From the NCBI RefSeq assembly GCF_002934665.1, contig NZ_NIRS01000004.1, positions 684,501-748,500 on the forward strand: DNA of 64,000 bases, given 5' to 3'. Origin of the DNA: Pseudomonas laurylsulfatiphila (GTDB lineage Bacteria > Pseudomonadota > Gammaproteobacteria > Pseudomonadales > Pseudomonadaceae). Each line of letters opens with the position of its first letter. Position 1 is the first letter of the stretch. The notes beneath the pieces are model-generated. The model saw only the letters and a list, made by a program, of their open reading frames with translations, was not told the origin of the DNA and made no database searches. The translations under genes were made by a program, and so were the position numbers. Of this stretch, positions 1 through 64,000 are shown piece by piece.

Positions 1-505
1 AATAAAAACCCCAAGCCAGACCGATACCTAGATAAACTCTTATATCAAGATCATTACTCAACACGAAAAGACTCACCACACTGAGCAGCATCATCAACAC
101 GGCCGCGGCTTTGAACACGGTGACTGGCTCTTTGTAAACAACGATACCCATCGCGATACTTAAAATTGGCGCCACCAGATAACCGAGACTACTTTCAAGT
201 ACCCGACCATGGACAGATGCCCATATGAACGTCCCCCAGTTGATCGCTATCAGTATGGATGCGACGGCATGTAAAATTAGCAGCCTAATATTAAGTTGAG
301 CAAAAAGCGGCCTTAGCTCCCGACCAGCGTACACGACAAGAAACACCGTCAGCAAAGACAAGTAAACCCTATAACCGAGCAACGCCAACGCACTCAACGA
401 CCCAATATACTTCCAAAAAACTGAAGACAACCCCAATAGCACGTTCGCCAATACCCCACTGAGCGCGCCGATAAAAAAATGTCGACCTCTATTTGAAGGC
501 AGCAT
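1..505 (-). CDS. rarD: RarD-like DMT-superfamily permease, N-terminal part (runs off the window start)
   Basis: The minus strand is open from an ATG at 505 to the window edge, giving 168 codons and no stop, so the 3' end lies outside. The start is MLPSNRGRHFFIGALSGV. An A/G-rich AGAGGG sits directly before the ATG. Hydrophobic segments alternate with short loops, and the run INWGTFIWASVHGRVLESSL resembles the RarD subfamily of EamA transporters (inner membrane; substrate usually unknown). The segment is clearly more AT-rich than the flagellar genes to its right and uses AT-ending codons, which suggests horizontal acquisition. The EamA-type fold is fairly sure; the RarD name is from motif memory. 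Confidence 0.75.
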   Translation of the reverse strand, partial: MLPSNRGRHFFIGALSGVLANVLLGLSSVFWKYIGSLSALALLGYRVYLSLLTVFLVVYAGRELRPLFAQLNIRLLILHAVASILIAINWGTFIWASVHGRVLESSLGYLVAPILSIAMGIVVYKEPVTVFKAAAVLMMLLSVVSLFVLSNDLDIRVYLGIGLAWGFY

Positions 506-1001
506 CCCTCTACCTTTCCCACAAAGTTATTTCAACTATTTCATACGACCATATTACTTTGCCGTCCTCGTGCATACTGCAATAGGCTTCACCCTTCCTT
601 GTCCAATTCATTACTTCATCCACCAAAAGGTTTTGTATCCGCGCCCATTCTTCTGCCGCCACCCATATGACCAGCGCCCAGAATATAAACTCTTCTCATC
701 CAACTCTTTCCTTTATCGATTACTTTTGAACACCCCTCGCCAACAAAACTTAAAGAATTGCGTTCCAACCTGTCAACGCACAAACGACAAGTCCATTGCC
801 ATCAAAATAAACAAGTCGTTAAAACACAGATTAAGATGTAGGAATATTCATACTTCATCCTGTAGGACTTAGTTGACCGCGACGGTCTATTCAGGACTTC
901 TTAAAGTAGGACTTGGATTCCTTGAAAAGGAAAACCTTTGAATCATTCTGCAACACTCAAAGTGACGAATTTTATCTATCAATCGGTTAGTCATCTGGCA
1001 A
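506..1001. other. AT-rich stretch without a convincing gene
   Basis: About 500 bases with low GC and no reading frame that looks like a protein. The only longer open frame (570-872, plus) has no ribosome binding site and an improbable composition. A short direct repeat, GTAGGACTT, occurs near 862 and 905. The segment ends where GC-rich Pseudomonas coding sequence resumes inside the fhlB remnant, so it is probably the edge of an acquired block. Confidence 0.5.
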
Positions 1002-1004
1002 ACG

Positions 1005-1277
1005 GCCCCTACCTTCCCCGCCAAGGGCGACGAAGAACTGGCGGAAGAAATCCTGCGGATTGCCCGCGACTACGAAGTGCCGATCTACGAAAATGCCGAG
1101 TTGGTGCGGCTGCTGGCGCGCATGGAACTGGGGGACAGCATTCCGCAGGAGCTGTATCTGACGATTGCCGAGATCATTGCGTTTGCTTGGAGTTTGAAGG
1201 GGAAATTTCCGGCGGGGCAGGATCCGGATGCGTTGATGGTGGAGAAGGACATCACTGGACGCGGGGATGATTATTGA
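1005..1277 (+). pseudogene. 5'-truncated FlhB C-terminal-like protein (FhlB, EscU/YscU/HrcU switch family)
   Basis: The frame reads APTFPAKGDEELAEEILRIA and then a sequence typical of the small cytoplasmic FlhB-like proteins found beside flagellar genes, ending at a TGA at 1275-1277. The frame is open upstream only to a TGA at 963 and contains no ATG, GTG or TTG before residue M at 1077, which lies inside the conserved domain. Recognisable homology starts at about 1005, exactly where the upstream DNA becomes AT-rich. The original start and roughly 15-20 residues are therefore missing. FhlB homologues can support flagellar export substrate switching with FlhB; this copy is probably not made. 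Confidence 0.7.
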
Positions 1278-1297
1278 GCTTACGCGCCCCTTACGCA

Positions 1298-1376
1298 GGT
1301 GCCGGCTTGCCGGCGAACAAGGCCTTGAATATTGCACCGATCATTTAGCCGCCTTCGCTGGCAAGCCAGCTCCTAC
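1298..1376. repeat. REP-like inverted pair
   Basis: GGTGCCGGCTTGCCGGCGAA on one side faces TTCGCTGGCAAGCCAGCTCC on the other, giving two imperfect palindromic arms about 40 bases apart. This is the usual arrangement of P. fluorescens REP doublets. It overlaps the 3' end of the minus-strand membrane-protein gene. Confidence 0.7.
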
Positions 1377-1841
1377 AAAACGCAAAAGCTTGAGACTGCG
1401 ACCAATAATCAATCCATTGATAAGGCCAGCCCCCAGTGCCGACCATGCCGTCATCGGCAACTCATTGGCCATTTCCGGATACATCGCTACCTGATAGCCA
1501 AGGTAGTAACGCCATGCAAAGAAGCCCCAATACACCATCAGTACCTTGACTGTACCGCCCAACTCCAACGTTTCTCCCTCGCACTTCACATTCGTGTACG
1601 AGTAAAAACGCAATGCGAGTAACCATCCTGCCCATAGCCCGAGTACGTAGGCAGAGAGGGGAATGACTACACCTTGGGAGAGATTCAGCGAAGCCAGAGA
1701 CAGGGTCACGAATATCACCGGAGTGATCTGCAATGACCTTTTCGACACGTGATTCTTGAAGCAGGCAATGACACCGTAATAAGTCAGGATCAGGAAAACC
1801 GCATAAACCCACAGCGGTGTACCGCGCAAAATGTCGATCAT
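1341..1841 (-). CDS. small integral membrane protein (DUF6622-like)
   Basis: 166 residues from an ATG at 1841 with a perfect AGGAGG seven bases upstream. It has four to five hydrophobic segments (about residues 10-30, 38-75, 97-115 and 130-155) and the N-terminal pattern TPLWVYAVFLILTYYG, which recalls the DUF6622 family. Function is unknown and it is probably in the inner membrane. The last residues, GAGLPAKAAK, are encoded by the REP arm at 1341-1376, so the native stop has apparently been replaced by REP sequence. The gene stands alone, facing the fhlB remnant. Confidence 0.65.
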   Translation of the reverse strand: MIDILRGTPLWVYAVFLILTYYGVIACFKNHVSKRSLQITPVIFVTLSLASLNLSQGVVIPLSAYVLGLWAGWLLALRFYSYTNVKCEGETLELGGTVKVLMVYWGFFAWRYYLGYQVAMYPEMANELPMTAWSALGAGLINGLIIGRSLKLLRFVGAGLPAKAAK

Positions 1842-2101
1842 AAGCCTCCTTGGCAGTGCGTATTTTGAACAAGATGATCAAACGACTGATGGCGGATCAC
1901 AAGATAGACGAATCTGAGAAAACTATCGGCGGGAGACTACGACGGCGTAATACCCGTCTGAGGATAGAGAGGACTGCGTCGGATCGCGGGAAAGACTGCT
2001 GAAGTTTCGAGGACGCCTTCGCGGGCAAGCTGAACTGGCCTAATGATTTTGGACACTTCAATCGGGCGCTATGATGGCGCTCAAATCTGAGGTGTTTGGA
2101 T

Positions 2102-2404
2102 ATGCGTAAATCTTATTCCAGTGAGTTCAAACTCAAGGCCGCCAGCATGGTGCTGGACGAGGGTCAGTCAATTCCCGATGTTTGTGCCAGTTTGGATATT
2201 GGCCCTACGGCCTTGCGCCGTTGGGTCGACCAGGTTCGCAAAGAACGCTTGGGTTCGACCCCGGTGGGGGCCAAGGCAATCACCGCCGATCAGCGGGAGA
2301 TTCAGCAGCTCAAAGCGTTGCTCAGGCAAAAAGACCTGGACATTGAAATCCTAAAAAAGGCCAGTGCTCTCCTGCTTTTGGACTCCAAAGATCATTCGCG
2401 CTGA
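2102..2404 (+). CDS. IS3-family transposase OrfA
   Basis: 100 residues starting MRKSYSSEFKLKAASMVLDE. An N-terminal helix-turn-helix (about residues 5-50) is followed by a leucine-rich coiled coil (QQLKALLRQKDLDIEILKK) that mediates multimerisation in this family. The chosen ATG at 2102 has GAGG nine bases upstream; a TTG two codons earlier is a less likely start. Its 3' part overlaps the OrfB frame, which is one base back. Confidence 0.9.
   Translation: MRKSYSSEFKLKAASMVLDEGQSIPDVCASLDIGPTALRRWVDQVRKERLGSTPVGAKAITADQREIQQLKALLRQKDLDIEILKKASALLLLDSKDHSR
2353..2359 (+). promoter_or_regulatory. programmed -1 frameshift site A_AAA_AAG
   Basis: In the OrfA frame the codons are AAA (2354-2356) and AAG (2357-2359) preceded by A, the classic IS3-family slippery heptamer. 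A one-base slip joins OrfA to the frame that encodes the OrfB catalytic domain and yields the OrfAB transposase. Confidence 0.8.
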
Positions 2405-3237
2405 TCAATGAGCTGGACGAGCAGTACGGCGTTAACAATTGCTGCCGGGCGTTTGGAGTCACCCGCAGCAGCTTTTACGCCTGGCGTCAGCGCCAGGGCA
2501 AGGTGAATCCTGAACGGGAGAAACTTAAGGCCGTGCTGGTCAAGCATCATCAGGAGTCCAGAGCGTCCGCAGGGTCTCGCACCCTGTCCAAGGAACTGCA
2601 AGCCAAGGGGCATCGTGTCGGGCGACATATGGCTCGTAGCTTGATGCGCGAAGCCGGTGTTGCCAGTCATCAGCGGCGGCGGCACAAGTACAAATCTTCC
2701 GGCGTTGAGGCGCTGGTGGCGCCGCATGTGCTCAAGCGCAAGTTTGATGTCACGGCGGTTAACCAAGTGTGGTGCGGCGATGTGACCTACATCAAAGTCG
2801 GCACGCGCTGGATGTATTTCGCGGCGGTGCTGGATCTGTTTGCCCGCAGGATCGTGGGCTGGTCGTTTTCGATGATTTCCGATGCCACGCTGACCTGCGA
2901 AGCGTTGCGGATGGCGGTCGACCTGCGAGGCCGGCCAAAAGAGGTGCTGTTTCACTCTGACCAAGGCTGCCAATACACCAGTCATAAATTCAGGAAAGAA
3001 ATGCGCAAACATGGCCTCCTGCAAAGCATGAGTCGCAAAGGTGAGTGCTGGGACAACGCTCCGATGGAGCGTTTCTTTGGAAGCCTCAAGTCAGAGTGGG
3101 TACCAGAAGACGGCTACCGCTCGGAACATGAGGCGCGGGTGGATGTGCAGCGTTATGTGATGCGTTACAACAACGTCAGGCTCCATAGCTACAACGACTA
3201 CCGGTCGCCGGTAGCTATGGAGAAACTGGCGGCATGA
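2359..3237 (+). CDS. IS3-family transposase OrfB (made as OrfAB by frameshift)
   Basis: The frame shows CRAFGVTRSSFYAWRQRQGK (the N-terminal HTH_21-like region), then an rve integrase core. The catalytic triad is visible: D in VWCGDVTYIK, D in LFHSDQGCQYTS and E in ERFFGSLKSEW, with D and E about 35 residues apart. No normal start exists before a GTG at 2503, which would lose the HTH region. Expression by -1 slippage at 2353-2359 is therefore the sensible reading. The protein is full length and looks intact. Confidence 0.88.
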   Translation, partial: GQCSPAFGLQRSFALINELDEQYGVNNCCRAFGVTRSSFYAWRQRQGKVNPEREKLKAVLVKHHQESRASAGSRTLSKELQAKGHRVGRHMARSLMREAGVASHQRRRHKYKSSGVEALVAPHVLKRKFDVTAVNQVWCGDVTYIKVGTRWMYFAAVLDLFARRIVGWSFSMISDATLTCEALRMAVDLRGRPKEVLFHSDQGCQYTSHKFRKEMRKHGLLQSMSRKGECWDNAPMERFFGSLKSEWVPEDGYRSEHEARVDVQRYVMRYNNVRLHSYNDYRSPVAMEKLAA

Positions 3238-3293
3238 AACCGTAACTGGTGTCCAAAATTAGTTGACCAGTTCAGGCTCGCTCCTACAGGTAA

Positions 3294-3686
3294 CTAGTTC
3301 TTGTGCACCTTGCTCATCAACTCCGCCTCAGCCTGGGTCAAGCCGCAGGACTGGGTGAGTTCGTCGACGCTGGCGCCCATTCCGACCAATCGTGCTGCCT
3401 GGGCAAACGACAGGCTGGTCGGGTCGCGCTGTTCCAGCTGAGCGAGTTTGTCCGGCAGCGGCGCAACGATCGCCCGCAGTTCATGCAGGTCTTCGCCCAT
3501 GCGCACGTTGCCGTTCTGGTAGTTGTCAACGCGTTTGCCCAGGTCCTTGATGCGCTGGTCGCGCTGCGCATCGCCCTGGGCCTGTTGCGCGGAGATCTGC
3601 TTCTGGGCGCGAATGTAGGCCAGAAACATCGCCAGCGTGCCTGCCCAGAACAGGAACAGGACAATGACCGCAACCTCGAGAATCAA
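3294..3686 (-). CDS. DUF2802 membrane-anchored protein of the chemotaxis operon
   Basis: 130 residues. A single N-terminal membrane segment (residues 4-24, VAVIVLFLFWAGTLAMFLAYI) is followed by a cytoplasmic coiled coil and a C-terminal helix-turn-helix-like part (FAQAARLVGMGASVDELTQ). The start is TTG at 3686, directly after the cheW stop at 3687, so it is translated by coupling and is the last gene of the operon. DUF2802 genes follow cheW in many Pseudomonas; the role is unknown. The stop lies only about 20 bases from the IS3 right end. Confidence 0.85.
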   Translation of the reverse strand: MILEVAVIVLFLFWAGTLAMFLAYIRAQKQISAQQAQGDAQRDQRIKDLGKRVDNYQNGNVRMGEDLHELRAIVAPLPDKLAQLEQRDPTSLSFAQAARLVGMGASVDELTQSCGLTQAEAELMSKVHKN

Positions 3687-4172
3687 TCAGATACTCTCCA
3701 GTTCCGACCATTCTTCTTCGCTCATCATCTTGTCCAGCTCGACCAGGATGAGCAATTCGTTGTTCTTGTTGCACACGCCTTGAATGAACTTGGCGGACTC
3801 TTCGTTACCCACGTTCGGCGCGGTTTCGATTTCCGACTGACGCAGGTAAACCACTTCGGCCACGCTGTCGACCATGATCCCGACAACCTGCTTGTCGGCT
3901 TCGATGATGACGATACGGGTGTTGTCGCTGATCTCGGCATTCATCAGGCCGAAGCGCTGACGGGTGTCGATCACGGTGACGACGTTGCCGCGCAGGTTGA
4001 TGATGCCCAGCACGTAGCTCGGAGCACCCGGGACCGGGGCGATTTCGGTGTAGCGCAGGACTTCCTGGACGCGCATCACGTTGATGCCGTAGGTCTCGTT
4101 GTCCAGCTTGAAGGTGACCCATTGCAGGATCGGATCTTCGGAACCTTTTGCCGCCGTTGCCTTGTCATTCAT
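3687..4172 (-). CDS. cheW: chemotaxis coupling protein CheW
   Basis: 161 residues. The CheW beta-fold occupies nearly all of it (WVTFKLDNETYGINVMRVQE, then GIINLRGNVVTVIDTRQRFG). CheW bridges chemoreceptors and the CheA P5 domain in polar arrays. The ATG at 4172 (MNDKATAAKG) has GAGGGG upstream. A longer in-frame extension to 4307 lies in non-conserved sequence and was rejected. Confidence 0.95.
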   Translation of the reverse strand: MNDKATAAKGSEDPILQWVTFKLDNETYGINVMRVQEVLRYTEIAPVPGAPSYVLGIINLRGNVVTVIDTRQRFGLMNAEISDNTRIVIIEADKQVVGIMVDSVAEVVYLRQSEIETAPNVGNEESAKFIQGVCNKNNELLILVELDKMMSEEEWSELESI

Positions 4173-4245
4173 ACCCTGACCCCTCAAGAAACCGCCCTGG
4201 CGGTGTGTGTTCCGTGCAACGCCATCGAGTGACGTCGCCTGTTGT

Positions 4246-5166
4246 TTATTTGATGTTTGTCGGTTTGTGGTTCGGTTTGCTGCCGGACATGTGCTTTGCC
4301 CCGCCACTGGCGATCAACTCCGCCAATGAGGCGACGTCGAGCAAGGCGCACATGTGTTCAATCACCGTGCCGGCGAGCCATGGCCGCTGCCCCCGGTGAC
4401 TTCTCCATTTGATTTCATTCGGGTCCAGTCGCAACGAGCGGCTGACCTGATGCACCGCCAGGCCCCATTCATAGCCCTGGACCGAAATCACGTATTGCAG
4501 GCCCTGCTTGAAATCGTCGCGGTAACGGTCGGGCATGACCCAACGCGCGGTATCGAGCACCTTGAGGTTGCCGGCCTGGCTCGGCAGGATGCCCAGGAAC
4601 CATTCCGGCTGGCCGAACAACGGCGTCAGCTCGTGACCGGCCAGGGAATAGATCGATCCCAGGCACACCAGCGGCACCGCGAGGGTCAAGCCGGCGACAT
4701 CGAACAGCAGGCATTCGAAAGGCTCGGCGGCCCAGGACGGACGACCCTCGGTGTCCACCGGTGGCGGCGTATTGCTCGGCGGTAGATGCACTTCGACGAC
4801 GGGCGGCACCAGGGTTTGCGGCACTTCGACAGCGACTGGCTGCGCTTCAACAGGTGGCGGTACCAAGGCTTGCAGCAGCGGAGCGATGGTCGAAACGGAC
4901 GCCATGACCGGCGCCGGGGCCTCGATCACCGGCGCCTTGAACACTGGCGCTACGGATGCCGGCACCGGCGCGGCCGCCGCGGCATCACGGGCCTGCTCTT
5001 CGAGCACCGCTGCCTGGAATTCGTCCAGCACCGCTTCGGCGGCGATCTCCTCGGCCACTGCCTCTATCGGCAGCGTCAATTCTTCGGTCACGTCCTGCAG
5101 CAAGCTGTCCAGATACGACTGCAGCGCCAGTTGCGGGCGCGATGTGGTCTTCAATGGCCGGTTCAT
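4246..5166 (-). CDS. CheW-domain polar array protein, ParP-like (PA1463 type)
   Basis: 306 residues. The N-terminal helix (about 1-60, LQSYLDSLLQDVTEEL) is followed by a long Ala/Pro/Val-rich linker (about 65-140) and a C-terminal CheW-like domain (about 145-285, FECLLFDVAGLTLAVPLVCL). It sits between the ParA-like gene and cheW, the position of P. aeruginosa PA1463. In Vibrio the equivalent ParP joins ParC to CheA at the pole. The ParP assignment is by architecture and synteny. Confidence 0.8.
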   Translation of the reverse strand: MNRPLKTTSRPQLALQSYLDSLLQDVTEELTLPIEAVAEEIAAEAVLDEFQAAVLEEQARDAAAAAPVPASVAPVFKAPVIEAPAPVMASVSTIAPLLQALVPPPVEAQPVAVEVPQTLVPPVVEVHLPPSNTPPPVDTEGRPSWAAEPFECLLFDVAGLTLAVPLVCLGSIYSLAGHELTPLFGQPEWFLGILPSQAGNLKVLDTARWVMPDRYRDDFKQGLQYVISVQGYEWGLAVHQVSRSLRLDPNEIKWRSHRGQRPWLAGTVIEHMCALLDVASLAELIASGGAKHMSGSKPNHKPTNIK

Positions 5167-5176
5167 GAACGCTCAC

Positions 5177-5294
5177 CTGTAGGGGCGACGGTGCGACGAT
5201 TCGACTTGCTCGCGATGAACCTGAGAGCGCCACGGGGTGCCAGGTTTCCCGCGTCATCGTTGACGACCATCGCGAGCAGGCTCGCTCCTACAGG
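5177..5294. repeat. REP doublet
   Basis: The left arm contains CTTGCTCGCGATGAAC and the right arm CATCGCGAGCAGGCTCGCTC, followed by CTACAGG. It fills the gap between the parC-like and parP-like genes and could form a hairpin inside the operon transcript. Confidence 0.75.
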
Positions 5295-5307
5295 GATCGA
5301 GGTCATG

Positions 5308-6096
5308 TCAGGCTACCTGCGCAACAAGTTGCGCCGCCAGCAGATGCTTGAGCAACGCACGGTAAGCGAGAACGCCACGGCTCTTGCCGTCGAACTGCGA
5401 AGGCGTCAGCCCGGCACGGCTGGCATCGCGCAGGCGCGTGTCCACCGGGATATAGCCTTGCCAGATTTCGTCGGGGAATTTGTCGCGCAGCACGCGCAAG
5501 GTGCCGAGGGACGCCTGGGTGCGGCGGTCAAACAGGGTCGGCACGATGGTGAATGGCAATGCCTGTTTGCGCGAGCGGTTGATCATCGCCAGGGTGTTGA
5601 CCATGCGCTCGAGGCCCTTGACCGCCAGGTGTTCGGTCTGCACCGGGATCACCAGTTGCTGGCTCGCCGCCAAGGCATTGACCATCAGCACGCCGAGCAA
5701 GGGCGGGCTGTCGATCACGGCGTAATCGAAGTCCTGCCACAGTTGCGCCAGGCTCTTGGCAATCACCAGGCCCAAACCACTCTGCCCTGGCGACTGGCGC
5801 TCGAGGGTGGCCAGCGCGGTGCTGGACGGCAACAGGGAAATGCGTTCGTCGCTGGTCGACAGCAACAGTTGCCCCGGCAGGCCTTGCGGCACGTTGCCCT
5901 TGTGCAGGAACAGATCGTAGTTGCTGTGTTCCAGGCTGTCGGGATCGTAGCCGAAATAGCTGGTCATGGAGCCGTGGGGGTCGAGATCGACCACGACCAC
6001 GCGCTTGCCCGCCTCGGCCAGCAACCCGGCTAAAGCGATGGAGGAAGTGGTTTTACCGACACCACCCTTTTGATTGGCGACTGCCCAGACTCTCAT
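5308..6096 (-). CDS. ParA-family ATPase, ParC-like (PA1462 type)
   Basis: 262 residues beginning MRVWAVANQKGGVGKTTSSI. It carries the deviant Walker A (KGGVGKTT), Walker A' (VVVDLDPHGS) and Walker B (YAVIDSPP) of MinD/ParA ATPases that form gradients or polar caps. The start at 6096 fits the family and has GGAGG upstream; eight codons of in-frame extension were left out. In Vibrio and P. aeruginosa the homologue places chemosensory arrays at the flagellated pole. It lies directly after motD. Confidence 0.88.
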   Translation of the reverse strand: MRVWAVANQKGGVGKTTSSIALAGLLAEAGKRVVVVDLDPHGSMTSYFGYDPDSLEHSNYDLFLHKGNVPQGLPGQLLLSTSDERISLLPSSTALATLERQSPGQSGLGLVIAKSLAQLWQDFDYAVIDSPPLLGVLMVNALAASQQLVIPVQTEHLAVKGLERMVNTLAMINRSRKQALPFTIVPTLFDRRTQASLGTLRVLRDKFPDEIWQGYIPVDTRLRDASRAGLTPSQFDGKSRGVLAYRALLKHLLAAQLVAQVA

Positions 6097-6139
6097 TCGG
6101 ATTGTTCCTCCCGGCCGCACGGATCGACCGAGAAATAGC

Positions 6140-7030
6140 TCAACGTGTTAATGCGGGTGACGGAGAATTGACGGCGTTCTCTCGTACCGGCGACTTGACC
6201 GGGGTCGGTGCAGTTTGTGTGCCAGCACGCTTCAATGCGGCATCCGGTTGCGCATGGGCGGTCCCGGTACCGGTCAGGCTGCGGCGAACATCGAGGTTGC
6301 GCGACACCACCAGCACCACGCGACGGTTGCGTGCGCGGCCTTCGGCGGTGGCGTTGTTGGCCACCGGCTGAAATTCGCCGTAGCCCACCGACGCCAGGCG
6401 ACCGGGGTTCACCCCTTGCATCGCCAGCATGCGCACGATGCTGGCCGAGCGCGCCGAGGACAGCTCCCAGTTGGTCGGATACTGCGCGGTGCGGATCGGT
6501 TGATCGTCGGTGAAACCTTCGACATGGATCGGGTTGTCGAACGGCTTCAGGATCGCCGCGACCTTGTCGATGATGTTGAACGCGATATCGCTGGGCATGG
6601 CATCGCCGCTGCCGAACAACAGGCTGGAATTGAGCTCGATCTCGACCCACAGTTCATTGCCGCGCACGGTCATCTGGTTGGAGCTGATCAGGTCACCGAA
6701 CGCCGCGCTGATGTCGTCGGCGATGCTTTTGAGCGGATCGCTGGCGCCGGAGACACCGGCATCGACCTGATCACTGTCCTTGACCAGCGGCTTGGCCGGG
6801 GTCACGGTCTTCGGCCGCTCGTCACCGATGGGGATCGGCTTGAGCGCGCGATCGGAATCGGTGAAGACCCCGATCAGGGCTTCGGAAATGACCTTGTACT
6901 TGCCTTCGTTGATCGAAGAAATGGAGTACATCACCACGAAAAAGGCGAACAGCAAGGTGATGAAGTCCGCATAGGAAACCAGCCAGCGTTCATGGTTTAC
7001 ATGCTCTTCATGTTGGCGACGGCGAGCCAT
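6140..7030 (-). CDS. motD: flagellar stator protein MotD
   Basis: 296 residues. An N-terminal basic patch (MARRRQHEEHVNHERW) precedes one membrane helix (about 18-38, LVSYADFITLLFAFFVVMYS) that carries the proton-binding Asp in the SYADF motif. A plug/linker and a C-terminal OmpA-like peptidoglycan-binding domain follow (GFTDDQPI and NRRVVLVVSRN). The 12-base gap to motC indicates cotranscription. MotCD is the second Pseudomonas stator, supporting swarming at high load. Confidence 0.93.
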   Translation of the reverse strand: MARRRQHEEHVNHERWLVSYADFITLLFAFFVVMYSISSINEGKYKVISEALIGVFTDSDRALKPIPIGDERPKTVTPAKPLVKDSDQVDAGVSGASDPLKSIADDISAAFGDLISSNQMTVRGNELWVEIELNSSLLFGSGDAMPSDIAFNIIDKVAAILKPFDNPIHVEGFTDDQPIRTAQYPTNWELSSARSASIVRMLAMQGVNPGRLASVGYGEFQPVANNATAEGRARNRRVVLVVSRNLDVRRSLTGTGTAHAQPDAALKRAGTQTAPTPVKSPVRENAVNSPSPALTR

Positions 7031-7042
7031 GAGCTTATTCCC

Positions 7043-7783
7043 TTAATCCATGAAGCCCTGAAGCTTCAACTCGATGGAGCGAGGGTTTTCACCTTCGGCG
7101 ATCGACAACAGCCCTTCCAGCAACATTTCGCGATAACGCGACTGGCGCAGCGCGATGGCTTTGAGTTTGGCGGCAATCGGCAGCAGCACCAGGTTGGCAC
7201 TGGCCACGCCGTAGATGGTGGCGACGAAGGCCACGGCGATGCCGTTACCCAGTTGCGACGGATCACCCAGGTTGCCCATGACGTGAATCAGGCCCATCAC
7301 CGCACCGATGATGCCGATGGTCGGCGCGTAACCACCCATGCTTTCGAACACTTTGGCCGCTTCGATATCGCGGCTTTCCTGGGTGTAGAAATCCACCTCC
7401 AGAATGCTGCGGATCGCTTCCGGCTCGGCGCCGTCGACCAGCAGTTGCAGGCCTTTGCGGGCGTAATTGTCAGGCTCGGCGTCGGCGATACCTTCAAGAC
7501 CCAGCAGGCCTTCCTTGCGGGCGGTCAGGCTCCAGTTCACCACGCGATCGATGCCACCGGCAAGGTCGACCCGAGGCGGGAACAGGATCCAGGCGAGGAT
7601 CTGCATGGCGCGCTTGAAGGCGCTCATCGGTGATTGCAGCAGCGCCGCACCGATGGTGCCGCCGAGCACGATCAACGCTGCCGGACCGTTGGCCAGGGCG
7701 CCCAGGTGACCGCCTTCAAGGTAATTGCCGCCGATGATGGCGACAAAGGCCATGATGATGCCGATCAGGCTTAGAACATCCAT
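7043..7783 (-). CDS. motC: flagellar stator protein MotC
   Basis: 246 residues of the MotA/TolQ/ExbB family with four membrane helices (about 3-23, 30-50, 150-170 and 180-205) and a charged cytoplasmic loop. The start ATG at 7783 shares its A with the cheB TGA stop (TGATG), so the two are translationally coupled. It forms the proton channel with MotD. Confidence 0.93.
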   Translation of the reverse strand: MDVLSLIGIIMAFVAIIGGNYLEGGHLGALANGPAALIVLGGTIGAALLQSPMSAFKRAMQILAWILFPPRVDLAGGIDRVVNWSLTARKEGLLGLEGIADAEPDNYARKGLQLLVDGAEPEAIRSILEVDFYTQESRDIEAAKVFESMGGYAPTIGIIGAVMGLIHVMGNLGDPSQLGNGIAVAFVATIYGVASANLVLLPIAAKLKAIALRQSRYREMLLEGLLSIAEGENPRSIELKLQGFMD

Positions 7784-8913
7784 CAGATGCACGCCTCGAC
7801 CAAGTGCTTGCCGATGTCGTCGAGGCTGTACACCGCGTCGGCGAGTTCAGCTTTTACAATGGCCATCGGCATGCCGTAGATCACGCAACTGGCTTCGTCC
7901 TGCGCCCAGATCGAACTGCCGCCCTGCTTGAGCAGCCGAGCGCCTTCACGGCCATCGGCGCCCATGCCGGTCAGGACGACCGCCAGAACTTTGTCACCGT
8001 AGGACTTGGCGGCCGAACCGAAGGTGATGTCCACGCACGGCTTGTAATTGAGGCGTTCGTCACCCGGGAGGATTTTCACCGCGCCGCGACCGTCGATCAT
8101 CATCTGCTTGCCACCCGGCGCCAGCAGCGCCAGGCCCGGACGCAGGATGTCGCCATCCTCGGCTTCCTTGACACTGATGCGGCAGAGCTTGTCCAGGCGC
8201 TCGGCGAAGGCCTTGGTGAAGGCGGCCGGCATGTGTTGAACCAGCACGATCGGGGCCGGGAAATTGGCTGGCAATTGGGTCAAGACCCGCTGCAGGGCGA
8301 CCGGACCGCCGGTGGACGTACCGATGGCCACCAGTTTGTAGTTTTTGCGTTTTGGCGCGGGCGACGACGTAGCGGGTGCATGTGTACGCGTCGGGATCGG
8401 TGCCGGTGCCGGACGCGCGGGTGCGCTGCTGGCAAAACTGCCCACGCTGGAAGGCGCAGGCGTCGGCGCTGGCGCAGCGGCAGGCGTCGGAGCGCTGAAG
8501 TGACTGACACGACGATTACTGCGCGAGATGCTGAGAATCTTCTCGCACAGCAGCTGTTTGACCTTCTCGGGGTTGCGCGAGATGTCTTCGAAATTCTTCG
8601 GCAGGAAATCCACCGCACCGGCATCCAGCGCATCGAGGGTGACCCGGGCGCCTTCATGGGTCAGCGAGGAGAACATCAGGACCGGGGTCGGGCAGCGTTG
8701 CATGATGTGCCGTACGGCCGTGATGCCGTCCATCATCGGCATCTCGTAATCCATGGTGATCACGTCGGGCTTGAGGGCCAGCGCCTGATCGATCGCCTCT
8801 TTGCCGTTGGTCGCCGTGCCGACGACCTGGATATTCGAATCCGCTGAAAGAATTTCCGAGACGCGGCGGCGGAAAAACCCCGAATCGTCCACCACCAGGA
8901 CTTTGACTGCCAT
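7783..8913 (-). CDS. cheB: chemotaxis methylesterase/glutamine deamidase CheB
   Basis: 376 residues. The receiver domain (1-120) has DDS and the phospho-acceptor Asp in [10 protein letters not shown] long Ala/Pro linker (about 145-185) leads to the CheB catalytic domain with Ser in GTSTGGP, His in VQHMP and Asp in [10 protein letters not shown]. It removes methyl groups from chemoreceptors. The ATG at 8913 has GGAG upstream; a GTG two codons earlier was not preferred. No cheR lies in this window. Confidence 0.94.
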
Positions 8914-8961
8914 AAACACTCCATTAGATGGAGCGAGGCCAGGCGCCCCGCTCCACCAGAA

Positions 8962-11220
8962 TCAAATACGCCGTGTGGCGTAACGCTTGAGCATGCTCGG
9001 AACATCGAGAATCAGCGCGATGCGGCCGTCACCGGTGATGGTGGCGCCGGACATGCCCGGAGTTCCCTGGAGCATTTTGCCCAATGGCTTGATAACCACT
9101 TCTTCCTGGCCCACCAGTTGATCGACGACAAAGCCGATCCGCTGCGTGCCCACCGAAAGGATCACCACATGGCCCTCGCGCTGCTCTTCGTGAGCGGCGG
9201 AGCTGACCAGCCAGCGTTTGAGGTAGAACAATGGCAGCGCCTTGTCCCGCACGATCACCACTTCCTGGCCGTCCACGACGTTGGTGGTCGACAGGTCGAG
9301 GTGGAAGATTTCGTTGACGTTCACCAGCGGGAACGCAAACGCCTGGTTACCGAGCATGACCATCAGCGTCGGCATGATCGCCAGGGTCAGCGGCACCTTG
9401 ATGACGATCTTCGAACCCTGGCCCTTGGCCGAGTAGATGTTGATCGAACCATTGAGCTGGGAAATCTTGGTTTTCACCACGTCCATGCCCACGCCGCGAC
9501 CCGACACGTCGGAGATCTCGGTCTTGGTCGAGAAACCCGGGGCGAAGATCAGGTTGTAGCACTCGGTGTCGCTCAGTCGATCGGCCGCATCCTTGTCCAT
9601 CACGCCGCGTTTCACCGCGATGGAACGCAGGACATTCGGGTCCATGCCTTTACCGTCATCGGAGATCGACAGCAGGATGTGATCGCCTTCCTGCTCGGCC
9701 GCCAGGATCACCTTGCCGCCACGGGCCTTACCCGAGGCTTCGCGCTCTTCCGGCGACTCGATGCCGTGGTCGACCGCGTTGCGCACCAAGTGGACCAGCG
9801 GGTCGGCCAGGGCCTCGACGAGGTTCTTGTCGAGGTCGGTTTCTTCGCCGACCAGTTCCAGGTTGATCTCTTTCTTGAGCTGGCGAGCCAGGTCGCGAAC
9901 CAGGCGCGGGAAGCGCCCGAAGACTTTCTTGATCGGTTGCATCCGGGTCTTCATGACCGCGGTTTGCAGGTCGGCGGTGACCACGTCGAGGTTCGACACG
10001 GCCTTGGACATGGCTTCGTCGCCACTGTTGAGACCCAGGCGGACCAGGCGGTTACGCACCAGCACCAGCTCGCCGACCATGTTCATGATCTCGTCCAGGC
10101 GCGCGGTATCGACGCGTACGGTGGTCTCGGCTTCGCTCGCCGGTTTTTCCGCCGGCGGCGCGGCCGGGGCGCGGGCGGCAGCCGGTGCAGCGGCTGCCGG
10201 GGCTTCGGCTTTTGGCTCGGGGGCCTTGGCCACAGGTTTCGGCGCCGCCTTGGCTGCCGGTGCCGGTGTCGCAACCGCAGCGTTCGAACCGTTGGCCGCT
10301 GTCGCGGTGCCGACCTCGCTGAACTTGCCTTTGCCGTGCAATTCGTCGAGCAGCGCTTCGAACTCGTGATCGGAAATCAGATCGCTGCCAGCCGCCGCCG
10401 CGCTTGGGGCCGCAGGTGCAGGCACCGACGCAATGGCCGACTCCAGGGCCTCGACAGCAAAGTTGCCCTTGCCATGCAACTGGTCGAGCAGTGCTTCAAA
10501 TTCGTCGTCAGTAATATCGGAACTGTCGCCCGGCGCTTTCGGTGCTTCTGGCGCAGCCGGAGCCTGCGCAATCGCATCGACGGCAAACTGGCCTTTACCG
10601 TGTAACTGATCGAGCAACGACTCGAACTCGGCATCGGTGATTTCGTCGCTTGCAGGTGCATCGCTTGCAGGTGCGTGGGCAACCGCCGGCGCCTCGGCCT
10701 GTGCCTTGACGGCATTGAGCGAGTCCAGCAATTGCTCGAATTCGTTATCGGTAATATCGCCTGAATCGACTTCGGCCACCGGCGCTTCAACCTCGACGGC
10801 AACAGGCGCAGCAACCCCTTCGTCAGCCGATTGCGGCTCGGCCAGACGAGCCAGCGCCGCCAGCAGCTCAGGTGTCGCCGCCGTGATCGGGCTGCGCTCG
10901 CGGACTTCGCTGAACATGCTGTTCACCGCGTCCAGCGCTTCGAGAACCACGTCCATCAGTTCCGAATCGACGCGACGCTCACCCTTGCGCAGAATGTCGA
11001 ACACGTTCTCGGCGATGTGGCAGCACTCCACCAGCTCGTTGAGCTGGAGGAAGCCGGCGCCCCCTTTTACAGTGTGAAAACCGCGAAAAATTGCATTGAG
11101 CAAATCCGCATCATCCGGACGGCTTTCCAGCTCGACCAGTTGCTCGGACAGTTGCTCTAGAATCTCGCCGGCCTCAACCAGGAAATCCTGAAGGATCTCT
11201 TCATCGGCGCCGAAGCTCAT
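8962..11220 (-). CDS. cheA: chemotaxis histidine kinase CheA with four docking-like repeats
   Basis: 752 residues. The P1 HPt domain has the phospho-accepting His49 in FRGFHTVKGG. After about 150 residues there is no recognisable P2 domain. Instead there are four copies of an acidic-LL motif (about residues 155, 193, 235 and 281) in Ala/Pro-rich linkers. P3 dimerisation starts at about 365, P4 ATPase follows (NAVDHGIE, DDGKGMD, GRGVGMDVV), and a P5 CheW-like domain ends in KRYATRRI. It phosphorylates CheY and CheB and lies between cheZ and cheB in the standard order. Confidence 0.95.
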   Translation of the reverse strand: MSFGADEEILQDFLVEAGEILEQLSEQLVELESRPDDADLLNAIFRGFHTVKGGAGFLQLNELVECCHIAENVFDILRKGERRVDSELMDVVLEALDAVNSMFSEVRERSPITAATPELLAALARLAEPQSADEGVAAPVAVEVEAPVAEVDSGDITDNEFEQLLDSLNAVKAQAEAPAVAHAPASDAPASDEITDAEFESLLDQLHGKGQFAVDAIAQAPAAPEAPKAPGDSSDITDDEFEALLDQLHGKGNFAVEALESAIASVPAPAAPSAAAAGSDLISDHEFEALLDELHGKGKFSEVGTATAANGSNAAVATPAPAAKAAPKPVAKAPEPKAEAPAAAAPAAARAPAAPPAEKPASEAETTVRVDTARLDEIMNMVGELVLVRNRLVRLGLNSGDEAMSKAVSNLDVVTADLQTAVMKTRMQPIKKVFGRFPRLVRDLARQLKKEINLELVGEETDLDKNLVEALADPLVHLVRNAVDHGIESPEEREASGKARGGKVILAAEQEGDHILLSISDDGKGMDPNVLRSIAVKRGVMDKDAADRLSDTECYNLIFAPGFSTKTEISDVSGRGVGMDVVKTKISQLNGSINIYSAKGQGSKIVIKVPLTLAIMPTLMVMLGNQAFAFPLVNVNEIFHLDLSTTNVVDGQEVVIVRDKALPLFYLKRWLVSSAAHEEQREGHVVILSVGTQRIGFVVDQLVGQEEVVIKPLGKMLQGTPGMSGATITGDGRIALILDVPSMLKRYATRRI
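10327..10758 (-). other. four FliM/CheZ-like acidic-LL motifs in CheA
   Basis: The motifs are ITDNEFEQLLDSLN, ITDAEFESLLDQLHGKG, ITDDEFEALLDQLHGKG and ISDHEFEALLDELHGKG, at roughly residues 155, 193, 235 and 281. They resemble the N-terminus of FliM in this window (LSQDEIDALLHG) and the CheZ C-terminus (DDVDDLLSSLGF), both of which bind CheY in other bacteria. The spacing is 38-46 residues, filled with Ala/Pro-rich linker. Confidence 0.75.
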
Positions 11221-11267
11221 CAGGGGGGGTGCTCCTAAAGGTCTAAAAACCCAAAAAACCTAAAACT

Positions 11268-12056
11268 CTAAAATCCCAGGCTGGATAGCAAATCGTCCAC
11301 ATCGTCCTGACCGGACACAACGTCTTCTCTTTTATCGGCATGAATCTGCGGACCTTCACCCTGAGAGAGATGTTTTTGTGGATCTTTTTCAGCAAGCATC
11401 GCTTCACGGTCATGCTCGATGCCCGCAAAGCGGTCCACCTGACTGGCCATCAACACGAGCTTGAGCAGGTTGCTTTCGACTTCGGTGACCAACTGGGTCA
11501 CACGCTTGATCACTTGCCCCGTGAGGTCCTGATAATCCTGGGCGAGCAGGATGTCGTTGAGGTTGCCCGACACCGCGCGATTGTCCGTGCCGCTGCGCAC
11601 AAGGAAACCGTCGACCCGCCGGGCCAGTTCACGAAACTCTTCAGCGCCGACTTCACGACGCATGAAGCGCCCCCAGTCCGTACTCAAGGCCTGGGCTTCA
11701 TCCGCCAGGCTGTTGACCAGCGGCGTGGCATTCTCCACCAGATCCATGGTGCGGTTGGCCGCGGCCTCGGTCAGTTTGACCACATAACCGAGACGCTCAG
11801 TGGCGTCGGTGATCTGCGACACTTCTTCGGCTTGCGGCATGTGCGGGTCAATCTGGAAATTGACGATCGCGCTATGCAGTTCGCGTGTGAGCTTGCCCAC
11901 TTCCTGATACAGGCCGCGGTCACGGGTCTGGTTGAGCTCATGGATCAATTGCACCGCGTCGCCGAACTTGCCTTTTTCAAGGCTCTCGACCAATTCGACG
12001 GCGTGTTTTTTCAGGGTCGACTCAAAATCGCCCAATGAAGTTTCGTTATTGCCCAT
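11268..12056 (-). CDS. cheZ: CheY-P phosphatase CheZ
   Basis: 262 residues, mostly helical. The catalytic Gln is in LAQDYQDLTGQVIKR, matching the E. coli Gln147 region. The C-terminal DDVDDLLSSLGF is the CheY-binding peptide on a flexible tail. It lies 21 bases after cheY and dephosphorylates CheY-P, ending the motor signal. Confidence 0.94.
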   Translation of the reverse strand: MGNNETSLGDFESTLKKHAVELVESLEKGKFGDAVQLIHELNQTRDRGLYQEVGKLTRELHSAIVNFQIDPHMPQAEEVSQITDATERLGYVVKLTEAAANRTMDLVENATPLVNSLADEAQALSTDWGRFMRREVGAEEFRELARRVDGFLVRSGTDNRAVSGNLNDILLAQDYQDLTGQVIKRVTQLVTEVESNLLKLVLMASQVDRFAGIEHDREAMLAEKDPQKHLSQGEGPQIHADKREDVVSGQDDVDDLLSSLGF

Positions 12057-12077
12057 AGCTCCCCCGTGGCGCAGTCA

Positions 12078-12449
12078 TCAACCAATGCGTTCGAAAATCT
12101 TCTCGATTTTTTCTTTCAACGCCTGGGCCGTGAAGGGTTTGACCACATAGCCGTTAACGCCGGCCTGGGCCGCTTCGATGATCTGCTCACGCTTGGCTTC
12201 AGCGGTCACCATCAGCACCGGCAGGTGCTTGAGCTTTTCATCGGCACGCACGTGGCGCAGCAGATCGATACCGGTCATGCCCGGCATGTTCCAGTCCGTT
12301 ACCAGAAAGTCGATGCTTCCGCTGTTGAGCACCGGAATGGCGGTAGTGCCATCGTCGGCCTCGACGGTGTTGGTGAACCCAAGGTCACGCAGCAGGTTCT
12401 TGATGATCCGCCGCATCGTTGAGAAGTCATCAACGATGAGGATTTTCAT
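12078..12449 (-). CDS. cheY: chemotaxis response regulator CheY
   Basis: 123 residues, a single receiver domain starting [20 protein letters not shown]. The acidic pocket is DD, the phospho-acceptor Asp is in VTDWNMPG, and the switch Thr (MVTAEA) and Lys (VKPF) are present. The start at ATG 12449 follows the family. A TTG eight codons upstream next to GGAGG is open but not conserved. Confidence 0.94.
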
Positions 12450-12481
12450 GTTCTTGTCCAATTCGACCTCCAAGCAGTCTT

Positions 12482-12508
12482 AAACGCGTCCAGCACCTGG
12501 ACGCGCCA
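12482..12508 (-). terminator. hairpin between fliA and cheY
   Basis: On the minus strand GCGTCCAG-GTG-CTGGACGC is followed by GTTTAAG. The stem is strong but the T-run is short, so this is at best an attenuating terminator between fliA and cheY; it could also stabilise the cheY 5' end. Confidence 0.4.
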
Positions 12509-12617
12509 TTTCAATCAATCCGGCAAAGCACTCAATGACTGTCTGGAGCACAACAGACCGGGACCGGCGCAGTTCAACACCACACCAGCCTCGTTCGCAG
12601 TGTCCCCCACACTGCCT

Positions 12618-13358
12618 TCAGCGCGCTCGCCACTCCCCCAAACGCCCCCGCAAGCGGGCCGCGCACTGGCTGTGTAACTGGCTGACCCGCGATTCGCTGA
12701 CCCCCAGGACCTCACCGATTTCCTTGAGGTTCAACTCTTCGTCGTAGTACAGCGCCAACACCAGTCGCTCACGCTCCGGCAAATTGGCAATCGCATCCGC
12801 CAGCGCAGCCTGGAAGCGTTCATCTTCCAGATCGCGTGACGGCTCGGTATGAGCACTCGCGCCATCCTCGTGCAGCCCTTCGTGTTCGCCGTCCTGCAAC
12901 AGATCGTCGAAACTGAATAACCGGCTGCCCAGGGTGTCGTTCAAAATTCCGTAGTAATCGTCGAGACTCAATTGGAGTTCGGCCGCAACTTCGTGATCTT
13001 TAGCGTCACGGCCGGTTTTCGCTTCAATCGAGCGAATGGCGTCGCTGACCATGCGCGTATTGCGGTGAACCGAACGTGGCGCCCAGTCCCCCTTGCGCAC
13101 TTCATCGAGCATGGCGCCGCGGATTCGAATGCCCGCGTACGTCTCGAAACTGGCGCCTTTGCTGGCGTCATATTTGGTCGATACCTCAAGCAGGCCGATC
13201 ATCCCGGCCTGGATCAGGTCTTCGACCTGGACACTGGCCGGCAAACGCGCCAGCAAGTGGTAAGCAATGCGTTTAACCAGCGGCGCGTAACGCTCGATCA
13301 GTTCGTACTGCGCATCACGAGCCGATTTTTTGTAGAGGTTGTAACCGCTGGCTGTCAT
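12618..13358 (-). CDS. fliA: flagellar sigma factor FliA (sigma-28)
   Basis: 246 residues starting MTASGYNLYKKSARDAQYEL. Region 2 (EDLIQAGMIGLLEVSTKYD) and region 4 (NLKEIGEVLGVSESRVSQLHSQ, helix-turn-helix) are intact. The ATG at 13358 overlaps the fleN TGA in ATGA fashion. A 129-codon upstream extension lies over fleN in another frame and is not part of the gene. FliA drives late genes such as fliC. Confidence 0.95.
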   Translation of the reverse strand: MTASGYNLYKKSARDAQYELIERYAPLVKRIAYHLLARLPASVQVEDLIQAGMIGLLEVSTKYDASKGASFETYAGIRIRGAMLDEVRKGDWAPRSVHRNTRMVSDAIRSIEAKTGRDAKDHEVAAELQLSLDDYYGILNDTLGSRLFSFDDLLQDGEHEGLHEDGASAHTEPSRDLEDERFQAALADAIANLPERERLVLALYYDEELNLKEIGEVLGVSESRVSQLHSQCAARLRGRLGEWRAR

Positions 13359-14185
13359 AGCACAGGTCCTGCTGTTTGCTGCACGAGGCGCTCGACGAAA
13401 AACTCCAGGTGCCCGCGCGGGTTGGCAGGCAGCGGCCAGGTATCGACCTTCTGCGCAATGGCCTTGAACGCCAGCGAGCACTTGGAACGCGGGAAGGCCT
13501 CGTAGACGGCGCGCTGCTTCTGTACAGCCTTGCGCACGCTTTCGTCGTAGGGCACCGCGCCGACGTATTGTAGGGCGACGTCGAGGAAGCGATCCGTGAC
13601 CTTGGTCAACTTGGCGAACAGGTTGCGCCCTTCCTGCGGGCTCTGGGCCATGTTGGCCAGGACGCGGAAGCGGTTCATGCCGTAGTCGCGATTGAGCAAC
13701 TTGATCAAGGCGTAGGCATCGGTAATCGAGGTCGGCTCGTCGCACACCACCAGCAGCACTTCCTGGGCTGCACGAACGAAGCTGACGACCGACTCACCAA
13801 TGCCTGCAGCGGTGTCGATCACCAATACGTCGAGGTTGTCGCCGATATCACTGAAGGCCTGGATCAGGCCTGCGTGTTGCGCCGGGCTCAGATGCACCAT
13901 GCTCTGTGTGCCGGATGCGGCCGGAACGATTCGGATGCCGCCTGGCCCCTGCAGCAGTACATCGCGCAGTTCGCAGCGGCCCTCGATCACGTCGGCCAGG
14001 GTACGTTTGGGTGTCAGCCCCAGCAGAACGTCGACGTTCGCCAGTCCCAGGTCGGCGTCCAGCAGCATGACGCGCCGGCCAAGCTCAGCCAAAGCCAGGG
14101 ACAAGTTCACTGACACGTTAGTTTTCCCGACGCCACCTTTGCCGCCGGTCACCGCGATCACCTGTACGGGATGCATGCTGCCCAT
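13355..14185 (-). CDS. fleN: flagellar number regulator FleN (MinD/FlhG-type ATPase)
   Basis: 276 residues with the deviant Walker A (GGKGGVGKTN at about 14-23), Walker A' (LLDADLGLANVD) and Walker B (VLVIDTAAG). In Pseudomonas FleN binds FleQ and limits flagella to the normal polar number. It follows flhF and precedes fliA with overlap. Confidence 0.95.
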   Translation of the reverse strand: MGSMHPVQVIAVTGGKGGVGKTNVSVNLSLALAELGRRVMLLDADLGLANVDVLLGLTPKRTLADVIEGRCELRDVLLQGPGGIRIVPAASGTQSMVHLSPAQHAGLIQAFSDIGDNLDVLVIDTAAGIGESVVSFVRAAQEVLLVVCDEPTSITDAYALIKLLNRDYGMNRFRVLANMAQSPQEGRNLFAKLTKVTDRFLDVALQYVGAVPYDESVRKAVQKQRAVYEAFPRSKCSLAFKAIAQKVDTWPLPANPRGHLEFFVERLVQQTAGPVL

Positions 14186-14301
14186 GTTATTTCTTTACCT
14201 TGTCTTGCATAGACGGAGGCCACATTACTGGCTGCGCGTTCACAAACGGAACAATGCATGGCAGACCATCGATGTAGGTACAAAAACGATTCATTATTAC
14301 C

Positions 14302-15630
14302 TTAGCCGACCTGCTTGGTCGGGCTGTGGTAGATGTCAGCGAACATGTCAGCCATGGCTTCTTCGCTGGGTTCTTCCTGCATTTGCACGCTGACGGCGCG
14401 GCTGACCAACTGATGACGGCGCGGCAGATGGAGATCATCCGGAATCCGCGGGCCATCGGTCAGGTACGCCACTGGCAGCTCATGACTGATGGCCAGGCTC
14501 AACACCTCGCCCAGGCTTGCCGTTTCATCCAGTTTAGTCAGGATGCAGCCGGCGAGCCCGCAACGCTTGTAACTGTGATAAGCGGCGGTTAGAACCTGTT
14601 TCTGGCTGGTGGTTGCCAGCACCAGATAATTTTTTGAGCGGATGCCACGACCGGCCAGGCTTTCGAGCTGCATGCGCAGGGCCGGGTCGCTGGCCTGCAG
14701 GCCGGCGGTATCGATCAGCACCACGCGCTTGCGCAGCAATGGGTCCAGCGCCTGCACCAGGGACTGGCCCGGATCGACGTGGGTCACCGGCACATTGAGA
14801 ATGCGCCCCAGGGTCTTGAGCTGTTCCTGGGCACCGATGCGGAAGCTGTCCATGCTCACCAGCGCAATGTTCTGCGCGCCGTACTTGAGCACATAACGGG
14901 CAGCCAGCTTGGCCAGGGTCGTGGTCTTGCCCATGCCGGCAGGGCCGACCATGGCGATGACTCCACCCTCTTCCAGCGGTTCGACTTCCGGGGTAACGAT
15001 CATGCGCGCCAGGTGCGCCAGCAGCATGCGCCAGGCCTGACGAGGCTCCTGGATTTCGGTTATCAGTGCCAGCAGGTCGCGCGACAGCGGGCCGGACAGG
15101 CCAATGCGTTGCAGGCGACGCCAGAGGTTGGCCTGGTCCGGACGGCTGCCTTGCAGCTGGTTCCAGGCCAGGGACCCGAGTTGTACTTCCATGAGTTCGC
15201 GCAGGCTGTTGAGCTCGAAGCGCATCGAGTCGAAAGCACGCGGGTCCACGCCACCGGACGCAGGCGCAGCAGCCGGTGCGGGGCGACGGGGTTCGGCGTA
15301 GGTCGGTTCGATCAGCGGCTCGGCGGCGGTCAACGGCAGGCCGGCGAACAACTGGCGGTTGGTCGCATTGTCGCTCTCGCCATCGCTGCGCAGGCTCAAT
15401 TCGGCCTGGGCGGTGACGATCCGCGACTGAGTCTTGCGCAGCTCGTCTTCGAGCTCCATGTTCGGAACACGCGGTGCCAGCGCCGACAACTTGTAATCCA
15501 GCGCAGCCGTCAGTTCGACGCCCCCGGCAATCCGGCGGTTGCCGATAATGGCTGCATCAGCGCCCAGCTCATCGCGAACCAGCTTCATGGCCTGACGCAT
15601 ATCGGCGGCGAAAAAACGCTTAACTTGCAT
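14302..15630 (-). CDS. flhF: polar flagellar placement GTPase FlhF
   Basis: 442 residues. A basic N-terminal B domain (MQVKRFFAADMRQAMKLVRD), a variable linker, and an SRP-type NG GTPase domain with G1 GPAGMGKTTT, G3 DTAGL and G4 TKLDE. It marks the pole for assembly of the flagellum. It begins 11 bases downstream of flhA. The 116-base gap to fleN shows no clear terminator. Confidence 0.94.
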   Translation of the reverse strand: MQVKRFFAADMRQAMKLVRDELGADAAIIGNRRIAGGVELTAALDYKLSALAPRVPNMELEDELRKTQSRIVTAQAELSLRSDGESDNATNRQLFAGLPLTAAEPLIEPTYAEPRRPAPAAAPASGGVDPRAFDSMRFELNSLRELMEVQLGSLAWNQLQGSRPDQANLWRRLQRIGLSGPLSRDLLALITEIQEPRQAWRMLLAHLARMIVTPEVEPLEEGGVIAMVGPAGMGKTTTLAKLAARYVLKYGAQNIALVSMDSFRIGAQEQLKTLGRILNVPVTHVDPGQSLVQALDPLLRKRVVLIDTAGLQASDPALRMQLESLAGRGIRSKNYLVLATTSQKQVLTAAYHSYKRCGLAGCILTKLDETASLGEVLSLAISHELPVAYLTDGPRIPDDLHLPRRHQLVSRAVSVQMQEEPSEEAMADMFADIYHSPTKQVG

Positions 15631-15641
15631 AAACCACTACC

Positions 15642-17771
15642 TCAGCCGTTGGGCCCTACTGTCGCAACGATGGTCACTTGCTTGTTGTCAGGGATTTCCT
15701 GGTAAGACAACACGTGCAAACCCGGGACTGCGAGCCGACCGAATCGCGAGAGCATCGCGCGAACCGGACCGGCCACCAGCAGAATCACCGGTTGACCTTG
15801 CATCTCCTGGCGCTGCGCCGCGTCGATCAGCGAGCGCTGCAGTTTCTCAGCCATGCTTGGCTCCAGCAGAACGCCCTCTTCCGAGCCTTGTCCTGCCTTT
15901 TGCAGACTATTGAGCAATATCTGTTCCAACCTTGGCTCCAGCGTGATAACTGGCAGCTCCGACTCAGTCCCTACAATGCTTTGGACGATTGCACGGGAGA
16001 CGCCAACCCGCACGGCAGCCACCAGCGCGGCGGTATCTTGACTCTTGGCGGCATTGTTGGCGATGGCCTCGGCAATGCTGCGGATATCGCGAACAGGTAC
16101 TTGCTCGGCCAACAGCGCTTGCAACACCTTGAGCAGTTGCGACAGCGAAACCACGCCCGGCACCAGCTCTTCCGCCAGTTTCGGCGAGCTTTTGGCCAGC
16201 AATTGCATGAGTTGCTGCACTTCTTCGTGACCGATCAGTTCACTGGAATGCTTGTAGAGTATCTGGTTCAAGTGGGTGGCCACCACTGTGCTGGCATCGA
16301 CCACCGTGTAACCGAGGGACTGCGCCTGGGCACGCTGGCTGATTTCGATCCAGACCGCCTCCAGGCCGAAAGCCGGATCTTTGGCGGTAATGCCGTTGAG
16401 CGTACCGTAGACCTGCCCTGGGTTGATCGCCAGCTCGCGATCCGGGTAAATCTCCGCCTCCGCCAGGATCACCCCCATCAGGGTCAGGCGATAGGCACTC
16501 GGCGCCAGGTCGAGGTTGTCACGGATATGCACGGTCGGCATCAGGAAGCCCAGATCCTGAGACAGCTTCTTGCGCACACCCTTGATCCGCGCCAGCAACT
16601 GACCGCCCTGGTTGCGGTCCACCAGCGGAATCAGGCGATAGCCCACTTCCAGGCCGATCATGTCGATGGGCGTCACGTCATCCCAGCCAAGCTCCTTGGT
16701 TTCCTGGGCCCGGGCTGGCGACGGCAGCAGCTCCTGCTGGCGCTTGACCTCTTGCAGGGCCTGCACCTTGACGAGGTTTTGCTTTCTCCAGAACAGGTAC
16801 GCACCACCCGCCGCCAGTGCAGCCATGGTCAGGAAGGAAAAATGCGGCATGCCGGGCACCAGACCCATCACCGCCATCAGGCCGGCCGAAACGGCCAAGG
16901 CTTTAGGCGAGGCGAACATCTGGCGATTGATTTGCTTGCCCATGTCTTCCGAACCGGAAGCACGGGTCACCATGATCGCCGCTGCTGTCGATAACAACAG
17001 TGATGGCAATTGCGCCACCAAACCGTCACCGATGGTCAACAGCGCGTACACCTTGCCGGCGTCGGCAAAGGTCATGTTGTGCTGGAAGATACCGACCGCC
17101 ATGCCGCCGATCAGGTTGATGAACAGGATCAACAGGCCGGCAATCGCGTCACCACGGACGAATTTGCTGGCACCGTCCATGGAACCGTAGAACTCGGCTT
17201 CCTGGGCGACTTCCGAGCGGCGGGCCTTGGCCTGGGCCTGATCGATCAGGCCGGCGTTGAGGTCGGCGTCGATCGCCATTTGCTTGCCGGGCATCGCATC
17301 GAGGGTGAAACGCGCGCTCACCTCGGAAATCCGCCCCGCACCCTTGGTCACCACGACGAAGTTGATGATCATCAGGATCGCGAAGACCACGATACCCACT
17401 ACGTAGTTACCGCCGATCACCACCTCGCCGAACGCCTGGATCACCTTGCCGGCGGCCGCGTGACCGTCCTGGCCGTGGAGCATCACCACCCGCGTGGAGG
17501 CCACGTTCAATGCCAGGCGCAACAGCGTCGCCACCAGCAGGATGGTCGGAAACACCGCGAAATCCAGCGGGCGCAAGGCGTAGACGCACACCAGCAGCAC
17601 GACGATGGACAGGGCAATGTTGAAGGTGAAGAACACGTCGAGCAGGAACGGCGGCACCGGCAACATCATCATCGCCAGCATGACCAGCAGCAACAGCGGC
17701 ACGCCCAGATTGCCTCGACTGAGGTCGGCAATGTTGCTGCGGGCACTGTTGATTAACTGAGAGCGATCCAC
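15642..17771 (-). CDS. flhA: flagellar export gate protein FlhA
   Basis: 709 residues. Eight membrane helices lie in the first 330 residues, with the conserved FHIPEP region (NFVVVTKGAGRISEVSARF, DAMPGKQMAID), followed by the large cytoplasmic export-receptor domain. The start codon is GTG (GTGGATCGC), with AAAGGA upstream at long spacing. Two sigma-54 sites lie in the duplicated DNA just upstream. Confidence 0.94.
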   Translation of the reverse strand: MDRSQLINSARSNIADLSRGNLGVPLLLLVMLAMMMLPVPPFLLDVFFTFNIALSIVVLLVCVYALRPLDFAVFPTILLVATLLRLALNVASTRVVMLHGQDGHAAAGKVIQAFGEVVIGGNYVVGIVVFAILMIINFVVVTKGAGRISEVSARFTLDAMPGKQMAIDADLNAGLIDQAQAKARRSEVAQEAEFYGSMDGASKFVRGDAIAGLLILFINLIGGMAVGIFQHNMTFADAGKVYALLTIGDGLVAQLPSLLLSTAAAIMVTRASGSEDMGKQINRQMFASPKALAVSAGLMAVMGLVPGMPHFSFLTMAALAAGGAYLFWRKQNLVKVQALQEVKRQQELLPSPARAQETKELGWDDVTPIDMIGLEVGYRLIPLVDRNQGGQLLARIKGVRKKLSQDLGFLMPTVHIRDNLDLAPSAYRLTLMGVILAEAEIYPDRELAINPGQVYGTLNGITAKDPAFGLEAVWIEISQRAQAQSLGYTVVDASTVVATHLNQILYKHSSELIGHEEVQQLMQLLAKSSPKLAEELVPGVVSLSQLLKVLQALLAEQVPVRDIRSIAEAIANNAAKSQDTAALVAAVRVGVSRAIVQSIVGTESELPVITLEPRLEQILLNSLQKAGQGSEEGVLLEPSMAEKLQRSLIDAAQRQEMQGQPVILLVAGPVRAMLSRFGRLAVPGLHVLSYQEIPDNKQVTIVATVGPNG

Positions 17772-17832
17772 CGGTTTTCCCCGTTCCTTTAAAGCAAACT
17801 TTTGACGCCTGAAGCAGGCGCAGGGCGGCTAC

Positions 17833-17848
17833 TGCAAGAAGCTTTCCA
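17833..17848 (-). promoter_or_regulatory. sigma-54 promoter of flhA, proximal copy
   Basis: Minus-strand TGGAAAGCTTCTTGCA has GG and GC exactly ten bases apart and ends about 60 bases before the flhA GTG. The P. aeruginosa flhA promoter is RpoN/FleQ dependent. Confidence 0.75.
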
Positions 17849-17886
17849 ACTTTTGCAAAGGCTTGGAATAGAGGTTTTCGCTGGTA

Positions 17887-17960
17887 AAAAAGATCGCAGC
17901 CTTCGGCAGCTCCTACAGGAGATCGGCCTGAACCTGCAGGAGCTGCCGAAGGCTGCGATC
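17887..17960. repeat. REPIN in duplication copy 1
   Basis: GATCGCAGCCTTCGGCAGCT faces AGCTGCCGAAGGCTGCGATC around a short loop. It is the GATCGCAGCC REP type, also found at 18033, 23637 and 52371. Confidence 0.85.
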
Positions 17961-17977
17961 AGGCACAGGGCGGCTAC

Positions 17978-17993
17978 GGCAAGAAGCTTTCCA
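17978..17993 (-). promoter_or_regulatory. sigma-54 promoter-like element, distal duplicate
   Basis: Minus-strand TGGAAAGCTTCTTGCC is the second copy of the flhA element, 145 bases upstream of the first. GG and GC keep the ten-base spacing; the base after GC is C instead of A. Confidence 0.55.
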
Positions 17994-18032
17994 ACTTTTG
18001 CAAAGGCCTGGAATAGAGGTTTTCGCTGGTAA

Positions 18033-18110
18033 AAAAGATCGCAGCCTTCGGCAGCTCCTACAGGAGATCGGTGTGGACCTGTAGGAGCTGCCGAAGGCTG
18101 CGATCTTTTG
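18033..18110. repeat. REPIN in duplication copy 2
   Basis: This is the same GATCGCAGCC-type inverted pair as at 17887, ending in CTTTTG just before the flhB stop codon. On the minus strand, downstream of flhB, the hairpin could also act as a transcript end. Confidence 0.85.
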
Positions 18111-18114
18111 ATTC

Positions 18115-19254
18115 TCAAGAATCGCGGCGCAAATCCGGTGGAATCGGCAGGTCATCCTTGAGCGGATCAGGCCGCTTGCCCTTGCCCGCCCGGTACTGTC
18201 GAATCTGATAGACGTAGGCCAGTACCTGCGCAACCGCCAGATAGAGCCCGCCGGGGATTTCCTGCTCCAATTCGGTGGAGTAATAAATCGAACGCGCCAG
18301 CGCCGGCGACTCCAGCAACAGGATCTCGTTGGCCGCGGCGATCTCGCGGATCTTCAGGGCCAGGAAGTCACTGCCCTTGGCCAGCAACACCGGCGCATTG
18401 CCCTTCTCCGGATCGTACTTGAGCGCCACGGCGTAGTGGGTCGGGTTGGTGATGACCACATCCGCCTCGGGAATCGCCGCCATCATCCGCCGCTGGGACA
18501 TCTCACGCTGCAGCTGTCGAATCCGCTGCTTGACCTCCGGCCGTCCTTCCTGATCCTTGTGCTCGTCACGCACTTCCTGCTTGGTCATCTTCAGTTTCTT
18601 GATGCTTTCCCACAGCTGTATCGGCACATCCACGGCGGCGATAATGACCAGCCCGCAGGCCATCCACAGCGTGCTCCAGCCAACCACTTGCAGGCTGTGG
18701 GTGATTGCCCGGTCCAGTGGCTCATGAGCGATACGCAACAGATCGTCGATATCCGCCGACAACACCACAAGGGCCACGAACAGGACGATGAAGAACTTCG
18801 CCAGCGCCTTGAGCAGTTCGGCCACAGCCTTGCCCGAGAACATGCGCTTGAGGCCGGCACCAGGGTTCATACGGCTGAACTTCGGCGCCATGGTGCCGGC
18901 GGAGAACAGCCAGCCGCCGAGGGAGATCGGCCCGATCAACGCCGCCAGGAGCAAGGTGATCATCACCGGCTGAATCGCCAGCAAGGCAATCTGTCCCGAG
19001 TGCAGCAGATAGGTTCCCATCGCACGCTGATCCAGCACCACGTCGCGCGACAGGGAAAAGTTCAGGCGCATCAGGTCCATCATCTCCTGGGCAAGTGCCC
19101 CACCGAAGACCAGCAGCGCACCGGCACCGGCGAGCATGATCGCCAGGGTGTTGAGCTCCTTGGAGCGGGCAATCTCACCCTTTTCACGGGCGTCCTTTTT
19201 CTTTTTATCCGTGGGGTCTTCTGTTTTGTCCTGACCGCTTTCGCTCTCAGCCAT
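18115..19254 (-). CDS. flhB: flagellar export switch protein FlhB
   Basis: 379 residues. Four membrane helices (about 30-215) are followed by a cytoplasmic domain with the self-cleavage motif NPTH in VVITNPTHYAVAL, which switches export from rod/hook to filament substrates. It starts three bases after the fliR stop. Confidence 0.95.
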   Translation of the reverse strand: MAESESGQDKTEDPTDKKKKDAREKGEIARSKELNTLAIMLAGAGALLVFGGALAQEMMDLMRLNFSLSRDVVLDQRAMGTYLLHSGQIALLAIQPVMITLLLAALIGPISLGGWLFSAGTMAPKFSRMNPGAGLKRMFSGKAVAELLKALAKFFIVLFVALVVLSADIDDLLRIAHEPLDRAITHSLQVVGWSTLWMACGLVIIAAVDVPIQLWESIKKLKMTKQEVRDEHKDQEGRPEVKQRIRQLQREMSQRRMMAAIPEADVVITNPTHYAVALKYDPEKGNAPVLLAKGSDFLALKIREIAAANEILLLESPALARSIYYSTELEQEIPGGLYLAVAQVLAYVYQIRQYRAGKGKRPDPLKDDLPIPPDLRRDS

Positions 19255-19257
19255 GAC

Positions 19258-20043
19258 TCAGCGCGCCTTTGCCAGTTCGCGTAAAAACTGCAGGGCCTCG
19301 GTGGCCAGCGGTTGATACTGATTAACGATGTCCGCCAGCCCGACCCAGACGATGAACAGCCCGAGCACCAGGGTCAGGGGGAAGCCGATGGAGAAGATGT
19401 TCAACTGCGGTGCGGCGCGGGTCATCACGCCAAACGCGATGTTGACCACCAGCAGCGCGGTGATCGCCGGCAGCACCAGCAACAGCGCCGCGCCGAGCAC
19501 CCAGCCGAGTTTGCCGGCCAGCTCCCAGAAATGATTGACCATCAAGCCGCTGCCGACAGGCAGCGTAGTGAAGCTTTCGGTGAGCACCTCGAACACCACC
19601 AGATGACCGTTCATGGCCAGGAACATCAGTGTCACCAGCATGGTGAAAAACTGCCCGATCACCGCCACCGACACACCGTTGGTAGGGTCAACCATCGAGG
19701 CAAAGCCCATGCCCATCTGGATCGCGACAATCTGCCCCGCCACCACGAAAGCCTGGAAAAACAGCAGCAGGGAGAAGCCCAGTATCGCGCCGACAAGGAT
19801 CTGCTCGGCAATCAGCAGCAGCGCGCTCAAATCCAGCGCGTTCACTGGCGGCATCGGTGGCAGCCCCGGCGCGATGACCACGGTGATGGCAAGGGCGAAA
19901 TACAGTCGGATGCGCCGGGGTACCAGGGAGGTGCCGAACACCGGCATGACCATCAGCAAGGTACCGATGCGGAACAGCGGCAACATGAACGTCGCGACCC
20001 AAGTGCTGATCTGGGTATCCGTCAACTGCAGCAGCGATGACAT
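19258..20043 (-). CDS. fliR: flagellar export gate protein FliR
   Basis: 261 residues, an all-helical membrane protein with the family start pattern (TWVATFMLPLFRIGTLLMV) and the motif QFFTMLVTLMFLAMNGH. It forms the export gate with FliP and FliQ. The gap to fliQ is three bases. Confidence 0.94.
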   Translation of the reverse strand: MSSLLQLTDTQISTWVATFMLPLFRIGTLLMVMPVFGTSLVPRRIRLYFALAITVVIAPGLPPMPPVNALDLSALLLIAEQILVGAILGFSLLLFFQAFVVAGQIVAIQMGMGFASMVDPTNGVSVAVIGQFFTMLVTLMFLAMNGHLVVFEVLTESFTTLPVGSGLMVNHFWELAGKLGWVLGAALLLVLPAITALLVVNIAFGVMTRAAPQLNIFSIGFPLTLVLGLFIVWVGLADIVNQYQPLATEALQFLRELAKAR

Positions 20044-20046
20044 GGC

Positions 20047-20316
20047 TTAGCCGATGACCTGCGGAATACTGCCGTACAGCTGCTGGATGTATTCCATGAA
20101 GGTCTGCACCAGCCACGGGCCGGCGACGATCAGCGTCACCAGCATCACCAACAGACGCGGCAGGAAACTGAGAGTCTGTTCGTTGATCTGGGTGGCCGCC
20201 TGGAACATGGCCACCAACAGCCCCACCAGCAAACTTGGAATCACCAGCACGGCCACCATCAACGTGGTCAGCCACAGCGCTTCACGAAAGATGTCGACCG
20301 CAACTTCCGGCGTCAT
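20047..20316 (-). CDS. fliQ: flagellar export gate protein FliQ
   Basis: 89 residues with two membrane helices (about 16-38 and 52-74) and the family motif [14 protein letters not shown]. The ATG at 20316 overlaps the fliP stop by four bases (ATGA). Confidence 0.95.
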
Positions 20317-21071
20317 GGCGAGACACCGCCGAAGCTGCTGGCCAAGGTGCCGATGATCAATGCCCAGCCATCCACCAGCACGAACAACATGATCTTGAAC
20401 GGCAGGGAAATGATCAGCGGCGAGAGCATCATCATACCCATGGCCATCAGCACACTGGCCACGACCAGGTCGATGATCAGGAACGGAATGAAGATCATGA
20501 AGCCGATCTGGAACGCCGTTTTCAGTTCGGAAGTCACGAAGGCCGGCACCAGGATGGTCAACGGCGCCTGATCCGGTGTCGCGATGTCAGTGCGCTTGGA
20601 CAGGCGCATGAACAGCTCCAGGTCGCTGGTGCGGGTCTGGGCGAGCATGAAATCCTTGATCGGCACCTGCGCCTTGGCGACCGCATCCTGGGCCGTCAGT
20701 TTTTCCGCCAGATACGGTTGCAAGGCATCCTGGTTCACCCGATCGAACACCGGCGCCATGATGAACAGGGTCAGGAACAGCGCCATGCCGGTGAGGATCT
20801 GGTTCGACGGCGTCTGCTGCAGGCCCAGCGCCTGGCGCAGGATCGAGAAGACAATGATGATCCGGGTGAAGCTGGTCATCAGCATGACAAACGCCGGGAT
20901 AAAACTCAGCGCGGTCATGATCAGCAGGATTTGCAGGCTGACCGAGTATTCCTGCGCACCCTGCGCATTGGTGCCCAGGGTGATGGCCGGGATCGACAGC
21001 GGATCGGCGGCGAATGCCAGCGGCGCGGCCAGCATCAGGGCCAGCGTCAAGACGATGCGTAGCGCACCCAT
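20313..21071 (-). CDS. fliP: flagellar export gate protein FliP
   Basis: 252 residues. A cleavable signal peptide ([21 protein letters not shown]) precedes four membrane helices. The signatures [19 protein letters not shown] and [20 protein letters not shown] are present. The start overlaps the fliO stop by one base. Confidence 0.95.
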
Positions 21072-21526
21072 TACTTCTTATCCTTCTGATCTTTACCCAG
21101 CATCTCCAGCAGGCGCTGCGCAAACTCCGGCGTCGGCTTCTCGGTGCTCGGCACCTGCACCGGCTCCTTGAGGACGTGCAGCGCAGTGATGCTGCCAGGG
21201 CTCAGGCCGAGCAGAATCTGCTCATTGCCGACCTGCACCAGCATCAGACGGTCGCGAGGCCCCAGCGCGCGGGAGCCGACAATCTCGATCACCTGTCCCT
21301 TGCCGGCCGGACCGGCCTGCTGGACCCGACGCAGCAACCAGGCGAGGAGAAAGATCAGCCCGAGCACCAGCAGCAGGCCGAACACCAGTTGCGTCAACTG
21401 GCCACCCACCCCGCTGCTCACCGCCGGCGCGGCAGCCGTGGCCGCCGTTGCAACCGGTTCGGCCGCCAGCACGCTGAACGACATGGTCAGCGCGCCCCCC
21501 AGCACAGCCCCGAGAAACTTTTTCAC
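21071..21526 (-). CDS. fliO: flagellar biosynthesis protein FliO
   Basis: 151 residues. A signal-like N-terminus ([18 protein letters not shown]), an Ala-rich stretch, one membrane helix (about 45-65, [18 protein letters not shown]) and a small cytoplasmic domain that aids FliP assembly. The start is GTG, immediately after the fliN TGA. Confidence 0.9.
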
Positions 21527-21973
21527 TCAGCGCAGCTTCTTGATGCGTTCGCTTGGGCTGATCACGTCCGTCAGGCGGATGCCGAACTTCTCGTTGACCA
21601 CCACCACTTCGCCGTGGGCGATGAGCGTGCCGTTGACCAGCACGTCCAGCGGCTCGCCGGCCAGGCGATCCAGCTCGATCACCGAACCCTGGTTCAGTTG
21701 CAGCAGGTTGCGGATGTTGATGTCGGTGCTGCCCACTTCCATGGAAATCGACACTGGGATATCGAGGATCACGTCCAGGTTCGGGCCTTCGAGGCTCACC
21801 GGATCGTTGTTTTTCGGCACGCTGCCGAACTCTTCCATTGGCAGGCGGTTGGACGCGGAGTTGCCGGAATCGGCGGCGAGCAATGCGTCGATGTCGGCCT
21901 GCCCGGCATCACCGGTTTCTTCCAGGGCCGCGGCCCACTCATCGGCCAGGGCCTGGTCGTCTTGCGTGTTCAT
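21527..21973 (-). CDS. fliN: flagellar motor switch protein FliN
   Basis: 148 residues. The C-terminal SpoA domain (DIPVSISMEVGSTDINIRNL through RLTDVISP) forms the C-ring base. The N-terminal tail includes GQADIDALLAADSG, related to the FliM CheY-docking peptide. The ATG at 21973 (MNTQDDQALADEW) fits the family; eight codons of extension were rejected. Confidence 0.94.
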   Translation of the reverse strand: MNTQDDQALADEWAAALEETGDAGQADIDALLAADSGNSASNRLPMEEFGSVPKNNDPVSLEGPNLDVILDIPVSISMEVGSTDINIRNLLQLNQGSVIELDRLAGEPLDVLVNGTLIAHGEVVVVNEKFGIRLTDVISPSERIKKLR

Positions 21974-22040
21974 AGTGTCAGTGTCCTCGGCGAGCAAAAG
22001 TTCAGAATTCGGTTAATCGCGAATGGGGTAGGAGCGCCGG

Positions 22041-23009
22041 TCAACGGCGCTCGATCGGCTCGATCACTTGCAACGCCAGGTTGCCCTTGTGCGAACCCAT
22101 CTTGACCTTGAAGGCCGGCACGCCGTTGGCGCGCATGATCATTTCTTCCGGCATGTCGACCGGAATCACATCCCCCGGCTGCATGTGCAGGATGTCGCGC
22201 AGGCGCAGTTGACGACGGGCCACCGTCGCACCGATCGGCACGTCGACGTCGAGCACGTCCTGGCGCAGGGCGTTGACCCAGCGCTCGTCCTGGTCGTCGA
22301 GGTCCGACTGGAAGCCGGCGTCGAGCATCTCGCGCACCGGCTCGATCATCGAGTACGGCATGGTCACGTGCAGGTCGCCGCCACCACCATCGAGTTCGAT
22401 GTGGAAGGTCGACACCACAATGGCTTCGCTCGGGCCGACGATGTTGGCCATGGCCGGGTTCACTTCGGAGTTGATGTACTCGAAGTTGACTTCCATAATC
22501 GCCTGCCAGGCTTCCTTCAGGTCGACGAACGCCTGTTCCAGCACCATGCGTACCACACGCAGTTCGGTCGGGGTGAATTCACGCCCTTCGATCTTGGCGT
22601 GCCGGCCGTCGCCACCGAAGAAGTTGTCCACCAGCTTGAACACCAGCTTGGCGTCGAGAATGAACAACGCGGTGCCACGCAAGGGTTTGATCTTGACCAG
22701 GTTGAGACTGGTCGGCACGTACAGCGAGTGCACGTATTCACCAAACTTCATCACCTGCACGCCGCCGACCGCCACGTCTGCTGAACGACGCAGCATGTTG
22801 AACATACTGATGCGGGTATAGCGGGCGAAACGCTCGTTGATCATTTCCAGGGTCGGCATGCGTCCACGGACGATGCGATCCTGGCTGGTCAGGTCGTAGC
22901 TTTTGACGGTGCCGGGTTCGGCAGCGTTTTCGGTCTGTACCAGACCATCGTCGACGCCATGCAGCAGCGCGTCGATCTCATCCTGGGACAGCAGGTCCTG
23001 CACGGCCAT
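22041..23009 (-). CDS. fliM: flagellar motor switch protein FliM
   Basis: 322 residues. An N-terminal CheY-P-binding peptide (LSQDEIDALLHGVDDG, about 7-22), a central CheC-like domain with the GGVQVMKFGEY region, and a C-terminal SpoA domain. It lies nine bases after fliL. FliM couples CheY-P to reversal of motor rotation. Confidence 0.95.
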   Translation of the reverse strand: MAVQDLLSQDEIDALLHGVDDGLVQTENAAEPGTVKSYDLTSQDRIVRGRMPTLEMINERFARYTRISMFNMLRRSADVAVGGVQVMKFGEYVHSLYVPTSLNLVKIKPLRGTALFILDAKLVFKLVDNFFGGDGRHAKIEGREFTPTELRVVRMVLEQAFVDLKEAWQAIMEVNFEYINSEVNPAMANIVGPSEAIVVSTFHIELDGGGGDLHVTMPYSMIEPVREMLDAGFQSDLDDQDERWVNALRQDVLDVDVPIGATVARRQLRLRDILHMQPGDVIPVDMPEEMIMRANGVPAFKVKMGSHKGNLALQVIEPIERR

Positions 23010-23018
23010 GTCGTGTTC

Positions 23019-23522
23019 CTACTGCAGTACGAAATTAGTGAAAAGCAACTGTTCGACCACCACTTTGCCGAGCTCTTTCTGCGCCACTTCCTGGACGCTG
23101 GCGGTGGCCTTCTGACGCAGCATTTCCTGACCGACCGGCGACGCGAGGGTTGCAAAGTCCTGCCCGGAGAACAGCATGACCAGGTTGTTGCGGATCACCG
23201 GCATATGGACCTTGAGTGCATCCACATCTGCCTGGTTGCGGCCGAGCATGGTGATGCTCACCTGCATATAGCGCTGGCGGCCGTTCTGGTTGAAGTTGGC
23301 CACGAAAGCCGGCGCCATCGACTCGAAAATCGCCGGCTGTTTGCCGACGGGAGCGGTTTGCGCTACGTCGGCGGCAGGCTTGCTCTGAGCGCTGTGCATG
23401 AAGTACCAGGTCGCGCCCACGGACACACCGATCGCCAGCAGCAGGGCCACCACGATCAGGATGATCAGCTTGAGTTTGCCTTTCGATGCGGGGTCTTTTA
23501 CTGCTGCGTCGCTCTTCGCCAT
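23019..23522 (-). CDS. fliL: flagellar basal-body protein FliL
   Basis: 167 residues. A short cytoplasmic tail, one membrane helix (about 19-41, LIILIVVALLLAIGVSVGATW) and a periplasmic FliL domain that associates with stators. It is the first gene of fliLMNOPQR-flhB, and a sigma-54 site lies about 50 bases upstream. Confidence 0.93.
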   Translation of the reverse strand: MAKSDAAVKDPASKGKLKLIILIVVALLLAIGVSVGATWYFMHSAQSKPAADVAQTAPVGKQPAIFESMAPAFVANFNQNGRQRYMQVSITMLGRNQADVDALKVHMPVIRNNLVMLFSGQDFATLASPVGQEMLRQKATASVQEVAQKELGKVVVEQLLFTNFVLQ

Positions 23523-23572
23523 GCCAATAATCCGTCACTATTCGGGGTTTCACAGTCGCACGGCAAGGCAAG

Positions 23573-23588
23573 AGCAAGTGTTATGCCA
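23573..23588 (-). promoter_or_regulatory. sigma-54 promoter of the fliL operon
   Basis: Minus-strand TGGCATAACACTTGCT has a perfect ten-base GG-to-GC interval, about 50 bases upstream of the fliL ATG. Confidence 0.8.
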
Positions 23589-23636
23589 GAACGGCTGGAG
23601 GAGAAATGGGCTGCGGCTGGCTGAAGCCGGAAATCA

Positions 23637-23711
23637 AAAGATCGCAGCCTTCGGCAGCTCCTACAGGATGTACACATTCCAATGTAGGAGCTGCCGAAGG
23701 CTGCGATCTTT
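23637..23711. repeat. REPIN between fliK and fliL
   Basis: AAAGATCGCAGCCTTCGGCA and its inverse complement flank a loop of about 24 bases. It lies just after the fliK stop on the minus strand and ends in CTTTTGATT, so it could also serve as the fliK transcript end. Confidence 0.85.
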
Positions 23712-23730
23712 CAGAGGGCGCCGCAAATGA

Positions 23731-25104
23731 TCAGGCGTAATAATCGACTGCGCTTGAACCAATAACGCTGGTCACGCTGGTCGCCACCTCAGCGACGCCC
23801 GCGGTCAGGTCGTCATCCATTGAATCGACGCGGCCGCCGCTGGCGCTGGTCCGTCCGGTCTGGCTTTGCCGGGCTTGTTCCTGCCCTTGTTGCGAACCAC
23901 GGGACTGGTCCGAAACGTTGACATCGACCTGCCCCATGCCCTGCTGCGCAAACATGTCGCGCAAGCGATGGACCTGGCTATCCAGCGCCTCACGGACGCC
24001 CGGATGCGCACTCATGAACGTGACCTGGGTCTGCTGATCGGGAACCATGTTCACCCGAATGTCCAGACGCCCCAGCTCAGCGGGCTGCAACTGGATGTCC
24101 GCGGCCTTGAGGTTGGCACTGGAGAGGTACATGACCCGGTTCACCACATCTTCGGTCCAGCCGCTCTGGTGCATAGCGATCGGCTGGTTCACCGGCAAGG
24201 CATTGGCTGTCTTCGGTGTGGCCGCCTGGGTCAGCGCGGCCAGACGGTTGGCGAAATCATCGACACGGGTATCGCTGACGGCAGACTTGAGATCTTTCAG
24301 ACCGTCGTCGATCAAGCCGCTGAAAGCCTTGTCGTCACCTTTGCCGGCACTGTCCTTGTCGGCCTGAACATCCAGTAGGGTCGACATGCCAGCGGCAAAG
24401 TTTTGCGCCGACGTCAGCTCACCGTCAGCCTGGACTTGCGCCTGTGTCGGTGCGGCCTTTGGCTGCGCCTGACTGGAAGCCGACACGTGACCGCTTTGCT
24501 CCATCGCCAAGCGTAACGCCGGCAGGGCGTCGAGTGGATCGGCCTCGGGATCGAAGTCGCCGTCAGCGCGGGTCGGCGCCGAAACGCTGGTAGCCGTGAT
24601 CGCCGCAGCAACCGGCGCTTCAACCGTTGGCGGCACCGCATCGGCCACGGCAGGCGCTGTTGGCGCTGGCGTTACTGGCGCGGACACCACCGGCTGTATG
24701 GCTTGCTGCCATGTGGGATCAAGCGCCGGATCGATCGGCGCGGCATCGACGACCTGAGCCGGGTCGACCTCTGCCGTATCATCGCCGGCGGTCTTGTCGC
24801 CAGCCTGCACCGATTGGTCGGCAGGCAAGGATTTGCCGCCATCGGCAACCACCGGCTCCCCGGCGGCAGACTTGTCGTCGCCAGCGTCTTTCTTTGCGCC
24901 GACAGCGGAGGTCTTGTCACGATCAGGTTTGATCGGAGCATCTGCCGTCGCAGCGGGCTTGTTTTGGGCCTGATTGGCGTAGACATGGGCGAAGCTTGCG
25001 GCCTTGTCCCCGGGCTCTGCGGCCACTGCCGGGGGATTGGCGGAGGCAGCCTGAGTCTTGGCCTGGCTGGAGGCCTGAAGCAGGATATTGGGGGTAACGG
25101 GCAT
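23731..25104 (-). CDS. fliK: flagellar hook-length control protein FliK
   Basis: 457 residues. A long low-complexity Ala/Pro/Asp-rich ruler region makes up the first ~320 residues. The conserved C-terminal switch domain follows (LQPAELGRLDIRVNMVPD, QVTFMSAHPGVREAL), with a Gln/Ser-rich tail. FliK measures the hook and triggers the FlhB switch. It has its own sigma-54 promoter. Confidence 0.92.
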   Translation of the reverse strand: MPVTPNILLQASSQAKTQAASANPPAVAAEPGDKAASFAHVYANQAQNKPAATADAPIKPDRDKTSAVGAKKDAGDDKSAAGEPVVADGGKSLPADQSVQAGDKTAGDDTAEVDPAQVVDAAPIDPALDPTWQQAIQPVVSAPVTPAPTAPAVADAVPPTVEAPVAAAITATSVSAPTRADGDFDPEADPLDALPALRLAMEQSGHVSASSQAQPKAAPTQAQVQADGELTSAQNFAAGMSTLLDVQADKDSAGKGDDKAFSGLIDDGLKDLKSAVSDTRVDDFANRLAALTQAATPKTANALPVNQPIAMHQSGWTEDVVNRVMYLSSANLKAADIQLQPAELGRLDIRVNMVPDQQTQVTFMSAHPGVREALDSQVHRLRDMFAQQGMGQVDVNVSDQSRGSQQGQEQARQSQTGRTSASGGRVDSMDDDLTAGVAEVATSVTSVIGSSAVDYYA

Positions 25105-25154
25105 GAAACGGTCTCCGCTGCACAGGGCTCGAAAGTACAGTTGGGTTAGATAAC

Positions 25155-25170
25155 TGCAAAGGTCGAGCCA
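25155..25170 (-). promoter_or_regulatory. sigma-54 promoter of fliK
   Basis: Minus-strand TGGCTCGACCTTTGCA has exact -24/-12 spacing, about 50 bases upstream of the fliK ATG and downstream of the hptB stop. Confidence 0.8.
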
Positions 25171-25204
25171 GTTTCACTCGATAGAGACCAAAAGCAGCGT
25201 TTGC

Positions 25205-25558
25205 TCAGATTTTCGCCGGGCAACGCTGTCGTTCAGCTTCGTACAGAGGGCGGATACCGGCGAATTCGCGGTCAATTTTGCCGACCAGCTCCAGAACGGC
25301 CGCGCATGGCAAACTGGCGGCCTGCTGTTCAAGCTGGTGGCAGAGTTCGGTCAGCTTGAGGGCCCCCATGTTACTGCTGCTGCCCTTGAAGCTATGGGCG
25401 GTTTCAACGACCAGTGCAGCACTGTCAGCCGCTCTCAAGACTTTCAGGCGCTCTTCGGAGTCCGCAAGAAAGATATCCAGCAGATCCGGATAAGCCTCTT
25501 CCATCACTTCCCGCAATGCACTCAGCACGCTGCGATCCACATGTGTGTCGTCGTCCAC
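25205..25558 (-). CDS. hptB: histidine phosphotransfer protein HptB
   Basis: 117 residues, a single HPt helical bundle with the phospho-accepting His in TAHSFKGSSSNMGAL. The start is GTG at 25558. In P. aeruginosa HptB passes phosphate from hybrid kinases to HsbR, linking to motility, biofilm and Rsm control. It follows hsbR by 30 bases. Confidence 0.9.
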   Translation of the reverse strand: MDDDTHVDRSVLSALREVMEEAYPDLLDIFLADSEERLKVLRAADSAALVVETAHSFKGSSSNMGALKLTELCHQLEQQAASLPCAAVLELVGKIDREFAGIRPLYEAERQRCPAKI

Positions 25559-25588
25559 TTGCTCACTCCTTGATCAAGAATGCGCGGA

Positions 25589-27295
25589 TTATGCCAGAGC
25601 CTCCCAGATAAACTCCACGCGTGCACTTCGACCATTGTCGGTCCAGCGGGCATTACGCCCCAACTGGCGGATCAGACTGATCCCGCGTCCCGACAGGCGG
25701 ATGGCGTCCAAAGGCCTTTCCATCACCCGCTCGACATCGAACCCTTCACCGCTGTCTTCGACCTGAATCGTCAGGCAACCGCCGTCGTCTGTCGGCACCA
25801 CCTGCAAATGGACCCGCACATAGCCTTCCTGCAGTTCGCCGAGCCGGGCATTGCGCTCTTGATAATATCGTGCAAAACCCGAGGCATTGCGCTTGAGACT
25901 CGAATCCAGCCCCAGCACGCCGTGCTCCAGCGCGTTGCAATAGAGCTCCGCCAGCACACTATAGAGCGCACCGCTCTGAGCCCGCAGACCATGCACCTCA
26001 AGCAGCAACTGCAACAGATAGGGCAAGGGATTGAATCGCTTGAGCGTGGCGGCGCGGAACTCGAAGCTCACCGACCAGTCCAGCGGGCACGACTGGCCGC
26101 TGTCGGAGTAGACCAATGCCGGTGGCGTGATCTGTTCCGGCTCCAGCAGGCTGATTTCGACCATGCTGACATCGTCGCGCGCCTCACCACCGAAATCGCG
26201 CAGCGCCTGCTCGATCTCTTCGAACAGCGCATCCGGCTGACGATTGGCGGCAAACACCTGCTGCAATCGCTGCACGCCAAACAACTGTTCATTGGCGCCG
26301 CAGGTATCGATCACCCCATCGGACAATAGGAACACCCGATCCTCGAGCGCCATGGGAAACACTTCGGTGCGCTCATCGAAGGATTCCGGGCTCAGCACCC
26401 CCAAAGGCAGGTGCCGAGCCGGCAGAGGCGTACGCTCGCCACTGGCAATGCGATGCAGGTAACCGTCGGGCATTCCACCGTTCCAGACCTCCACCGCACG
26501 ACGCTGAAAACTCAGGCACAGCATCGTGGCACAGCAGAACATGTCCACCGGCAGGATGCGCTTGAGCTTGGCATTCATTTCGCGCAGGGTTTCCGCCAGG
26601 CCATAACCTTTAGCGGTCATCCCGTAGAAGACTTCGGCCAGTGGCATGGCACCCACGGCCGCCGGCAGACCGTGGCCGGTGAAGTCACCCAGCAATACGT
26701 GCATGTCGCCGGCCGGGGTGAACGCGGCCAGCAACAGGTCGCCATTGAACAGCGCATAGGGTGATTGCAGATAACGGATATTTGGCGCGGCGTTCAGGCA
26801 GCCGGCGTGCGCCACCTTGTCGAAAACCGCCTTGGCCACGCGCTGCTCGTTGAGCAGGTAGTCGTGGTGCCTGGCGATCTGGTCACGCTGCTGCAGAACG
26901 GTGTCCTGCAAGCGCCGCAAGCGATCCATCGCCTTGATCTTGGCCGCGAGAATCACCTGGTTATAGGGTTTCGCCAGAAAGTCGTCACCGCCGACCTCCA
27001 GGCAACGGGCCAGCGCCTCGCTTTCGGACAAGGACGTGAGGAAGATGATCGGCACCAGGGTTTCCCCGGCCAGGGCCTTGATTTGCCGGGCCGCCTCGAA
27101 GCCGTCCATGACCGGCATCATCGCATCCATCAACACCAGGTGCGGTTGTTGCTCGCGAAACGCGTCGACCGCTTCGGCGCCGTTGGCCGCCGTCAGCACT
27201 TCGTGCCCCTGGCGGCGCAGGATGCTCGCCAACAGCAGGCGATCGGCGGCGCTGTCCTCGGCAATCAGGATCGTCAGCGGCTCCAGTGGCTGCAT
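25589..27295 (-). CDS. hsbR: response regulator HsbR (receiver, PP2C phosphatase, anti-sigma kinase)
   Basis: 568 residues. An N-terminal receiver (LTILIAEDSAADRLLL, Asp in LVLMDAMMPVMDG), a coiled-coil linker, a PP2C/SpoIIE phosphatase domain (LLGDFTGHGLPAAVGAMPL, FLLSDGVID, DDVSMVEI) and a C-terminal HATPase_c anti-sigma kinase-like domain (YCNALEHGVLGLD, VEDSGEGFD, GRGISLI). The ATG at 27295 is preferred over the TTG at 27304. In P. aeruginosa it switches the phosphorylation of HsbA. Confidence 0.9.
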   Translation of the reverse strand: MQPLEPLTILIAEDSAADRLLLASILRRQGHEVLTAANGAEAVDAFREQQPHLVLMDAMMPVMDGFEAARQIKALAGETLVPIIFLTSLSESEALARCLEVGGDDFLAKPYNQVILAAKIKAMDRLRRLQDTVLQQRDQIARHHDYLLNEQRVAKAVFDKVAHAGCLNAAPNIRYLQSPYALFNGDLLLAAFTPAGDMHVLLGDFTGHGLPAAVGAMPLAEVFYGMTAKGYGLAETLREMNAKLKRILPVDMFCCATMLCLSFQRRAVEVWNGGMPDGYLHRIASGERTPLPARHLPLGVLSPESFDERTEVFPMALEDRVFLLSDGVIDTCGANEQLFGVQRLQQVFAANRQPDALFEEIEQALRDFGGEARDDVSMVEISLLEPEQITPPALVYSDSGQSCPLDWSVSFEFRAATLKRFNPLPYLLQLLLEVHGLRAQSGALYSVLAELYCNALEHGVLGLDSSLKRNASGFARYYQERNARLGELQEGYVRVHLQVVPTDDGGCLTIQVEDSGEGFDVERVMERPLDAIRLSGRGISLIRQLGRNARWTDNGRSARVEFIWEALA

Positions 27296-27300
27296 GGCAA

Positions 27301-27600
27301 TCAACTGATGTCGAACAGTTTGTCGAAGTTAGAGATGGCGAGGATTTTGCGCACGTCGGTATTGCTGTTGACCACGCGGATGTCGGAGTCATCGCCACCG
27401 GCGTGATCGCGCAGTAAAAGCAGCATGCCCAGGGCTGAGCTGTCGAGGTAAGTGGCGTCTTTCAGATCAACCACAACCGCCGATAGCGCCTTATCTTCGT
27501 AGGACTGACGAAATTCCTGATGTTTGGCGAAATCGAAACGCCCCTTGACCGAGATCGTCAGCTTTCGCCCATCGGGTGAGACTTCTGTAACAACTGGCAT
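27301..27600 (-). CDS. hsbA: anti-sigma factor antagonist HsbA (STAS domain)
   Basis: 99 residues, a single STAS domain with the regulatory Ser in ATYLDSSALGMLLLL. In P. aeruginosa its phosphorylation state decides between FlgM and the diguanylate cyclase HsbD. It is the first gene of hsbA-hsbR-hptB. Confidence 0.9.
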   Translation of the reverse strand: MPVVTEVSPDGRKLTISVKGRFDFAKHQEFRQSYEDKALSAVVVDLKDATYLDSSALGMLLLLRDHAGGDDSDIRVVNSNTDVRKILAISNFDKLFDIS

Positions 27601-27687
27601 GTCATGGCTTCCTTGTCATTTGTAAACCTGCTTGTACAAGGTTTAGCAGTTGGTAGAGGTTGGGGCAAGGCTGGAAATGGCGCAGAT

Positions 27688-27723
27688 CCTGTGGGAGCGT
27701 GGCTTGCCCGCGATGAACGATAA
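27688..27723. repeat. single REP
   Basis: CCTGTGGGAGCGTGGCTTGC followed by CCGCGATGAACG, downstream of fliJ on the minus strand. It is one arm only and lies between hsbA and fliJ. Confidence 0.7.
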
Positions 27724-27738
27724 CGCGGCCCACCCGAT

Positions 27739-28188
27739 TCAATACTGATCCTGCCGCGGCAAGCGCTGTGATAATTCGTCCAACAACTTTTGCTCGCGCC
27801 GGTCTTCGAGCGCCCGCGCCTCATCGGCATAGCGCTGAACCAGCTTGCGCAGACCTTCGACTCGGGCAAATGCCTGCTGCCAGGTTTCCCGGGCCTTGTT
27901 CAGGTTGTTTTGATGCCAGGCCAGGCTTTGCCGCTGCTGGTCGATGGCCGTGCCCAGTTGCGCCAGGAAGCCCTGATACCCCAGCAACCATTGGCCCGAG
28001 ACGCCGCCGCTGCCGCGTACGATCCATTGTTCCTGATAGTCGAGGCGGAAGGCTTCGAGGTCGGCGAGCTTGCTTTCCGCCAGGCGAACCTGCCCTTGAA
28101 AGTGCCCCAGGCGCTGGACCGCGGTTTTCTCGGCCTTTTCGGCCATTTCCACCACCGGCGCCAGCCTGCCTGCCCGACTCTGGGCCAT
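27739..28188 (-). CDS. fliJ: flagellar export chaperone FliJ
   Basis: 149 residues, an almost fully helical coiled coil with no cysteine-rich or membrane parts. It interacts with FliI and FlhA in the export apparatus. It lies six bases after fliI and ends the fliEFGHIJ operon. Sequence conservation is low in this family, so position is part of the evidence. Confidence 0.88.
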   Translation of the reverse strand: MAQSRAGRLAPVVEMAEKAEKTAVQRLGHFQGQVRLAESKLADLEAFRLDYQEQWIVRGSGGVSGQWLLGYQGFLAQLGTAIDQQRQSLAWHQNNLNKARETWQQAFARVEGLRKLVQRYADEARALEDRREQKLLDELSQRLPRQDQY

Positions 28189-28194
28189 GACCGC

Positions 28195-29553
28195 TTACCC
28201 GCCCGCCGCGGGCGCGAAGATCGAGGCGAGATACGCTTCGCTTTCGCCCAGGCTGATGCTGTCGTTGAGGCCCTGCCGCAGGTATTTGACCAGTTGCGGT
28301 TGCAGTGAAATCGCCAGGTCGGTCTCGCGATCGCCGCCGGCGACATAGGCGCCGACGCTGATCAGGTCGCGACTCTGTTGATAACGCGACCACAGCTGCT
28401 TGAAATACTGCGCACGAACCATGTGCTCCGGCGACACCACCGCCGGCATGACCCGGCTGATGGATGCTTCAATATCGATGGCCGGGTAATGTCCTTCCTC
28501 GGCCAGGCGCCGGGACAACACGATATGCCCGTCGAGTACACCCCGTGCCGAGTCGGCAATCGGGTCCTGCTGGTCGTCGCCTTCGGACAGCACGGTGTAG
28601 AACGCGGTGATCGAACCACCGCCCTTCTCCGCGTTACCGGCCCGCTCCACCAGTTTCGGCAGTTTGGCGAACACCGATGGCGGATAGCCCTTGGTCGCCG
28701 GTGGCTCGCCGATGGCCAGGGCGATTTCCCGCTGGGCCTGGGCAAAACGGGTCAGGGAATCCATCAGCAACAGGACATTCTTGCCCTTGTCGCGGAAATA
28801 TTCGGCGATGCGCGTGCAGTACATGGCGGCGCGCAGTCGCATCAGCGGCGCATCGTCCGCCGGGGACGCCACCACCACTGAACGCTTGAGTCCTTCTTCA
28901 CCGAGGATGTGCTCGATGAATTCCTTGACCTCACGACCCCGCTCACCGATCAGTCCGACGACGATAATGTCGGCCTCGGTAAAGCGCGTCATCATCCCCA
29001 GCAACACCGATTTACCGACACCGGTACCAGCAAACAGGCCGAGCCGCTGACCACGACCGACCGTCAACATGCCGTTGATGCAACGGATGCCCACGTCCAG
29101 CGGCTCGCTGATCGGCTCGCGCTTGAGCGGGTTGATGGTCGGGCCGTCCATCGGCACCCAGTCTTCGGCCTTCATCCCGCCCTTGCCGTCCAGTGCGCGA
29201 CCGGCACCGTCGAGCACCCGTCCGAGCATGCTCATGCCCATGGGCAGGCGACCGGTATCCGCCAGGGGCACCACTCGGGCGCCGGGGGCGATGCCGGCGA
29301 CACTGCCGACCGGCATCAGAAAGACTTTGCTGCCAGAGAAACCCATGACCTCGGCTTCCACCTGCACCGGGTGATAGCTGTCGTCATTGATGACCATGCA
29401 GCGGCTGCCCATGGCGGCGCGCAGGCCTTCGGCTTCGAGGGTCAGGCCGACCATGCGCAGCAGGCGGCCTTCGAGGATCGGTGCGCCCTCCAGTCCCGTG
29501 GCCTCGGCGTAGCTGCCCAGGCGTTTGGCGAAACTGGTGCGTTCAAGGCGCAT
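28195..29553 (-). CDS. fliI: flagellar export ATPase FliI
   Basis: About 452 residues, F1-beta-like. Walker A is [15 protein letters not shown]; the catalytic Glu lies in [13 protein letters not shown]; Walker B is [17 protein letters not shown]. The ATG at 29553 ([13 protein letters not shown]) overlaps the fliH 3' end by 11 bases; an ATG three codons upstream (29562) is possible. Confidence 0.95.
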
Positions 29554-30340
29554 CGGGGACATCCGGAGCCGGAGCGCCCGCAGGCTTGCCTTCGATCGGC
29601 AGTTCCAGGCTCAGGTCCGGCGCAGCCGGGTGCAAGGCCTGCTCGTGCAGCTGATCGAACAGCTTGTCCATCACCCGCGCGACGCGGGTTTCCACCGTGG
29701 CATCGATACGGCTGTGTTCTGTCTCGACCCGGCAACCGCCGGGCAACAACGACTCGTCTTCGACGATGCGCCAGGTTTCTTCATGGCGTTCGCGCAGGGC
29801 TTTGACCTGTTCGAAATCCTGCGGGTTGATGTACAGCCGCACATTGCCCACGCCCAGCGGCAAGAGCTTCAGTGCATCGCGCATGACGTGTTCGATCTGC
29901 GTCGAGTCGATGGCCAGTTCGCGCTGGATCACCTGTCTGGTGATGTGTTGCACGAGGTCGACCAGGGACTTTTCGATCTGGGTGTCCTGTTCGGCGATGG
30001 GCTCGAACAGGTGGGTCATCAATTGCTCCAGCGCCGCGATCTTGGCGGTCAGGGCCACTTCGGCTTCCTGGCGGACCTTGAGCGTGGTGCTGTGGAAACC
30101 TTCCTTCTCACCCACCGCGAAACCTTCGTTGTAGGCTTCCTGGCGAATGCTTTCGAGTTCTTCGAGGGTCAGTGGCTGGACTTCCTCCAGCGGCACTTCC
30201 TCCATTTCCGGCGGCTCAGGTTCCGGTTCAGGCTCCGGCTCGGGTTCCGGCGGGTCGAAACTGGGCAGCGCCCAGGTATCGAAGCCACTGACATCCCTGG
30301 CCCGGATCAGGTCAGTGGGTGCATCATCATTCTTGACCAT
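29543..30340 (-). CDS. fliH: flagellar export regulator FliH
   Basis: 265 residues. A Pro-Glu repeat tract (about residues 29-45) precedes a Glu/Ala-rich coiled coil and a C-terminal FliI-binding domain ([20 protein letters not shown]). It overlaps the fliI start and follows fliG by four bases. FliH anchors and restrains FliI. Confidence 0.92.
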
Positions 30341-30344
30341 GGTG

Positions 30345-31364
30345 TTAGATCATTTCCTCGCCGCCCTTGCCGCCGAGAACGATTTCTCCGGCTTCGGCCA
30401 TACGGCGGGCGATGGTGAGGATTTCCTTCTGCGCGGTTTCCACATCGCTGACGCGCACCGGGCCCTTGGCTTCCAGGTCGTCGCGCAACAGTTCGGCGGC
30501 ACGTTTGGACATGTTCTTGAAGATCTTCTCCTTGACGCCTTCGTCCGACCCCTTGAGGGCCAGCACCAGTACATCGGAGGACACCTCGCGGAGCAGCGCC
30601 TGGATGCCGCGGTCGTCGACATCGGCCAGGTTGTTGAACACGAACATGAGGTCTTCGATCTGACCGGACAGGTCTTCGTCGACTTCGCGGATCGAATCCA
30701 TGAGCTGGCCTTCGATCGAGCTGTCGAGGAAGTTCATGATGTCCGCCGCCCGCTTGATGCCACCCAGGGTGGTGCGCGAGGCATTCGAGTTGCCGGAGAA
30801 CTGCTTCTCGAGAATCTGGTTGAGTTCTTTCAGGGCTGCCGGTTGCACGGTGTTCAGCGAGGACACGCGCAGGATGATGTCCAGTCGCACCTTGTGGTCG
30901 AAGTTGCCGAGTACTTCACCGGCCTGGTCCGGATCGAGGTAGGCCACCACGATCGCCTGGATCTGCGGGTGCTCATAACGGATCACGTCGGCGACGGCGC
31001 GCGGCTCCATCCACTTCAGGCTGTCGAGGCCGCTGGTGTTGCCACCCAGCAGGATGCGGTCGATCAGGCCGTTGGCCTTGTCTTCGCCCAGGGCCTGGGT
31101 GAGCATTTTGCGCACATAGTCGTCGGAGCCGACGCCCAGGCTGGTCTGGTCGCCGACGATATCGACGAACTCGCTCATCACCTGCTCGACCTGCTCACGG
31201 TGCACATTACCCATCTGGGCCATGGCCACGCCCACGCGCTGAACCTCTTTGGGGCCCATGTGGCGCAGTACCTGGGCCGCATCGGTGGAGCCCAGGGACA
31301 GCAACAGGATTGCGGCTTTGTCGACCTTGGACAGTTTGGCGGCAACGGCTCGGTTATCACTCAT
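30345..31364 (-). CDS. fliG: flagellar motor switch protein FliG
   Basis: 339 residues of three ARM-like domains. The EHPQ motif (RYEHPQIQAIVVAYL) is in the middle domain, and the charged torque helix (DDRGIQALLREVSSDVL) is in the C-terminal domain. It overlaps the fliF stop by eight bases and forms the upper C-ring. Confidence 0.95.
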   Translation of the reverse strand: MSDNRAVAAKLSKVDKAAILLLSLGSTDAAQVLRHMGPKEVQRVGVAMAQMGNVHREQVEQVMSEFVDIVGDQTSLGVGSDDYVRKMLTQALGEDKANGLIDRILLGGNTSGLDSLKWMEPRAVADVIRYEHPQIQAIVVAYLDPDQAGEVLGNFDHKVRLDIILRVSSLNTVQPAALKELNQILEKQFSGNSNASRTTLGGIKRAADIMNFLDSSIEGQLMDSIREVDEDLSGQIEDLMFVFNNLADVDDRGIQALLREVSSDVLVLALKGSDEGVKEKIFKNMSKRAAELLRDDLEAKGPVRVSDVETAQKEILTIARRMAEAGEIVLGGKGGEEMI

Positions 31365-33144
31365 CTGCGTTAATCCACTCTTTCACGACCTGGGCCACAC
31401 GACCCGGGTCTTCGGCCACCAGACTCTTGATTGCGTTCAACTGAGCGTCATAACCCTCGCTCGGGCTCGGCAGCAGAATGCTGGTCGGACCACCGAGGCT
31501 GACACGGTCGTTGGCCAGCTCACCATCCAGACCGCCCATGCCACCCAACTCGACGTCGCTGCCGATACCGGCCAGCTGCTTGCCTTTGCCGCCACCGGTG
31601 ATGTTGTTGAGCACCGGACGCAGGACACCGAACACCAGCACCAGAATGAACAGCACACCCAGCACTTGCTTGACGATGTCCCAGAACCACGGCTGGGAGT
31701 AGAACGGAATATCGGCAATCACCTCGCCGCGCTCGGCGGAGAACGGCATGTTGATCACACTGACGCTGTCGCCACGGCTGGCATCGAAGCCGACCGCATC
31801 CTGCACCAGACGGGTGAAGCGCGCCAATTCATCGGCGGTCCACGGCGCACGGCTGGTTTCGCCGTTGGCCGGGTTGATCTTGACCTGATCATCGACCACC
31901 ACCGACACCGACAGGCGATTCAACCGGCCCTGCTGCTGCTTGGTGTGGCTGATGGAACGGTCGAGTTCGAAGTTCTTGGTCGATTGTTGACGCTTGTCCG
32001 CAGGGTACGGAGCAAGCATCGGCTGGCCGGTGGCCGGGTCCATGATTTGCTGGCCGTTGGCGTCGATCAGAGGCTGCCCTGGCTGCACCATGCCGGCCGA
32101 CGCAGTCGCGCCACCGGTGGTTTGCGGCGCGGAGGCCGGCGATGGCGGCTGGTTGCTCAAGGCACCCGGCACGCCTTGCGGGCCGTTGCTGGCGGTACGT
32201 TGTTCGTTGACCGACTGCTCGCTGCGTAACGCCGGTTGATCCGGATTGAACTGCTCGGACGTCGACTCGACCGCACTGAAGTCCACATCGGCGGACACTT
32301 CGGCTTTGTAGCGATCGTTGCCCAGCACCGGCTGCAGGATGTTGTGCACGCGCTGGGTGAGCATGCTTTCCATGCGACGGCTGTAGTCGAACTGCTTGCC
32401 GGCCATGGTCAGCTCGGAGTTCTCCGCCTGATCCGAGAGCAGGTTGCCCTTCTGGTCGACGACGGTGATCTGCGACTTGCTGAGTTCGGGAACGCTGGTC
32501 GCCACCAGGTTGATGATCGCCACGACCTGGCCTGGCTCGAGGGAGCGACCGGAATAGAGTTCAACCAGCACCGATGCACTCGGCTTGCGCTCGTCGCGCA
32601 CGAACACCGAACTCTTCGGGATCGCCAGGTGCACGCGGGCTCCCTTGACGTTGTTCAGGCTGGAAATGGTGCGGGCCAGTTCGCCTTCGAGGCCGCGACG
32701 ATAGCGGGTCGCTTCCATGAACTGACTGGTACCCAGCCCTTGTTCCTTGTCGAGGATTTCAAAACCGATGTTGCCGTCGCTGGGAGTGACACCAGCGCCC
32801 GCGAGTTTGAGCCGCGCACGGGACAGGTCATCGGCCTTGACCAGCAAGGCACCGGAATTGGGTTCGACGGTGTACGGAATATCGGCGGAGGCCAGGGTAT
32901 CCATGACCTGCTTGGCGTCCATACCGGCAAGGCTGCCGTACAGAGGCCGGTAGTCCGGCTGTTGAGACCACAACACCACGGCAAAACCAATCGCCACGCT
33001 CGCCGCCAGACCGACCAACAGGCCCACCTGACGCAACATGGTCATCTCGGAGAGGTTTTCCAGGAAGGACAACCCGAACAGCGGCGGTTTGCCGTCTATT
33101 GGAGTGGCCTTGGCCGGAACATTATCGGCGACTGCTTCTGCCAT
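31357..33144 (-). CDS. fliF: flagellar MS-ring protein FliF
   Basis: 595 residues. Two membrane helices (about 38-60 and 460-480) flank the periplasmic ring-building motifs (ADIPYTVEPNSGALLVKADD, ARVHLAIPKSSVF) and a long Pro/Gln/Ala-rich loop. The C-terminus (PGRVAQVVKEWINADE) binds FliG. Confidence 0.95.
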   Translation of the reverse strand: MAEAVADNVPAKATPIDGKPPLFGLSFLENLSEMTMLRQVGLLVGLAASVAIGFAVVLWSQQPDYRPLYGSLAGMDAKQVMDTLASADIPYTVEPNSGALLVKADDLSRARLKLAGAGVTPSDGNIGFEILDKEQGLGTSQFMEATRYRRGLEGELARTISSLNNVKGARVHLAIPKSSVFVRDERKPSASVLVELYSGRSLEPGQVVAIINLVATSVPELSKSQITVVDQKGNLLSDQAENSELTMAGKQFDYSRRMESMLTQRVHNILQPVLGNDRYKAEVSADVDFSAVESTSEQFNPDQPALRSEQSVNEQRTASNGPQGVPGALSNQPPSPASAPQTTGGATASAGMVQPGQPLIDANGQQIMDPATGQPMLAPYPADKRQQSTKNFELDRSISHTKQQQGRLNRLSVSVVVDDQVKINPANGETSRAPWTADELARFTRLVQDAVGFDASRGDSVSVINMPFSAERGEVIADIPFYSQPWFWDIVKQVLGVLFILVLVFGVLRPVLNNITGGGKGKQLAGIGSDVELGGMGGLDGELANDRVSLGGPTSILLPSPSEGYDAQLNAIKSLVAEDPGRVAQVVKEWINADE

Positions 33145-33160
33145 GACTCAATCTCGTCCT

Positions 33161-33487
33161 TTAAACCGGCATCTGCATGATGTCTTGGTAGGCCTGTACC
33201 AGCTTGTTGCGCACCTGGGTCAACGCCTGGAATGACACACTGGCCTTCTGCGAGGAAATCATCACGTCTGTCAGGTCGACGCCGCTTTTGCCGATTTCGA
33301 AGGCGCTGGCCAACTGAGTGGAAGCCTGTTGGGTGTCGTTCACTTTATTGACGGCCTGGCCGAGCATGTCGGAAAAGCTGCTGCCCGACACTTCAGGGAC
33401 AGCAGTCGCTTTCGGCGCAGACATGGCATCCATTTGCATGGCGCGCATATCCAGCATCAACCGATTGAATTCAATACCTTGGCTCAT
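33161..33487 (-). CDS. fliE: flagellar hook-basal body protein FliE
   Basis: 108 residues starting [20 protein letters not shown]. The conserved C-terminus [20 protein letters not shown] joins the MS ring to the rod. The ATG at 33487 fits the family length; twelve upstream codons were excluded. It is the first gene of fliEFGHIJ and has a sigma-54 site about 60 bases upstream. Confidence 0.94.
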
Positions 33488-33547
33488 GGTCTCTCTCTTT
33501 GACGACCCGCAATTTTTTGACACTCACTCGGCGGGTTATGAGGTGTT

Positions 33548-33563
33548 AGCAACAAGGGTGCCA
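33548..33563 (-). promoter_or_regulatory. sigma-54 promoter of the fliE operon
   Basis: Minus-strand TGGCACCCTTGTTGCT is a near-consensus -24/-12 element with ten-base spacing, about 60 bases before the fliE ATG. Confidence 0.85.
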
Positions 33564-33614
33564 GCTCCATGGCTGCTCCAAACAAAAGCTCTTTGCCCCG
33601 CAAATCACTGCAAA

Positions 33615-33709
33615 AACTGTGGGAGCGAGCCTGCTCGCGAAGAGGGAGCGTCAGTCGACATTCATGTACCTGACACACCGCCTTCGCGAGCAGGCTCGCT
33701 CCCACAGTT
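33615..33709. repeat. REP doublet between fleR and fliE
   Basis: AACTGTGGGAGCGAGCCTGC and its inverted partner ending GCTCGCTCCCACAGTT are long, nearly perfect arms spaced by about 40 bases. It lies downstream of fleR on the minus strand. Confidence 0.85.
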
Positions 33710-33736
33710 TTAGATCGGCGTTGTGTGCATCTACTT

Positions 33737-35122
33737 TCAGGTGGCGAATAAATACGCTTCCACATCCATGCCGGCATCGCGCATCTGCGCCAGCTTGTAG
33801 CGCAGGGTTCGCGGGCTGATCCCCAGGCGCTCGGCTGCCTCTTTGCGCCGACCGCGCTCGGCGCGCAGGGTATCGATGATCATCTGGAACTCACGGCGAC
33901 GCAGGTCATCACCCAGCGCACCGGCCGACTCGGACTCGACCTCCACAGGCCGCACCGGGGCCGCAACCGACACTGGCAACGGAGCGCAGGCCACCGGCCC
34001 GGCCAGGCAGAAGTCCTGCGGCTGGATCACACCGCCCTGTTGCAAAATCAGCGCGCGTTGAATCGCGTTGTCCAGTTCACGCACGTTACCTGGCCACGGA
34101 TAACCGATCAGGCACGCCTGAGCCTCGGGCGACAGCCTGGCAGCCGAATGCTTCATCTTATTGACGTGTTTGGCCAAAAGACGCTCGGCCAACGGCAGAA
34201 TGTCAGCGGTACGCTCGCGCAGCGGACGCCAGGCCAGCGGAAACACCGACAGGCGATAATAGAGATCTTCGCGAAAGCGCCCCGCCGCCACTTCACCCGC
34301 CAGGTCGCGGTTGGTGGTTGCGACCACGCGAATATCCAGCGCGATCGGTTTACGCGCCCCAACCCTCTCGACCTCGCGCTCCTGCAGTACACGCAGCAAT
34401 TTGGCCTGGAGCCCCAGGGGCATTTCGGAAATTTCGTCGAGCAGCAGGGTGCCGCCGTCGGCCTGCTCGAACTTGCCGGCTTGCGCGGCAATGGCGCCGG
34501 TAAAGGAACCCTTCTCGTGACCGAACAACGTCGCTTCGAGCATGTTGTCCGGGATCGCGGCGCAGTTGATCGCAATGAACGGCTGACTGGCTCGATGAGA
34601 ATGCTGATGGATGTAACGCGCCAGCACCTCCTTGCCCGTGCCCGACTCACCCGAGATCAATACCGTGGAATCACTGCGCGCAACACGCGCCGCCAGCTCG
34701 AGCAACTGCGCGCTCGCCGGCTCGAACGCTACCGGCCCCTCACCCTCGGCCAGGCCAAGACTGCCCAGGGCATGGCGCGCCACCAGATCGAGCAACGCCT
34801 TGGGTTCGAATGGCTTGACCAGGTAGTCCGCCGCCCCCTGGCGCATCGCATCGACCGCACGCTCGACCGCACCGTGAGCCGTCATCAGCAACACCGGCAA
34901 CTGCGGCTGCCGCGCTCGCAGCATGCCCAGCAACTGGTGACCGTCCATGCCTGGCATGTTGACGTCGCTGATCACCAGGCTGAAGGCCTCGCCGTCGACA
35001 ACCGCCAGTGCCTCTTGCGCCGAACCCACCGCCTTGTATTCGTGCCCCGCGAGCAACAGCGTATCAGCCAGTGCCTCGCGCAACGCACGGTCGTCCTCGA
35101 CCAACAGAACCTTGATGCCCAT
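33737..35122 (-). CDS. fleR: sigma-54 response regulator FleR
   Basis: 461 residues. Receiver (MGIKVLLVEDD, phospho-Asp in VISDVNMPGMDG), AAA+ domain (Walker [18 protein letters not shown] loop; TLLLDEI Walker B) and a Fis-type helix-turn-helix (RRKEAAERLGISPRTLRYKL). The ATG at 35122 was chosen over an upstream extension that overlaps fleS. It activates class III genes such as fliE and flgF homologues' middle tier in P. aeruginosa. Confidence 0.93.
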   Translation of the reverse strand: MGIKVLLVEDDRALREALADTLLLAGHEYKAVGSAQEALAVVDGEAFSLVISDVNMPGMDGHQLLGMLRARQPQLPVLLMTAHGAVERAVDAMRQGAADYLVKPFEPKALLDLVARHALGSLGLAEGEGPVAFEPASAQLLELAARVARSDSTVLISGESGTGKEVLARYIHQHSHRASQPFIAINCAAIPDNMLEATLFGHEKGSFTGAIAAQAGKFEQADGGTLLLDEISEMPLGLQAKLLRVLQEREVERVGARKPIALDIRVVATTNRDLAGEVAAGRFREDLYYRLSVFPLAWRPLRERTADILPLAERLLAKHVNKMKHSAARLSPEAQACLIGYPWPGNVRELDNAIQRALILQQGGVIQPQDFCLAGPVACAPLPVSVAAPVRPVEVESESAGALGDDLRRREFQMIIDTLRAERGRRKEAAERLGISPRTLRYKLAQMRDAGMDVEAYLFAT

Positions 35123-35127
35123 CTCTG

Positions 35128-36351
35128 TCACTCCGCTCCCTGAGCGTTGCTGAACAGCGGCAGGATCACCTGCGCGCAAGTGCCGCGACCGAGCCGCGAA
35201 CGCAGCTGCAATTCTCCCTGATGCGCACGGGCCACCGCCTTGACCACGGTCAGGCCAAGGCCGGTTCCGGTGGTCTTGGTGGTAAAAAAGGGTTCGCCCA
35301 ATCGCGCCAGAACCGCAGCATCGATACCCGAACCACTGTCACTGACACACAGGCGCAGGGTGTTGCCGCGGGTGTAGAGGTGAATCTTCAGGCGCAGTTG
35401 ACCGGCACCGGCCTGAATGGCGTTCTCGATCAGGTTGAGGATCGCGCCGACCAGGGTGTCGCGATTGCACAGCAACTCCCCCGAATGACTGTCGCACTGC
35501 CAGCGGATCGGCAGGTCCTGCACGTGGGTCAGTGCGGCCGCCTGTAGCGATTGCATCAGTTGGCCAGGGGTTACGCGGTCGGTCAGCGGCAACTCACCGC
35601 GAGCAAACACCAGCATGTCGCGCACCTGGTGTTCGAGCTCGTGCAGGCGCTCCTTGAGACGCCCGGCAAAACGCTGCTGGGTAGCGACCGGCAACGCTTG
35701 CTCGGTCAAATGACTGGCGTACAGCAACGCGGCGGACAACGGCGTGCGTATCTGATGAGCCAAGGAAGCGACCATGCGCCCCAACGACGACAGACGCTCA
35801 TGACGAGCCAATTGATCCTGCAGATGGCGGGTTTCAGTCAGGTCATTGAGCAACACCAACTGGCCAGGCTCGGCGTCCAGCGAGCGCGTGGCAATCGACA
35901 GACGCCGGCCATCCTTGAGGGAGACCTCATGGCCATCGTCTTCGCGAGGTGCAAAACAGCGGGCAATGACGTGGCGCCACAATTCACCTTCCAGCGGCAG
36001 GCCCAGCAACTCGCACGCCGCCGGATTGGCTTCGCGCACGATGCCCTGGGCGTCGATGACGATGACACCGCCGGGTAACAGATCAAGGAGGTTTTGCAGA
36101 CGGTTCGCCAGGCGTTCTTTTTCCGCCAGCTCCTGCATGCGCTGGGCGCTGACCACCGCCAGTTCACCCTTGAGCTCGGTGACCCGGGCTTCAAGCATGC
36201 TGTAGGAATCGGTCAACTGACTGGACATCTGATTGAACAGCGCGAATGTCTGCTCAAGGCCCAGCCGGCTCGCCTGCTCTACGGACGACGGTTGCCGCGA
36301 AGCATCCCCAAAAGCATCTGAGGCAGGCGATATCTGGGCGGATGGGGGCAT
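35128..36351 (-). CDS. fleS: sensor histidine kinase FleS
   Basis: 407 residues, no membrane segment. An N-terminal coiled coil, a PAS domain (GGVIVIDAQGIVREANPAAC), HisKA with the His in SLAHQIRTPLSAAL and HATPase_c (NLIENAIQAG, VSDSGSGID, GTGLGLTVV). It is a cytoplasmic kinase for FleR; the two genes are five bases apart. Confidence 0.93.
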   Translation of the reverse strand: MPPSAQISPASDAFGDASRQPSSVEQASRLGLEQTFALFNQMSSQLTDSYSMLEARVTELKGELAVVSAQRMQELAEKERLANRLQNLLDLLPGGVIVIDAQGIVREANPAACELLGLPLEGELWRHVIARCFAPREDDGHEVSLKDGRRLSIATRSLDAEPGQLVLLNDLTETRHLQDQLARHERLSSLGRMVASLAHQIRTPLSAALLYASHLTEQALPVATQQRFAGRLKERLHELEHQVRDMLVFARGELPLTDRVTPGQLMQSLQAAALTHVQDLPIRWQCDSHSGELLCNRDTLVGAILNLIENAIQAGAGQLRLKIHLYTRGNTLRLCVSDSGSGIDAAVLARLGEPFFTTKTTGTGLGLTVVKAVARAHQGELQLRSRLGRGTCAQVILPLFSNAQGAE

Positions 36352-36404
36352 GGTGCTCTCTCGCTTGGCTGACCGTCAGTGAAACGGAACGTTGCGAGGG
36401 ACAA

Positions 36405-36420
36405 AGCAATACCCATGCCT
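36405..36420 (-). promoter_or_regulatory. sigma-54 promoter of fleSR
   Basis: Minus-strand AGGCATGGGTATTGCT has exact -24/-12 spacing and lies about 55 bases upstream of the fleS ATG. It agrees with the known FleQ/RpoN control of fleSR. Confidence 0.82.
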
Positions 36421-36450
36421 AAAAAAAACTTCTTATAAATGAATGGATTG

Positions 36451-36477
36451 AAAAACAGGCGTCAATCATCCGCCTGT
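36451..36477 (-). terminator. fleQ terminator overlapping its stop codon
   Basis: On the minus strand ACAGGCG-(gatgattga)-CGCCTGTTTTTC makes a GC stem followed by a T-run. The last fleQ codons and its TGA lie in the 5' stem arm and the loop, so coding and termination signals are fused. Confidence 0.7.
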
Positions 36478-37937
36478 TCGTCTCCATCACGACGGCTCAT
36501 GCCGTACTTGCGCATCTTTTCCACCAGCGTGGTACGACGAATACGCAGGCGCTCGGCTGCGCGAGCCACGATGCCGTTGGCATCATCCAGCGCCTGCTGG
36601 ATCAACCCTTGCTCCAGGCCACCGAGGTAGTCCTTCAGGTCCAGGCCCTCCGGCGGCAACATGGCGTTGGCCGTGAAGTCTTGCGTATGACCGTTGATGG
36701 CCACGCGCTCTTCCAGATCGGTGCGCAGGCTGTCGACCATTTGCTCGTCTTCATCGTCGACGTAGCGGAATTTCTTCGGCAGCTCGACCACGCCGATCAC
36801 GCCGTAGGGATGCATGATCGCCATGCGCTCCACCAGGTTGGCCAGTTCACGGACGTTGCCCGGCCAGCCATGGCGGCACAGCGACATGATCGCCGCCGAG
36901 TTGAAACGGATCGAACCGCGCTTCTCGTGCTCCATGCGCGAGATCAGTTCGTTCATCAGCAGCGGAATGTCCTCGACGCGCTCTCGCAGCGGCGCCATCT
37001 CGATCGGGAATACATTCAAGCGGTAGTACAGGTCTTCGCGGAAAGTGCCGATCTCGATCATGCTTTCGAGATTCTTGTGGGTCGCGGCAATGATGCGCAC
37101 GTCGACGCTCTGGGTCTTGTTGCTGCCCACGCGCTCGAAGGTGCGCTCCTGCAATACGCGCAGCAGCTTGACCTGCATCGGCAGCGGCATGTCGCCGATT
37201 TCATCGAGGAACAGGGTGCCGCCATTGGCCAGCTCGAATCGACCGGCACGGCTGGTGATTGCTCCGGTGAAGGCGCCCTTCTCATGACCGAACAATTCGC
37301 TTTCCAGCAACTCGGCCGGGATCGCACCGCAGTTGACCGGCACGAACGGCGCTTCGCGGCGCTTGGAATGGTAATGCAGGTTGCGCGCAACCACTTCCTT
37401 GCCGGTGCCGGACTCACCGAGGATCAGCACGCTGGCATCGGTATCGGCGACTTGTTGCATCATCTGGCGGACGTGCTGGATCGCCCGGCTGGTGCCGACA
37501 AGACTGCGGAAAAGATTGGGCTCGCGATGACGACCACGCTCGCGGGCCTGGTCGTACATCTCGCGATAGACCTGGGCACGGTGCAGCGAATCGAGCAGCT
37601 TGCTGTAGCTGGGCGGCATTTCGAGGGTCGAAAGTACCCGGCGACGCTGGTCTTCTGGCAGGTCAATGGAAGAATTATCGCCCATTAACAAAACCGGAAG
37701 GAACTCATCCCAGGTCGAGAGTGTCTTAAGCAAGCCCAGAAGTGCACCAGGAGCGTTGACCGTCCCGATCAGGACACAGATTACTTCACGACTTGACGAC
37801 AAAGAGCCGACAGCCTGCTGCCAGTCATGGCTACCGCAGGGTAAATTTTCTTCGCCGAGAAAATTTAAAATCACCGCCAGATCGCGGCGGCGGACGCTAT
37901 CGTCATCAATCAGCAGAATTTTGGTTTCACGCCACAT
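36462..37937 (-). CDS. fleQ: flagellar master regulator FleQ
   Basis: 491 residues. A degenerate receiver-like domain (about 1-120) has DDD near the N-terminus but [11 protein letters not shown] where the phospho-Asp should be. The AAA+ domain has [11 protein letters not shown] (Walker A), an intact GAFTGA loop and [10 protein letters not shown] (Walker B). The C-terminal Fis-type helix-turn-helix includes [18 protein letters not shown]. It is a sigma-54 activator and c-di-GMP responsive regulator in Pseudomonas, restrained by FleN. Confidence 0.95.
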
Positions 37938-38025
37938 GCAATAGCAACTTCCCTAGTCAACTCAATGCCCAAAATGCTGGGGCAAGCTAAACGCTTGCAG
38001 GCCTGATATGCCTGAAGACGACTGA

Positions 38026-38054
38026 ATTCTGGAACCAGCCACTAGTTAAGTCAA
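38026..38054 (-). promoter_or_regulatory. candidate sigma-70 promoter of fleQ
   Basis: Minus-strand TTGACT and CAGAAT are separated by 17 bases, about 90 bases upstream of the fleQ start. It fits the idea that fleQ is transcribed by the housekeeping factor. No other strong candidate was seen. Confidence 0.35.
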
Positions 38055-38109
38055 AAAACCGCGCACAGTCAAATTTATGGCGCATTATGTTTGGATTAAC
38101 TGGCGTCAA

Positions 38110-38406
38110 TTAACCAAACAGATGGTAAACCTTTGATGCCTTTTGTGCTTGGTTGATCTGCGACATCTCGTCGACTATCGCCTGACGCTCGCCCATCGTC
38201 GCCGTCAGCAACTCTTTGTACACCGCCAACAACCCTTCCAGATTGCTCCGCACCGCGTCTTCGTCGATCGGCGCCTCACTGAGCACCTCGTCGACGCATT
38301 CACGACAGGTCGAATCCAGTTCGCCGATCGCGTCCCAGTTACGCGCCGCCAGGGCGTCGATCAGGGCTTCGCGGGTTTCTTCTATGCGCCGCAGTGCTTG
38401 ACTCAT
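38110..38406 (-). CDS. FliT/FleP-type flagellar chaperone-like protein
   Basis: 98 residues, all-helical and acidic, starting MSQALRRIEETREALIDALA. Position directly after fliS and before fleQ matches P. aeruginosa PA1096 (fleP) and the fliT place in other fliDST operons. Sequence similarity to FliT is weak to the eye, so the call rests mainly on context. Confidence 0.7.
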   Translation of the reverse strand: MSQALRRIEETREALIDALAARNWDAIGELDSTCRECVDEVLSEAPIDEDAVRSNLEGLLAVYKELLTATMGERQAIVDEMSQINQAQKASKVYHLFG

Positions 38407-38430
38407 GACGTCTTCCTCAGACCCTCGGGC

Positions 38431-38820
38431 CTATTGATTGGCAATTGCATCCCAACCGCTTTTCAGGGTTTCAAGCAAACCCGATACCTCGTCGATGATC
38501 GCCGCGTTGTTATCGCGATTGGCTTCCATCAGACGGGTCATCATGTAGGCGTACAAATTGTCGAGCTGTTGCAGCGACGCCGGATCTTCGGTCTTTTCCG
38601 GGTTCAAGCCGTCACGCAGGCCGATGATGATGTCCACGGCCTTGCCCATCATCAACCCCTTGAGTGCGGTATCGCCCCGCTCCATGGCGCCCTTGGCCTG
38701 GGCCATGCGGTCCAGCCCGCCCTCCATCAGCATCTGCACCAGGCGATGGGGGCTGGCTTCAGAGATCTGGGCATGGGAATTGACCTTCTGATATTGGCGA
38801 AGGGCTCTCATGGGGTTCAT
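38431..38820 (-). CDS. fliS: flagellin export chaperone FliS
   Basis: 129 residues starting MNPMRALRQYQKVNSHAQIS. The family motifs ASPHRLVQMLMEGGLDRMAQ and LDNLYAYMMTRLMEAN are present. The ATG at 38820 has GAGG nine bases upstream; 24 codons of extension are not conserved. FliS binds unfolded flagellin in the cytoplasm. Confidence 0.93.
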   Translation of the reverse strand: MNPMRALRQYQKVNSHAQISEASPHRLVQMLMEGGLDRMAQAKGAMERGDTALKGLMMGKAVDIIIGLRDGLNPEKTEDPASLQQLDNLYAYMMTRLMEANRDNNAAIIDEVSGLLETLKSGWDAIANQ

Positions 38821-38915
38821 GTTTCTACCTCGTGACAGACAACAGCTTGAAATTGGGAAGGCTCTGATCTTTATGTCGACTGGTCGACACAAAACTTTAA
38901 TGCAGGCCCGCTCCC

Positions 38916-38960
38916 GTGAAAAAACCCTGGCGCTGCCTTTGCAGGCGGCCCGGGTTTTTC
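38916..38960 (-). terminator. rho-independent terminator after fliD
   Basis: On the minus strand AAACCCGGGCCGCCTGC-AAA-GGCAGCGCCAGGG is followed by TTTTTTC. It separates fliD from fliS. Confidence 0.7.
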
Positions 38961-38974
38961 ATGCCTGATCCAAA

Positions 38975-40363
38975 TCAGCTGTCTTTGGGATTGTTCAGCG
39001 CATTGAGCGTGGTCATGATGCTGTCGCTCTGGGCGCGCAGCCTGGCCACCAGGGAGTCCATCGCGGTGTACTTGGCGGTCAGACTTGTTTGCAGGCTGGC
39101 CATCCGTGCATCGAGGGAGTCCTGCTGCTTCTTCAGGTCATTCAGGCTATCGCTCAAGCTCGCCGAACGCGCGGCAAAGACCCCGGTGGTTTTCTGCGCG
39201 AAGGTGTCGGTAGCGGACTTCATGCGCGCAAGCAAACCGGTATCGCCCGAAAAAATCCCGTTGATATCGGCGGCATTGGTCTGTGCCGCAGCACCAAACA
39301 CTTTGTCGTCGATCGACAGCAATCCGGTCTTCTGATCGGTCTCGACACCAAACTGGGCGAGAGACTTCATCTGACCGGTGCCACCCATGGCGTTCAATTC
39401 GGTACGTACCGACGATAGCAACGAACGCAGCGACGCGTCGCCCGTGAGCGCGCCCGTCGTCAACGAACCATCGGCATTGGTCGTGACCTGGGTCTCGGTG
39501 TTGGCAGCCTTGATCAGCGCGTTGTAGGTGTCGACAAAACCCTTGACCGAAGACTTCAGCGTCGCCGTGTCGGCCGACACGGTGATAGTGGCCGGCGTTG
39601 CCGCACCGCCGCCAGAGGGCACCGGAGAAACCCCTGTCAATTTCAGCGTGATACCGCTCACGGCGTCGGCAATGGTGTTGCTCTTCGATTCCATCGCCAC
39701 GCCGTCAAGCGTGTATTTGGCATTCTGCGGCGTGGCGAGGATCGAGGTGCCGGTTTCCAGACCGGAGTTGCCCGACAGGGTCAGGTCCGAACCGACCCCG
39801 GTTTTATTGGACGTCAGCACCATTCGAGAGCCGTTGGCATCGGTCAGGATGTTGGCGCTCAAGCCCTGATTCGCGTACTGGGAGTTGATCGAGTCGCGCA
39901 CCTGCTGCAACGTCGCACCGGCAGGAATGCTGACGTCGAAGGTGTCGGCGCCCTGCTTGATGCTCAGCGTGGACGGCACCGCCCCGGCATTGACCACCGA
40001 GGAAGCGCCGCCGGCGAAGACCTTGGAGGAAATTTTCGATGCGGTTGCCAACTGGGTGACCAGCAGCGAGAAATTGCCCGCCGCTGCACCGTTTCCGGTG
40101 GTCACCGTGGCTACTTTTTCATCGGAGGACGTACCGCTCAACCCGCTGAAGCTGGACGCGGTTTTCATGTTGTCCAACGCGCCACGGAAAGCATCCAGCG
40201 CCGCCTGGATTTTGCCGATCGACGACAGCGAGGTGGTTGCTTTCAGCGTCTGATTGTTGATTTGCGTCTGTTTTGGCGCTCTTTCGGAGTCCACCAAAGA
40301 CTTAACAATCGCCTGGGTATCGATGTTCGAACCAATACCGCTGACCGTTGTACCCGCCATCAT
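38975..40363 (-). CDS. fliD: flagellar filament cap protein FliD
   Basis: 462 residues. The conserved N-terminus (TTVSGIGSNIDTQAIVKSLV) and the C-terminal coiled coil (TAKYTAMDSLVARLRAQSDSI) assemble the cap pentamer. The surface-exposed middle is variable, as usual. A second ATG one codon in is equally possible. Confidence 0.93.
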   Translation of the reverse strand: MMAGTTVSGIGSNIDTQAIVKSLVDSERAPKQTQINNQTLKATTSLSSIGKIQAALDAFRGALDNMKTASSFSGLSGTSSDEKVATVTTGNGAAAGNFSLLVTQLATASKISSKVFAGGASSVVNAGAVPSTLSIKQGADTFDVSIPAGATLQQVRDSINSQYANQGLSANILTDANGSRMVLTSNKTGVGSDLTLSGNSGLETGTSILATPQNAKYTLDGVAMESKSNTIADAVSGITLKLTGVSPVPSGGGAATPATITVSADTATLKSSVKGFVDTYNALIKAANTETQVTTNADGSLTTGALTGDASLRSLLSSVRTELNAMGGTGQMKSLAQFGVETDQKTGLLSIDDKVFGAAAQTNAADINGIFSGDTGLLARMKSATDTFAQKTTGVFAARSASLSDSLNDLKKQQDSLDARMASLQTSLTAKYTAMDSLVARLRAQSDSIMTTLNALNNPKDS

Positions 40364-40423
40364 CTCTCTCCTTATCCAGTGGCTGCCGTTTTCTTGACCG
40401 GGATCGTCTTAAACAGCGACAGC

Positions 40424-40439
40424 AACAAAATTCATGCCA
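40424..40439 (-). promoter_or_regulatory. weak sigma-54-like element before fliD
   Basis: Minus-strand TGGCATGAATTTTGTT has the -24 GG but GT instead of GC at the -12 position, about 60 bases before fliD. P. aeruginosa fliD is RpoN dependent, which favours it. Confidence 0.4.
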
Positions 40440-40441
40440 GT

Positions 40442-40792
40442 TCAGACTTTGCCATCAAACAACAAACTACTGGCATCCGACAGGCTCTGGGCCAGCTTTA
40501 GTGCAGCTTCCGACGGAATCTGACGAATCACCAGACCCGTTTCGGTGGCAATGACCTTGACCACGACCCGGCCAGTGGAGTCATCAATGGAAAAATCCAG
40601 ATTGCGCTGGGCAGCCTGGACAAATTCCTGAATATCGGTAACCGCTTTTTCCAGCTCGTCACGCTTTGGCTCGGGGTTCGAGGCCTTCAGCGTTTCAGTC
40701 TTGGGCTGCTCCGGCTTTACAGTGACATTCGGCGTTACGCCCTGATGGGCGACCGCGGGATAGGACTGGTTCAATTTGACGCTCATGTCCAT
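40442..40792 (-). CDS. flaG: flagellar protein FlaG
   Basis: 116 residues. A variable N-terminus precedes the FlaG domain (NLDFSIDDSTGRVVVKVIAT, TGLVIRQIPSEAALKLAQSL). It lies between fliC and fliD, its usual place. Homologues affect filament length; the mechanism is unclear. Confidence 0.9.
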   Translation of the reverse strand: MDMSVKLNQSYPAVAHQGVTPNVTVKPEQPKTETLKASNPEPKRDELEKAVTDIQEFVQAAQRNLDFSIDDSTGRVVVKVIATETGLVIRQIPSEAALKLAQSLSDASSLLFDGKV

Positions 40793-40811
40793 GCCTTATC
40801 TCCTCATCATG

Positions 40812-40843
40812 AAAAAAACAAAAGGGCGCGTAAACGCGCCCTT
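40812..40843 (-). terminator. fliC terminator
   Basis: On the minus strand AAGGGCGCG-TTTA-CGCGCCCTT is followed by TTGTTTTTTTC, shortly after the fliC stop. It is a strong intrinsic terminator upstream of flaG. Confidence 0.9.
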
Positions 40844-40866
40844 CCGTCAGTTACCAAGCGCTGGAA

Positions 40867-42300
40867 TCAACCCAGCAGCTTCAGTACAGCCGATGGCAGC
40901 TGGTTGGCTTGCGACAGGATCGCAGTGGAAGCTTGTTGCAGGGTTTGTTGCTTGGTCAGTTGAGCAGTTTCTGCTGCGAAGTCAACGTCCTGGATCACGC
41001 CACGAGCAGAAGTGGAGTTGTCCGAGATGCTGCGCAGGTTGGCTACGGTGCTGTCGAAACGGTTTTGTACCGCACCGAGGTCAGCACGCTGGGAGTCGAT
41101 AGCCGAGATCGCCTGGCTGATCACGTCGATAGCGTTCTGAGCGTTGGCTGCAGTGGTAACGTCAGTGGCCGCAACAGTGGTTTTAACCGAGCTGGCAGCA
41201 GTACCGGCGTTGAACAGGTTGGTCACGCCCGCGCCGCTCATCGAGTAGCTGTTGGCGGAGTTCAGGGAAACAGCGCCAGTGATCTGCAGAGGGCCGGCCA
41301 GGGCGTTGACTGGCGCACCATAGACACCGGAACCATCTTTGGCTGCAACCGAGATACCGGCGATTGCATCGGCGTCACCGCTGTCCAGAGTGATGTTCTC
41401 ACCGGTATCGGATTTAACCGACAGGGTACCAGCCTTGGCATCGTAGTTAACGCTGATGCCCAGTTTGGCAGCGTTGGATTTCAGTTGGTCAGCCAGTTCA
41501 CCGGTGTTGGTCACACCCACCATGCTCACCGCGGCACCCGTGCCTACTTTGATGGTGAAGTTGGCGCTGGTAGTGATTGCAGCACTGTTGACAGTGAATT
41601 GTGCTTCAGTGCTGGCAGTCGCGGTCACGCCACCCACAGCGGCTTTGTTGATCTGCGAAGCGGTAGTCTTGGCCGAATCACCCGCTGTGATGGTGAAGTT
41701 TGCGGTCTGGCCACCACCAACGAGAGTCACAGCACCACCAGCTACACCGGTTGCGCTCGGCGCGATCGCCAGGCTTTTCAGCTGCTGGGAGCCGATGTTG
41801 TTGGCCGATACGTCGCCCAGAGTCATGTTGATGGTCTGGTTGGCGTTGGCGCCTACCTGGAATTGGGTAGTACCGAAAGAGCCGTCCAGCAGGTTACGAC
41901 CACCGAAGGTAGTGGTGGTAGCAATACGAGTCAGTTCAGCGGTCAGTGCAGAGTATTCGGCGTTGTTCGACTTACGGTCGTCATCGCTTGGCGAGCCGTT
42001 CGCGGAAGCCAGAGCCAGGGTACGCATTTTCTGCAGGATGTTGGTGGATTCCTGCATTGCGCCTTCAGCTGTTTGCGCGATGGAGATACCGTCACCGGCG
42101 TTCTTGATAGCCGCGCCCAGGCCGTTGATCTGGCTGGTCAAGCGGTTGGAAATTTGCAGGCCGGCAGCGTCGTCTTTAGCGCTGTTGATACGCAGGCCGG
42201 AGGACAGGCGCTGCATGGAGGTTTGCAGATTACCGGAAGCTTTGTTCAGGTTGTTCTGAACGGTCAAGGAAGCAAGGTTGGTATTTACGGTTAAAGCCAT
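40867..42300 (-). CDS. fliC: flagellin FliC
   Basis: 477 residues. The conserved D0/D1 N-terminus ([40 protein letters not shown]) and C-terminus ([13 protein letters not shown]) enclose a Ala/Thr/Ser-rich variable region (about 175-385) where glycosylation usually occurs. A sigma-28 promoter lies about 80 bases upstream and a strong terminator follows, so it is mainly monocistronic. Confidence 0.96.
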
Positions 42301-42380
42301 GACGAAATCCTCGTTGGATGGATACTGCGGCTTCCGGCCCTGGCAACCGCCTGGTGTGGCCTAGAGAACCTACGTAATAG

Positions 42381-42407
42381 TTATCGTCGTGAAGAGGCTT
42401 TGCTTGA
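42381..42407 (-). promoter_or_regulatory. FliA (sigma-28) promoter of fliC
   Basis: Minus-strand TCAAG, 14 bases later GACGATAA, close to the Pseudomonas flagellin promoter pattern (TCAAG ... GNCGATAA). It lies about 80 bases before the fliC ATG. Confidence 0.8.
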
Positions 42408-42486
42408 GAGGTTTTTTCGAATTTTTTAGTGGCAGCTTGCCAGCCCTTTATTTTCAAGGCTTTAGAGCCAGAAAGTCGGCGTCAGA

Positions 42487-42533
42487 AAAAACGCAAAACG
42501 CCCGGAAGTTTAAATTTCCGGGCGTTGTTTTTG
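42487..42533 (-). terminator. terminator after the KAS III gene
   Basis: AACGCCCGGAA and TTCCGGGCGTT form a strong stem around TTTAAA with T-runs on both strands, so it can work in both directions. It ends the KAS III transcript before fliC. Confidence 0.85.
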
Positions 42534-42551
42534 AAGCGTCGAATCCGTCAA

Positions 42552-43481
42552 TCAACCGCGATAGAGAATGGCCGAACCCCACGAGAGGCCCACGCCAAAG
42601 CCGCTGATGGCAACTCGGGTCCACTTGGAGTCGAAGACGTGGTTCTGCAACAACAGCGGAATGCTCGAGGAGACCGTGTTTCCGGTTTCGAGCATGTCCT
42701 TGACGAACTTCTCCGGTTCACCTTCTTCGAAGCGGCGCGCCACGGCATCGACAATGGCCGCACTGCCCTGGTGAATGCAGAAGGCATCGATGTCGCTCGC
42801 TTGCAAATTGGACTCATCCAACAACTCATGCAAATGCGCAGGAACTTTCAACAAAGCAAAGTTGAACACCTGGCGACCATTCATGAAGAACACACCGTCG
42901 CTGACCTTAAGGTGCGGCGCGCCGGAACCGTCGGTACCGAACTTCGACTTGCCCAGTTGCCAGACAGCGTTTTCGCCCATCCAGGTGGCGGTAGCGGCAT
43001 CACCGAACAGCATCGTGGTGTTGCGGTCTTCCGGGTCGACGATCTTCGAATAAGGATCGGCAGTGATCAGCAGGCCATTTTTCAGCCCTGCCGCTTCCAT
43101 GAAGCCTTTGATCGCATAGATGCCGTAGACGTAACCGGAACAGCCCAGGGAAATATCGAAAGCAGCGACATGGGTCGGCAAGCCCAGCTTGTCCTGAACA
43201 ATCGCAGCGGTGTGCGGCAATCCTTCTTCATCACCGTTCTGGGTGACGACGATCAAGCAGTCAATGGATTCACGCTTGAGTTCTGGACTGGCGGCGAACA
43301 GCGCATTGGCTGCTTCGACACACAGATCGGACGTTTCCTGATCGGCATCCATGCGCGGTAAAAACGCAGAACCGATTTTGCCAAGGATAAAGGTTTCGTC
43401 CTTGTCGAACTTTGCACCCTGGGCGTAATTATCAATCCCGGCTGCCGGCACGTAACTCGCTATATTTTTTATGCCAATCAT
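42552..43481 (-). CDS. 3-oxoacyl-ACP synthase III-like protein of the flagellin glycosylation locus
   Basis: 309 residues, thiolase fold. The catalytic triad of KAS III is visible: Cys in FDISLGCSGYVYG, His in FCIHQGS, Asn in TGNTVSSSIPLLL. Genes of this type sit between flgL and fliC in P. syringae (orf3 of the fgt1-fgt2-orf3 island) and other Pseudomonas, where they affect flagellin glycan modification, probably by making an acyl group. Here no glycosyltransferase gene remains beside it. The ATG shares its A with the TAA of an upstream remnant (TAATG). Confidence 0.85.
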   Translation of the reverse strand: MIGIKNIASYVPAAGIDNYAQGAKFDKDETFILGKIGSAFLPRMDADQETSDLCVEAANALFAASPELKRESIDCLIVVTQNGDEEGLPHTAAIVQDKLGLPTHVAAFDISLGCSGYVYGIYAIKGFMEAAGLKNGLLITADPYSKIVDPEDRNTTMLFGDAATATWMGENAVWQLGKSKFGTDGSGAPHLKVSDGVFFMNGRQVFNFALLKVPAHLHELLDESNLQASDIDAFCIHQGSAAIVDAVARRFEEGEPEKFVKDMLETGNTVSSSIPLLLQNHVFDSKWTRVAISGFGVGLSWGSAILYRG

Positions 43482-43660
43482 TATGGCTTCCCAATAATAA
43501 ACAGCTGAACATCGCCGCTCGCTGAATCGAGGGCGTCTACAGTCAGGGCCTGGGCCCCAGAGGAGGCAACATCGGGGCTCAAGAACAACACCTTGAACAG
43601 CCCGCCACCTTCACCGCCCGCAGACAGGATACAGTGAAGATGCGCGTTTTGACTGACGGG
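43481..43660 (-). pseudogene. C-terminal gene remnant coupled to the KAS III gene
   Basis: The minus strand has a 59-codon open frame with no usable start, bounded upstream by TGA, that ends at a TAA overlapping the KAS III ATG. It encodes protein-like sequence (AHLHCILSAGGEGGGLFKVL, SGDVQLFIIGKP). Overlapping TAATG junctions are typical of genes in one operon, so this is most likely the tail of a larger gene whose body was deleted. Its family is not recognised; a lost glycosylation-island gene is an inference from position. The rest of the gap to 43733 shows no gene. Confidence 0.5.
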
Positions 43661-43733
43661 TCACTCAGACATCGCTGCTTTATTTGATTTTGTGGTCCGG
43701 ATCCCGCCCTGTCCGGCCTCGCCCTACCCCCAA

Positions 43734-43776
43734 AAAAAGCAAAAAAAAGCCAGCCCCCTGTGACAGGGGCTGGCCG
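43734..43776 (-). terminator. terminator of the flg operon after flgL
   Basis: On the minus strand GCCAGCCCC-TGTCACAG-GGGGCTGGC is followed by TTTTTTTTGCTTTTTTT, right after the flgL stop. It is a strong intrinsic terminator. Confidence 0.92.
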
Positions 43777-43794
43777 CGAGCGGTCAAGACCGAC

Positions 43795-45384
43795 TCAAAG
43801 CTTATTGAACAGGCTCAACTGGGAAACCCTGGCGAAGGCCAGTTGCGCGGCCTGCAGCATGGTTTGCTGCAGGGTCAAACGTGTCAGTACTTCTGCCGGG
43901 TCGGCGTTCTTGATCGAGTTGCCCGTCGATTCGTTGATCAGGCCCGCGCTGGAGTTCTGGTCCGTCTGCATGTCCATCACGTTACCCCGGGCACCGATCG
44001 CGCCACGCGCCAGGTCAACCTGGTTCTTGCCGTTGTTCAGGTTGGCAATGGACGAGGCTACCGTGTTCTCCAGAAAACGCTGGGCGGTCGGGTTGCCCTG
44101 GGTCGGTGCGTCGAGCGCCGAACGCAGCTGACTGATGGTGTCGAGTACGTTCTGGGTCTGGTGCGTATTGACCGCGATATCGAACTGATCACCCGGATTG
44201 AGCACGCCGGGAGGAGTGCCGCCACTCAGGGTAAAGTCGACACCGGCCGCTGTCGCCACGCCGGCTACCACAGTCCCGGAGGTTACCGGCGTGCTGCCGC
44301 TGGTCAACGGACGGGCGTACAGATCGAAGGTCCCGGGACCGGTGAACTTCAGGACCGCCCCGCCTTCAGGGAAAAAGCTGTTGTAATCAGCGGCGTTGCT
44401 CACCGCTGCATTACTCACGACAACCGTCGATACGTTGCTCGGGGCACGGTTGCTGACGAAGCTGTCCGGCTTGGCCGACAACTCGAAACTGTGCGTGGCG
44501 ATGAAGCCATCGATGTTGGTGGCGTTATCGCCAGCCTGTGGGGTGATGTCCAGCTTGAACGTCACGCCGCGGAAGTTGATGTCGGAGCCGCCCTTGGCAT
44601 TCGGGTCGAACACCCCGCCGCCAGTCGCCTCGGCGGTCCTGTCGGCGCCGGTGGCATCGGTGATTACGAATTGGGTGCTGCTGGTGAACTGCAACTTGTA
44701 AGGCTCGCCGCCGCGGAAGTTCGCATCGAAGGCCGGACCGGAGTTCACCAGGCCTGGCGACAGCCTGACGCGTCCGTCATCGACGGGTGGCGTGAGCATG
44801 GTGGTCGAGCTACGAGCGGCGTTGATTGCCTGCTGGAAAACGTCCCAGCCGGTATCGTTAAGGCCCAGCGACATCGAGTCACCGATCTTCAGCTCCAGCT
44901 GAGTCTGGTCACCCTGATAGCTGTAGGTGCCGTCACTGTTGCGCACAAACGGCTGGGTATTGTTGCTGGCGCCAGAGAAGATGTACTTGCCATTGGCGTC
45001 CTTGCTGTTCATCAAGCTCAGCAATTGCTCTTCGGACTGCTTGAGTTCTGCGGAAATGGATTTGCGGTCATCGTCGTTCAACGAACCGCCACCGGCACGT
45101 ACCGCCAACTCGCTGACTTTCTGCAGCACGTTGTTGATGCTGTCCAGCACGCTCTCTTCCTGCGCTTGAGCCGTGTTCAACGAATTGATGTTGGTGGTGT
45201 ACTGACCCAACATGGCTTTTTGCTGCTCAAGTTGCAGAAGGCGAGCCGCGCCGACCGGATCATCCGCTGCGGTCTCAAGCTTGACGCCGCTGCTGGCCTG
45301 CTCGGCGGTCTTCATCACGTTATTGAGGTTGCGAGAGTAGTTGGCAGCCGTCGTGGCGTAATACTGTGCTGTAGAAATGCGCAT
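43795..45384 (-). CDS. flgL: hook-filament junction protein FlgL
   Basis: 529 residues. The flagellin-like N-terminus (MRISTAQYYATTAANYSRNL, ASSGVKLETAADDPVGAARL) and C-terminus (LTRLTLQQTMLQAAQLAFAR) flank a long variable middle. It is last in flgFGHIJKL and follows flgK by 13 bases. Confidence 0.94.
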   Translation of the reverse strand: MRISTAQYYATTAANYSRNLNNVMKTAEQASSGVKLETAADDPVGAARLLQLEQQKAMLGQYTTNINSLNTAQAQEESVLDSINNVLQKVSELAVRAGGGSLNDDDRKSISAELKQSEEQLLSLMNSKDANGKYIFSGASNNTQPFVRNSDGTYSYQGDQTQLELKIGDSMSLGLNDTGWDVFQQAINAARSSTTMLTPPVDDGRVRLSPGLVNSGPAFDANFRGGEPYKLQFTSSTQFVITDATGADRTAEATGGGVFDPNAKGGSDINFRGVTFKLDITPQAGDNATNIDGFIATHSFELSAKPDSFVSNRAPSNVSTVVVSNAAVSNAADYNSFFPEGGAVLKFTGPGTFDLYARPLTSGSTPVTSGTVVAGVATAAGVDFTLSGGTPPGVLNPGDQFDIAVNTHQTQNVLDTISQLRSALDAPTQGNPTAQRFLENTVASSIANLNNGKNQVDLARGAIGARGNVMDMQTDQNSSAGLINESTGNSIKNADPAEVLTRLTLQQTMLQAAQLAFARVSQLSLFNKL

Positions 45385-45397
45385 GTTCTACGGCTCC

Positions 45398-47410
45398 TTA
45401 AAGGGCATTGATCAGAGTGCTGAAAATTTCCTGCGCAGTCTTGATGATCTGCGAAGACGCCGTGTAGTACTGCTGATACTTGGTCAGGTTACCGGCCTCT
45501 TCATCGAGATCGACCCCCGACAGCGAGTCACGGGCGTTTCGCGCCCCGGTCAGGATGGTGTCAGTGGCTGTGCCGTCCAGTTGAGCCTGCTTGGCCTGGG
45601 AGCCGACGCTCGACACCAGGCCACCATAAGCCTCGGTAAAACTCACACCCGGGCTCGTGGCAGTGGCCCCCACCGTTGCCTTGGTTTGCAGACCGAGCAA
45701 GGCCGAAGCATTGCGGTTGTCGGTGCTGCCGGCCGCGGTCATGGCAATGTTGAAACTGTCACCCGAAGCCGGGCTGCCGCTGACGGTCATCCCCACGCTG
45801 AAGGTTTTGGCATTGCCACCGGCATCGGTGTAAGGCACGGCAATGTTCAGGTCGTTGTTCTGGCCTGGCACGATGTTGCCGGTACCGATGCTGTTGCCCT
45901 TGGCGTCGAACACTTCATAGGCCGTGGCGCTGGTCATGAGCATGCGAACCGGCATCGATGCCTTGACCGCCGTCTGCACTTCCAGACGCTGGACCGGATC
46001 GTAGATATCCAGGGCCGTGTTCAGTGTCGGCTGACTGACAGCACCGGTGCCGTCATTGCCCGAGGCCTTGGAAGAGGTTAGCGGAGCGGCCGTGGCCAGG
46101 GTTTTGGCGTCGGTCATGACCGCGGTCATGTCCGCGGCGGAGCTGCGCGTCGGGGTAATCTTGAAGCTGTCGCCAGCGGTGACCGAACCTGCGCTCAGGC
46201 TCAGGCTGAAGCCATCGATGACCGGCTCGGCAGCAGGAGGTGTAGCGAAAGCGAAGTTGCCCATGTCGGTGTTATCCGACAAGCGACGCACGTTGTAGCC
46301 CGTGGCCGTGACGGTCACCTGATAGTCACTGGCCTGCAGCTTGCTGGTGTCCTTGATGGTGACGTTCAGGTTGCCGGAGGCCGGGTTGTTGTTCGCATTG
46401 GCGATGCTGCGCTGACTGATGGCCGCCGCGCTGTTGATGTTGTTGAACAGAGCGGCGCCGAAGTTGCCGTTCTGGTCCAGGCCCTGCCCCAACTGCTTGT
46501 TGACCTGATCCGCCACAACCATGGCGATGCGACCCAGGCTATTGACCGCCGGCGTCAGCACTTCAGAGCGATAGCGCAACAGTCCACCCATCTGGCCGCC
46601 GCTCATCACACCGGTGATGTCGATCGACGAACTGCCACGATCCATGATGATCGAGGAACGGGTCGGGTCGGTCGGGTCTGCCGCCATGCGCAATTTATTG
46701 ACCGTGTCGCCGACAACCAACGGCTGGCCGCTACCCAGGTAGATATCCAGTCGACCTTCGGTTTCGGTGACCTGAGTGCCGACCAGCTCGTTGAGCTGGC
46801 GAATGGTTTCGTTGCGCTGGTCCAGCAGTTCGTTGGGCGTGCCACTCGAACTGCTGACTTCACTGATTCTCTTGTTGTACGCCGCGACAGTCGACGCCAG
46901 CTTGTTGACCTGTTCGGCCATCGAGCCCAACTGATCGTTGATGTATGTGTTCTGCTGCGTCAACTGCTGGGACATGGCATTGAAGCGGCTGCTCAAACCC
47001 TGGGCATTGGTCAACAGCGCCTGGCGTGCAGCGTTGTCGTTGGAGTTCGCGGACAGCGTCTGCAACGACGAGAAGAAGGACTGCAGTGTTTTGGTGATGC
47101 CGGTGCCACTGTCGGACAGCAGTTTGTCCACCTGAGTGGCCTGCCCCAGATAAGCCTGCGCATCACCGTTGAGCGAGGTAGTGGTCTGCAACTGCGCATC
47201 GAGGTAGCTGTTGTACACCCGACGCACATCGGCCAGCGTCGTGCCGGTGCCGATGAACACATTGCCGTACTGAATAGAGCCTTTGGTGCCCTGTACAGTT
47301 TGTTGGCGCGAGTACCCGACGGTATCGACGTTGGAAATGTTGTTACCGGTAGTCACCAACGAAGCGTGGCTAGCAGAGAGCCCCGACATCCCGATATTGA
47401 GCAAACTCAT
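45398..47410 (-). CDS. flgK: hook-filament junction protein FlgK
   Basis: 670 residues. The N-terminal rod-type motif (MSLLNIGMSGLSASHASLVT, NNISNVDTVGYSRQ) and the C-terminal LDEEAGNLTKYQQYYTASSQ helix pair up in D0. The extended middle forms outer domains. FlgK caps the hook before FlgL and filament are added. Confidence 0.95.
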   Translation of the reverse strand: MSLLNIGMSGLSASHASLVTTGNNISNVDTVGYSRQQTVQGTKGSIQYGNVFIGTGTTLADVRRVYNSYLDAQLQTTTSLNGDAQAYLGQATQVDKLLSDSGTGITKTLQSFFSSLQTLSANSNDNAARQALLTNAQGLSSRFNAMSQQLTQQNTYINDQLGSMAEQVNKLASTVAAYNKRISEVSSSSGTPNELLDQRNETIRQLNELVGTQVTETEGRLDIYLGSGQPLVVGDTVNKLRMAADPTDPTRSSIIMDRGSSSIDITGVMSGGQMGGLLRYRSEVLTPAVNSLGRIAMVVADQVNKQLGQGLDQNGNFGAALFNNINSAAAISQRSIANANNNPASGNLNVTIKDTSKLQASDYQVTVTATGYNVRRLSDNTDMGNFAFATPPAAEPVIDGFSLSLSAGSVTAGDSFKITPTRSSAADMTAVMTDAKTLATAAPLTSSKASGNDGTGAVSQPTLNTALDIYDPVQRLEVQTAVKASMPVRMLMTSATAYEVFDAKGNSIGTGNIVPGQNNDLNIAVPYTDAGGNAKTFSVGMTVSGSPASGDSFNIAMTAAGSTDNRNASALLGLQTKATVGATATSPGVSFTEAYGGLVSSVGSQAKQAQLDGTATDTILTGARNARDSLSGVDLDEEAGNLTKYQQYYTASSQIIKTAQEIFSTLINAL

Positions 47411-47433
47411 GGTTCAGACCTTATTCCTTGTGC

Positions 47434-48720
47434 CTATAAAGGCGTAGTGGAAACGCCCGCCGCAGCGTAGTTCTGGTAACTCGTCATCTGCTTGGCTATC
47501 TGCGAAATCTTGCTCGCGTAGTCCGGGTCGGTTGCGTAACCGGCCTTCTGCAACTCGCGTACAAACTGTTCCGGGTTATCGGCCGACTTCACGACATCTT
47601 GATAGCGATTATTGGTCTGCAGCAAAGTCACAAGGTCATGGAAACTGTCCTTGTAGGAGTCGTAGGAACGGAACTCGGCCGTCTCCTTGACCATCTGCCC
47701 GTTCCTGAATTCGCTGGTGATCGCCCGCGCCGAATTTCCCTGCCAACTATTGCCGGCCTTGATGCCGAACAGGTTGTGGCTGCTGCTGCCGTCCTGCTGG
47801 CGCATGACCGATTTGCCCCAGCCGGTTTCCAGCGCCGCCTGGGCCACCAGGTAACGCGGATCGACACCAATCCGCGCCGCCGCCTCCTTGGCCATCGGCA
47901 ACATGGTGTTGACGAACTGGTCGGCGGAACTGAAGGCTTTCTTCGGGGGCGCCAGCGGAATCTGCGCCATGGCGCGACCGTAGATCTGCATGCCGCCCGA
48001 GGAGGATTGCTGCGCGGTCGCCAGCCAGTCGCCGTTGTACAGCGGTCCCGTGCCGGTGCTTGTCGCGCGCTCAGGCAACGGTGTCTTGTTGATCGTCGTG
48101 GCAGCGGGCGTCGCCGAAGGCACCAGCCCGGCCAACAGACGATCAGCCAGCTTCGGCGGCAATGCCAGACGTCGCTGATTGATCAGCGCCATGTCATTGC
48201 GATGACCACCCTCACCCGCCTCTTGCGGCGCATGGACCGAGCGCGAAGCCCACAACGGACGCTGCCCATTGACCCGCGACAGCGGTCCGTTGATTGCCGT
48301 TGTGCCGGCTGCCACCGGCGTTTGCACGGCGACTTTCGCGGCCTCTTGCTTGGCCAGAGACGCTGCGGCGGCTTCACCCGGCGCCAGCGGTTTGTTCTTC
48401 GACATCTGGCGCATCAGCACGTCAGCCAGGCCGATACCACCGCCCTCGCGGGACATGGAAACGGCCAGTTGCTGGTCGTACATTTCCTGATATTGCTTGG
48501 CTGCCGGGGTGTTCATCGGATTGTCCTGGCCCAGCGCTTCAGTGGCCGAACGCATGGACTTGAGCATTTCCCCGAGGAACAGCGACTCGAATTCCTGCGC
48601 CACCTTGCGCAGGTTGCCGTCGCTATTCTTGTCGCCGACCTTGAGCTGATTCAGACGATTGAGGTCCGAGTAGGAACCCGAATCGCTGCTGCTGACCAGA
48701 CCGCTCTTGCGCATATCCAC
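47434..48720 (-). CDS. flgJ: flagellar rod assembly protein and muramidase FlgJ
   Basis: 428 residues. The N-terminal rod-scaffold domain (about 30-110, AQEFESLFLGEMLKSMRSAT), a linker, and a C-terminal glucosaminidase domain (about 265-410, VAQAALETGWGKSVM, SSHNLFGIKAG) that opens peptidoglycan for the rod. The GTG at 48720 has GAGG upstream; an ATG two codons on is an alternative. Confidence 0.94.
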   Translation of the reverse strand: MDMRKSGLVSSSDSGSYSDLNRLNQLKVGDKNSDGNLRKVAQEFESLFLGEMLKSMRSATEALGQDNPMNTPAAKQYQEMYDQQLAVSMSREGGGIGLADVLMRQMSKNKPLAPGEAAAASLAKQEAAKVAVQTPVAAGTTAINGPLSRVNGQRPLWASRSVHAPQEAGEGGHRNDMALINQRRLALPPKLADRLLAGLVPSATPAATTINKTPLPERATSTGTGPLYNGDWLATAQQSSSGGMQIYGRAMAQIPLAPPKKAFSSADQFVNTMLPMAKEAAARIGVDPRYLVAQAALETGWGKSVMRQQDGSSSHNLFGIKAGNSWQGNSARAITSEFRNGQMVKETAEFRSYDSYKDSFHDLVTLLQTNNRYQDVVKSADNPEQFVRELQKAGYATDPDYASKISQIAKQMTSYQNYAAAGVSTTPL

Positions 48721-48731
48721 GATGGCCGTCC

Positions 48732-49841
48732 TCAGATCACGATCAGGTCGGCTTGCAGGGCGCCGGCCTGCTTCAGCGCTTCGAGGATGGCCATCAGGTC
48801 ACCCGGTGCCGCGCCGACCTGGTTCACCGCCCGCACGATCTCGTCGAGGGTGGTGCCAGGGCCGAACTTGAACATCGGCTTGGCTTCCTGCTGGGCATTG
48901 ACCTTCGAACGCGGCACCACCGCCGTCGTGCCATTGGACAGAGGGCCGGGCTGGCTGACGATCGGGTCTTCGGTGATGGTCACGGTCAGGCTGCCGTGGG
49001 TCACGGCGGCCGGAGAAACCTTGACGTTCTGGCCGATCACGATGGTGCCGGTACGGGAGTTGATGATGACTTTCGCCACCGCCTGGCCCGGATCGATCTC
49101 GAGGTTTTCCAGGATCGACAGGTAGTCGACCCGCTGGCTTGGATCGAGCGGCGCGGTGACGCGAACCGAACCACCGTCGATGGCCTGGGCCACGCCAGGG
49201 CCGAGCATGTTGTTGATCTTGTCGACGATGCGCTTGGCCGTGGTGAAGTCGGAACGGTTGAGGTTCAGCGTCAGGCTGTTGCCCTGGTTGAAACCGCTCG
49301 GCACCGCGCGCTCCACCGATGCACCACCGGGGATGCGGCCGGCCGACGGAACGTTGACGGTGATCTTCGAGCCGTCACGCCCTTCCGCATCGAAACCGCC
49401 GACCACCAGGTTGCCCTGGGCCACCGCATAGACGTTGCCGTCGATCCCCTTGAGTGGCGTCAGCAGCAAGGTGCCGCCGCGCAAGCTCTTGGAGTTGCCG
49501 ATAGAGGAAACAGTGATATCGACCTGCTGCCCCGGCTTGGCAAACGCCGGCAGATCGGCGCTGATCGACACGGCCGCCACGTTCTTCAACTGCACGTTGC
49601 CCGACCCCGGCGGCACCTTGATGCCGAACTGCGAGAGCATGTTGTTGAAGGTCTGCAGGGTGAACGGGGTCTGCGTCGTCTGGTCGCCGGTGCCGTTAAG
49701 CCCGACCACCAGGCCGTAACCGATCAACTGGTTGGAACGTACGCCGGAAATGCTGGCGATGTCCTTCAGGCGCTCGGCTTGAGCATTGAAGGCTGCCGAC
49801 AGCATCAGGGCGGCCACCATAAGGTGTTTGAAGTTCAACAT
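48732..49841 (-). CDS. flgI: flagellar P-ring protein FlgI
   Basis: 369 residues with a Sec signal peptide ([20 protein letters not shown], cleavage after AQA). The mature protein starts [20 protein letters not shown], strongly conserved in the family. The ATG at 49841 gives the usual length; a GTG at 49859 directly after flgH is also open. It is periplasmic and surrounds the rod. Confidence 0.94.
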
Positions 49842-49859
49842 GCTCAACTGGAAAGCCAC

Positions 49860-50555
49860 CTAGAAAGGGAACAGCGGGCTGAGGAAGAAACGGTCGAACC
49901 AGCCTGGCTGACTCGCATCGGCAAACGAGCCGGTACCCGAGTAGGTGATGCGCGCATCGGCGACACGGGTCGACGACACGGTGTTGTCGGTCGAGATGTC
50001 ATCGGCGCGAACCAGGCCGGCGATCCGCACCAGCTCATCGCCGGTGTTGAGCGTCATCCACTTCTCGCCGCGCACCGCGATGATGCCGTTGGGCAACACA
50101 TCGGCGACGGTCACGGTGATCGAACCGGTCAGGGTGTTGCCCTGCGCCGCCTTGCTGTCACCCTTGGTCGCGCGGTCACCTTCGTAGCTGGCACTCAGGC
50201 TCAGGTCGCCATCGCCGAACGGGTTGTTAGTGGTGGCGCTGCTGCCGAACAGCGAACTCAGGCCGATGTTGGCCTTGCTGTTCTTGCCAATTTGCGAGTT
50301 GGCGTTTTTGCTGGCCTGGGTCCTTTCGTTCAGGGTGATGGTGATGATGTCACCGACCCGGAACGCCTTGCGGTCGCTGTAGAGGTTCTGTTCGAAACCG
50401 GCCTGATAGATCGAGCCGTTGTTCGCGGCCGCCGGCAGCGGCGTGCGCGGCAACACCGGAGCGTAGTAAGGGTCATTAGGCTTGGGCGTCGAAGGGACGC
50501 AGCCTGCGAGTGCAGTGATACCACTCAGTGCCAGAACAGTTGCATAGCGATTCAT
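49860..50555 (-). CDS. flgH: flagellar L-ring lipoprotein FlgH
   Basis: 231 residues. The signal peptide ends in a lipobox (ITALAGC), giving a lipid-anchored outer-membrane protein. Family motifs [19 protein letters not shown] and [10 protein letters not shown]-like region ([19 protein letters not shown]) are present. Confidence 0.94.
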
Positions 50556-50607
50556 GACCCTACCTCACGGTGTTGCAGGCAGCCTCATGGCCACCCCATA
50601 GACTTGA

Positions 50608-51393
50608 TTACAGATTCTGCGTTACGAACGAGAGCATCTGGTCGGCGGTGGAGATCACCTTGGAGTTCATCTCGTAGGCGCGCTGGGTGGTGATCATGTT
50701 GACCATCTCCTCAACGGTGCTGACGTTGGACGTTTCCAGGGTGTTCTGCAGCGTGGTGCCGAAACCGTTCAGACCCGGTGTGCCGACTTGCGGCGCGCCA
50801 CTGGCGGCGGTTTCCAGGAACAGGTTGTTGCCCACTGCCTGCAGGCCGGCCGGGTTGATGAAGTCGGCGGTCTGCAGGTTGCCGATCACCTGGGCAGCCG
50901 GGTTGCCGGCAATGGTGATGGACACGGTGCCGTCGCGGCCGACGGTGAAGGTCTGCGCGTCGTTCGGAATGACAATCGCCGGCTCCAGGGCAAAGCCGCT
51001 GGCATTGACGATCTGGCCGTTGGAGTCCAGGTGGAAAGTACCGTCACGGGTGTAGGACGTGGTGCCGTCCGGTTGCAGGATCTGGAAGAAACCGCGACCG
51101 TCGATGGCCATGTCCAGCGGCTGCTCGGTGGTTTGCAGGCTGCCGGCGGTGAAGTTCTTCTGGGTGCCGACGATGCGCACACCGGTACCCAGTTGCAGAC
51201 CCGACGGCAGTTCGCTGTCCTGGGTCGACTGGGCGCCTGGCTGACGCTTGATCTGGTAGAGCAGGTCCTGGAACTCGGCGCGGTCACGTTTGAAACCCGT
51301 GGTCGACACGTTCGCCAGGTTGTTGGAAATGGTGGTCAGGTTGGTGTCCTGGGCGGACAGACCTGTTTTGGCAACCCATAGAGCCGGAAGCAT
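50608..51393 (-). CDS. flgG: distal rod protein FlgG
   Basis: 261 residues with the rod/hook motif (WVAKTGLSAQDTNLTTISNN, LANVSTTGFKR) and C-terminal NVSTVEEMVNMITTQRAYEM. It polymerises as the distal rod under the LP rings. Confidence 0.95.
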   Translation of the reverse strand: MLPALWVAKTGLSAQDTNLTTISNNLANVSTTGFKRDRAEFQDLLYQIKRQPGAQSTQDSELPSGLQLGTGVRIVGTQKNFTAGSLQTTEQPLDMAIDGRGFFQILQPDGTTSYTRDGTFHLDSNGQIVNASGFALEPAIVIPNDAQTFTVGRDGTVSITIAGNPAAQVIGNLQTADFINPAGLQAVGNNLFLETAASGAPQVGTPGLNGFGTTLQNTLETSNVSTVEEMVNMITTQRAYEMNSKVISTADQMLSFVTQNL

Positions 51394-51438
51394 TCGATTC
51401 TCCTCGTGCGCCTGTTTTACGGCGCGACGTTCTGGTGA

Positions 51439-52179
51439 TTAGCTGATCTGCAAGACCCGAGCCATGGCCTGGTCATCGTCTTTGGCGGTGTTCATCATCT
51501 TGATGTGCAGCTCGAACTGCTTGGACAAGGCCAATACCGAGGTCATTTCTTCCACGGCATTGACGTTGCTCGACTCGAGGAACCCGGACACCAGCTTGAC
51601 GCCGGCATCGGCCTGCGCCGGCTGGCCGTCCTTGGTGTGGATCGAACCATCCAGGCCCTTGGTCATGTTCTTCAGGTCCGGGTTGACCAGCTTGATGCGG
51701 TCCACTTCAGCCATCACCCGAGGCCCCTCGCCCATCGCGCGAATGCTGATGGTGCCGTCCTCGCCGACTTCGATCTGCTGCTCCGGTGGCACGGCAATCG
51801 GCCCGCCATTGCCCATGACCGGCATGCCGTTACCGGCACGCAGCACGCCCAGGGCGTCAACGTTCAGGCTGCCGGTGCGCACGTAGCTTTCACCGCCATC
51901 GGGATTTTGTACGGCGATCCAGCCGCCGCCTTGCACGGCAACGTCGAGGTCGCGGCCGGTTTCCACCAGTGAGCCCGGGGAGAAATCCGTGGCCGGGCGT
52001 TCGGACATGGCAAACGCACGCGCCGGAAAGCTGTCACCGAATACCGGCATCGAACGGGCCTGCTCCAGGTCTTTCTGGAAGCCGTTGGTGGAGATGTTCG
52101 CGAGGTTGTTGGCATGCGCCTTTTGCGCCAGTGCATTCTGGCTGGCGCCGGTCATTGCCACATAAAGGTACTTGTCCAC
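51439..52179 (-). CDS. flgF: proximal rod protein FlgF
   Basis: 246 residues starting VDKYLYVAMTGASQNALAQK from a GTG at 52179 with GAGG close upstream; 34 codons of upstream extension were rejected. Rod motif NNLANISTNGFQKD and C-terminal SSNVNAVEEMTSVLALSKQF are present. It is first in flgFGHIJKL here; flgBCDE do not precede it. Confidence 0.94.
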   Translation of the reverse strand: MDKYLYVAMTGASQNALAQKAHANNLANISTNGFQKDLEQARSMPVFGDSFPARAFAMSERPATDFSPGSLVETGRDLDVAVQGGGWIAVQNPDGGESYVRTGSLNVDALGVLRAGNGMPVMGNGGPIAVPPEQQIEVGEDGTISIRAMGEGPRVMAEVDRIKLVNPDLKNMTKGLDGSIHTKDGQPAQADAGVKLVSGFLESSNVNAVEEMTSVLALSKQFELHIKMMNTAKDDDQAMARVLQIS

Positions 52180-52235
52180 ACTCTTTCCTCTGCCTGCCGG
52201 ACGTTTGCCGCCCGCTGCTGTGTTGCTGAGCCATA

Positions 52236-52251
52236 AGCAATTTGCAGACCA
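52236..52251 (-). promoter_or_regulatory. sigma-54 promoter of the flgF operon
   Basis: Minus-strand TGGTCTGCAAATTGCT has exact -24/-12 spacing, about 57 bases upstream of the flgF GTG. Confidence 0.8.
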
Positions 52252-52370
52252 ACTTGTTTTTGGCGGCGCGAGGCCCGGCAAACAGGGGACTTTGAGGAAT
52301 CAGAGGGGGATGGGTGATTTGTATCAGAGACGAAAAACCGGCGGTGTCATGCCGCTTCGCGGCAATGGAT

Positions 52371-52440
52371 CAAAAGATCGCAGCCTGCGGCAGCTCCTAC
52401 AGAGATCAATGTAGGAGCTGCCGCAGGCTGCGATCTTTTG
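52371..52440. repeat. REPIN downstream of phhR
   Basis: AAAGATCGCAGCCTGCGGCA and its inverse complement form a long hairpin ending CGATCTTTTG. It lies just after the phhR stop on the minus strand, so it may double as a terminator between phhR and flgF. Confidence 0.85.
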
Positions 52441-52443
52441 ATC

Positions 52444-54006
52444 TTAAGTGCTGCTGTCCTTGCCCACCTCATAATCGCGCAACTTGTTGGCAATGGTCGT
52501 ATGCGAAACCCCCAACCGCTTGCCCAGTTGCCGACTGCTCGGATGTTCGGAATACAGCCGTTCCAGCACAGCTTTTTCGAAACGCCCGACAATCTCGTCC
52601 AGCCCACCCTCCAGCGAAAAATCGCCAAGGGGCTGACGCACGCCATAATCCGGCAGGCGAATATGCTCGGCCTTGACCGTGCCGCCGTCGCACAGGGAAA
52701 CCGCCTGGAACAGCACATTCTCCAGTTGCCGCACGTTGCCCGGCCAGTGGTAGTGGCTGAGGCGCTCCATGGCCGCCGGGGCGAGTTTGGGCAATGGGCA
52801 TCCGATCTGCCGGCTGGCCTGATCGAGGAAGTGCTCCACCAGCGGCGTCAAACCGTCGAGGCATTCGCGCAGTGGCGGGATGTGCAGCGACAACACATTC
52901 AAGCGGTGATAGAGATCCTGGCGGAACTCGCCGCGTGCGCACAATTCGGACAGGTCGACCTGGGTCGCGCAGATCACTCGCACGTCGAGGTAGACCTCCT
53001 CGTCGCTGCCCACACGACGGAAGCAGCCGTCCTGCAAAAAGCGCAGCAATTTCACCTGCAAGCGCGGGCTCATTTCCCCGACGCCATCGAGAAACAGCGT
53101 ACCGCCCGCCGTCAGCTCCAGTAGCCCGAGCTTGCCTTCGGCCCGTGCCCCTTCAAAGGCACCGGGGCCATAACCGAACAATTCCGTCTCGGCCATGGAC
53201 TCCGGCAGCCCGGCACAATTGAGCGCCATCAACGGCGACTGTCCACGCGGACTGGCCAGGTGGCAGGCCCGTGCCAGCAACTCTTTGCCGGTGCCGGTTT
53301 CGCCTTCTATCAATAGCGGCGCATCCAGCGGTGCCATGCGCCGCGCTTCGCGCACCACCGCGGCCATCACTTTCGAGCTCTGGAAGATGCTGTCGAAGCC
53401 ACGCAACTCCTGCTTGCGCACGTTGTAGATGCGCTCACCCACCCGGTCGGCGCGGTGCAGCGTCAGCACAGCACCGGCCATGGCCTCGCTGTCGTCGTGC
53501 TCCGACTGCAAGGGCGCGATGTCGGCCAGGAACACGTCACCCTTGACCTTGACCCGCAGCCCGTTGATTCGCGATTTGTTGGCGCGCACCAGTTCCGGTA
53601 AGTCGAAATCTTCGGCGTACCGCGACAGGGGAATACCCGGCACCTCGTCGACCCGCACCCCCAGCAACTGCGCCGCTGCCCGGTTGGCCGCGACGATGGA
53701 ACCACCCATGTCGATCGACAGCACCGGAAACTCCAGCGCACCGAGCAAGGCATTAAGCTCCATGTGCCGACGCTCGCTGGGCATCAGCCCTACACGCTTG
53801 ACGCCGAAGACCCCGGCAATCGCTTCGAATTTCGGTCGCAAGGCCTGGAACTGAATGTTGATGAGGTTCGGGCAATGCAGGTAGATGGCGTTGCCGTGCT
53901 CCCCCCCCACTTCACCGCGGGCCACGTTGATCCCGTACTCCACCAGCAGGTTGAGAATGTCGCGCAGGATGCCGATGCGGTTCTGGCAGTGGACTTTGAT
54001 ACGCAT
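52444..54006 (-). CDS. phhR: aromatic amino-acid regulator PhhR (TyrR family)
   Basis: 520 residues. An N-terminal ACT domain (MRIKVHCQNRIGILRDILNL), a PAS domain (FPVLSIDMGGSIVAANRAAA), an AAA+ domain (GETGTGKELLARACH; Walker B TLFLDGVG) and a C-terminal TyrR-type helix-turn-helix (SSRQLGKRLGVSHTTIANKL). The sigma-54 contact loop reads GAFEGA, not GAFTGA. It is divergent from phhABC and known in Pseudomonas to activate them in response to Phe/Tyr. Confidence 0.93.
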   Translation of the reverse strand: MRIKVHCQNRIGILRDILNLLVEYGINVARGEVGGEHGNAIYLHCPNLINIQFQALRPKFEAIAGVFGVKRVGLMPSERRHMELNALLGALEFPVLSIDMGGSIVAANRAAAQLLGVRVDEVPGIPLSRYAEDFDLPELVRANKSRINGLRVKVKGDVFLADIAPLQSEHDDSEAMAGAVLTLHRADRVGERIYNVRKQELRGFDSIFQSSKVMAAVVREARRMAPLDAPLLIEGETGTGKELLARACHLASPRGQSPLMALNCAGLPESMAETELFGYGPGAFEGARAEGKLGLLELTAGGTLFLDGVGEMSPRLQVKLLRFLQDGCFRRVGSDEEVYLDVRVICATQVDLSELCARGEFRQDLYHRLNVLSLHIPPLRECLDGLTPLVEHFLDQASRQIGCPLPKLAPAAMERLSHYHWPGNVRQLENVLFQAVSLCDGGTVKAEHIRLPDYGVRQPLGDFSLEGGLDEIVGRFEKAVLERLYSEHPSSRQLGKRLGVSHTTIANKLRDYEVGKDSST

Positions 54007-54056
54007 GAAAAAGGCCTGAAATGCAATGCGGTGAATAAAGTTGGTATCAACGCAAT

Positions 54057-54153
54057 CCCTGTGGGAGCGAGCTTGCTCGCGATAGCAGATTCACATTCAA
54101 CATCTATGTTGGCTGGTCTACCGCTATCGCGAGCAAGCTCGCTCCCACAGAGG
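54057..54153. repeat. REP doublet in the phhR-phhA intergenic region
   Basis: CCCTGTGGGAGCGAGCTTGC faces its inverse complement ending GCTCGCTCCCACAG, with about 40 bases between the arms. The 410-base gap holds this repeat near phhR and the phhA control region near phhA. Confidence 0.85.
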
Positions 54154-54277
54154 GTATTGCGGTGGGCGCTCGATCGCATTTTTCTTTCGAGGCGTCCATA
54201 TAGTCGTCAAGATTATGTGACAGCCAACGCGCTTTTCAAACCTGAAAATCCCACCACCTGCGCGACAGAAGCCAATA

Positions 54278-54295
54278 CGTAACGAAAACTTTACG
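54278..54295 (+). promoter_or_regulatory. PhhR/TyrR box upstream of phhA
   Basis: CGTAACGAAAACTTTACG matches the TyrR/PhhR consensus TGTAAA-N6-TTTACA at nine of twelve defined positions. It lies about 125 bases before the phhA ATG, suited to activation. Confidence 0.65.
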
Positions 54296-54416
54296 ATTTT
54301 TGAGGGTTTTTCCTACTCGATGCGCCGATCACCTGCTGCAATGCCGCAATCCTTGGGGTATTTCTAGGTCAATAGCAGTACATAACAAGAACGACATCCC
54401 CTAGCAGGAGAGCAGT

Positions 54417-55208
54417 ATGAAGCAGACGCAATACGTGGCTCGCGAGCCCGATGCGCAAGGTTTTATCGACTACCCCGCCGAAGAACACGCGGTGTGGAAC
54501 ACGCTGATCACTCGCCAACTGAAAGTGATCGAAGGGCGTGCGTGCCAGGAATACCTGGACGGTATCGAAAAACTCGGTCTGCCCCACGACCGCATTCCTC
54601 AACTCGGCGAAATCAACAAGGTCCTCGGTGAAACCACCGGCTGGCAGGTTGCCCGGGTTCCCGCACTGATTCCCTTCCAGACCTTTTTCGAATTGCTGGC
54701 CAGCAAGCAGTTTCCGGTGGCGACCTTTATTCGTACCCGCGAAGAACTGGACTACCTGCAAGAGCCGGACATTTTCCACGAGATCTTCGGTCACTGCCCG
54801 CTGCTGACCAACCCCTGGTTCGCTGAATTCACCCATACCTACGGCAAGCTCGGCCTCAAGGCGTCCAAGGAAGAACGCGTGTACCTGGCGCGCCTGTACT
54901 GGATGACCATCGAGTTCGGCCTGGTCGATACCCCGCAAGGCCAGCGCATCTACGGCGGCGGCATTCTGTCTTCACCGAAAGAGACCGTGTATTGCCTGTC
55001 GGACGAGCCTGAGCATCAGGCGTTCGATCCACTGGAGTGCATGCGCACGCCGTACCGCATCGACATCCTGCAACCCCTGTATTTCGCTCTGCCGAACCTC
55101 AAGCGCCTGTTCGACCTGGCCCACGAAGACATCATGGGCATGGTCAAGCAAGCGATGCAGATGGGTCTGCACACTCCGAAATTTCCGCCAAAACCAAAAG
55201 CTGCGTGA
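54417..55208 (+). CDS. phhA: phenylalanine-4-hydroxylase PhhA
   Basis: 263 residues. The non-haem iron site is seen as HEIFGH in DIFHEIFGHCPLL, with a Glu in YWMTIEFGLVD. It converts Phe to Tyr with tetrahydrobiopterin. The ATG has AGGAGA upstream. It starts the phhABC unit and is typical in length for the bacterial enzyme. Confidence 0.96.
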   Translation: MKQTQYVAREPDAQGFIDYPAEEHAVWNTLITRQLKVIEGRACQEYLDGIEKLGLPHDRIPQLGEINKVLGETTGWQVARVPALIPFQTFFELLASKQFPVATFIRTREELDYLQEPDIFHEIFGHCPLLTNPWFAEFTHTYGKLGLKASKEERVYLARLYWMTIEFGLVDTPQGQRIYGGGILSSPKETVYCLSDEPEHQAFDPLECMRTPYRIDILQPLYFALPNLKRLFDLAHEDIMGMVKQAMQMGLHTPKFPPKPKAA

Positions 55209-55313
55209 ACCGCGACTTTTGCTGACAAGTGAGTCTGTCAGTCACCGTCGCTTTGGTTTAGCGTGACGGTACTGTCGACCGATATAAAAACACTCGATTA
55301 CAGGAAACACACC

Positions 55314-55670
55314 ATGTCCACTTTGAACCAAGCCCATTGCGAAGCCTGCCGCGCCGACGCCCCACAAGTCAGCGACGAAGAACTGCCGATCCTGATCAAG
55401 CAGATCCCGGACTGGAACATCGAAGTACGCGACAGCATCATGCAGCTGGAAAAGGTCTTCCTGTTCAAGAACTTCAAACATGCACTGGCCTTCACCAACG
55501 CCGTCGGTGAAATCTCCGAGGCTGAAGGGCATCACCCGGGCCTGCTGACCGAGTGGGGCAAAGTGACCGTGACCTGGTGGAGCCACTCGATCAAGGGCCT
55601 GCACCGCAACGACTTCATCATGGCTGCGCGCACTGACGAAGTGGCCAAGGACGCCGAGGGGCGCAAGTAA
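55314..55670 (+). CDS. phhB: pterin-4a-carbinolamine dehydratase PhhB
   Basis: 118 residues with the active-site pattern [19 protein letters not shown] and THSIKG-like [13 protein letters not shown]. It regenerates the pterin cofactor for PhhA. The ATG at 55314 ([11 protein letters not shown]) was chosen with AGGA upstream; 17 upstream codons are not conserved. Confidence 0.95.
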
Positions 55671-56863
55671 TGCACTTCGACGCCATCGGCCGAGTGCCCG
55701 GCGACCCGATTCTGGGCCTGATGGAGGCCTACGCGCAGGACCCGAACCCGCGCAAGTTCGATCTGGGCGTGGGTGTCTACAAGGACGCCCAGGGCCTGAC
55801 GCCGATTCTCGAGTCGGTGAAACTTGCCGAGCAGCGCCTGGTGGACGGCCAGTCCACCAAGACTTACATCGGTGGTCACGGCGAACCGGCGTTCGGCAAG
55901 GCGATCAATGAGCTGGTGCTGGGCGCCGATTCGAAGCTGATCAGCGCACAACGCGCCGGCGCCACCCAGACTCCGGGTGGTACCGGGGCCTTGCGCCTGA
56001 GCGCTGACTTCATCGCCCAGTGCCTGCCGGGACGCGGCGTCTGGTTGAGCAACCCGACCTGGCCGATCCACGAAAGCATTTTCGCGGCCGCCAAGGTCAA
56101 GGTCAGCCATTACCCCTACGTCGGCAGCGACAACCGTCTGGATGTCGACGGCATGCTGGCAGTGCTCAACGAAGCGCCCAAGGGTGACGTGGTATTGCTG
56201 CACGCCTGCTGCCACAACCCGACCGGTTTCGATCTGTCCCACGACGACTGGCAGAGGGTGCTGGAGGTAGTACGCAAGCGCGAATTGCTGCCGCTGATCG
56301 ACTTTGCCTACCAGGGCTTCGGCGATGGCCTGGAGCAGGATGCCTGGTCGACCCGGCTGTTCGCCGCCGAGTTGCCCGAACTGCTGATCACCAGCTCTTG
56401 CTCGAAGAATTTCGGCCTGTACCGCGACCGCACCGGCGCGCTGATTGTCTGCGCGAAAAGCGCCGACAAGCTCACCGATATCCGCAGCCAGCTGGCCAAC
56501 ATCGCCCGCAACCTGTGGTCGACGCCGCCGGATCACGGTGCCGCCGTGGTCGCGACCATCCTCGGCGACCCGGAGTTGAAAAACCTCTGGGCTGACGAAG
56601 TGGAAGGCATGCGCTTGCGTATCGCCCAACTGCGCAGCGGTCTGGTGGAAGCACTGGAGCCTCATGGTTTGCGCGAGCGCTTTGCGCACATCGGCGTGCA
56701 ACGCGGGATGTTTTCCTACACCGGTTTGACGCCGGATCAGGTCAAGCAACTGCGCGAGCATCACAGTGTGTACATGGTCAACTCCGGCCGCGCCAACGTC
56801 GCAGGCATCGATGCCACGCGCCTGGATCTGCTGGCCGAAGCAATCGCCAAAGTCTGCAAATAA
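55670..56863 (+). CDS. phhC: aromatic amino-acid aminotransferase PhhC
   Basis: 397 residues, class I PLP-dependent aminotransferase. The Schiff-base Lys is in SSCSKNFGLYRDR, and Tyr/Asp/Arg cofactor contacts are seen (DFAYQGFGDG, VNSGRANVAGI). Its ATG overlaps the phhB TAA (TAATG). It transaminates Tyr/Phe for catabolism. Confidence 0.95.
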   Translation: MHFDAIGRVPGDPILGLMEAYAQDPNPRKFDLGVGVYKDAQGLTPILESVKLAEQRLVDGQSTKTYIGGHGEPAFGKAINELVLGADSKLISAQRAGATQTPGGTGALRLSADFIAQCLPGRGVWLSNPTWPIHESIFAAAKVKVSHYPYVGSDNRLDVDGMLAVLNEAPKGDVVLLHACCHNPTGFDLSHDDWQRVLEVVRKRELLPLIDFAYQGFGDGLEQDAWSTRLFAAELPELLITSSCSKNFGLYRDRTGALIVCAKSADKLTDIRSQLANIARNLWSTPPDHGAAVVATILGDPELKNLWADEVEGMRLRIAQLRSGLVEALEPHGLRERFAHIGVQRGMFSYTGLTPDQVKQLREHHSVYMVNSGRANVAGIDATRLDLLAEAIAKVCK

Positions 56864-56873
56864 CACCACAAAA

Positions 56874-56967
56874 CCCTGTGGGAGCGAGCTTGCTCGCGAT
56901 GAGGCCACAACATTCAACATCTCTGTTGACTGTCAGGCCGCTATCGCGAGCAAGCTCGCTCCCACAT
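56874..56967. repeat. REP doublet after phhC
   Basis: CCCTGTGGGAGCGAGCTTGC faces its inverse complement GCAAGCTCGCTCCCAC, close to the phhC stop. Confidence 0.85.
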
Positions 56968-57127
56968 TTGTTTTGTGTCGCTCTTCCAGTCATGTCTAGA
57001 CAATCCCATCCGTCGAAACAAATGGATATAAAAGTCCGTTTGTCATTTTCAGTGCTGTATCCTGCCCAGGCTTTTTTAAAGCGCGGATCTACCAGATCTA
57101 TCAACAGACTTAGCGAGGAGCGCGACT

Positions 57128-57256
57128 ATGCACGAGATTCCTAATCTCCCCTTCCCAAGCCTGCACGTACCTGAGCAGACGACCACGCAACAAGCCGGCG
57201 CCCAGCCCGAGCCGAAAGAAGCCACTGACCGCCGCCAGGCTGACAGCGAAGACTGA
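57128..57256 (+). CDS. small hypothetical protein, 42 residues
   Basis: MHEIPNLPFPSLHVPEQ followed by a Gln/Pro/Glu-rich, acidic tail ending in DSED. GAGGAG lies eight bases before the ATG, an excellent ribosome binding site. There is no membrane segment or cysteine. Function unknown. It lies between the REP and the next small gene on the same strand. Confidence 0.6.
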   Translation: MHEIPNLPFPSLHVPEQTTTQQAGAQPEPKEATDRRQADSED

Positions 57257-57330
57257 AACACCCGCCGTACAGACCGTGTGGAAAGCGCTACCATGCGCTT
57301 TCCACACTGCCTGAAACGCGAGCACGCACC

Positions 57331-57528
57331 ATGACCGATGAACTCAGCGAAACCTTTGATGAAAAGCAGGCCAGCGTCCTGATTGGCACCGCCGAGAAAA
57401 TGATCGAGATCTGGAATCGCCTCTCCCCCGAAAAACAAGCCGCCTTGCTCGCTCGCTTCGGCACCCAGAAAAATGCGCTGGCCGCCCTGGTCACTACGCA
57501 ACTGGTTGCTCCCGTCAAAGCTGAATGA
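57331..57528 (+). CDS. small hypothetical protein, 65 residues
   Basis: MTDELSETFDEKQASVLIGT, helical and acidic with an Ala-rich C-terminus; no membrane segment. The start context is CACGCACC, a weak ribosome binding site. Codon use looks native. No family recognised. Confidence 0.6.
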   Translation: MTDELSETFDEKQASVLIGTAEKMIEIWNRLSPEKQAALLARFGTQKNALAALVTTQLVAPVKAE

Positions 57529-57628
57529 CGCCGCCCGGCCAATAGTTTTACTTTTTCACAACCAACGACCGTCCACACCGCTATCATAAGCAGCCTATCT
57601 ATCCTGCTTTACCGTGGACCCTTTACCC

Positions 57629-58828
57629 ATGCCTGAAAACCAGCGCCCCCTGGCGGTCACGCTGCAAGTCGTTTCCATCGTCCTTTTCACCTTCATCGGC
57701 TACCTGAACATCGGCATCCCCCTGGCCGTATTGCCCGGTTACGTCCACAGCGACCTGGGCTTCGGCGCGGTGGTCGCGGGCCTGGTGATCAGCGTGCAAT
57801 ACCTGGCCACCCTGCTCAGCCGCCCCTATGCCGGGAAGATCATCGACAACAAGGGCAGCAAACTGGCGGTGATGTATGGCCTGGCCGGTTGCGGCCTGAG
57901 CGGCGTGTTCATGTTGATCTCGGCCTGGACCCAGAGCCTGCCGACCTTGAGCCTGATCAGCCTGTTGATCGGCCGTCTGGTTCTCGGCAGCGCGGAAAGC
58001 CTGGTGGGCTCGGGCTCGATTGGCTGGGGCATCGGCCGGGTCGGCGCGGCGAACACGGCCAAGGTCATCTCCTGGAACGGGATCGCCAGCTACGGCGCAC
58101 TGGCCGTCGGCGCACCCTTGGGCGTTTTGATCGTCCATCAACTGGGTTTGTGGAGCATGGGCGTGAGCATTGTGCTGCTGGCCGTGCTCGGCCTGCTGCT
58201 GGCCTGGCCGAAAACCGCCGCACCGATCGTTGCCGGTGAGCGCCTGCCGTTCATGCATGTGCTCGGGCGTGTCTTCCCCCACGGCTGTGGCCTGGCCCTG
58301 GGCTCCATCGGCTTTGGCACCATCGCCACCTTCATTACCCTGTATTACGCCACGCAACACTGGGATAACGCGGTGCTGTGCCTGAGCCTGTTCGGCGCCA
58401 GCTTCATCGGCGCGCGCCTGCTGTTCGGCAACCTGATCAACCGTCTCGGCGGCTTTCGGGTCGCCATTGCCTGCCTGTCGGTGGAAACCCTGGGCTTGCT
58501 GTTGCTGTGGCTGGCACCCGATGCGCATTGGGCATTGGCGGGTGCGGCGCTGAGTGGCTTCGGCTTTTCGCTGGTGTTTCCGGCGCTTGGCGTGGAAGCG
58601 GTCAACCTGGTGCCCGCCTCAAGTCGTGGCGCAGCCGTCGGCGCCTATTCGCTGTTCATCGATTTGTCGCTGGGGATCACCGGGCCGCTGGCCGGGGCCA
58701 TTGCGGCCGGGTTCGGTTTTGCTTCGATCTTCCTGTTCGCGGCCCTTGCCGCGTTGAGTGGATTGATACTCAGCCTTTACTTGTACCGGCAGGCACCGAA
58801 GCAACGCGAAGCGCGGGACGCCCGCTAG
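57629..58828 (+). CDS. MFS transporter, YhhS-like
   Basis: About 399 residues with twelve membrane helices. The pattern [37 protein letters not shown] and [17 protein letters not shown] resembles E. coli YhhS. Substrate unknown (drug or sugar efflux is typical). The ATG at 57629 ([10 protein letters not shown]) is taken; a GTG five codons upstream is possible. Its stop overlaps the convergent arfB stop. Confidence 0.85.
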
Positions 58829-59238
58829 AAGTCGACCTTGCCGCGCCCGGCCTTGATGTTGCCGCGCTTGCTCTTGGATTCGAGGCGACGGGTTTTCGAG
58901 CCGAGGGTCGGTTTGGTCGGACGGCGCTTTTTCTCGACCTTGGTGGCACTCTGGATCAACTCGGTCAGCCGCAACAGCGCATCGGCGCGGTTCTGCTCCT
59001 GCGTCCGGTACTGCTGGGCCTTGATGATCAACACACCGTCGCTGGTGATACGGCTGTCGCGCAGCGCCAGCAGCCGCTCCTTGTAGAACTCGGGCAAGGA
59101 CGACGCCGGAATGTCGAAGCGCAGGTGCACCGCGCTCGACACCTTGTTGACGTTCTGCCCGCCCGCGCCCTGGGCGCGAATGGCCGTCAACTCGATCTCG
59201 GCATCCGGCAGATGCACGTTGTTGGAAATCACCAGCAT
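58825..59238 (-). CDS. arfB: alternative ribosome-rescue factor ArfB (peptidyl-tRNA hydrolase)
   Basis: 137 residues. The release-factor GGQ motif is in [19 protein letters not shown], and the C-terminal tail is rich in Lys/Arg ([17 protein letters not shown]), which enters the mRNA channel of stalled ribosomes. The ATG at 59238 ([12 protein letters not shown]) fits the family; the upstream extension reads into a REP. The P. aeruginosa homologue also sits near phhABC. Confidence 0.93.
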
Positions 59239-59300
59239 GGAAAAGCGTCCGTATTCGATAGTGTTCAGGATACCGCGAATAGATTGAAGGAATGCGGACC

Positions 59301-59393
59301 TTGTGGGAGCGTGGCTTGCCCGCGATTCAGGCGCCACGGTTTTTCAGATACACCGCGTTATCGTTCATCGCGGGCAAGCCACGCTCCCACAGT
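59301..59393. repeat. REP doublet
   Basis: TTGTGGGAGCGTGGCTTGCC faces GGCAAGCCACGCTCCCACAG, followed by TTTTTTTG on the plus strand. It lies between arfB and the permease gene, with ~35 bases in the loop. Confidence 0.85.
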
Positions 59394-59408
59394 TTTTTTG
59401 TATCGCAT

Positions 59409-59444
59409 ACAACAAACCCGGCGCATGGCCGGGTTTGTTGTTTT
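59409..59444 (-). terminator. terminator downstream of the permease gene
   Basis: AACAAACCCGGC-GCAT-GCCGGGTTTGTT is a strong stem. The T-rich tail is better on the plus strand (GTTTTC) than on the minus strand, but it lies directly after the minus-strand permease stop. Confidence 0.6.
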
Positions 59445-59453
59445 CGCGCGGAG

Positions 59454-60866
59454 TTACTTCACTGCCGCCTGCAACGCATGTTGAGCACTGCGCTTGTTCT
59501 TGATGCCGTAGCAGACCCACATGAACACGAGCCATACCGGAATCGCGTACACCGATGTCTGGATCCCCGGAATCAACAGCATCACGCCGAGAATGAACAA
59601 GACGAACGCCAGGCAGATGTAGTTGCCGTACGGGTACCACAGGGCCTTGAACAGCGGCGTCTGTTTGGTCTTGTTCATGTGCTGGCGGAACTTGAAGTGC
59701 GAGTAGCTGATCATCGCCCAGTTGATCACCAGGGTGGCAACGACCAGCGACATCAGCAATTCCAGCGCGTTTTGCGGGATCAGGTAGTTCAGCAACACCG
59801 CAATCAGGGTCACGGCCGCCGAGGCCAGGATCGAACGCACCGGCACGCCGCGCTTGTCGATCTTTGCCAGGCCTTTCGGCGCATCGCCCTGCTCGGCCAT
59901 GCCCAGCAGCATGCGGCTGTTGCAGTAGGTGCCGCTGTTGTACACCGACAACGCCGCAGTCAGGACCACGAAGTTGAGGATGTGCGCCGCGGTGTTGCTG
60001 CCCAGCATCGAGAACACTTGCACGAACGGACTGCCGCTGTAGGAATCACCGGAGGCGTTCAGGGTGGTCAGCAAGCTGTCCCACGGGGTCAACGACAGCA
60101 GGATTACCAATGCACCGATGTAGAAAATCAGGATCCGGTAGATCACCTGGTTGATCGCTTTCGGGATCACGGTTTTCGGCTTGTCGGCTTCCGCAGCGGT
60201 GAAACCGAGCATTTCCAGACCACCGAAGGAAAACATGATGAAAGCCATGGCCATCACCAGGCCGCTGACACCGTTCGGGAAGAAACCACCGTGGGACCAA
60301 AGGTTGCTCACCGCCGCTTGCGGGCCGCCATTGCCGCTGACCAGCAGGTAGCTGCCCAAGGCAATCATGCCGACGATCGCCACGACCTTGATGATCGCGA
60401 ACCAGAACTCGGCCTCGCCAAACACTTTGACGTTGGCCAGGTTGATGGCGTTGATCAGCACGAAGAAGCCCGCTGCGGAGACCCAGGTCGGGATGTCCGG
60501 CGCCCAGTAGTGGATGTACTTGCCGACCGCGGTCAGCTCCGACATGCCCACCAGGATATAGAGAATCCAGCAGTTCCAGCCCGACAGGAAACCGGCAAAG
60601 CCGCCCCAGTACTTGTGGGCGAAGTGGCTGAAGGAGCCGGCTACCGGATCTTCGACGATCATTTCGCCCAGCTGGCGCATGATCATGAAAGCAATGAAGC
60701 CGCAGATGGCGTAGCCGAGGATCATCGACGGGCCGGCGGACTTGAGTACCCCGGCCGAGCCGAGGAACAGACCGGTACCGATCGCGCCACCTAAGGCAAT
60801 CAATTGAATGTGGCGATTTTTCAGGCCGCGTTTCAGCTCGCCTGATTGCGGGTTTTGTCCACTCAT
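59454..60866 (-). CDS. aroP2: amino-acid permease, probably aromatic (AroP2-like)
   Basis: 470 residues, APC superfamily, twelve membrane helices. The start MSGQNPQSGELKRGLKNRHI is followed by QLIALGGAIGTGLFLGSAGV, the AAT-family signature. Genome order phhRABC, arfB, permease matches the P. aeruginosa region with aroP2, which supports an aromatic substrate; sequence alone does not prove it. The ATG at 60866 is used. Confidence 0.85.
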   Translation of the reverse strand: MSGQNPQSGELKRGLKNRHIQLIALGGAIGTGLFLGSAGVLKSAGPSMILGYAICGFIAFMIMRQLGEMIVEDPVAGSFSHFAHKYWGGFAGFLSGWNCWILYILVGMSELTAVGKYIHYWAPDIPTWVSAAGFFVLINAINLANVKVFGEAEFWFAIIKVVAIVGMIALGSYLLVSGNGGPQAAVSNLWSHGGFFPNGVSGLVMAMAFIMFSFGGLEMLGFTAAEADKPKTVIPKAINQVIYRILIFYIGALVILLSLTPWDSLLTTLNASGDSYSGSPFVQVFSMLGSNTAAHILNFVVLTAALSVYNSGTYCNSRMLLGMAEQGDAPKGLAKIDKRGVPVRSILASAAVTLIAVLLNYLIPQNALELLMSLVVATLVINWAMISYSHFKFRQHMNKTKQTPLFKALWYPYGNYICLAFVLFILGVMLLIPGIQTSVYAIPVWLVFMWVCYGIKNKRSAQHALQAAVK

Positions 60867-60926
60867 GAAAAGGGTCTCACGCAAGGTTTGATGATGTTCA
60901 GTAGACGTTGCTGCTCAAGAAAGGCG

Positions 60927-60989
60927 TTAAGCGGCACCGATCAAACCCCAGCGCAGGCACCAGGAGTTCAGCGTATTTACAACGGTCAT
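60927..60989 (-). CDS. possible 20-residue leader peptide with two Trp codons
   Basis: The minus strand reads an ATG at 60989 preceded by AGGTGA, then 20 codons including SWCLRWG, and ends TAA. Trp codons lie four positions apart. It is about 60 bases upstream of the permease ATG and downstream of a sigma-70-like promoter. No clear terminator/antiterminator pair was found behind it, so a leader role is only a guess. Confidence 0.4.
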   Translation of the reverse strand: MTVVNTLNSWCLRWGLIGAA

Positions 60990-61117
60990 GCGTCACCTGT
61001 TTGTTTTTATCTGTGACGAAATCGAACCCGACACGCTCGTGACGCGGCGGAGTGAACAAGGCGGATAGCCTTGAGGGTTGCGCAGATGCGCAGGAGGTCA
61101 CAGGTAAAACGCGGCGC

Positions 61118-61146
61118 ATTGTACACCTGTAACCCCCTGCTGCCAG
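61118..61146 (-). promoter_or_regulatory. sigma-70-like promoter for the permease transcript
   Basis: Minus-strand CTGGCA and TACAAT are spaced by 17 bases. Transcription would run into the short Trp-containing ORF and the permease gene. Confidence 0.45.
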
Positions 61147-61165
61147 ACCCGCTGGACAAGCGTGT

Positions 61166-61303
61166 CTATGGCCGGGATTGCCTGTGTCCGCCCCGGGAGG
61201 CCCGGGCGGCTGCAAAAAATGGGTCAGATCCTTGCGGATCATCGACGGGAAAGGCAGGAAAACCGCCTCTCGCAGAGAGATGGAGATGGAATACGGCGTT
61301 CAT
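61166..61303 (-). CDS. possible small protein, 45 residues, with strong ribosome binding site
   Basis: AAAGGAGG lies four bases before an ATG at 61303. The frame reads MNAVFHLHLSARGGFPAFPV and continues Gly/Pro/Arg-rich to a TAG at 61166. The ribosome binding site is among the best in the window. There is no membrane segment and no recognised family. It lies upstream of the permease promoter and on the same strand. Confidence 0.5.
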   Translation of the reverse strand: MNAVFHLHLSARGGFPAFPVDDPQGSDPFFAAARASRGGHRQSRP

Positions 61304-61417
61304 TGCGCCTCCTTTTTGTTATGCACCTGCACGACAGGCATGGCGCGCATCTGACCCTGCATGGCGTGTTGAAACAAGCGGGCCAGAGCGCAGGAAGAGC
61401 GTTGGAAGGTAATGACG

Positions 61418-61435
61418 CGTAAGAGTTTTCTTACG
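61418..61435. promoter_or_regulatory. 18-bp palindrome, GTAAG-N6-CTTAC
   Basis: CGTAAGAGTTTTCTTACG is a perfect inverted repeat with a six-base spacer. It differs from the GacA upstream box (TGTAAG-N6-CTTACA) only at the outermost bases. It lies in the 310-base region between the 45-residue ORF and the IS110 element, which holds no other gene; only the 61546 REP is nearby. Confidence 0.4.
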
Positions 61436-61545
61436 GCATTCGACGAGGGGCGATTTCACGGGATTAATCTGTGGATTTCGTCATGTTTTCTTTACAGGGC
61501 GTAATTCTGGCTTTCCACTTCGGACGTCCCGGTGCGGCAACTGGC

Positions 61546-61573
61546 GCTTTCGCGGGCGAGCCCGCTCCCACAG
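61546..61573. repeat. single REP
   Basis: CTTTCGCGGGCGAGCCCGCT followed by CCCACAG. It contains GCCCG-CT-CCCACAG, the same sequence as the reconstructed target of the adjacent IS110 element. Confidence 0.75.
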
Positions 61574-61638
61574 TGGATCGCATTTCTCCAGAACAACCCG
61601 GCTTCCTGTGGGAGCAACTGTCTTCCCCCAGCCACTCG

Positions 61639-62556
61639 TCACCGCCACTCGGTGCCGTCCCGCAACATGGCATTCAGCCTGATCAGTAGGATCCGCATGC
61701 AGGCGATGAGCGCGACTTTCGCGCTCTTGCCTCGCTCCCGAAGAGCGTCATAACGTGCCTTGAAGTCTGGCTGATGACGGATCACGACCCAGCAAGACAT
61801 GTAAAGCGCACGTCTGACGCGGGCTCTGCCTCCGTAGATTTGACGTTTTCCGCTGTGATTGCCACTGTCGTCGTTGTACGGCGCAATTCCCGCCAAGGCC
61901 GCCACTTCACGACGATCAAGCGCTCCCAATTCGGGCAGATAAACCAGCAAGCTGGCTGTGGCCACCGTACCGATGCCTTTAACGGAAATGAGTCGCTCGG
62001 CTTTTTCGGCATCCAGCTCATGCATGCTCTGATGGATGGTTTTATCGAGCTGCTTGATCTGCACTTGCAGGTAGTGAACAAGACCTTTGATCGCCACGGT
62101 AACAGCGGGTAGTTGAACTTGCTGAAGCCGGCGCTTGTTGTCGTCTCGTTGCTGAACAAACTGCTCGCGCAACTGGATCAGCTCGCGCAGCGCTTCACGT
62201 TCCGGCGAAATGATCTTGTCGCGGGATGCATGCAGCACTTCAGCGAAGTCCGCCAGCACGGCCGCGTCGATGGGGTCGGTCTTGGCATTCTTGCCCATGG
62301 CCACGGCGAAGGCTCTGGCCCGGCGGGGATTGATTCTAAGCACTTTGAAGTTGGCGCCTTGCAGCGCCGCCATGACCTTGCATTCGTACCCACCGGTGGC
62401 CTCCAGCAGAACCCGGTCAACCTCGTACTGGCTCAGGCGCTCAATCAGCTCAACAAAGCCTTCTGACGTATTGGGAAGGTCAAAACCTTCACCTTGAGGT
62501 TGAACCCATACAACCAGGTTTGATTTGGAGATATCGATGCCGACCCAGGAAATCAT
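61639..62556 (-). CDS. IS110-family DEDD transposase/recombinase
   Basis: 305 residues. The N-terminal RuvC-like domain has Asp in WVGIDISKS, Glu in LLEATGGYE and Asp pair in KTDPIDAAVLADF. A coiled-coil linker follows, then the Tnp20 domain with HhH-like VKGIGTVATASLL and the catalytic Ser region DSGNHSGKRQIYGGR. The reading frame is intact. It is predicted to be guided by the non-coding RNA encoded just upstream. Confidence 0.93.
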   Translation of the reverse strand: MISWVGIDISKSNLVVWVQPQGEGFDLPNTSEGFVELIERLSQYEVDRVLLEATGGYECKVMAALQGANFKVLRINPRRARAFAVAMGKNAKTDPIDAAVLADFAEVLHASRDKIISPEREALRELIQLREQFVQQRDDNKRRLQQVQLPAVTVAIKGLVHYLQVQIKQLDKTIHQSMHELDAEKAERLISVKGIGTVATASLLVYLPELGALDRREVAALAGIAPYNDDSGNHSGKRQIYGGRARVRRALYMSCWVVIRHQPDFKARYDALRERGKSAKVALIACMRILLIRLNAMLRDGTEWR

Positions 62557-62580
62557 GGCAAAACCCTCTTACACTCAGGA

Positions 62581-62735
62581 GTGAGAGTGCTCTGGCTTTG
62601 CCCACGCTTGTGATTCGAGTGGCGCTCGTCCAACTGTTCGGGCTTATGGGCCAGAGTGGAAAGGTGGATGGCAGCTTGGCTCCCACACGTGCTTTTAGCA
62701 CCGCGGACTCACAGCTTGCCATCCACCTCTCTCAC
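62581..62735 (-). ncRNA. predicted bridge RNA of the IS110 element
   Basis: Two stem-loops are read on the minus strand. The first has arms AGGTGGATGGCA and TGCCATCCACCT; its loop carries GTCCGC, a GTGC-TAAAA-GCAC hairpin, then TGTGGGAGC. The second carries ACAGTTG, a CGAG-CGCCA-CTCG hairpin, then CACAAG. TGTGGGAGC is complementary to the right target half plus core; GTCCGC matches the left half GCCCGC with one wobble; ACAGTTG equals the element's right end; CACAAG is complementary to the left end with core. The ends of the RNA are approximate. Confidence 0.8.
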
Positions 62736-62822
62736 CCCAGAGTTTATCCCTAGATCTAGACACAAGCGGGCTTGCCCGCGAAGAGGCCCTAAAAAACGAC
62801 ACAAACTGAAAGCCAGCCCCAT

Positions 62823-62853
62823 AAAAAACGCCAACCCGAAGGTTGGCGTTTTT
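62823..62853 (-). terminator. rluB terminator (bidirectional)
   Basis: AAAAACGCCAACC-CGAA-GGTTGGCGTTTTT is a strong stem with A- and T-runs on either side, about 35 bases after the rluB stop. Confidence 0.9.
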
Positions 62854-62888
62854 AACTTGTCGCTTGCAGCTTGAAGCTTACCGCTGCC

Positions 62889-64000
62889 TCATTCCGGCTT
62901 ACGACGACCAAAGCCCGGACGCTGGCCGGAACCGGCCGGAGCGCCACGGCGCTTGCCCGATGGCGTGTCACCGTCGACCAGCTTGATCCCCGGACGCTTC
63001 GGCGCCGGCTTGGCCGGGCGCTTGGTGTCGGTCGGGCGATCGGCTACCGGCGTACCACGGCCTTCGCCACGCTCGGTACGGCCATTGGCCGGACGTGGCG
63101 TGCGTGGACCGCGTTCGCCGTCCTGGCGCGCAGCAGGCTTGCGACCTGGACGCTCGCCTTCGATCTGCGGCTCGCGGCTGGCACGTGGAGCAACAGGAGC
63201 GGCAGGAGCCCCAGCGGCTGGACGCAGGGTGCGTACACGCTCGGTCTTGGCCATCGGACGCGACGACTTGCGCTGCATACGGTCAAGCTTGTCTTTGCTC
63301 TTGGCGTTCATCTGCGGCATCGCGACCGGCGTCAGGCCGACCTCGGCACTCAGAATGTCGACTTCGTATTGGCTCATTTCGCGCCAGCGGCCCATCGGCA
63401 GGTCGGAGTTGAGGAACACCGGACCGAAACGTACGCGCTTCAGACGGCTGACCACCAGGCCCTGAGATTCCCACAGGCGACGAACTTCGCGGTTACGACC
63501 TTCCATCACCACGCAGTGGTACCAGTGGTTGAAACCTTCACCGCCTGGCGCCTGCTTGATGTCGGTGAACTTGGCCGGACCATCTTCAAGGACAACGCCA
63601 GCCTTCAGGCGCTCGATCATCTCGTCATCGACTTCGCCACGCACACGTACCGCGTATTCACGGTCCATTTCGTAGGAAGGGTGCATCAGGCGGTTGGCCA
63701 GCTCACCGTCGGTGGTGAACATCAGCAGACCGGTGGTGTTGATGTCCAGGCGACCGATGTTGATCCAGCGACCTTCTTTCGGACGCGGCATCTTGTCGAA
63801 CACGGTCGGACGGCCTTCCGGATCGACACGGGTGCAGATTTCGCCGTCGGGTTTGTTGTACATGATCACGCGGCGCACCGATTCGGCGGCCTCTTCACGC
63901 TTGATCACCTTGCCATCGATGGTGATGGCGTCGTGCATGTCGACGCGCTGGCCAAGGGTGGCGTCTTTGCCGTTGACCTTGATGCGGCCGTGGCTGATCC
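62889..64000 (-). CDS. rluB: 23S rRNA pseudouridine synthase RluB, 5' end outside the window
   Basis: The frame is open from the window edge to a TGA at 62889. The part seen begins in the S4 RNA-binding domain (SHGRIKVNGKDATLGQRVDM). It continues with the RsuA-type catalytic domain: the Asp is in GRLDINTTGLLMFTTDGEL, with RNREVRRLWESQGL further on. The tail is long, Arg/Pro/Gly-rich and basic (about the last 130 residues), as in Pseudomonas RluB. It modifies U2605 (E. coli numbering). Confidence 0.92.
   Translation of the reverse strand, partial: ISHGRIKVNGKDATLGQRVDMHDAITIDGKVIKREEAAESVRRVIMYNKPDGEICTRVDPEGRPTVFDKMPRPKEGRWINIGRLDINTTGLLMFTTDGELANRLMHPSYEMDREYAVRVRGEVDDEMIERLKAGVVLEDGPAKFTDIKQAPGGEGFNHWYHCVVMEGRNREVRRLWESQGLVVSRLKRVRFGPVFLNSDLPMGRWREMSQYEVDILSAEVGLTPVAMPQMNAKSKDKLDRMQRKSSRPMAKTERVRTLRPAAGAPAAPVAPRASREPQIEGERPGRKPAARQDGERGPRTPRPANGRTERGEGRGTPVADRPTDTKRPAKPAPKRPGIKLVDGDTPSGKRRGAPAGSGQRPGFGRRKPE

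What the first reader, a model, noticed from the sequence alone, without database searches (positions are those of the whole stretch)
62581..62766. Bridge RNA of an IS110 element with all four guide segments readable
On the minus strand the non-coding end upstream of the transposase has two stem-loops. In the first, GTCCGC and TGTGGGAGC stand either side of a GTGC/GCAC hairpin. They match the left half (GCCCGC, one G-U wobble) and pair with the right half plus core (GCTCCCACA) of the REP target. In the second, ACAGTTG equals the element's right end and CACAAG pairs with its left end plus core (CTTGTG). This is the arrangement of target- and donor-binding loops established for IS621-type bridge RNAs (IS110 family). 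The matches are exact 6-9-mers in the expected order and strand sense.
Basis: partly seen in the sequence, partly recalled or inferred. Interest (0 to 1): 0.92.

Follow-up and report, generated by a model that had tools for sequence, protein, structure and literature searches.

The report
RNA guide of a jumping element
A small mobile DNA element in a Pseudomonas genome carries a folded RNA whose loops spell out where it inserts, a mechanism published in 2024; comparing relatives shows that guide and landing site change together, so the reading is right but the kind is already known.

Summary
The element (61615-62764, minus strand) is an IS110-group insertion sequence: a 305-aa DEDD recombinase and a 208-nt upstream non-coding end that folds into two looped stems. 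All 8 copies in the genome sit in the same REP site. In relatives, at 42 of 47 sites with a complete left flank the guide spells the five bases beside the core (U.G wobble allowed), and at 50 of 52 the right side. Guides change with targets; permuted pairings never reached the observed fit (0/50,000). Exceptions exist (G165, G117, G188, G646). It is a new member of a known kind: REP-targeting IS110s and their bridge RNAs are published. One further result, not found in the literature searches made here: Rfam's Xanthomonas RNA sX15 (RF02234) is this kind of locus read from the opposite strand. An antisense RNA to the bridge RNA, like ISPpu9's Asr9, is possible but unproven.

The parts
61615..62764 (-). 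IS110-group element, 1150 nt without the core dinucleotides
   Evidence: same ends and length in 8 of 8 copies in the genome, coordinates
61639..62556 (-). DEDD recombinase (tnp), 305 aa; D8, E52, D94, D97 and S231 line up with IS621 D11, E60, D102, D105, S241
   Evidence: IS621 residue numbers from PMC11208158 passages
62557..62764 (-). non-coding left end (208 nt) that holds the bridge RNA; the right non-coding end (61615-61638) is only 24 nt, as in the IS110 rather than the IS1111 group
62581..62736 (-). predicted bridge RNA: outer helix GTGAGAG/CTCTCAC closing two looped stems
   Evidence: fold z -5.35 for 62557-62766; 11 of 45 pairs with compensatory change, 0 of 500 shuffles
62703..62708 (-). 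left target guide GTCCGC (= target GCCCG + core C, one rU.dG wobble)
62679..62687 (-). right target guide TGTGGGAGC, complementary to GCTCCCACA
62631..62637 (-). left donor guide ACAGTTG (= the element's right end)
   Evidence: ACAGTT is invariant in 17 of 17 aligned sequences, the last G is A in L021 and L073
62607..62612 (-). right donor guide CACAAG, complementary to core + left end CTTGTG
   Evidence: ACAAG invariant in 17 of 17, the first base varies
62741..62746 (-). [quoted passage not shown] 7 of 12 consensus positions
   Evidence: read from the sequence; the scan of linear 61550-62900 found no consensus promoter; inference
62765..62766 (-). left core dinucleotide CT
61613..61614 (-). 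right core dinucleotide CT
61607..61612 (-). right target half CCCACA (REP)
62767..62778 (-). left target half, REP stem CGGGCAAGCCCG
61560..61572 (+). unoccupied REP target GCCCGCTCCCACA about 40 nt away: the insertion is in one half of an inverted REP pair
   Evidence: read
62580..62741 (+). match to Rfam sX15 (RF02234), i.e. antisense to the bridge RNA; 50.9 bits, below the gathering score of 55

Best explanation
This is a mobile IS110-group insertion sequence that finds its target with a bridge RNA. The RNA is encoded in the left end, on the same strand as the recombinase gene. Its first loop pairs with both halves of the REP target GCCCG-CT-CCCACA, and its second loop pairs with the joined ends of the excised circle, ACAGTTG-CT-TGTGTC. 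The DEDD/serine recombinase, held on the RNA, exchanges strands at the shared CT core and inserts the element there. Shown here: the anatomy, eight same-site insertions, a conserved and covarying fold, and guide-target covariation across relatives. Inferred from IS621: transcription from a promoter completed in the circle, binding of the RNA by the recombinase, and the chemistry.
For: Both IS110 Pfam domains pass their cut-offs; IS621 and ISCro4 are the only PDB sequence relatives at E<=0.001, with the five catalytic residues aligned. 8 of 8 copies sit at the same base of a REP with the CT core on both sides; the genome holds 163 intact GCCCGCTCCCACA sites, 0 for the reversed control pattern. 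Fold: 11 pairs with changes on both sides, 0 of 500 shuffles. Target loop: 42 of 47 sites with a full left flank match the guide over five core-adjacent bases, and 50 of 52 match the right guide over CT+4. Changed guides go with changed targets: ATTCG in all 6 G018 sites fetched, one of which (L088) has a left flank that differs beyond those five bases (by eye); GCCCC in G158; CTCCTAC in G127; CTTCCTA in G161; TAACGC in Lysobacteraceae-type relatives. Permutation of targets among 25 guide/target rows: observed 139.5, mean 114.6, sd 3.5, 0 of 50,000; 9 target classes: 54.5 vs 41.4, 0 of 50,000. Guide-target mismatches in rows with at most two mismatches: 9 are wobbles for an RNA of the recombinase strand, 1 for the opposite strand, 17 neither.
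Against: No RNA or transposition data for this element. G165: all 3 sites fetched have guide GCCCG but target GCCCC; G117 has one site with mismatches; G188's site needs a one-base register shift. G646: one guide, three different left flanks. Two G156 copies carry a right guide with one mismatch; the G156 rows L021 and L073 also have a donor guide ending in A where the right end has G. Donor pairing could not be tested by covariation: I selected loci by the end motifs CTTGTGTC and ACAGTTG. Right-guide permutation: 104 of 20,000 on 15 rows, but 1,613 of 20,000 on 4 distinct classes. One of five fold measures, the number of further pair types, did not exceed shuffles (20 vs 20.3). No consensus promoter was found. 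The rows are related, so the permutation counts are not independent events.
Confidence: 0.94

Rival explanations
1. The folded left end is only the 5'-untranslated leader of the recombinase mRNA, a structure that hides the ribosome site; target choice is made by the protein reading the REP.
For: The end lies directly upstream of tnp. In ISPpu9 the corresponding 244-nt leader was reported to fold and restrain translation (PMC8450116, sections 16 and 24).
Against: A leader does not explain why internal-loop bases differ with the insertion site across relatives, including a site whose left flank agrees with its sister sites only over the guide-matching bases (L088, by eye). The two roles can coexist.
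Confidence: 0.04
2. The functional RNA of this region is the opposite-strand one (Asr9/sX15-like), and the minus-strand guide matches are its mirror image.
For: Rfam sX15 matches the + strand in all 8 copies. ISPpu9 Asr9 is an abundant, stable antisense RNA to the tnp leader (PMC8450116). The conserved fold does not tell the strand: 7 G-U versus 6 A-C cells in pairs common to both folds.
Against: Wobble mismatches favour the tnp strand 9 to 1. Loop order and strand sense follow the IS621 rule on the tnp strand.
Confidence: 0.03
3. The guide matches are chance in a GC-rich palindromic stretch.
For: The left target guide taken alone is common in shuffles, 13,384 of 20,000 with free wobble.
Against: All four in order: 0 of 20,000. 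Guides and targets change together.
Confidence: 0.005

Closest known systems
IS621 bridge RNA and recombinase (IS110 group)
   Same: DEDD + serine recombinase, long left end upstream of tnp, CT core, first loop for target and second for donor, REP target
   Different: Distant protein (phmmer E 5.7e-28); different REP sequence; [quoted passage not shown]
ISPpu9 and ISPpu10 of P. putida KT2440
   Same: IS110 family, inserted between bases 9 and 10 of the P. putida REP with a two-base repeat, AG for ISPpu9 (PMC1525189 section 4, PMC8450116 section 16); a figure legend in PMC11208160 says that predicted guides of ISPpu10 are shown (passage)
   Different: Sequence identity not tested: their sequences were not found in what I searched and the ISPpu10 paper is not held
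Rfam RF02234, sX15, Xanthomonadaceae sRNA
   Same: Same locus type, just upstream of an IS110 recombinase gene; similar layout of an outer helix and two stems
   Different: The model is the opposite strand; our element scores below its gathering threshold (50.9 vs 55 bits)
seekRNA of IS1111/IS110 elements (PMC11187229)
   Same: Guide RNA in the non-coding region; ISPa11 targets a P. aeruginosa REP
   Different: IS1111 members carry it downstream of tnp; seen here as the start of the abstract in a listing and passages only

Membership tests
IS110 family, IS110 group | DEDD RuvC domain plus Transposase_20 domain with catalytic serine | tested here: met
IS110 family, IS110 group | non-coding left end much longer than right end (IS1111: the reverse) | tested here: met
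   208 nt versus 24 nt; criterion from PMC11208160 section 12
IS110 family, IS110 group | site-specific insertion at a short core dinucleotide | tested here: met
   8 of 8 copies, CT core on both sides
IS110 bridge RNA | two stems with internal loops, conserved fold | tested here: met
IS110 bridge RNA | first loop pairs with bottom strand of left target and top strand of right target | tested here: met
   rule from PMC11208160 section 6
IS110 bridge RNA | target loop covaries with target | tested here: met
   0 of 50,000; exceptions G165, G117, G188, G646
IS110 bridge RNA | second loop pairs with the element's own joined ends | tested here: met
   ACAGTTG and CACAAG/CTTGTG; one-base donor-guide mismatch in L021 and L073
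IS110 bridge RNA | donor loop covaries with donor ends | tested here: inconclusive
   Pseudomonas loci were selected by their end motifs; adding Lysobacteraceae-type relatives gives a few end types (ACAAG with CTTGT, ATAAG with CTTAT), read by eye, no statistic
[quoted passage not shown]
   TTGCTT-17-TAAACT across the junction, 7 of 12, read from the sequence; no consensus promoter in linear 61550-62900
IS110 bridge RNA | RNA is made, bound by the recombinase and reprogrammable | not testable with these tools
   needs RNA and recombination assays
Rfam sX15 (RF02234) | score at or above the curated gathering score | tested here: not met
   50.9 versus 55 bits
ISPpu9 / ISPpu10 | sequence identity at the level of one named IS | not tested
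   reference sequences not available here; a 12-base ISPpu9 pattern had at most two hits in any of 249 genomes

The most novel reading that the evidence does not exclude
IS110 elements of this lineage carry a second RNA on the opposite strand that is the antisense of the bridge RNA. Rfam sX15 in Xanthomonas and Asr9 in ISPpu9 would be two independent sightings of it, and ISPpu9's Ssr9 (a unit with left and right end boxes but no tnp) would be a bridge RNA from a tnp-less element. Integrated copies would then make mainly the antisense RNA, and the circle the bridge RNA, giving a switch between resting and mobile states.
Probability: 0.3. Interest if true: 0.7.

Novelty: new member of a known kind. 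Interest (0 to 1): 0.42.

Why it matters
It adds a natural set of bridge RNAs whose guides differ between relatives, most of them within one bacterial genus, with eight same-site copies and multi-copy relatives as internal replicates. That gives ready-made guide/target pairs, including wobble and mismatch cases, for testing bridge-RNA specificity. It also gives an Rfam family of unstated function an identity (an IS110 bridge-RNA locus) and raises a testable question about antisense control.

Tried and rejected
ISPpu9 itself was sought, to test whether Asr9 is antisense to its bridge RNA and Ssr9 is that RNA, with a 12-base promoter string quoted in PMC8450116. In 249 genus genomes 45 had a hit and none more than two, so no multi-copy ISPpu9 carrier was found; the Asr9/Ssr9 reading rests on the paper's text alone. 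Strand choice from G-U versus A-C pairs was inconclusive: each strand's own fold favours itself, and pairs common to both give 7 versus 6 (A1) and 8 versus 12 (A2). Solo bridge RNAs without recombinase were looked for with model R1. Of the loci inspected, L120 ends at a contig end inside the element, and L119, L121 and L124 are decayed copies; L122 and L123 also lie at contig ends and were not read further. I saw no clear tnp-less family, but I did not inspect every hit. Near DNA matches on plasmids: none. The genome-contig scan gave only two relatives.

Rows dropped: 33 of 86 loci had no CTTGTGTC left end in the window searched and were left out (distant relatives, truncated contigs, and L022, which one search recovered with a wider window). 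L097 and L099 are second fetches of sites already counted and were removed. G188's 41%-identity group (L091-L096) was not analysed further. The 25 rows are distinct guide/target combinations transcribed by hand from earlier outputs; sX15-type loci without a recognised left end (L140, L146, L147, L149, L151) are not among them, and the left ends of L101 and L124 were placed by eye, which leans towards a match.

Full report
What is there. The window lies in a 6.68-Mb genome of 13 contigs; the closer of the two named relatives of the recombinase that the genome scan returned is in Pseudomonas sp. TH10, 97% identical. On the minus strand, 61639-62556 encodes a 305-aa recombinase with both IS110 Pfam domains. 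Its only PDB sequence relatives at E<=0.001 are ISCro4 and IS621 transposases, and D8, E52, D94, D97 and S231 align with the IS621 catalytic residues. Eight copies of the element exist in the genome. All eight are 1150 nt between the same end motifs and differ by at most nine bases from the window copy. All eight interrupt a REP at GCCCG|CT and CT|CCCAC; seven of eight continue CCCACA. The window copy sits in one half of an inverted REP pair, whose other half is intact at 61560-61572. The genome still holds 163 intact GCCCGCTCCCACA sites, against 0 for the reversed pattern.

The RNA. The 210 nt from the core to the base before the start codon fold at -93.8 kcal/mol, against -70.1 +/- 4.4 for shuffles. 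Seventeen distinct sequences align over the whole RNA. The consensus has an outer helix and two looped stems. 98.4% of cells are paired, and 11 of 45 pairs carry changes on both sides, not reached in 500 shuffles and at most 2 in slid controls; one measure of five, further pair types, did not exceed shuffles. All four in order occurred in 0 of 20,000 dinucleotide shuffles; the left target guide alone is not significant.

The refutation test. In a sample of 249 genomes of the genus, own genome included, 21 have a recombinase relative at E<=1e-40 and 22 have an RNA match at E<=0.001. I took left and right ends from 52 insertion sites (loci; counts). Of 47 with at least five bases of left flank, 42 match the left guide over all five core-adjacent bases with wobble allowed, and 5 do not: three in G165, one in G117, and one in G188 that fits with a one-base shift. 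Five more sites have the flank cut by a contig end. On the right, 50 of 52 match over CT plus four bases; two G156 copies have a guide with one mismatch. The sites were chosen by their end motifs, so donor pairing is not tested by this set.

Changed targets come with changed guides: ATTCG in G018, all six sites fetched, one of which (L088) has a left flank that differs from the others beyond those five bases; GCCCC in G158; CTTCCTA and a GCCCC left half in G161; CTCCTAC in G127. Decayed copies L119 (GCGCG) and L124 (AAGCCG) still match their own flanks. With Lysobacteraceae-type relatives added (TAACGC, GAGC and CGTCG types), permuting targets among 25 rows never reached the observed fit in 50,000 trials (139.5 vs 114.6 +/- 3.5). 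With one row for each of nine target classes the result is the same (54.5 vs 41.4), and the own target is the best or joint best for 8 of 9. An earlier test on Pseudomonas rows alone gave 1 of 20,000 (17 rows) and 4 of 20,000 (12 combinations). The right-side test gave 104 of 20,000 on 15 rows but only 1,613 of 20,000 on four distinct classes. Rows are related, so these are not independent events. G646 is a counter-example: one guide, three different left flanks.

Which strand. The fold does not tell the strand: pairs common to both strands' folds show 7 G-U against 6 A-C cells. Guide-target mismatches do lean: in rows with at most two mismatches, nine are wobbles for an RNA of the recombinase strand, one for the opposite strand, and 17 neither. 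The order target loop then donor loop, and the strand each side pairs with, follow the IS621 rule (PMC11208160 section 6, read) on the recombinase strand.

An Rfam family explained. Rfam sX15 (RF02234) matches the + strand of the element, below its gathering score (50.9 vs 55 bits). At E<=1 it matches exactly the eight copies and nothing else in the genome, with 150 of 1,277 first-look candidates scored; at that loose limit it also rings in 3 of 14 control genomes, none over the cut-off. At E<=0.001 the controls are silent. In 321 genomes of the class, 2 have a match at E<=0.001, the own genome and G260. The family's consensus finds nine Xanthomonas plasmids, among them pXCV183 of strain 85-10; that sX15 was described in that strain is recalled, not looked up. 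There, the stretch opposite and just downstream of the sX15 match begins MNGIGIDVCKAK..., which I read as an IS110 recombinase start in a truncated element; no annotated recombinase of this family is there. In 119 genomes of the family of G260 (probably Lysobacteraceae, inferred), 19 have sX15 matches at E<=0.001. I examined 30 of the 32 listed matches as loci; one (L157) is a weak opposite-strand echo of another match, lies on the recombinase strand, and is left out. Of the remaining 29, 22 have an IS110 recombinase match (E<=1e-3) on the strand opposite to sX15; two of these (L140, L153) share one weak match. Seven have none: three lie at contig ends (L144, L154, L159) and four do not (L138, L142, L143, L151). 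So sX15 is best read as the bridge-RNA locus of IS110 elements, modelled on the opposite strand. A search for papers holding 'sX15', Xanthomonas and sRNA found one, a list entry, and none holds bridge RNA, Rfam and IS110 together.

The antisense question. In ISPpu9, an abundant and stable RNA, Asr9, is antisense to the tnp leader. A second RNA, Ssr9, is made from units that carry the element's left and right boxes joined by AG but no recombinase, and these occur alone or in tandem (PMC8450116: abstract, sections 3, 16, 23 and 24, and passages). Read with today's knowledge, Ssr9 looks like a bridge RNA from a tnp-less element and Asr9 like the antisense of the bridge RNA; this is inference. Against a simple antagonist role, extra Asr9 raised transposition about three- to fourfold. 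I could not obtain ISPpu9 to test this. Whether the present element makes an antisense RNA is unknown.

Known or new. REP-targeting by IS110 elements of Pseudomonas was published in 2006 (PMC1525189: abstract and sections 4 and 13 read). Bridge RNAs were published in 2024 (PMC11208160: abstract, sections 6 and 12, and passages; PMC11208158: passages), with ISPpu10 among the examples named in a figure legend. This element is a new member of that kind. I could not say which named IS it is closest to.

Noticed in passing
window 62580-62741 (+); L101:1801-1957; L133-L162: Rfam sX15 (RF02234) is best read as an IS110 left-end locus on the strand opposite to the recombinase.
   Followed up: yes
L028, L045, L084 (G165): All three copies have left guide GCCCG but target GCCCC: a one-base guide-target mismatch next to the core.
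   Followed up: partly
L144, L154, L159 (G646): One left guide with three different left flanks: either loose left recognition, later changes, or action of another copy's RNA.
   Followed up: no
L133-L141 and related loci: Most relatives in this group sit at TAACGC|CT, which looks like an integron attC end (recalled resemblance, not tested).
   Followed up: no
G000:C9:444225; C1:638925; C6:669427; C6:683218; C10:357934: Five further IS110-family matches (open frames of 352-356 aa) in the same genome; four have the same match score.
   Followed up: no
L140/L153 (G662:C73:5321-6209): Two sX15-type units on the same strand about 0.7 kb apart beside a weak recombinase match, reminiscent of the ssr9 tandems of ISPpu9.
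   Followed up: no
L073, L074 (G156): Two copies carry a right guide changed from TGTGGGAGC to TGGGGGAGC, although their right target is CTCCCA.
   Followed up: partly
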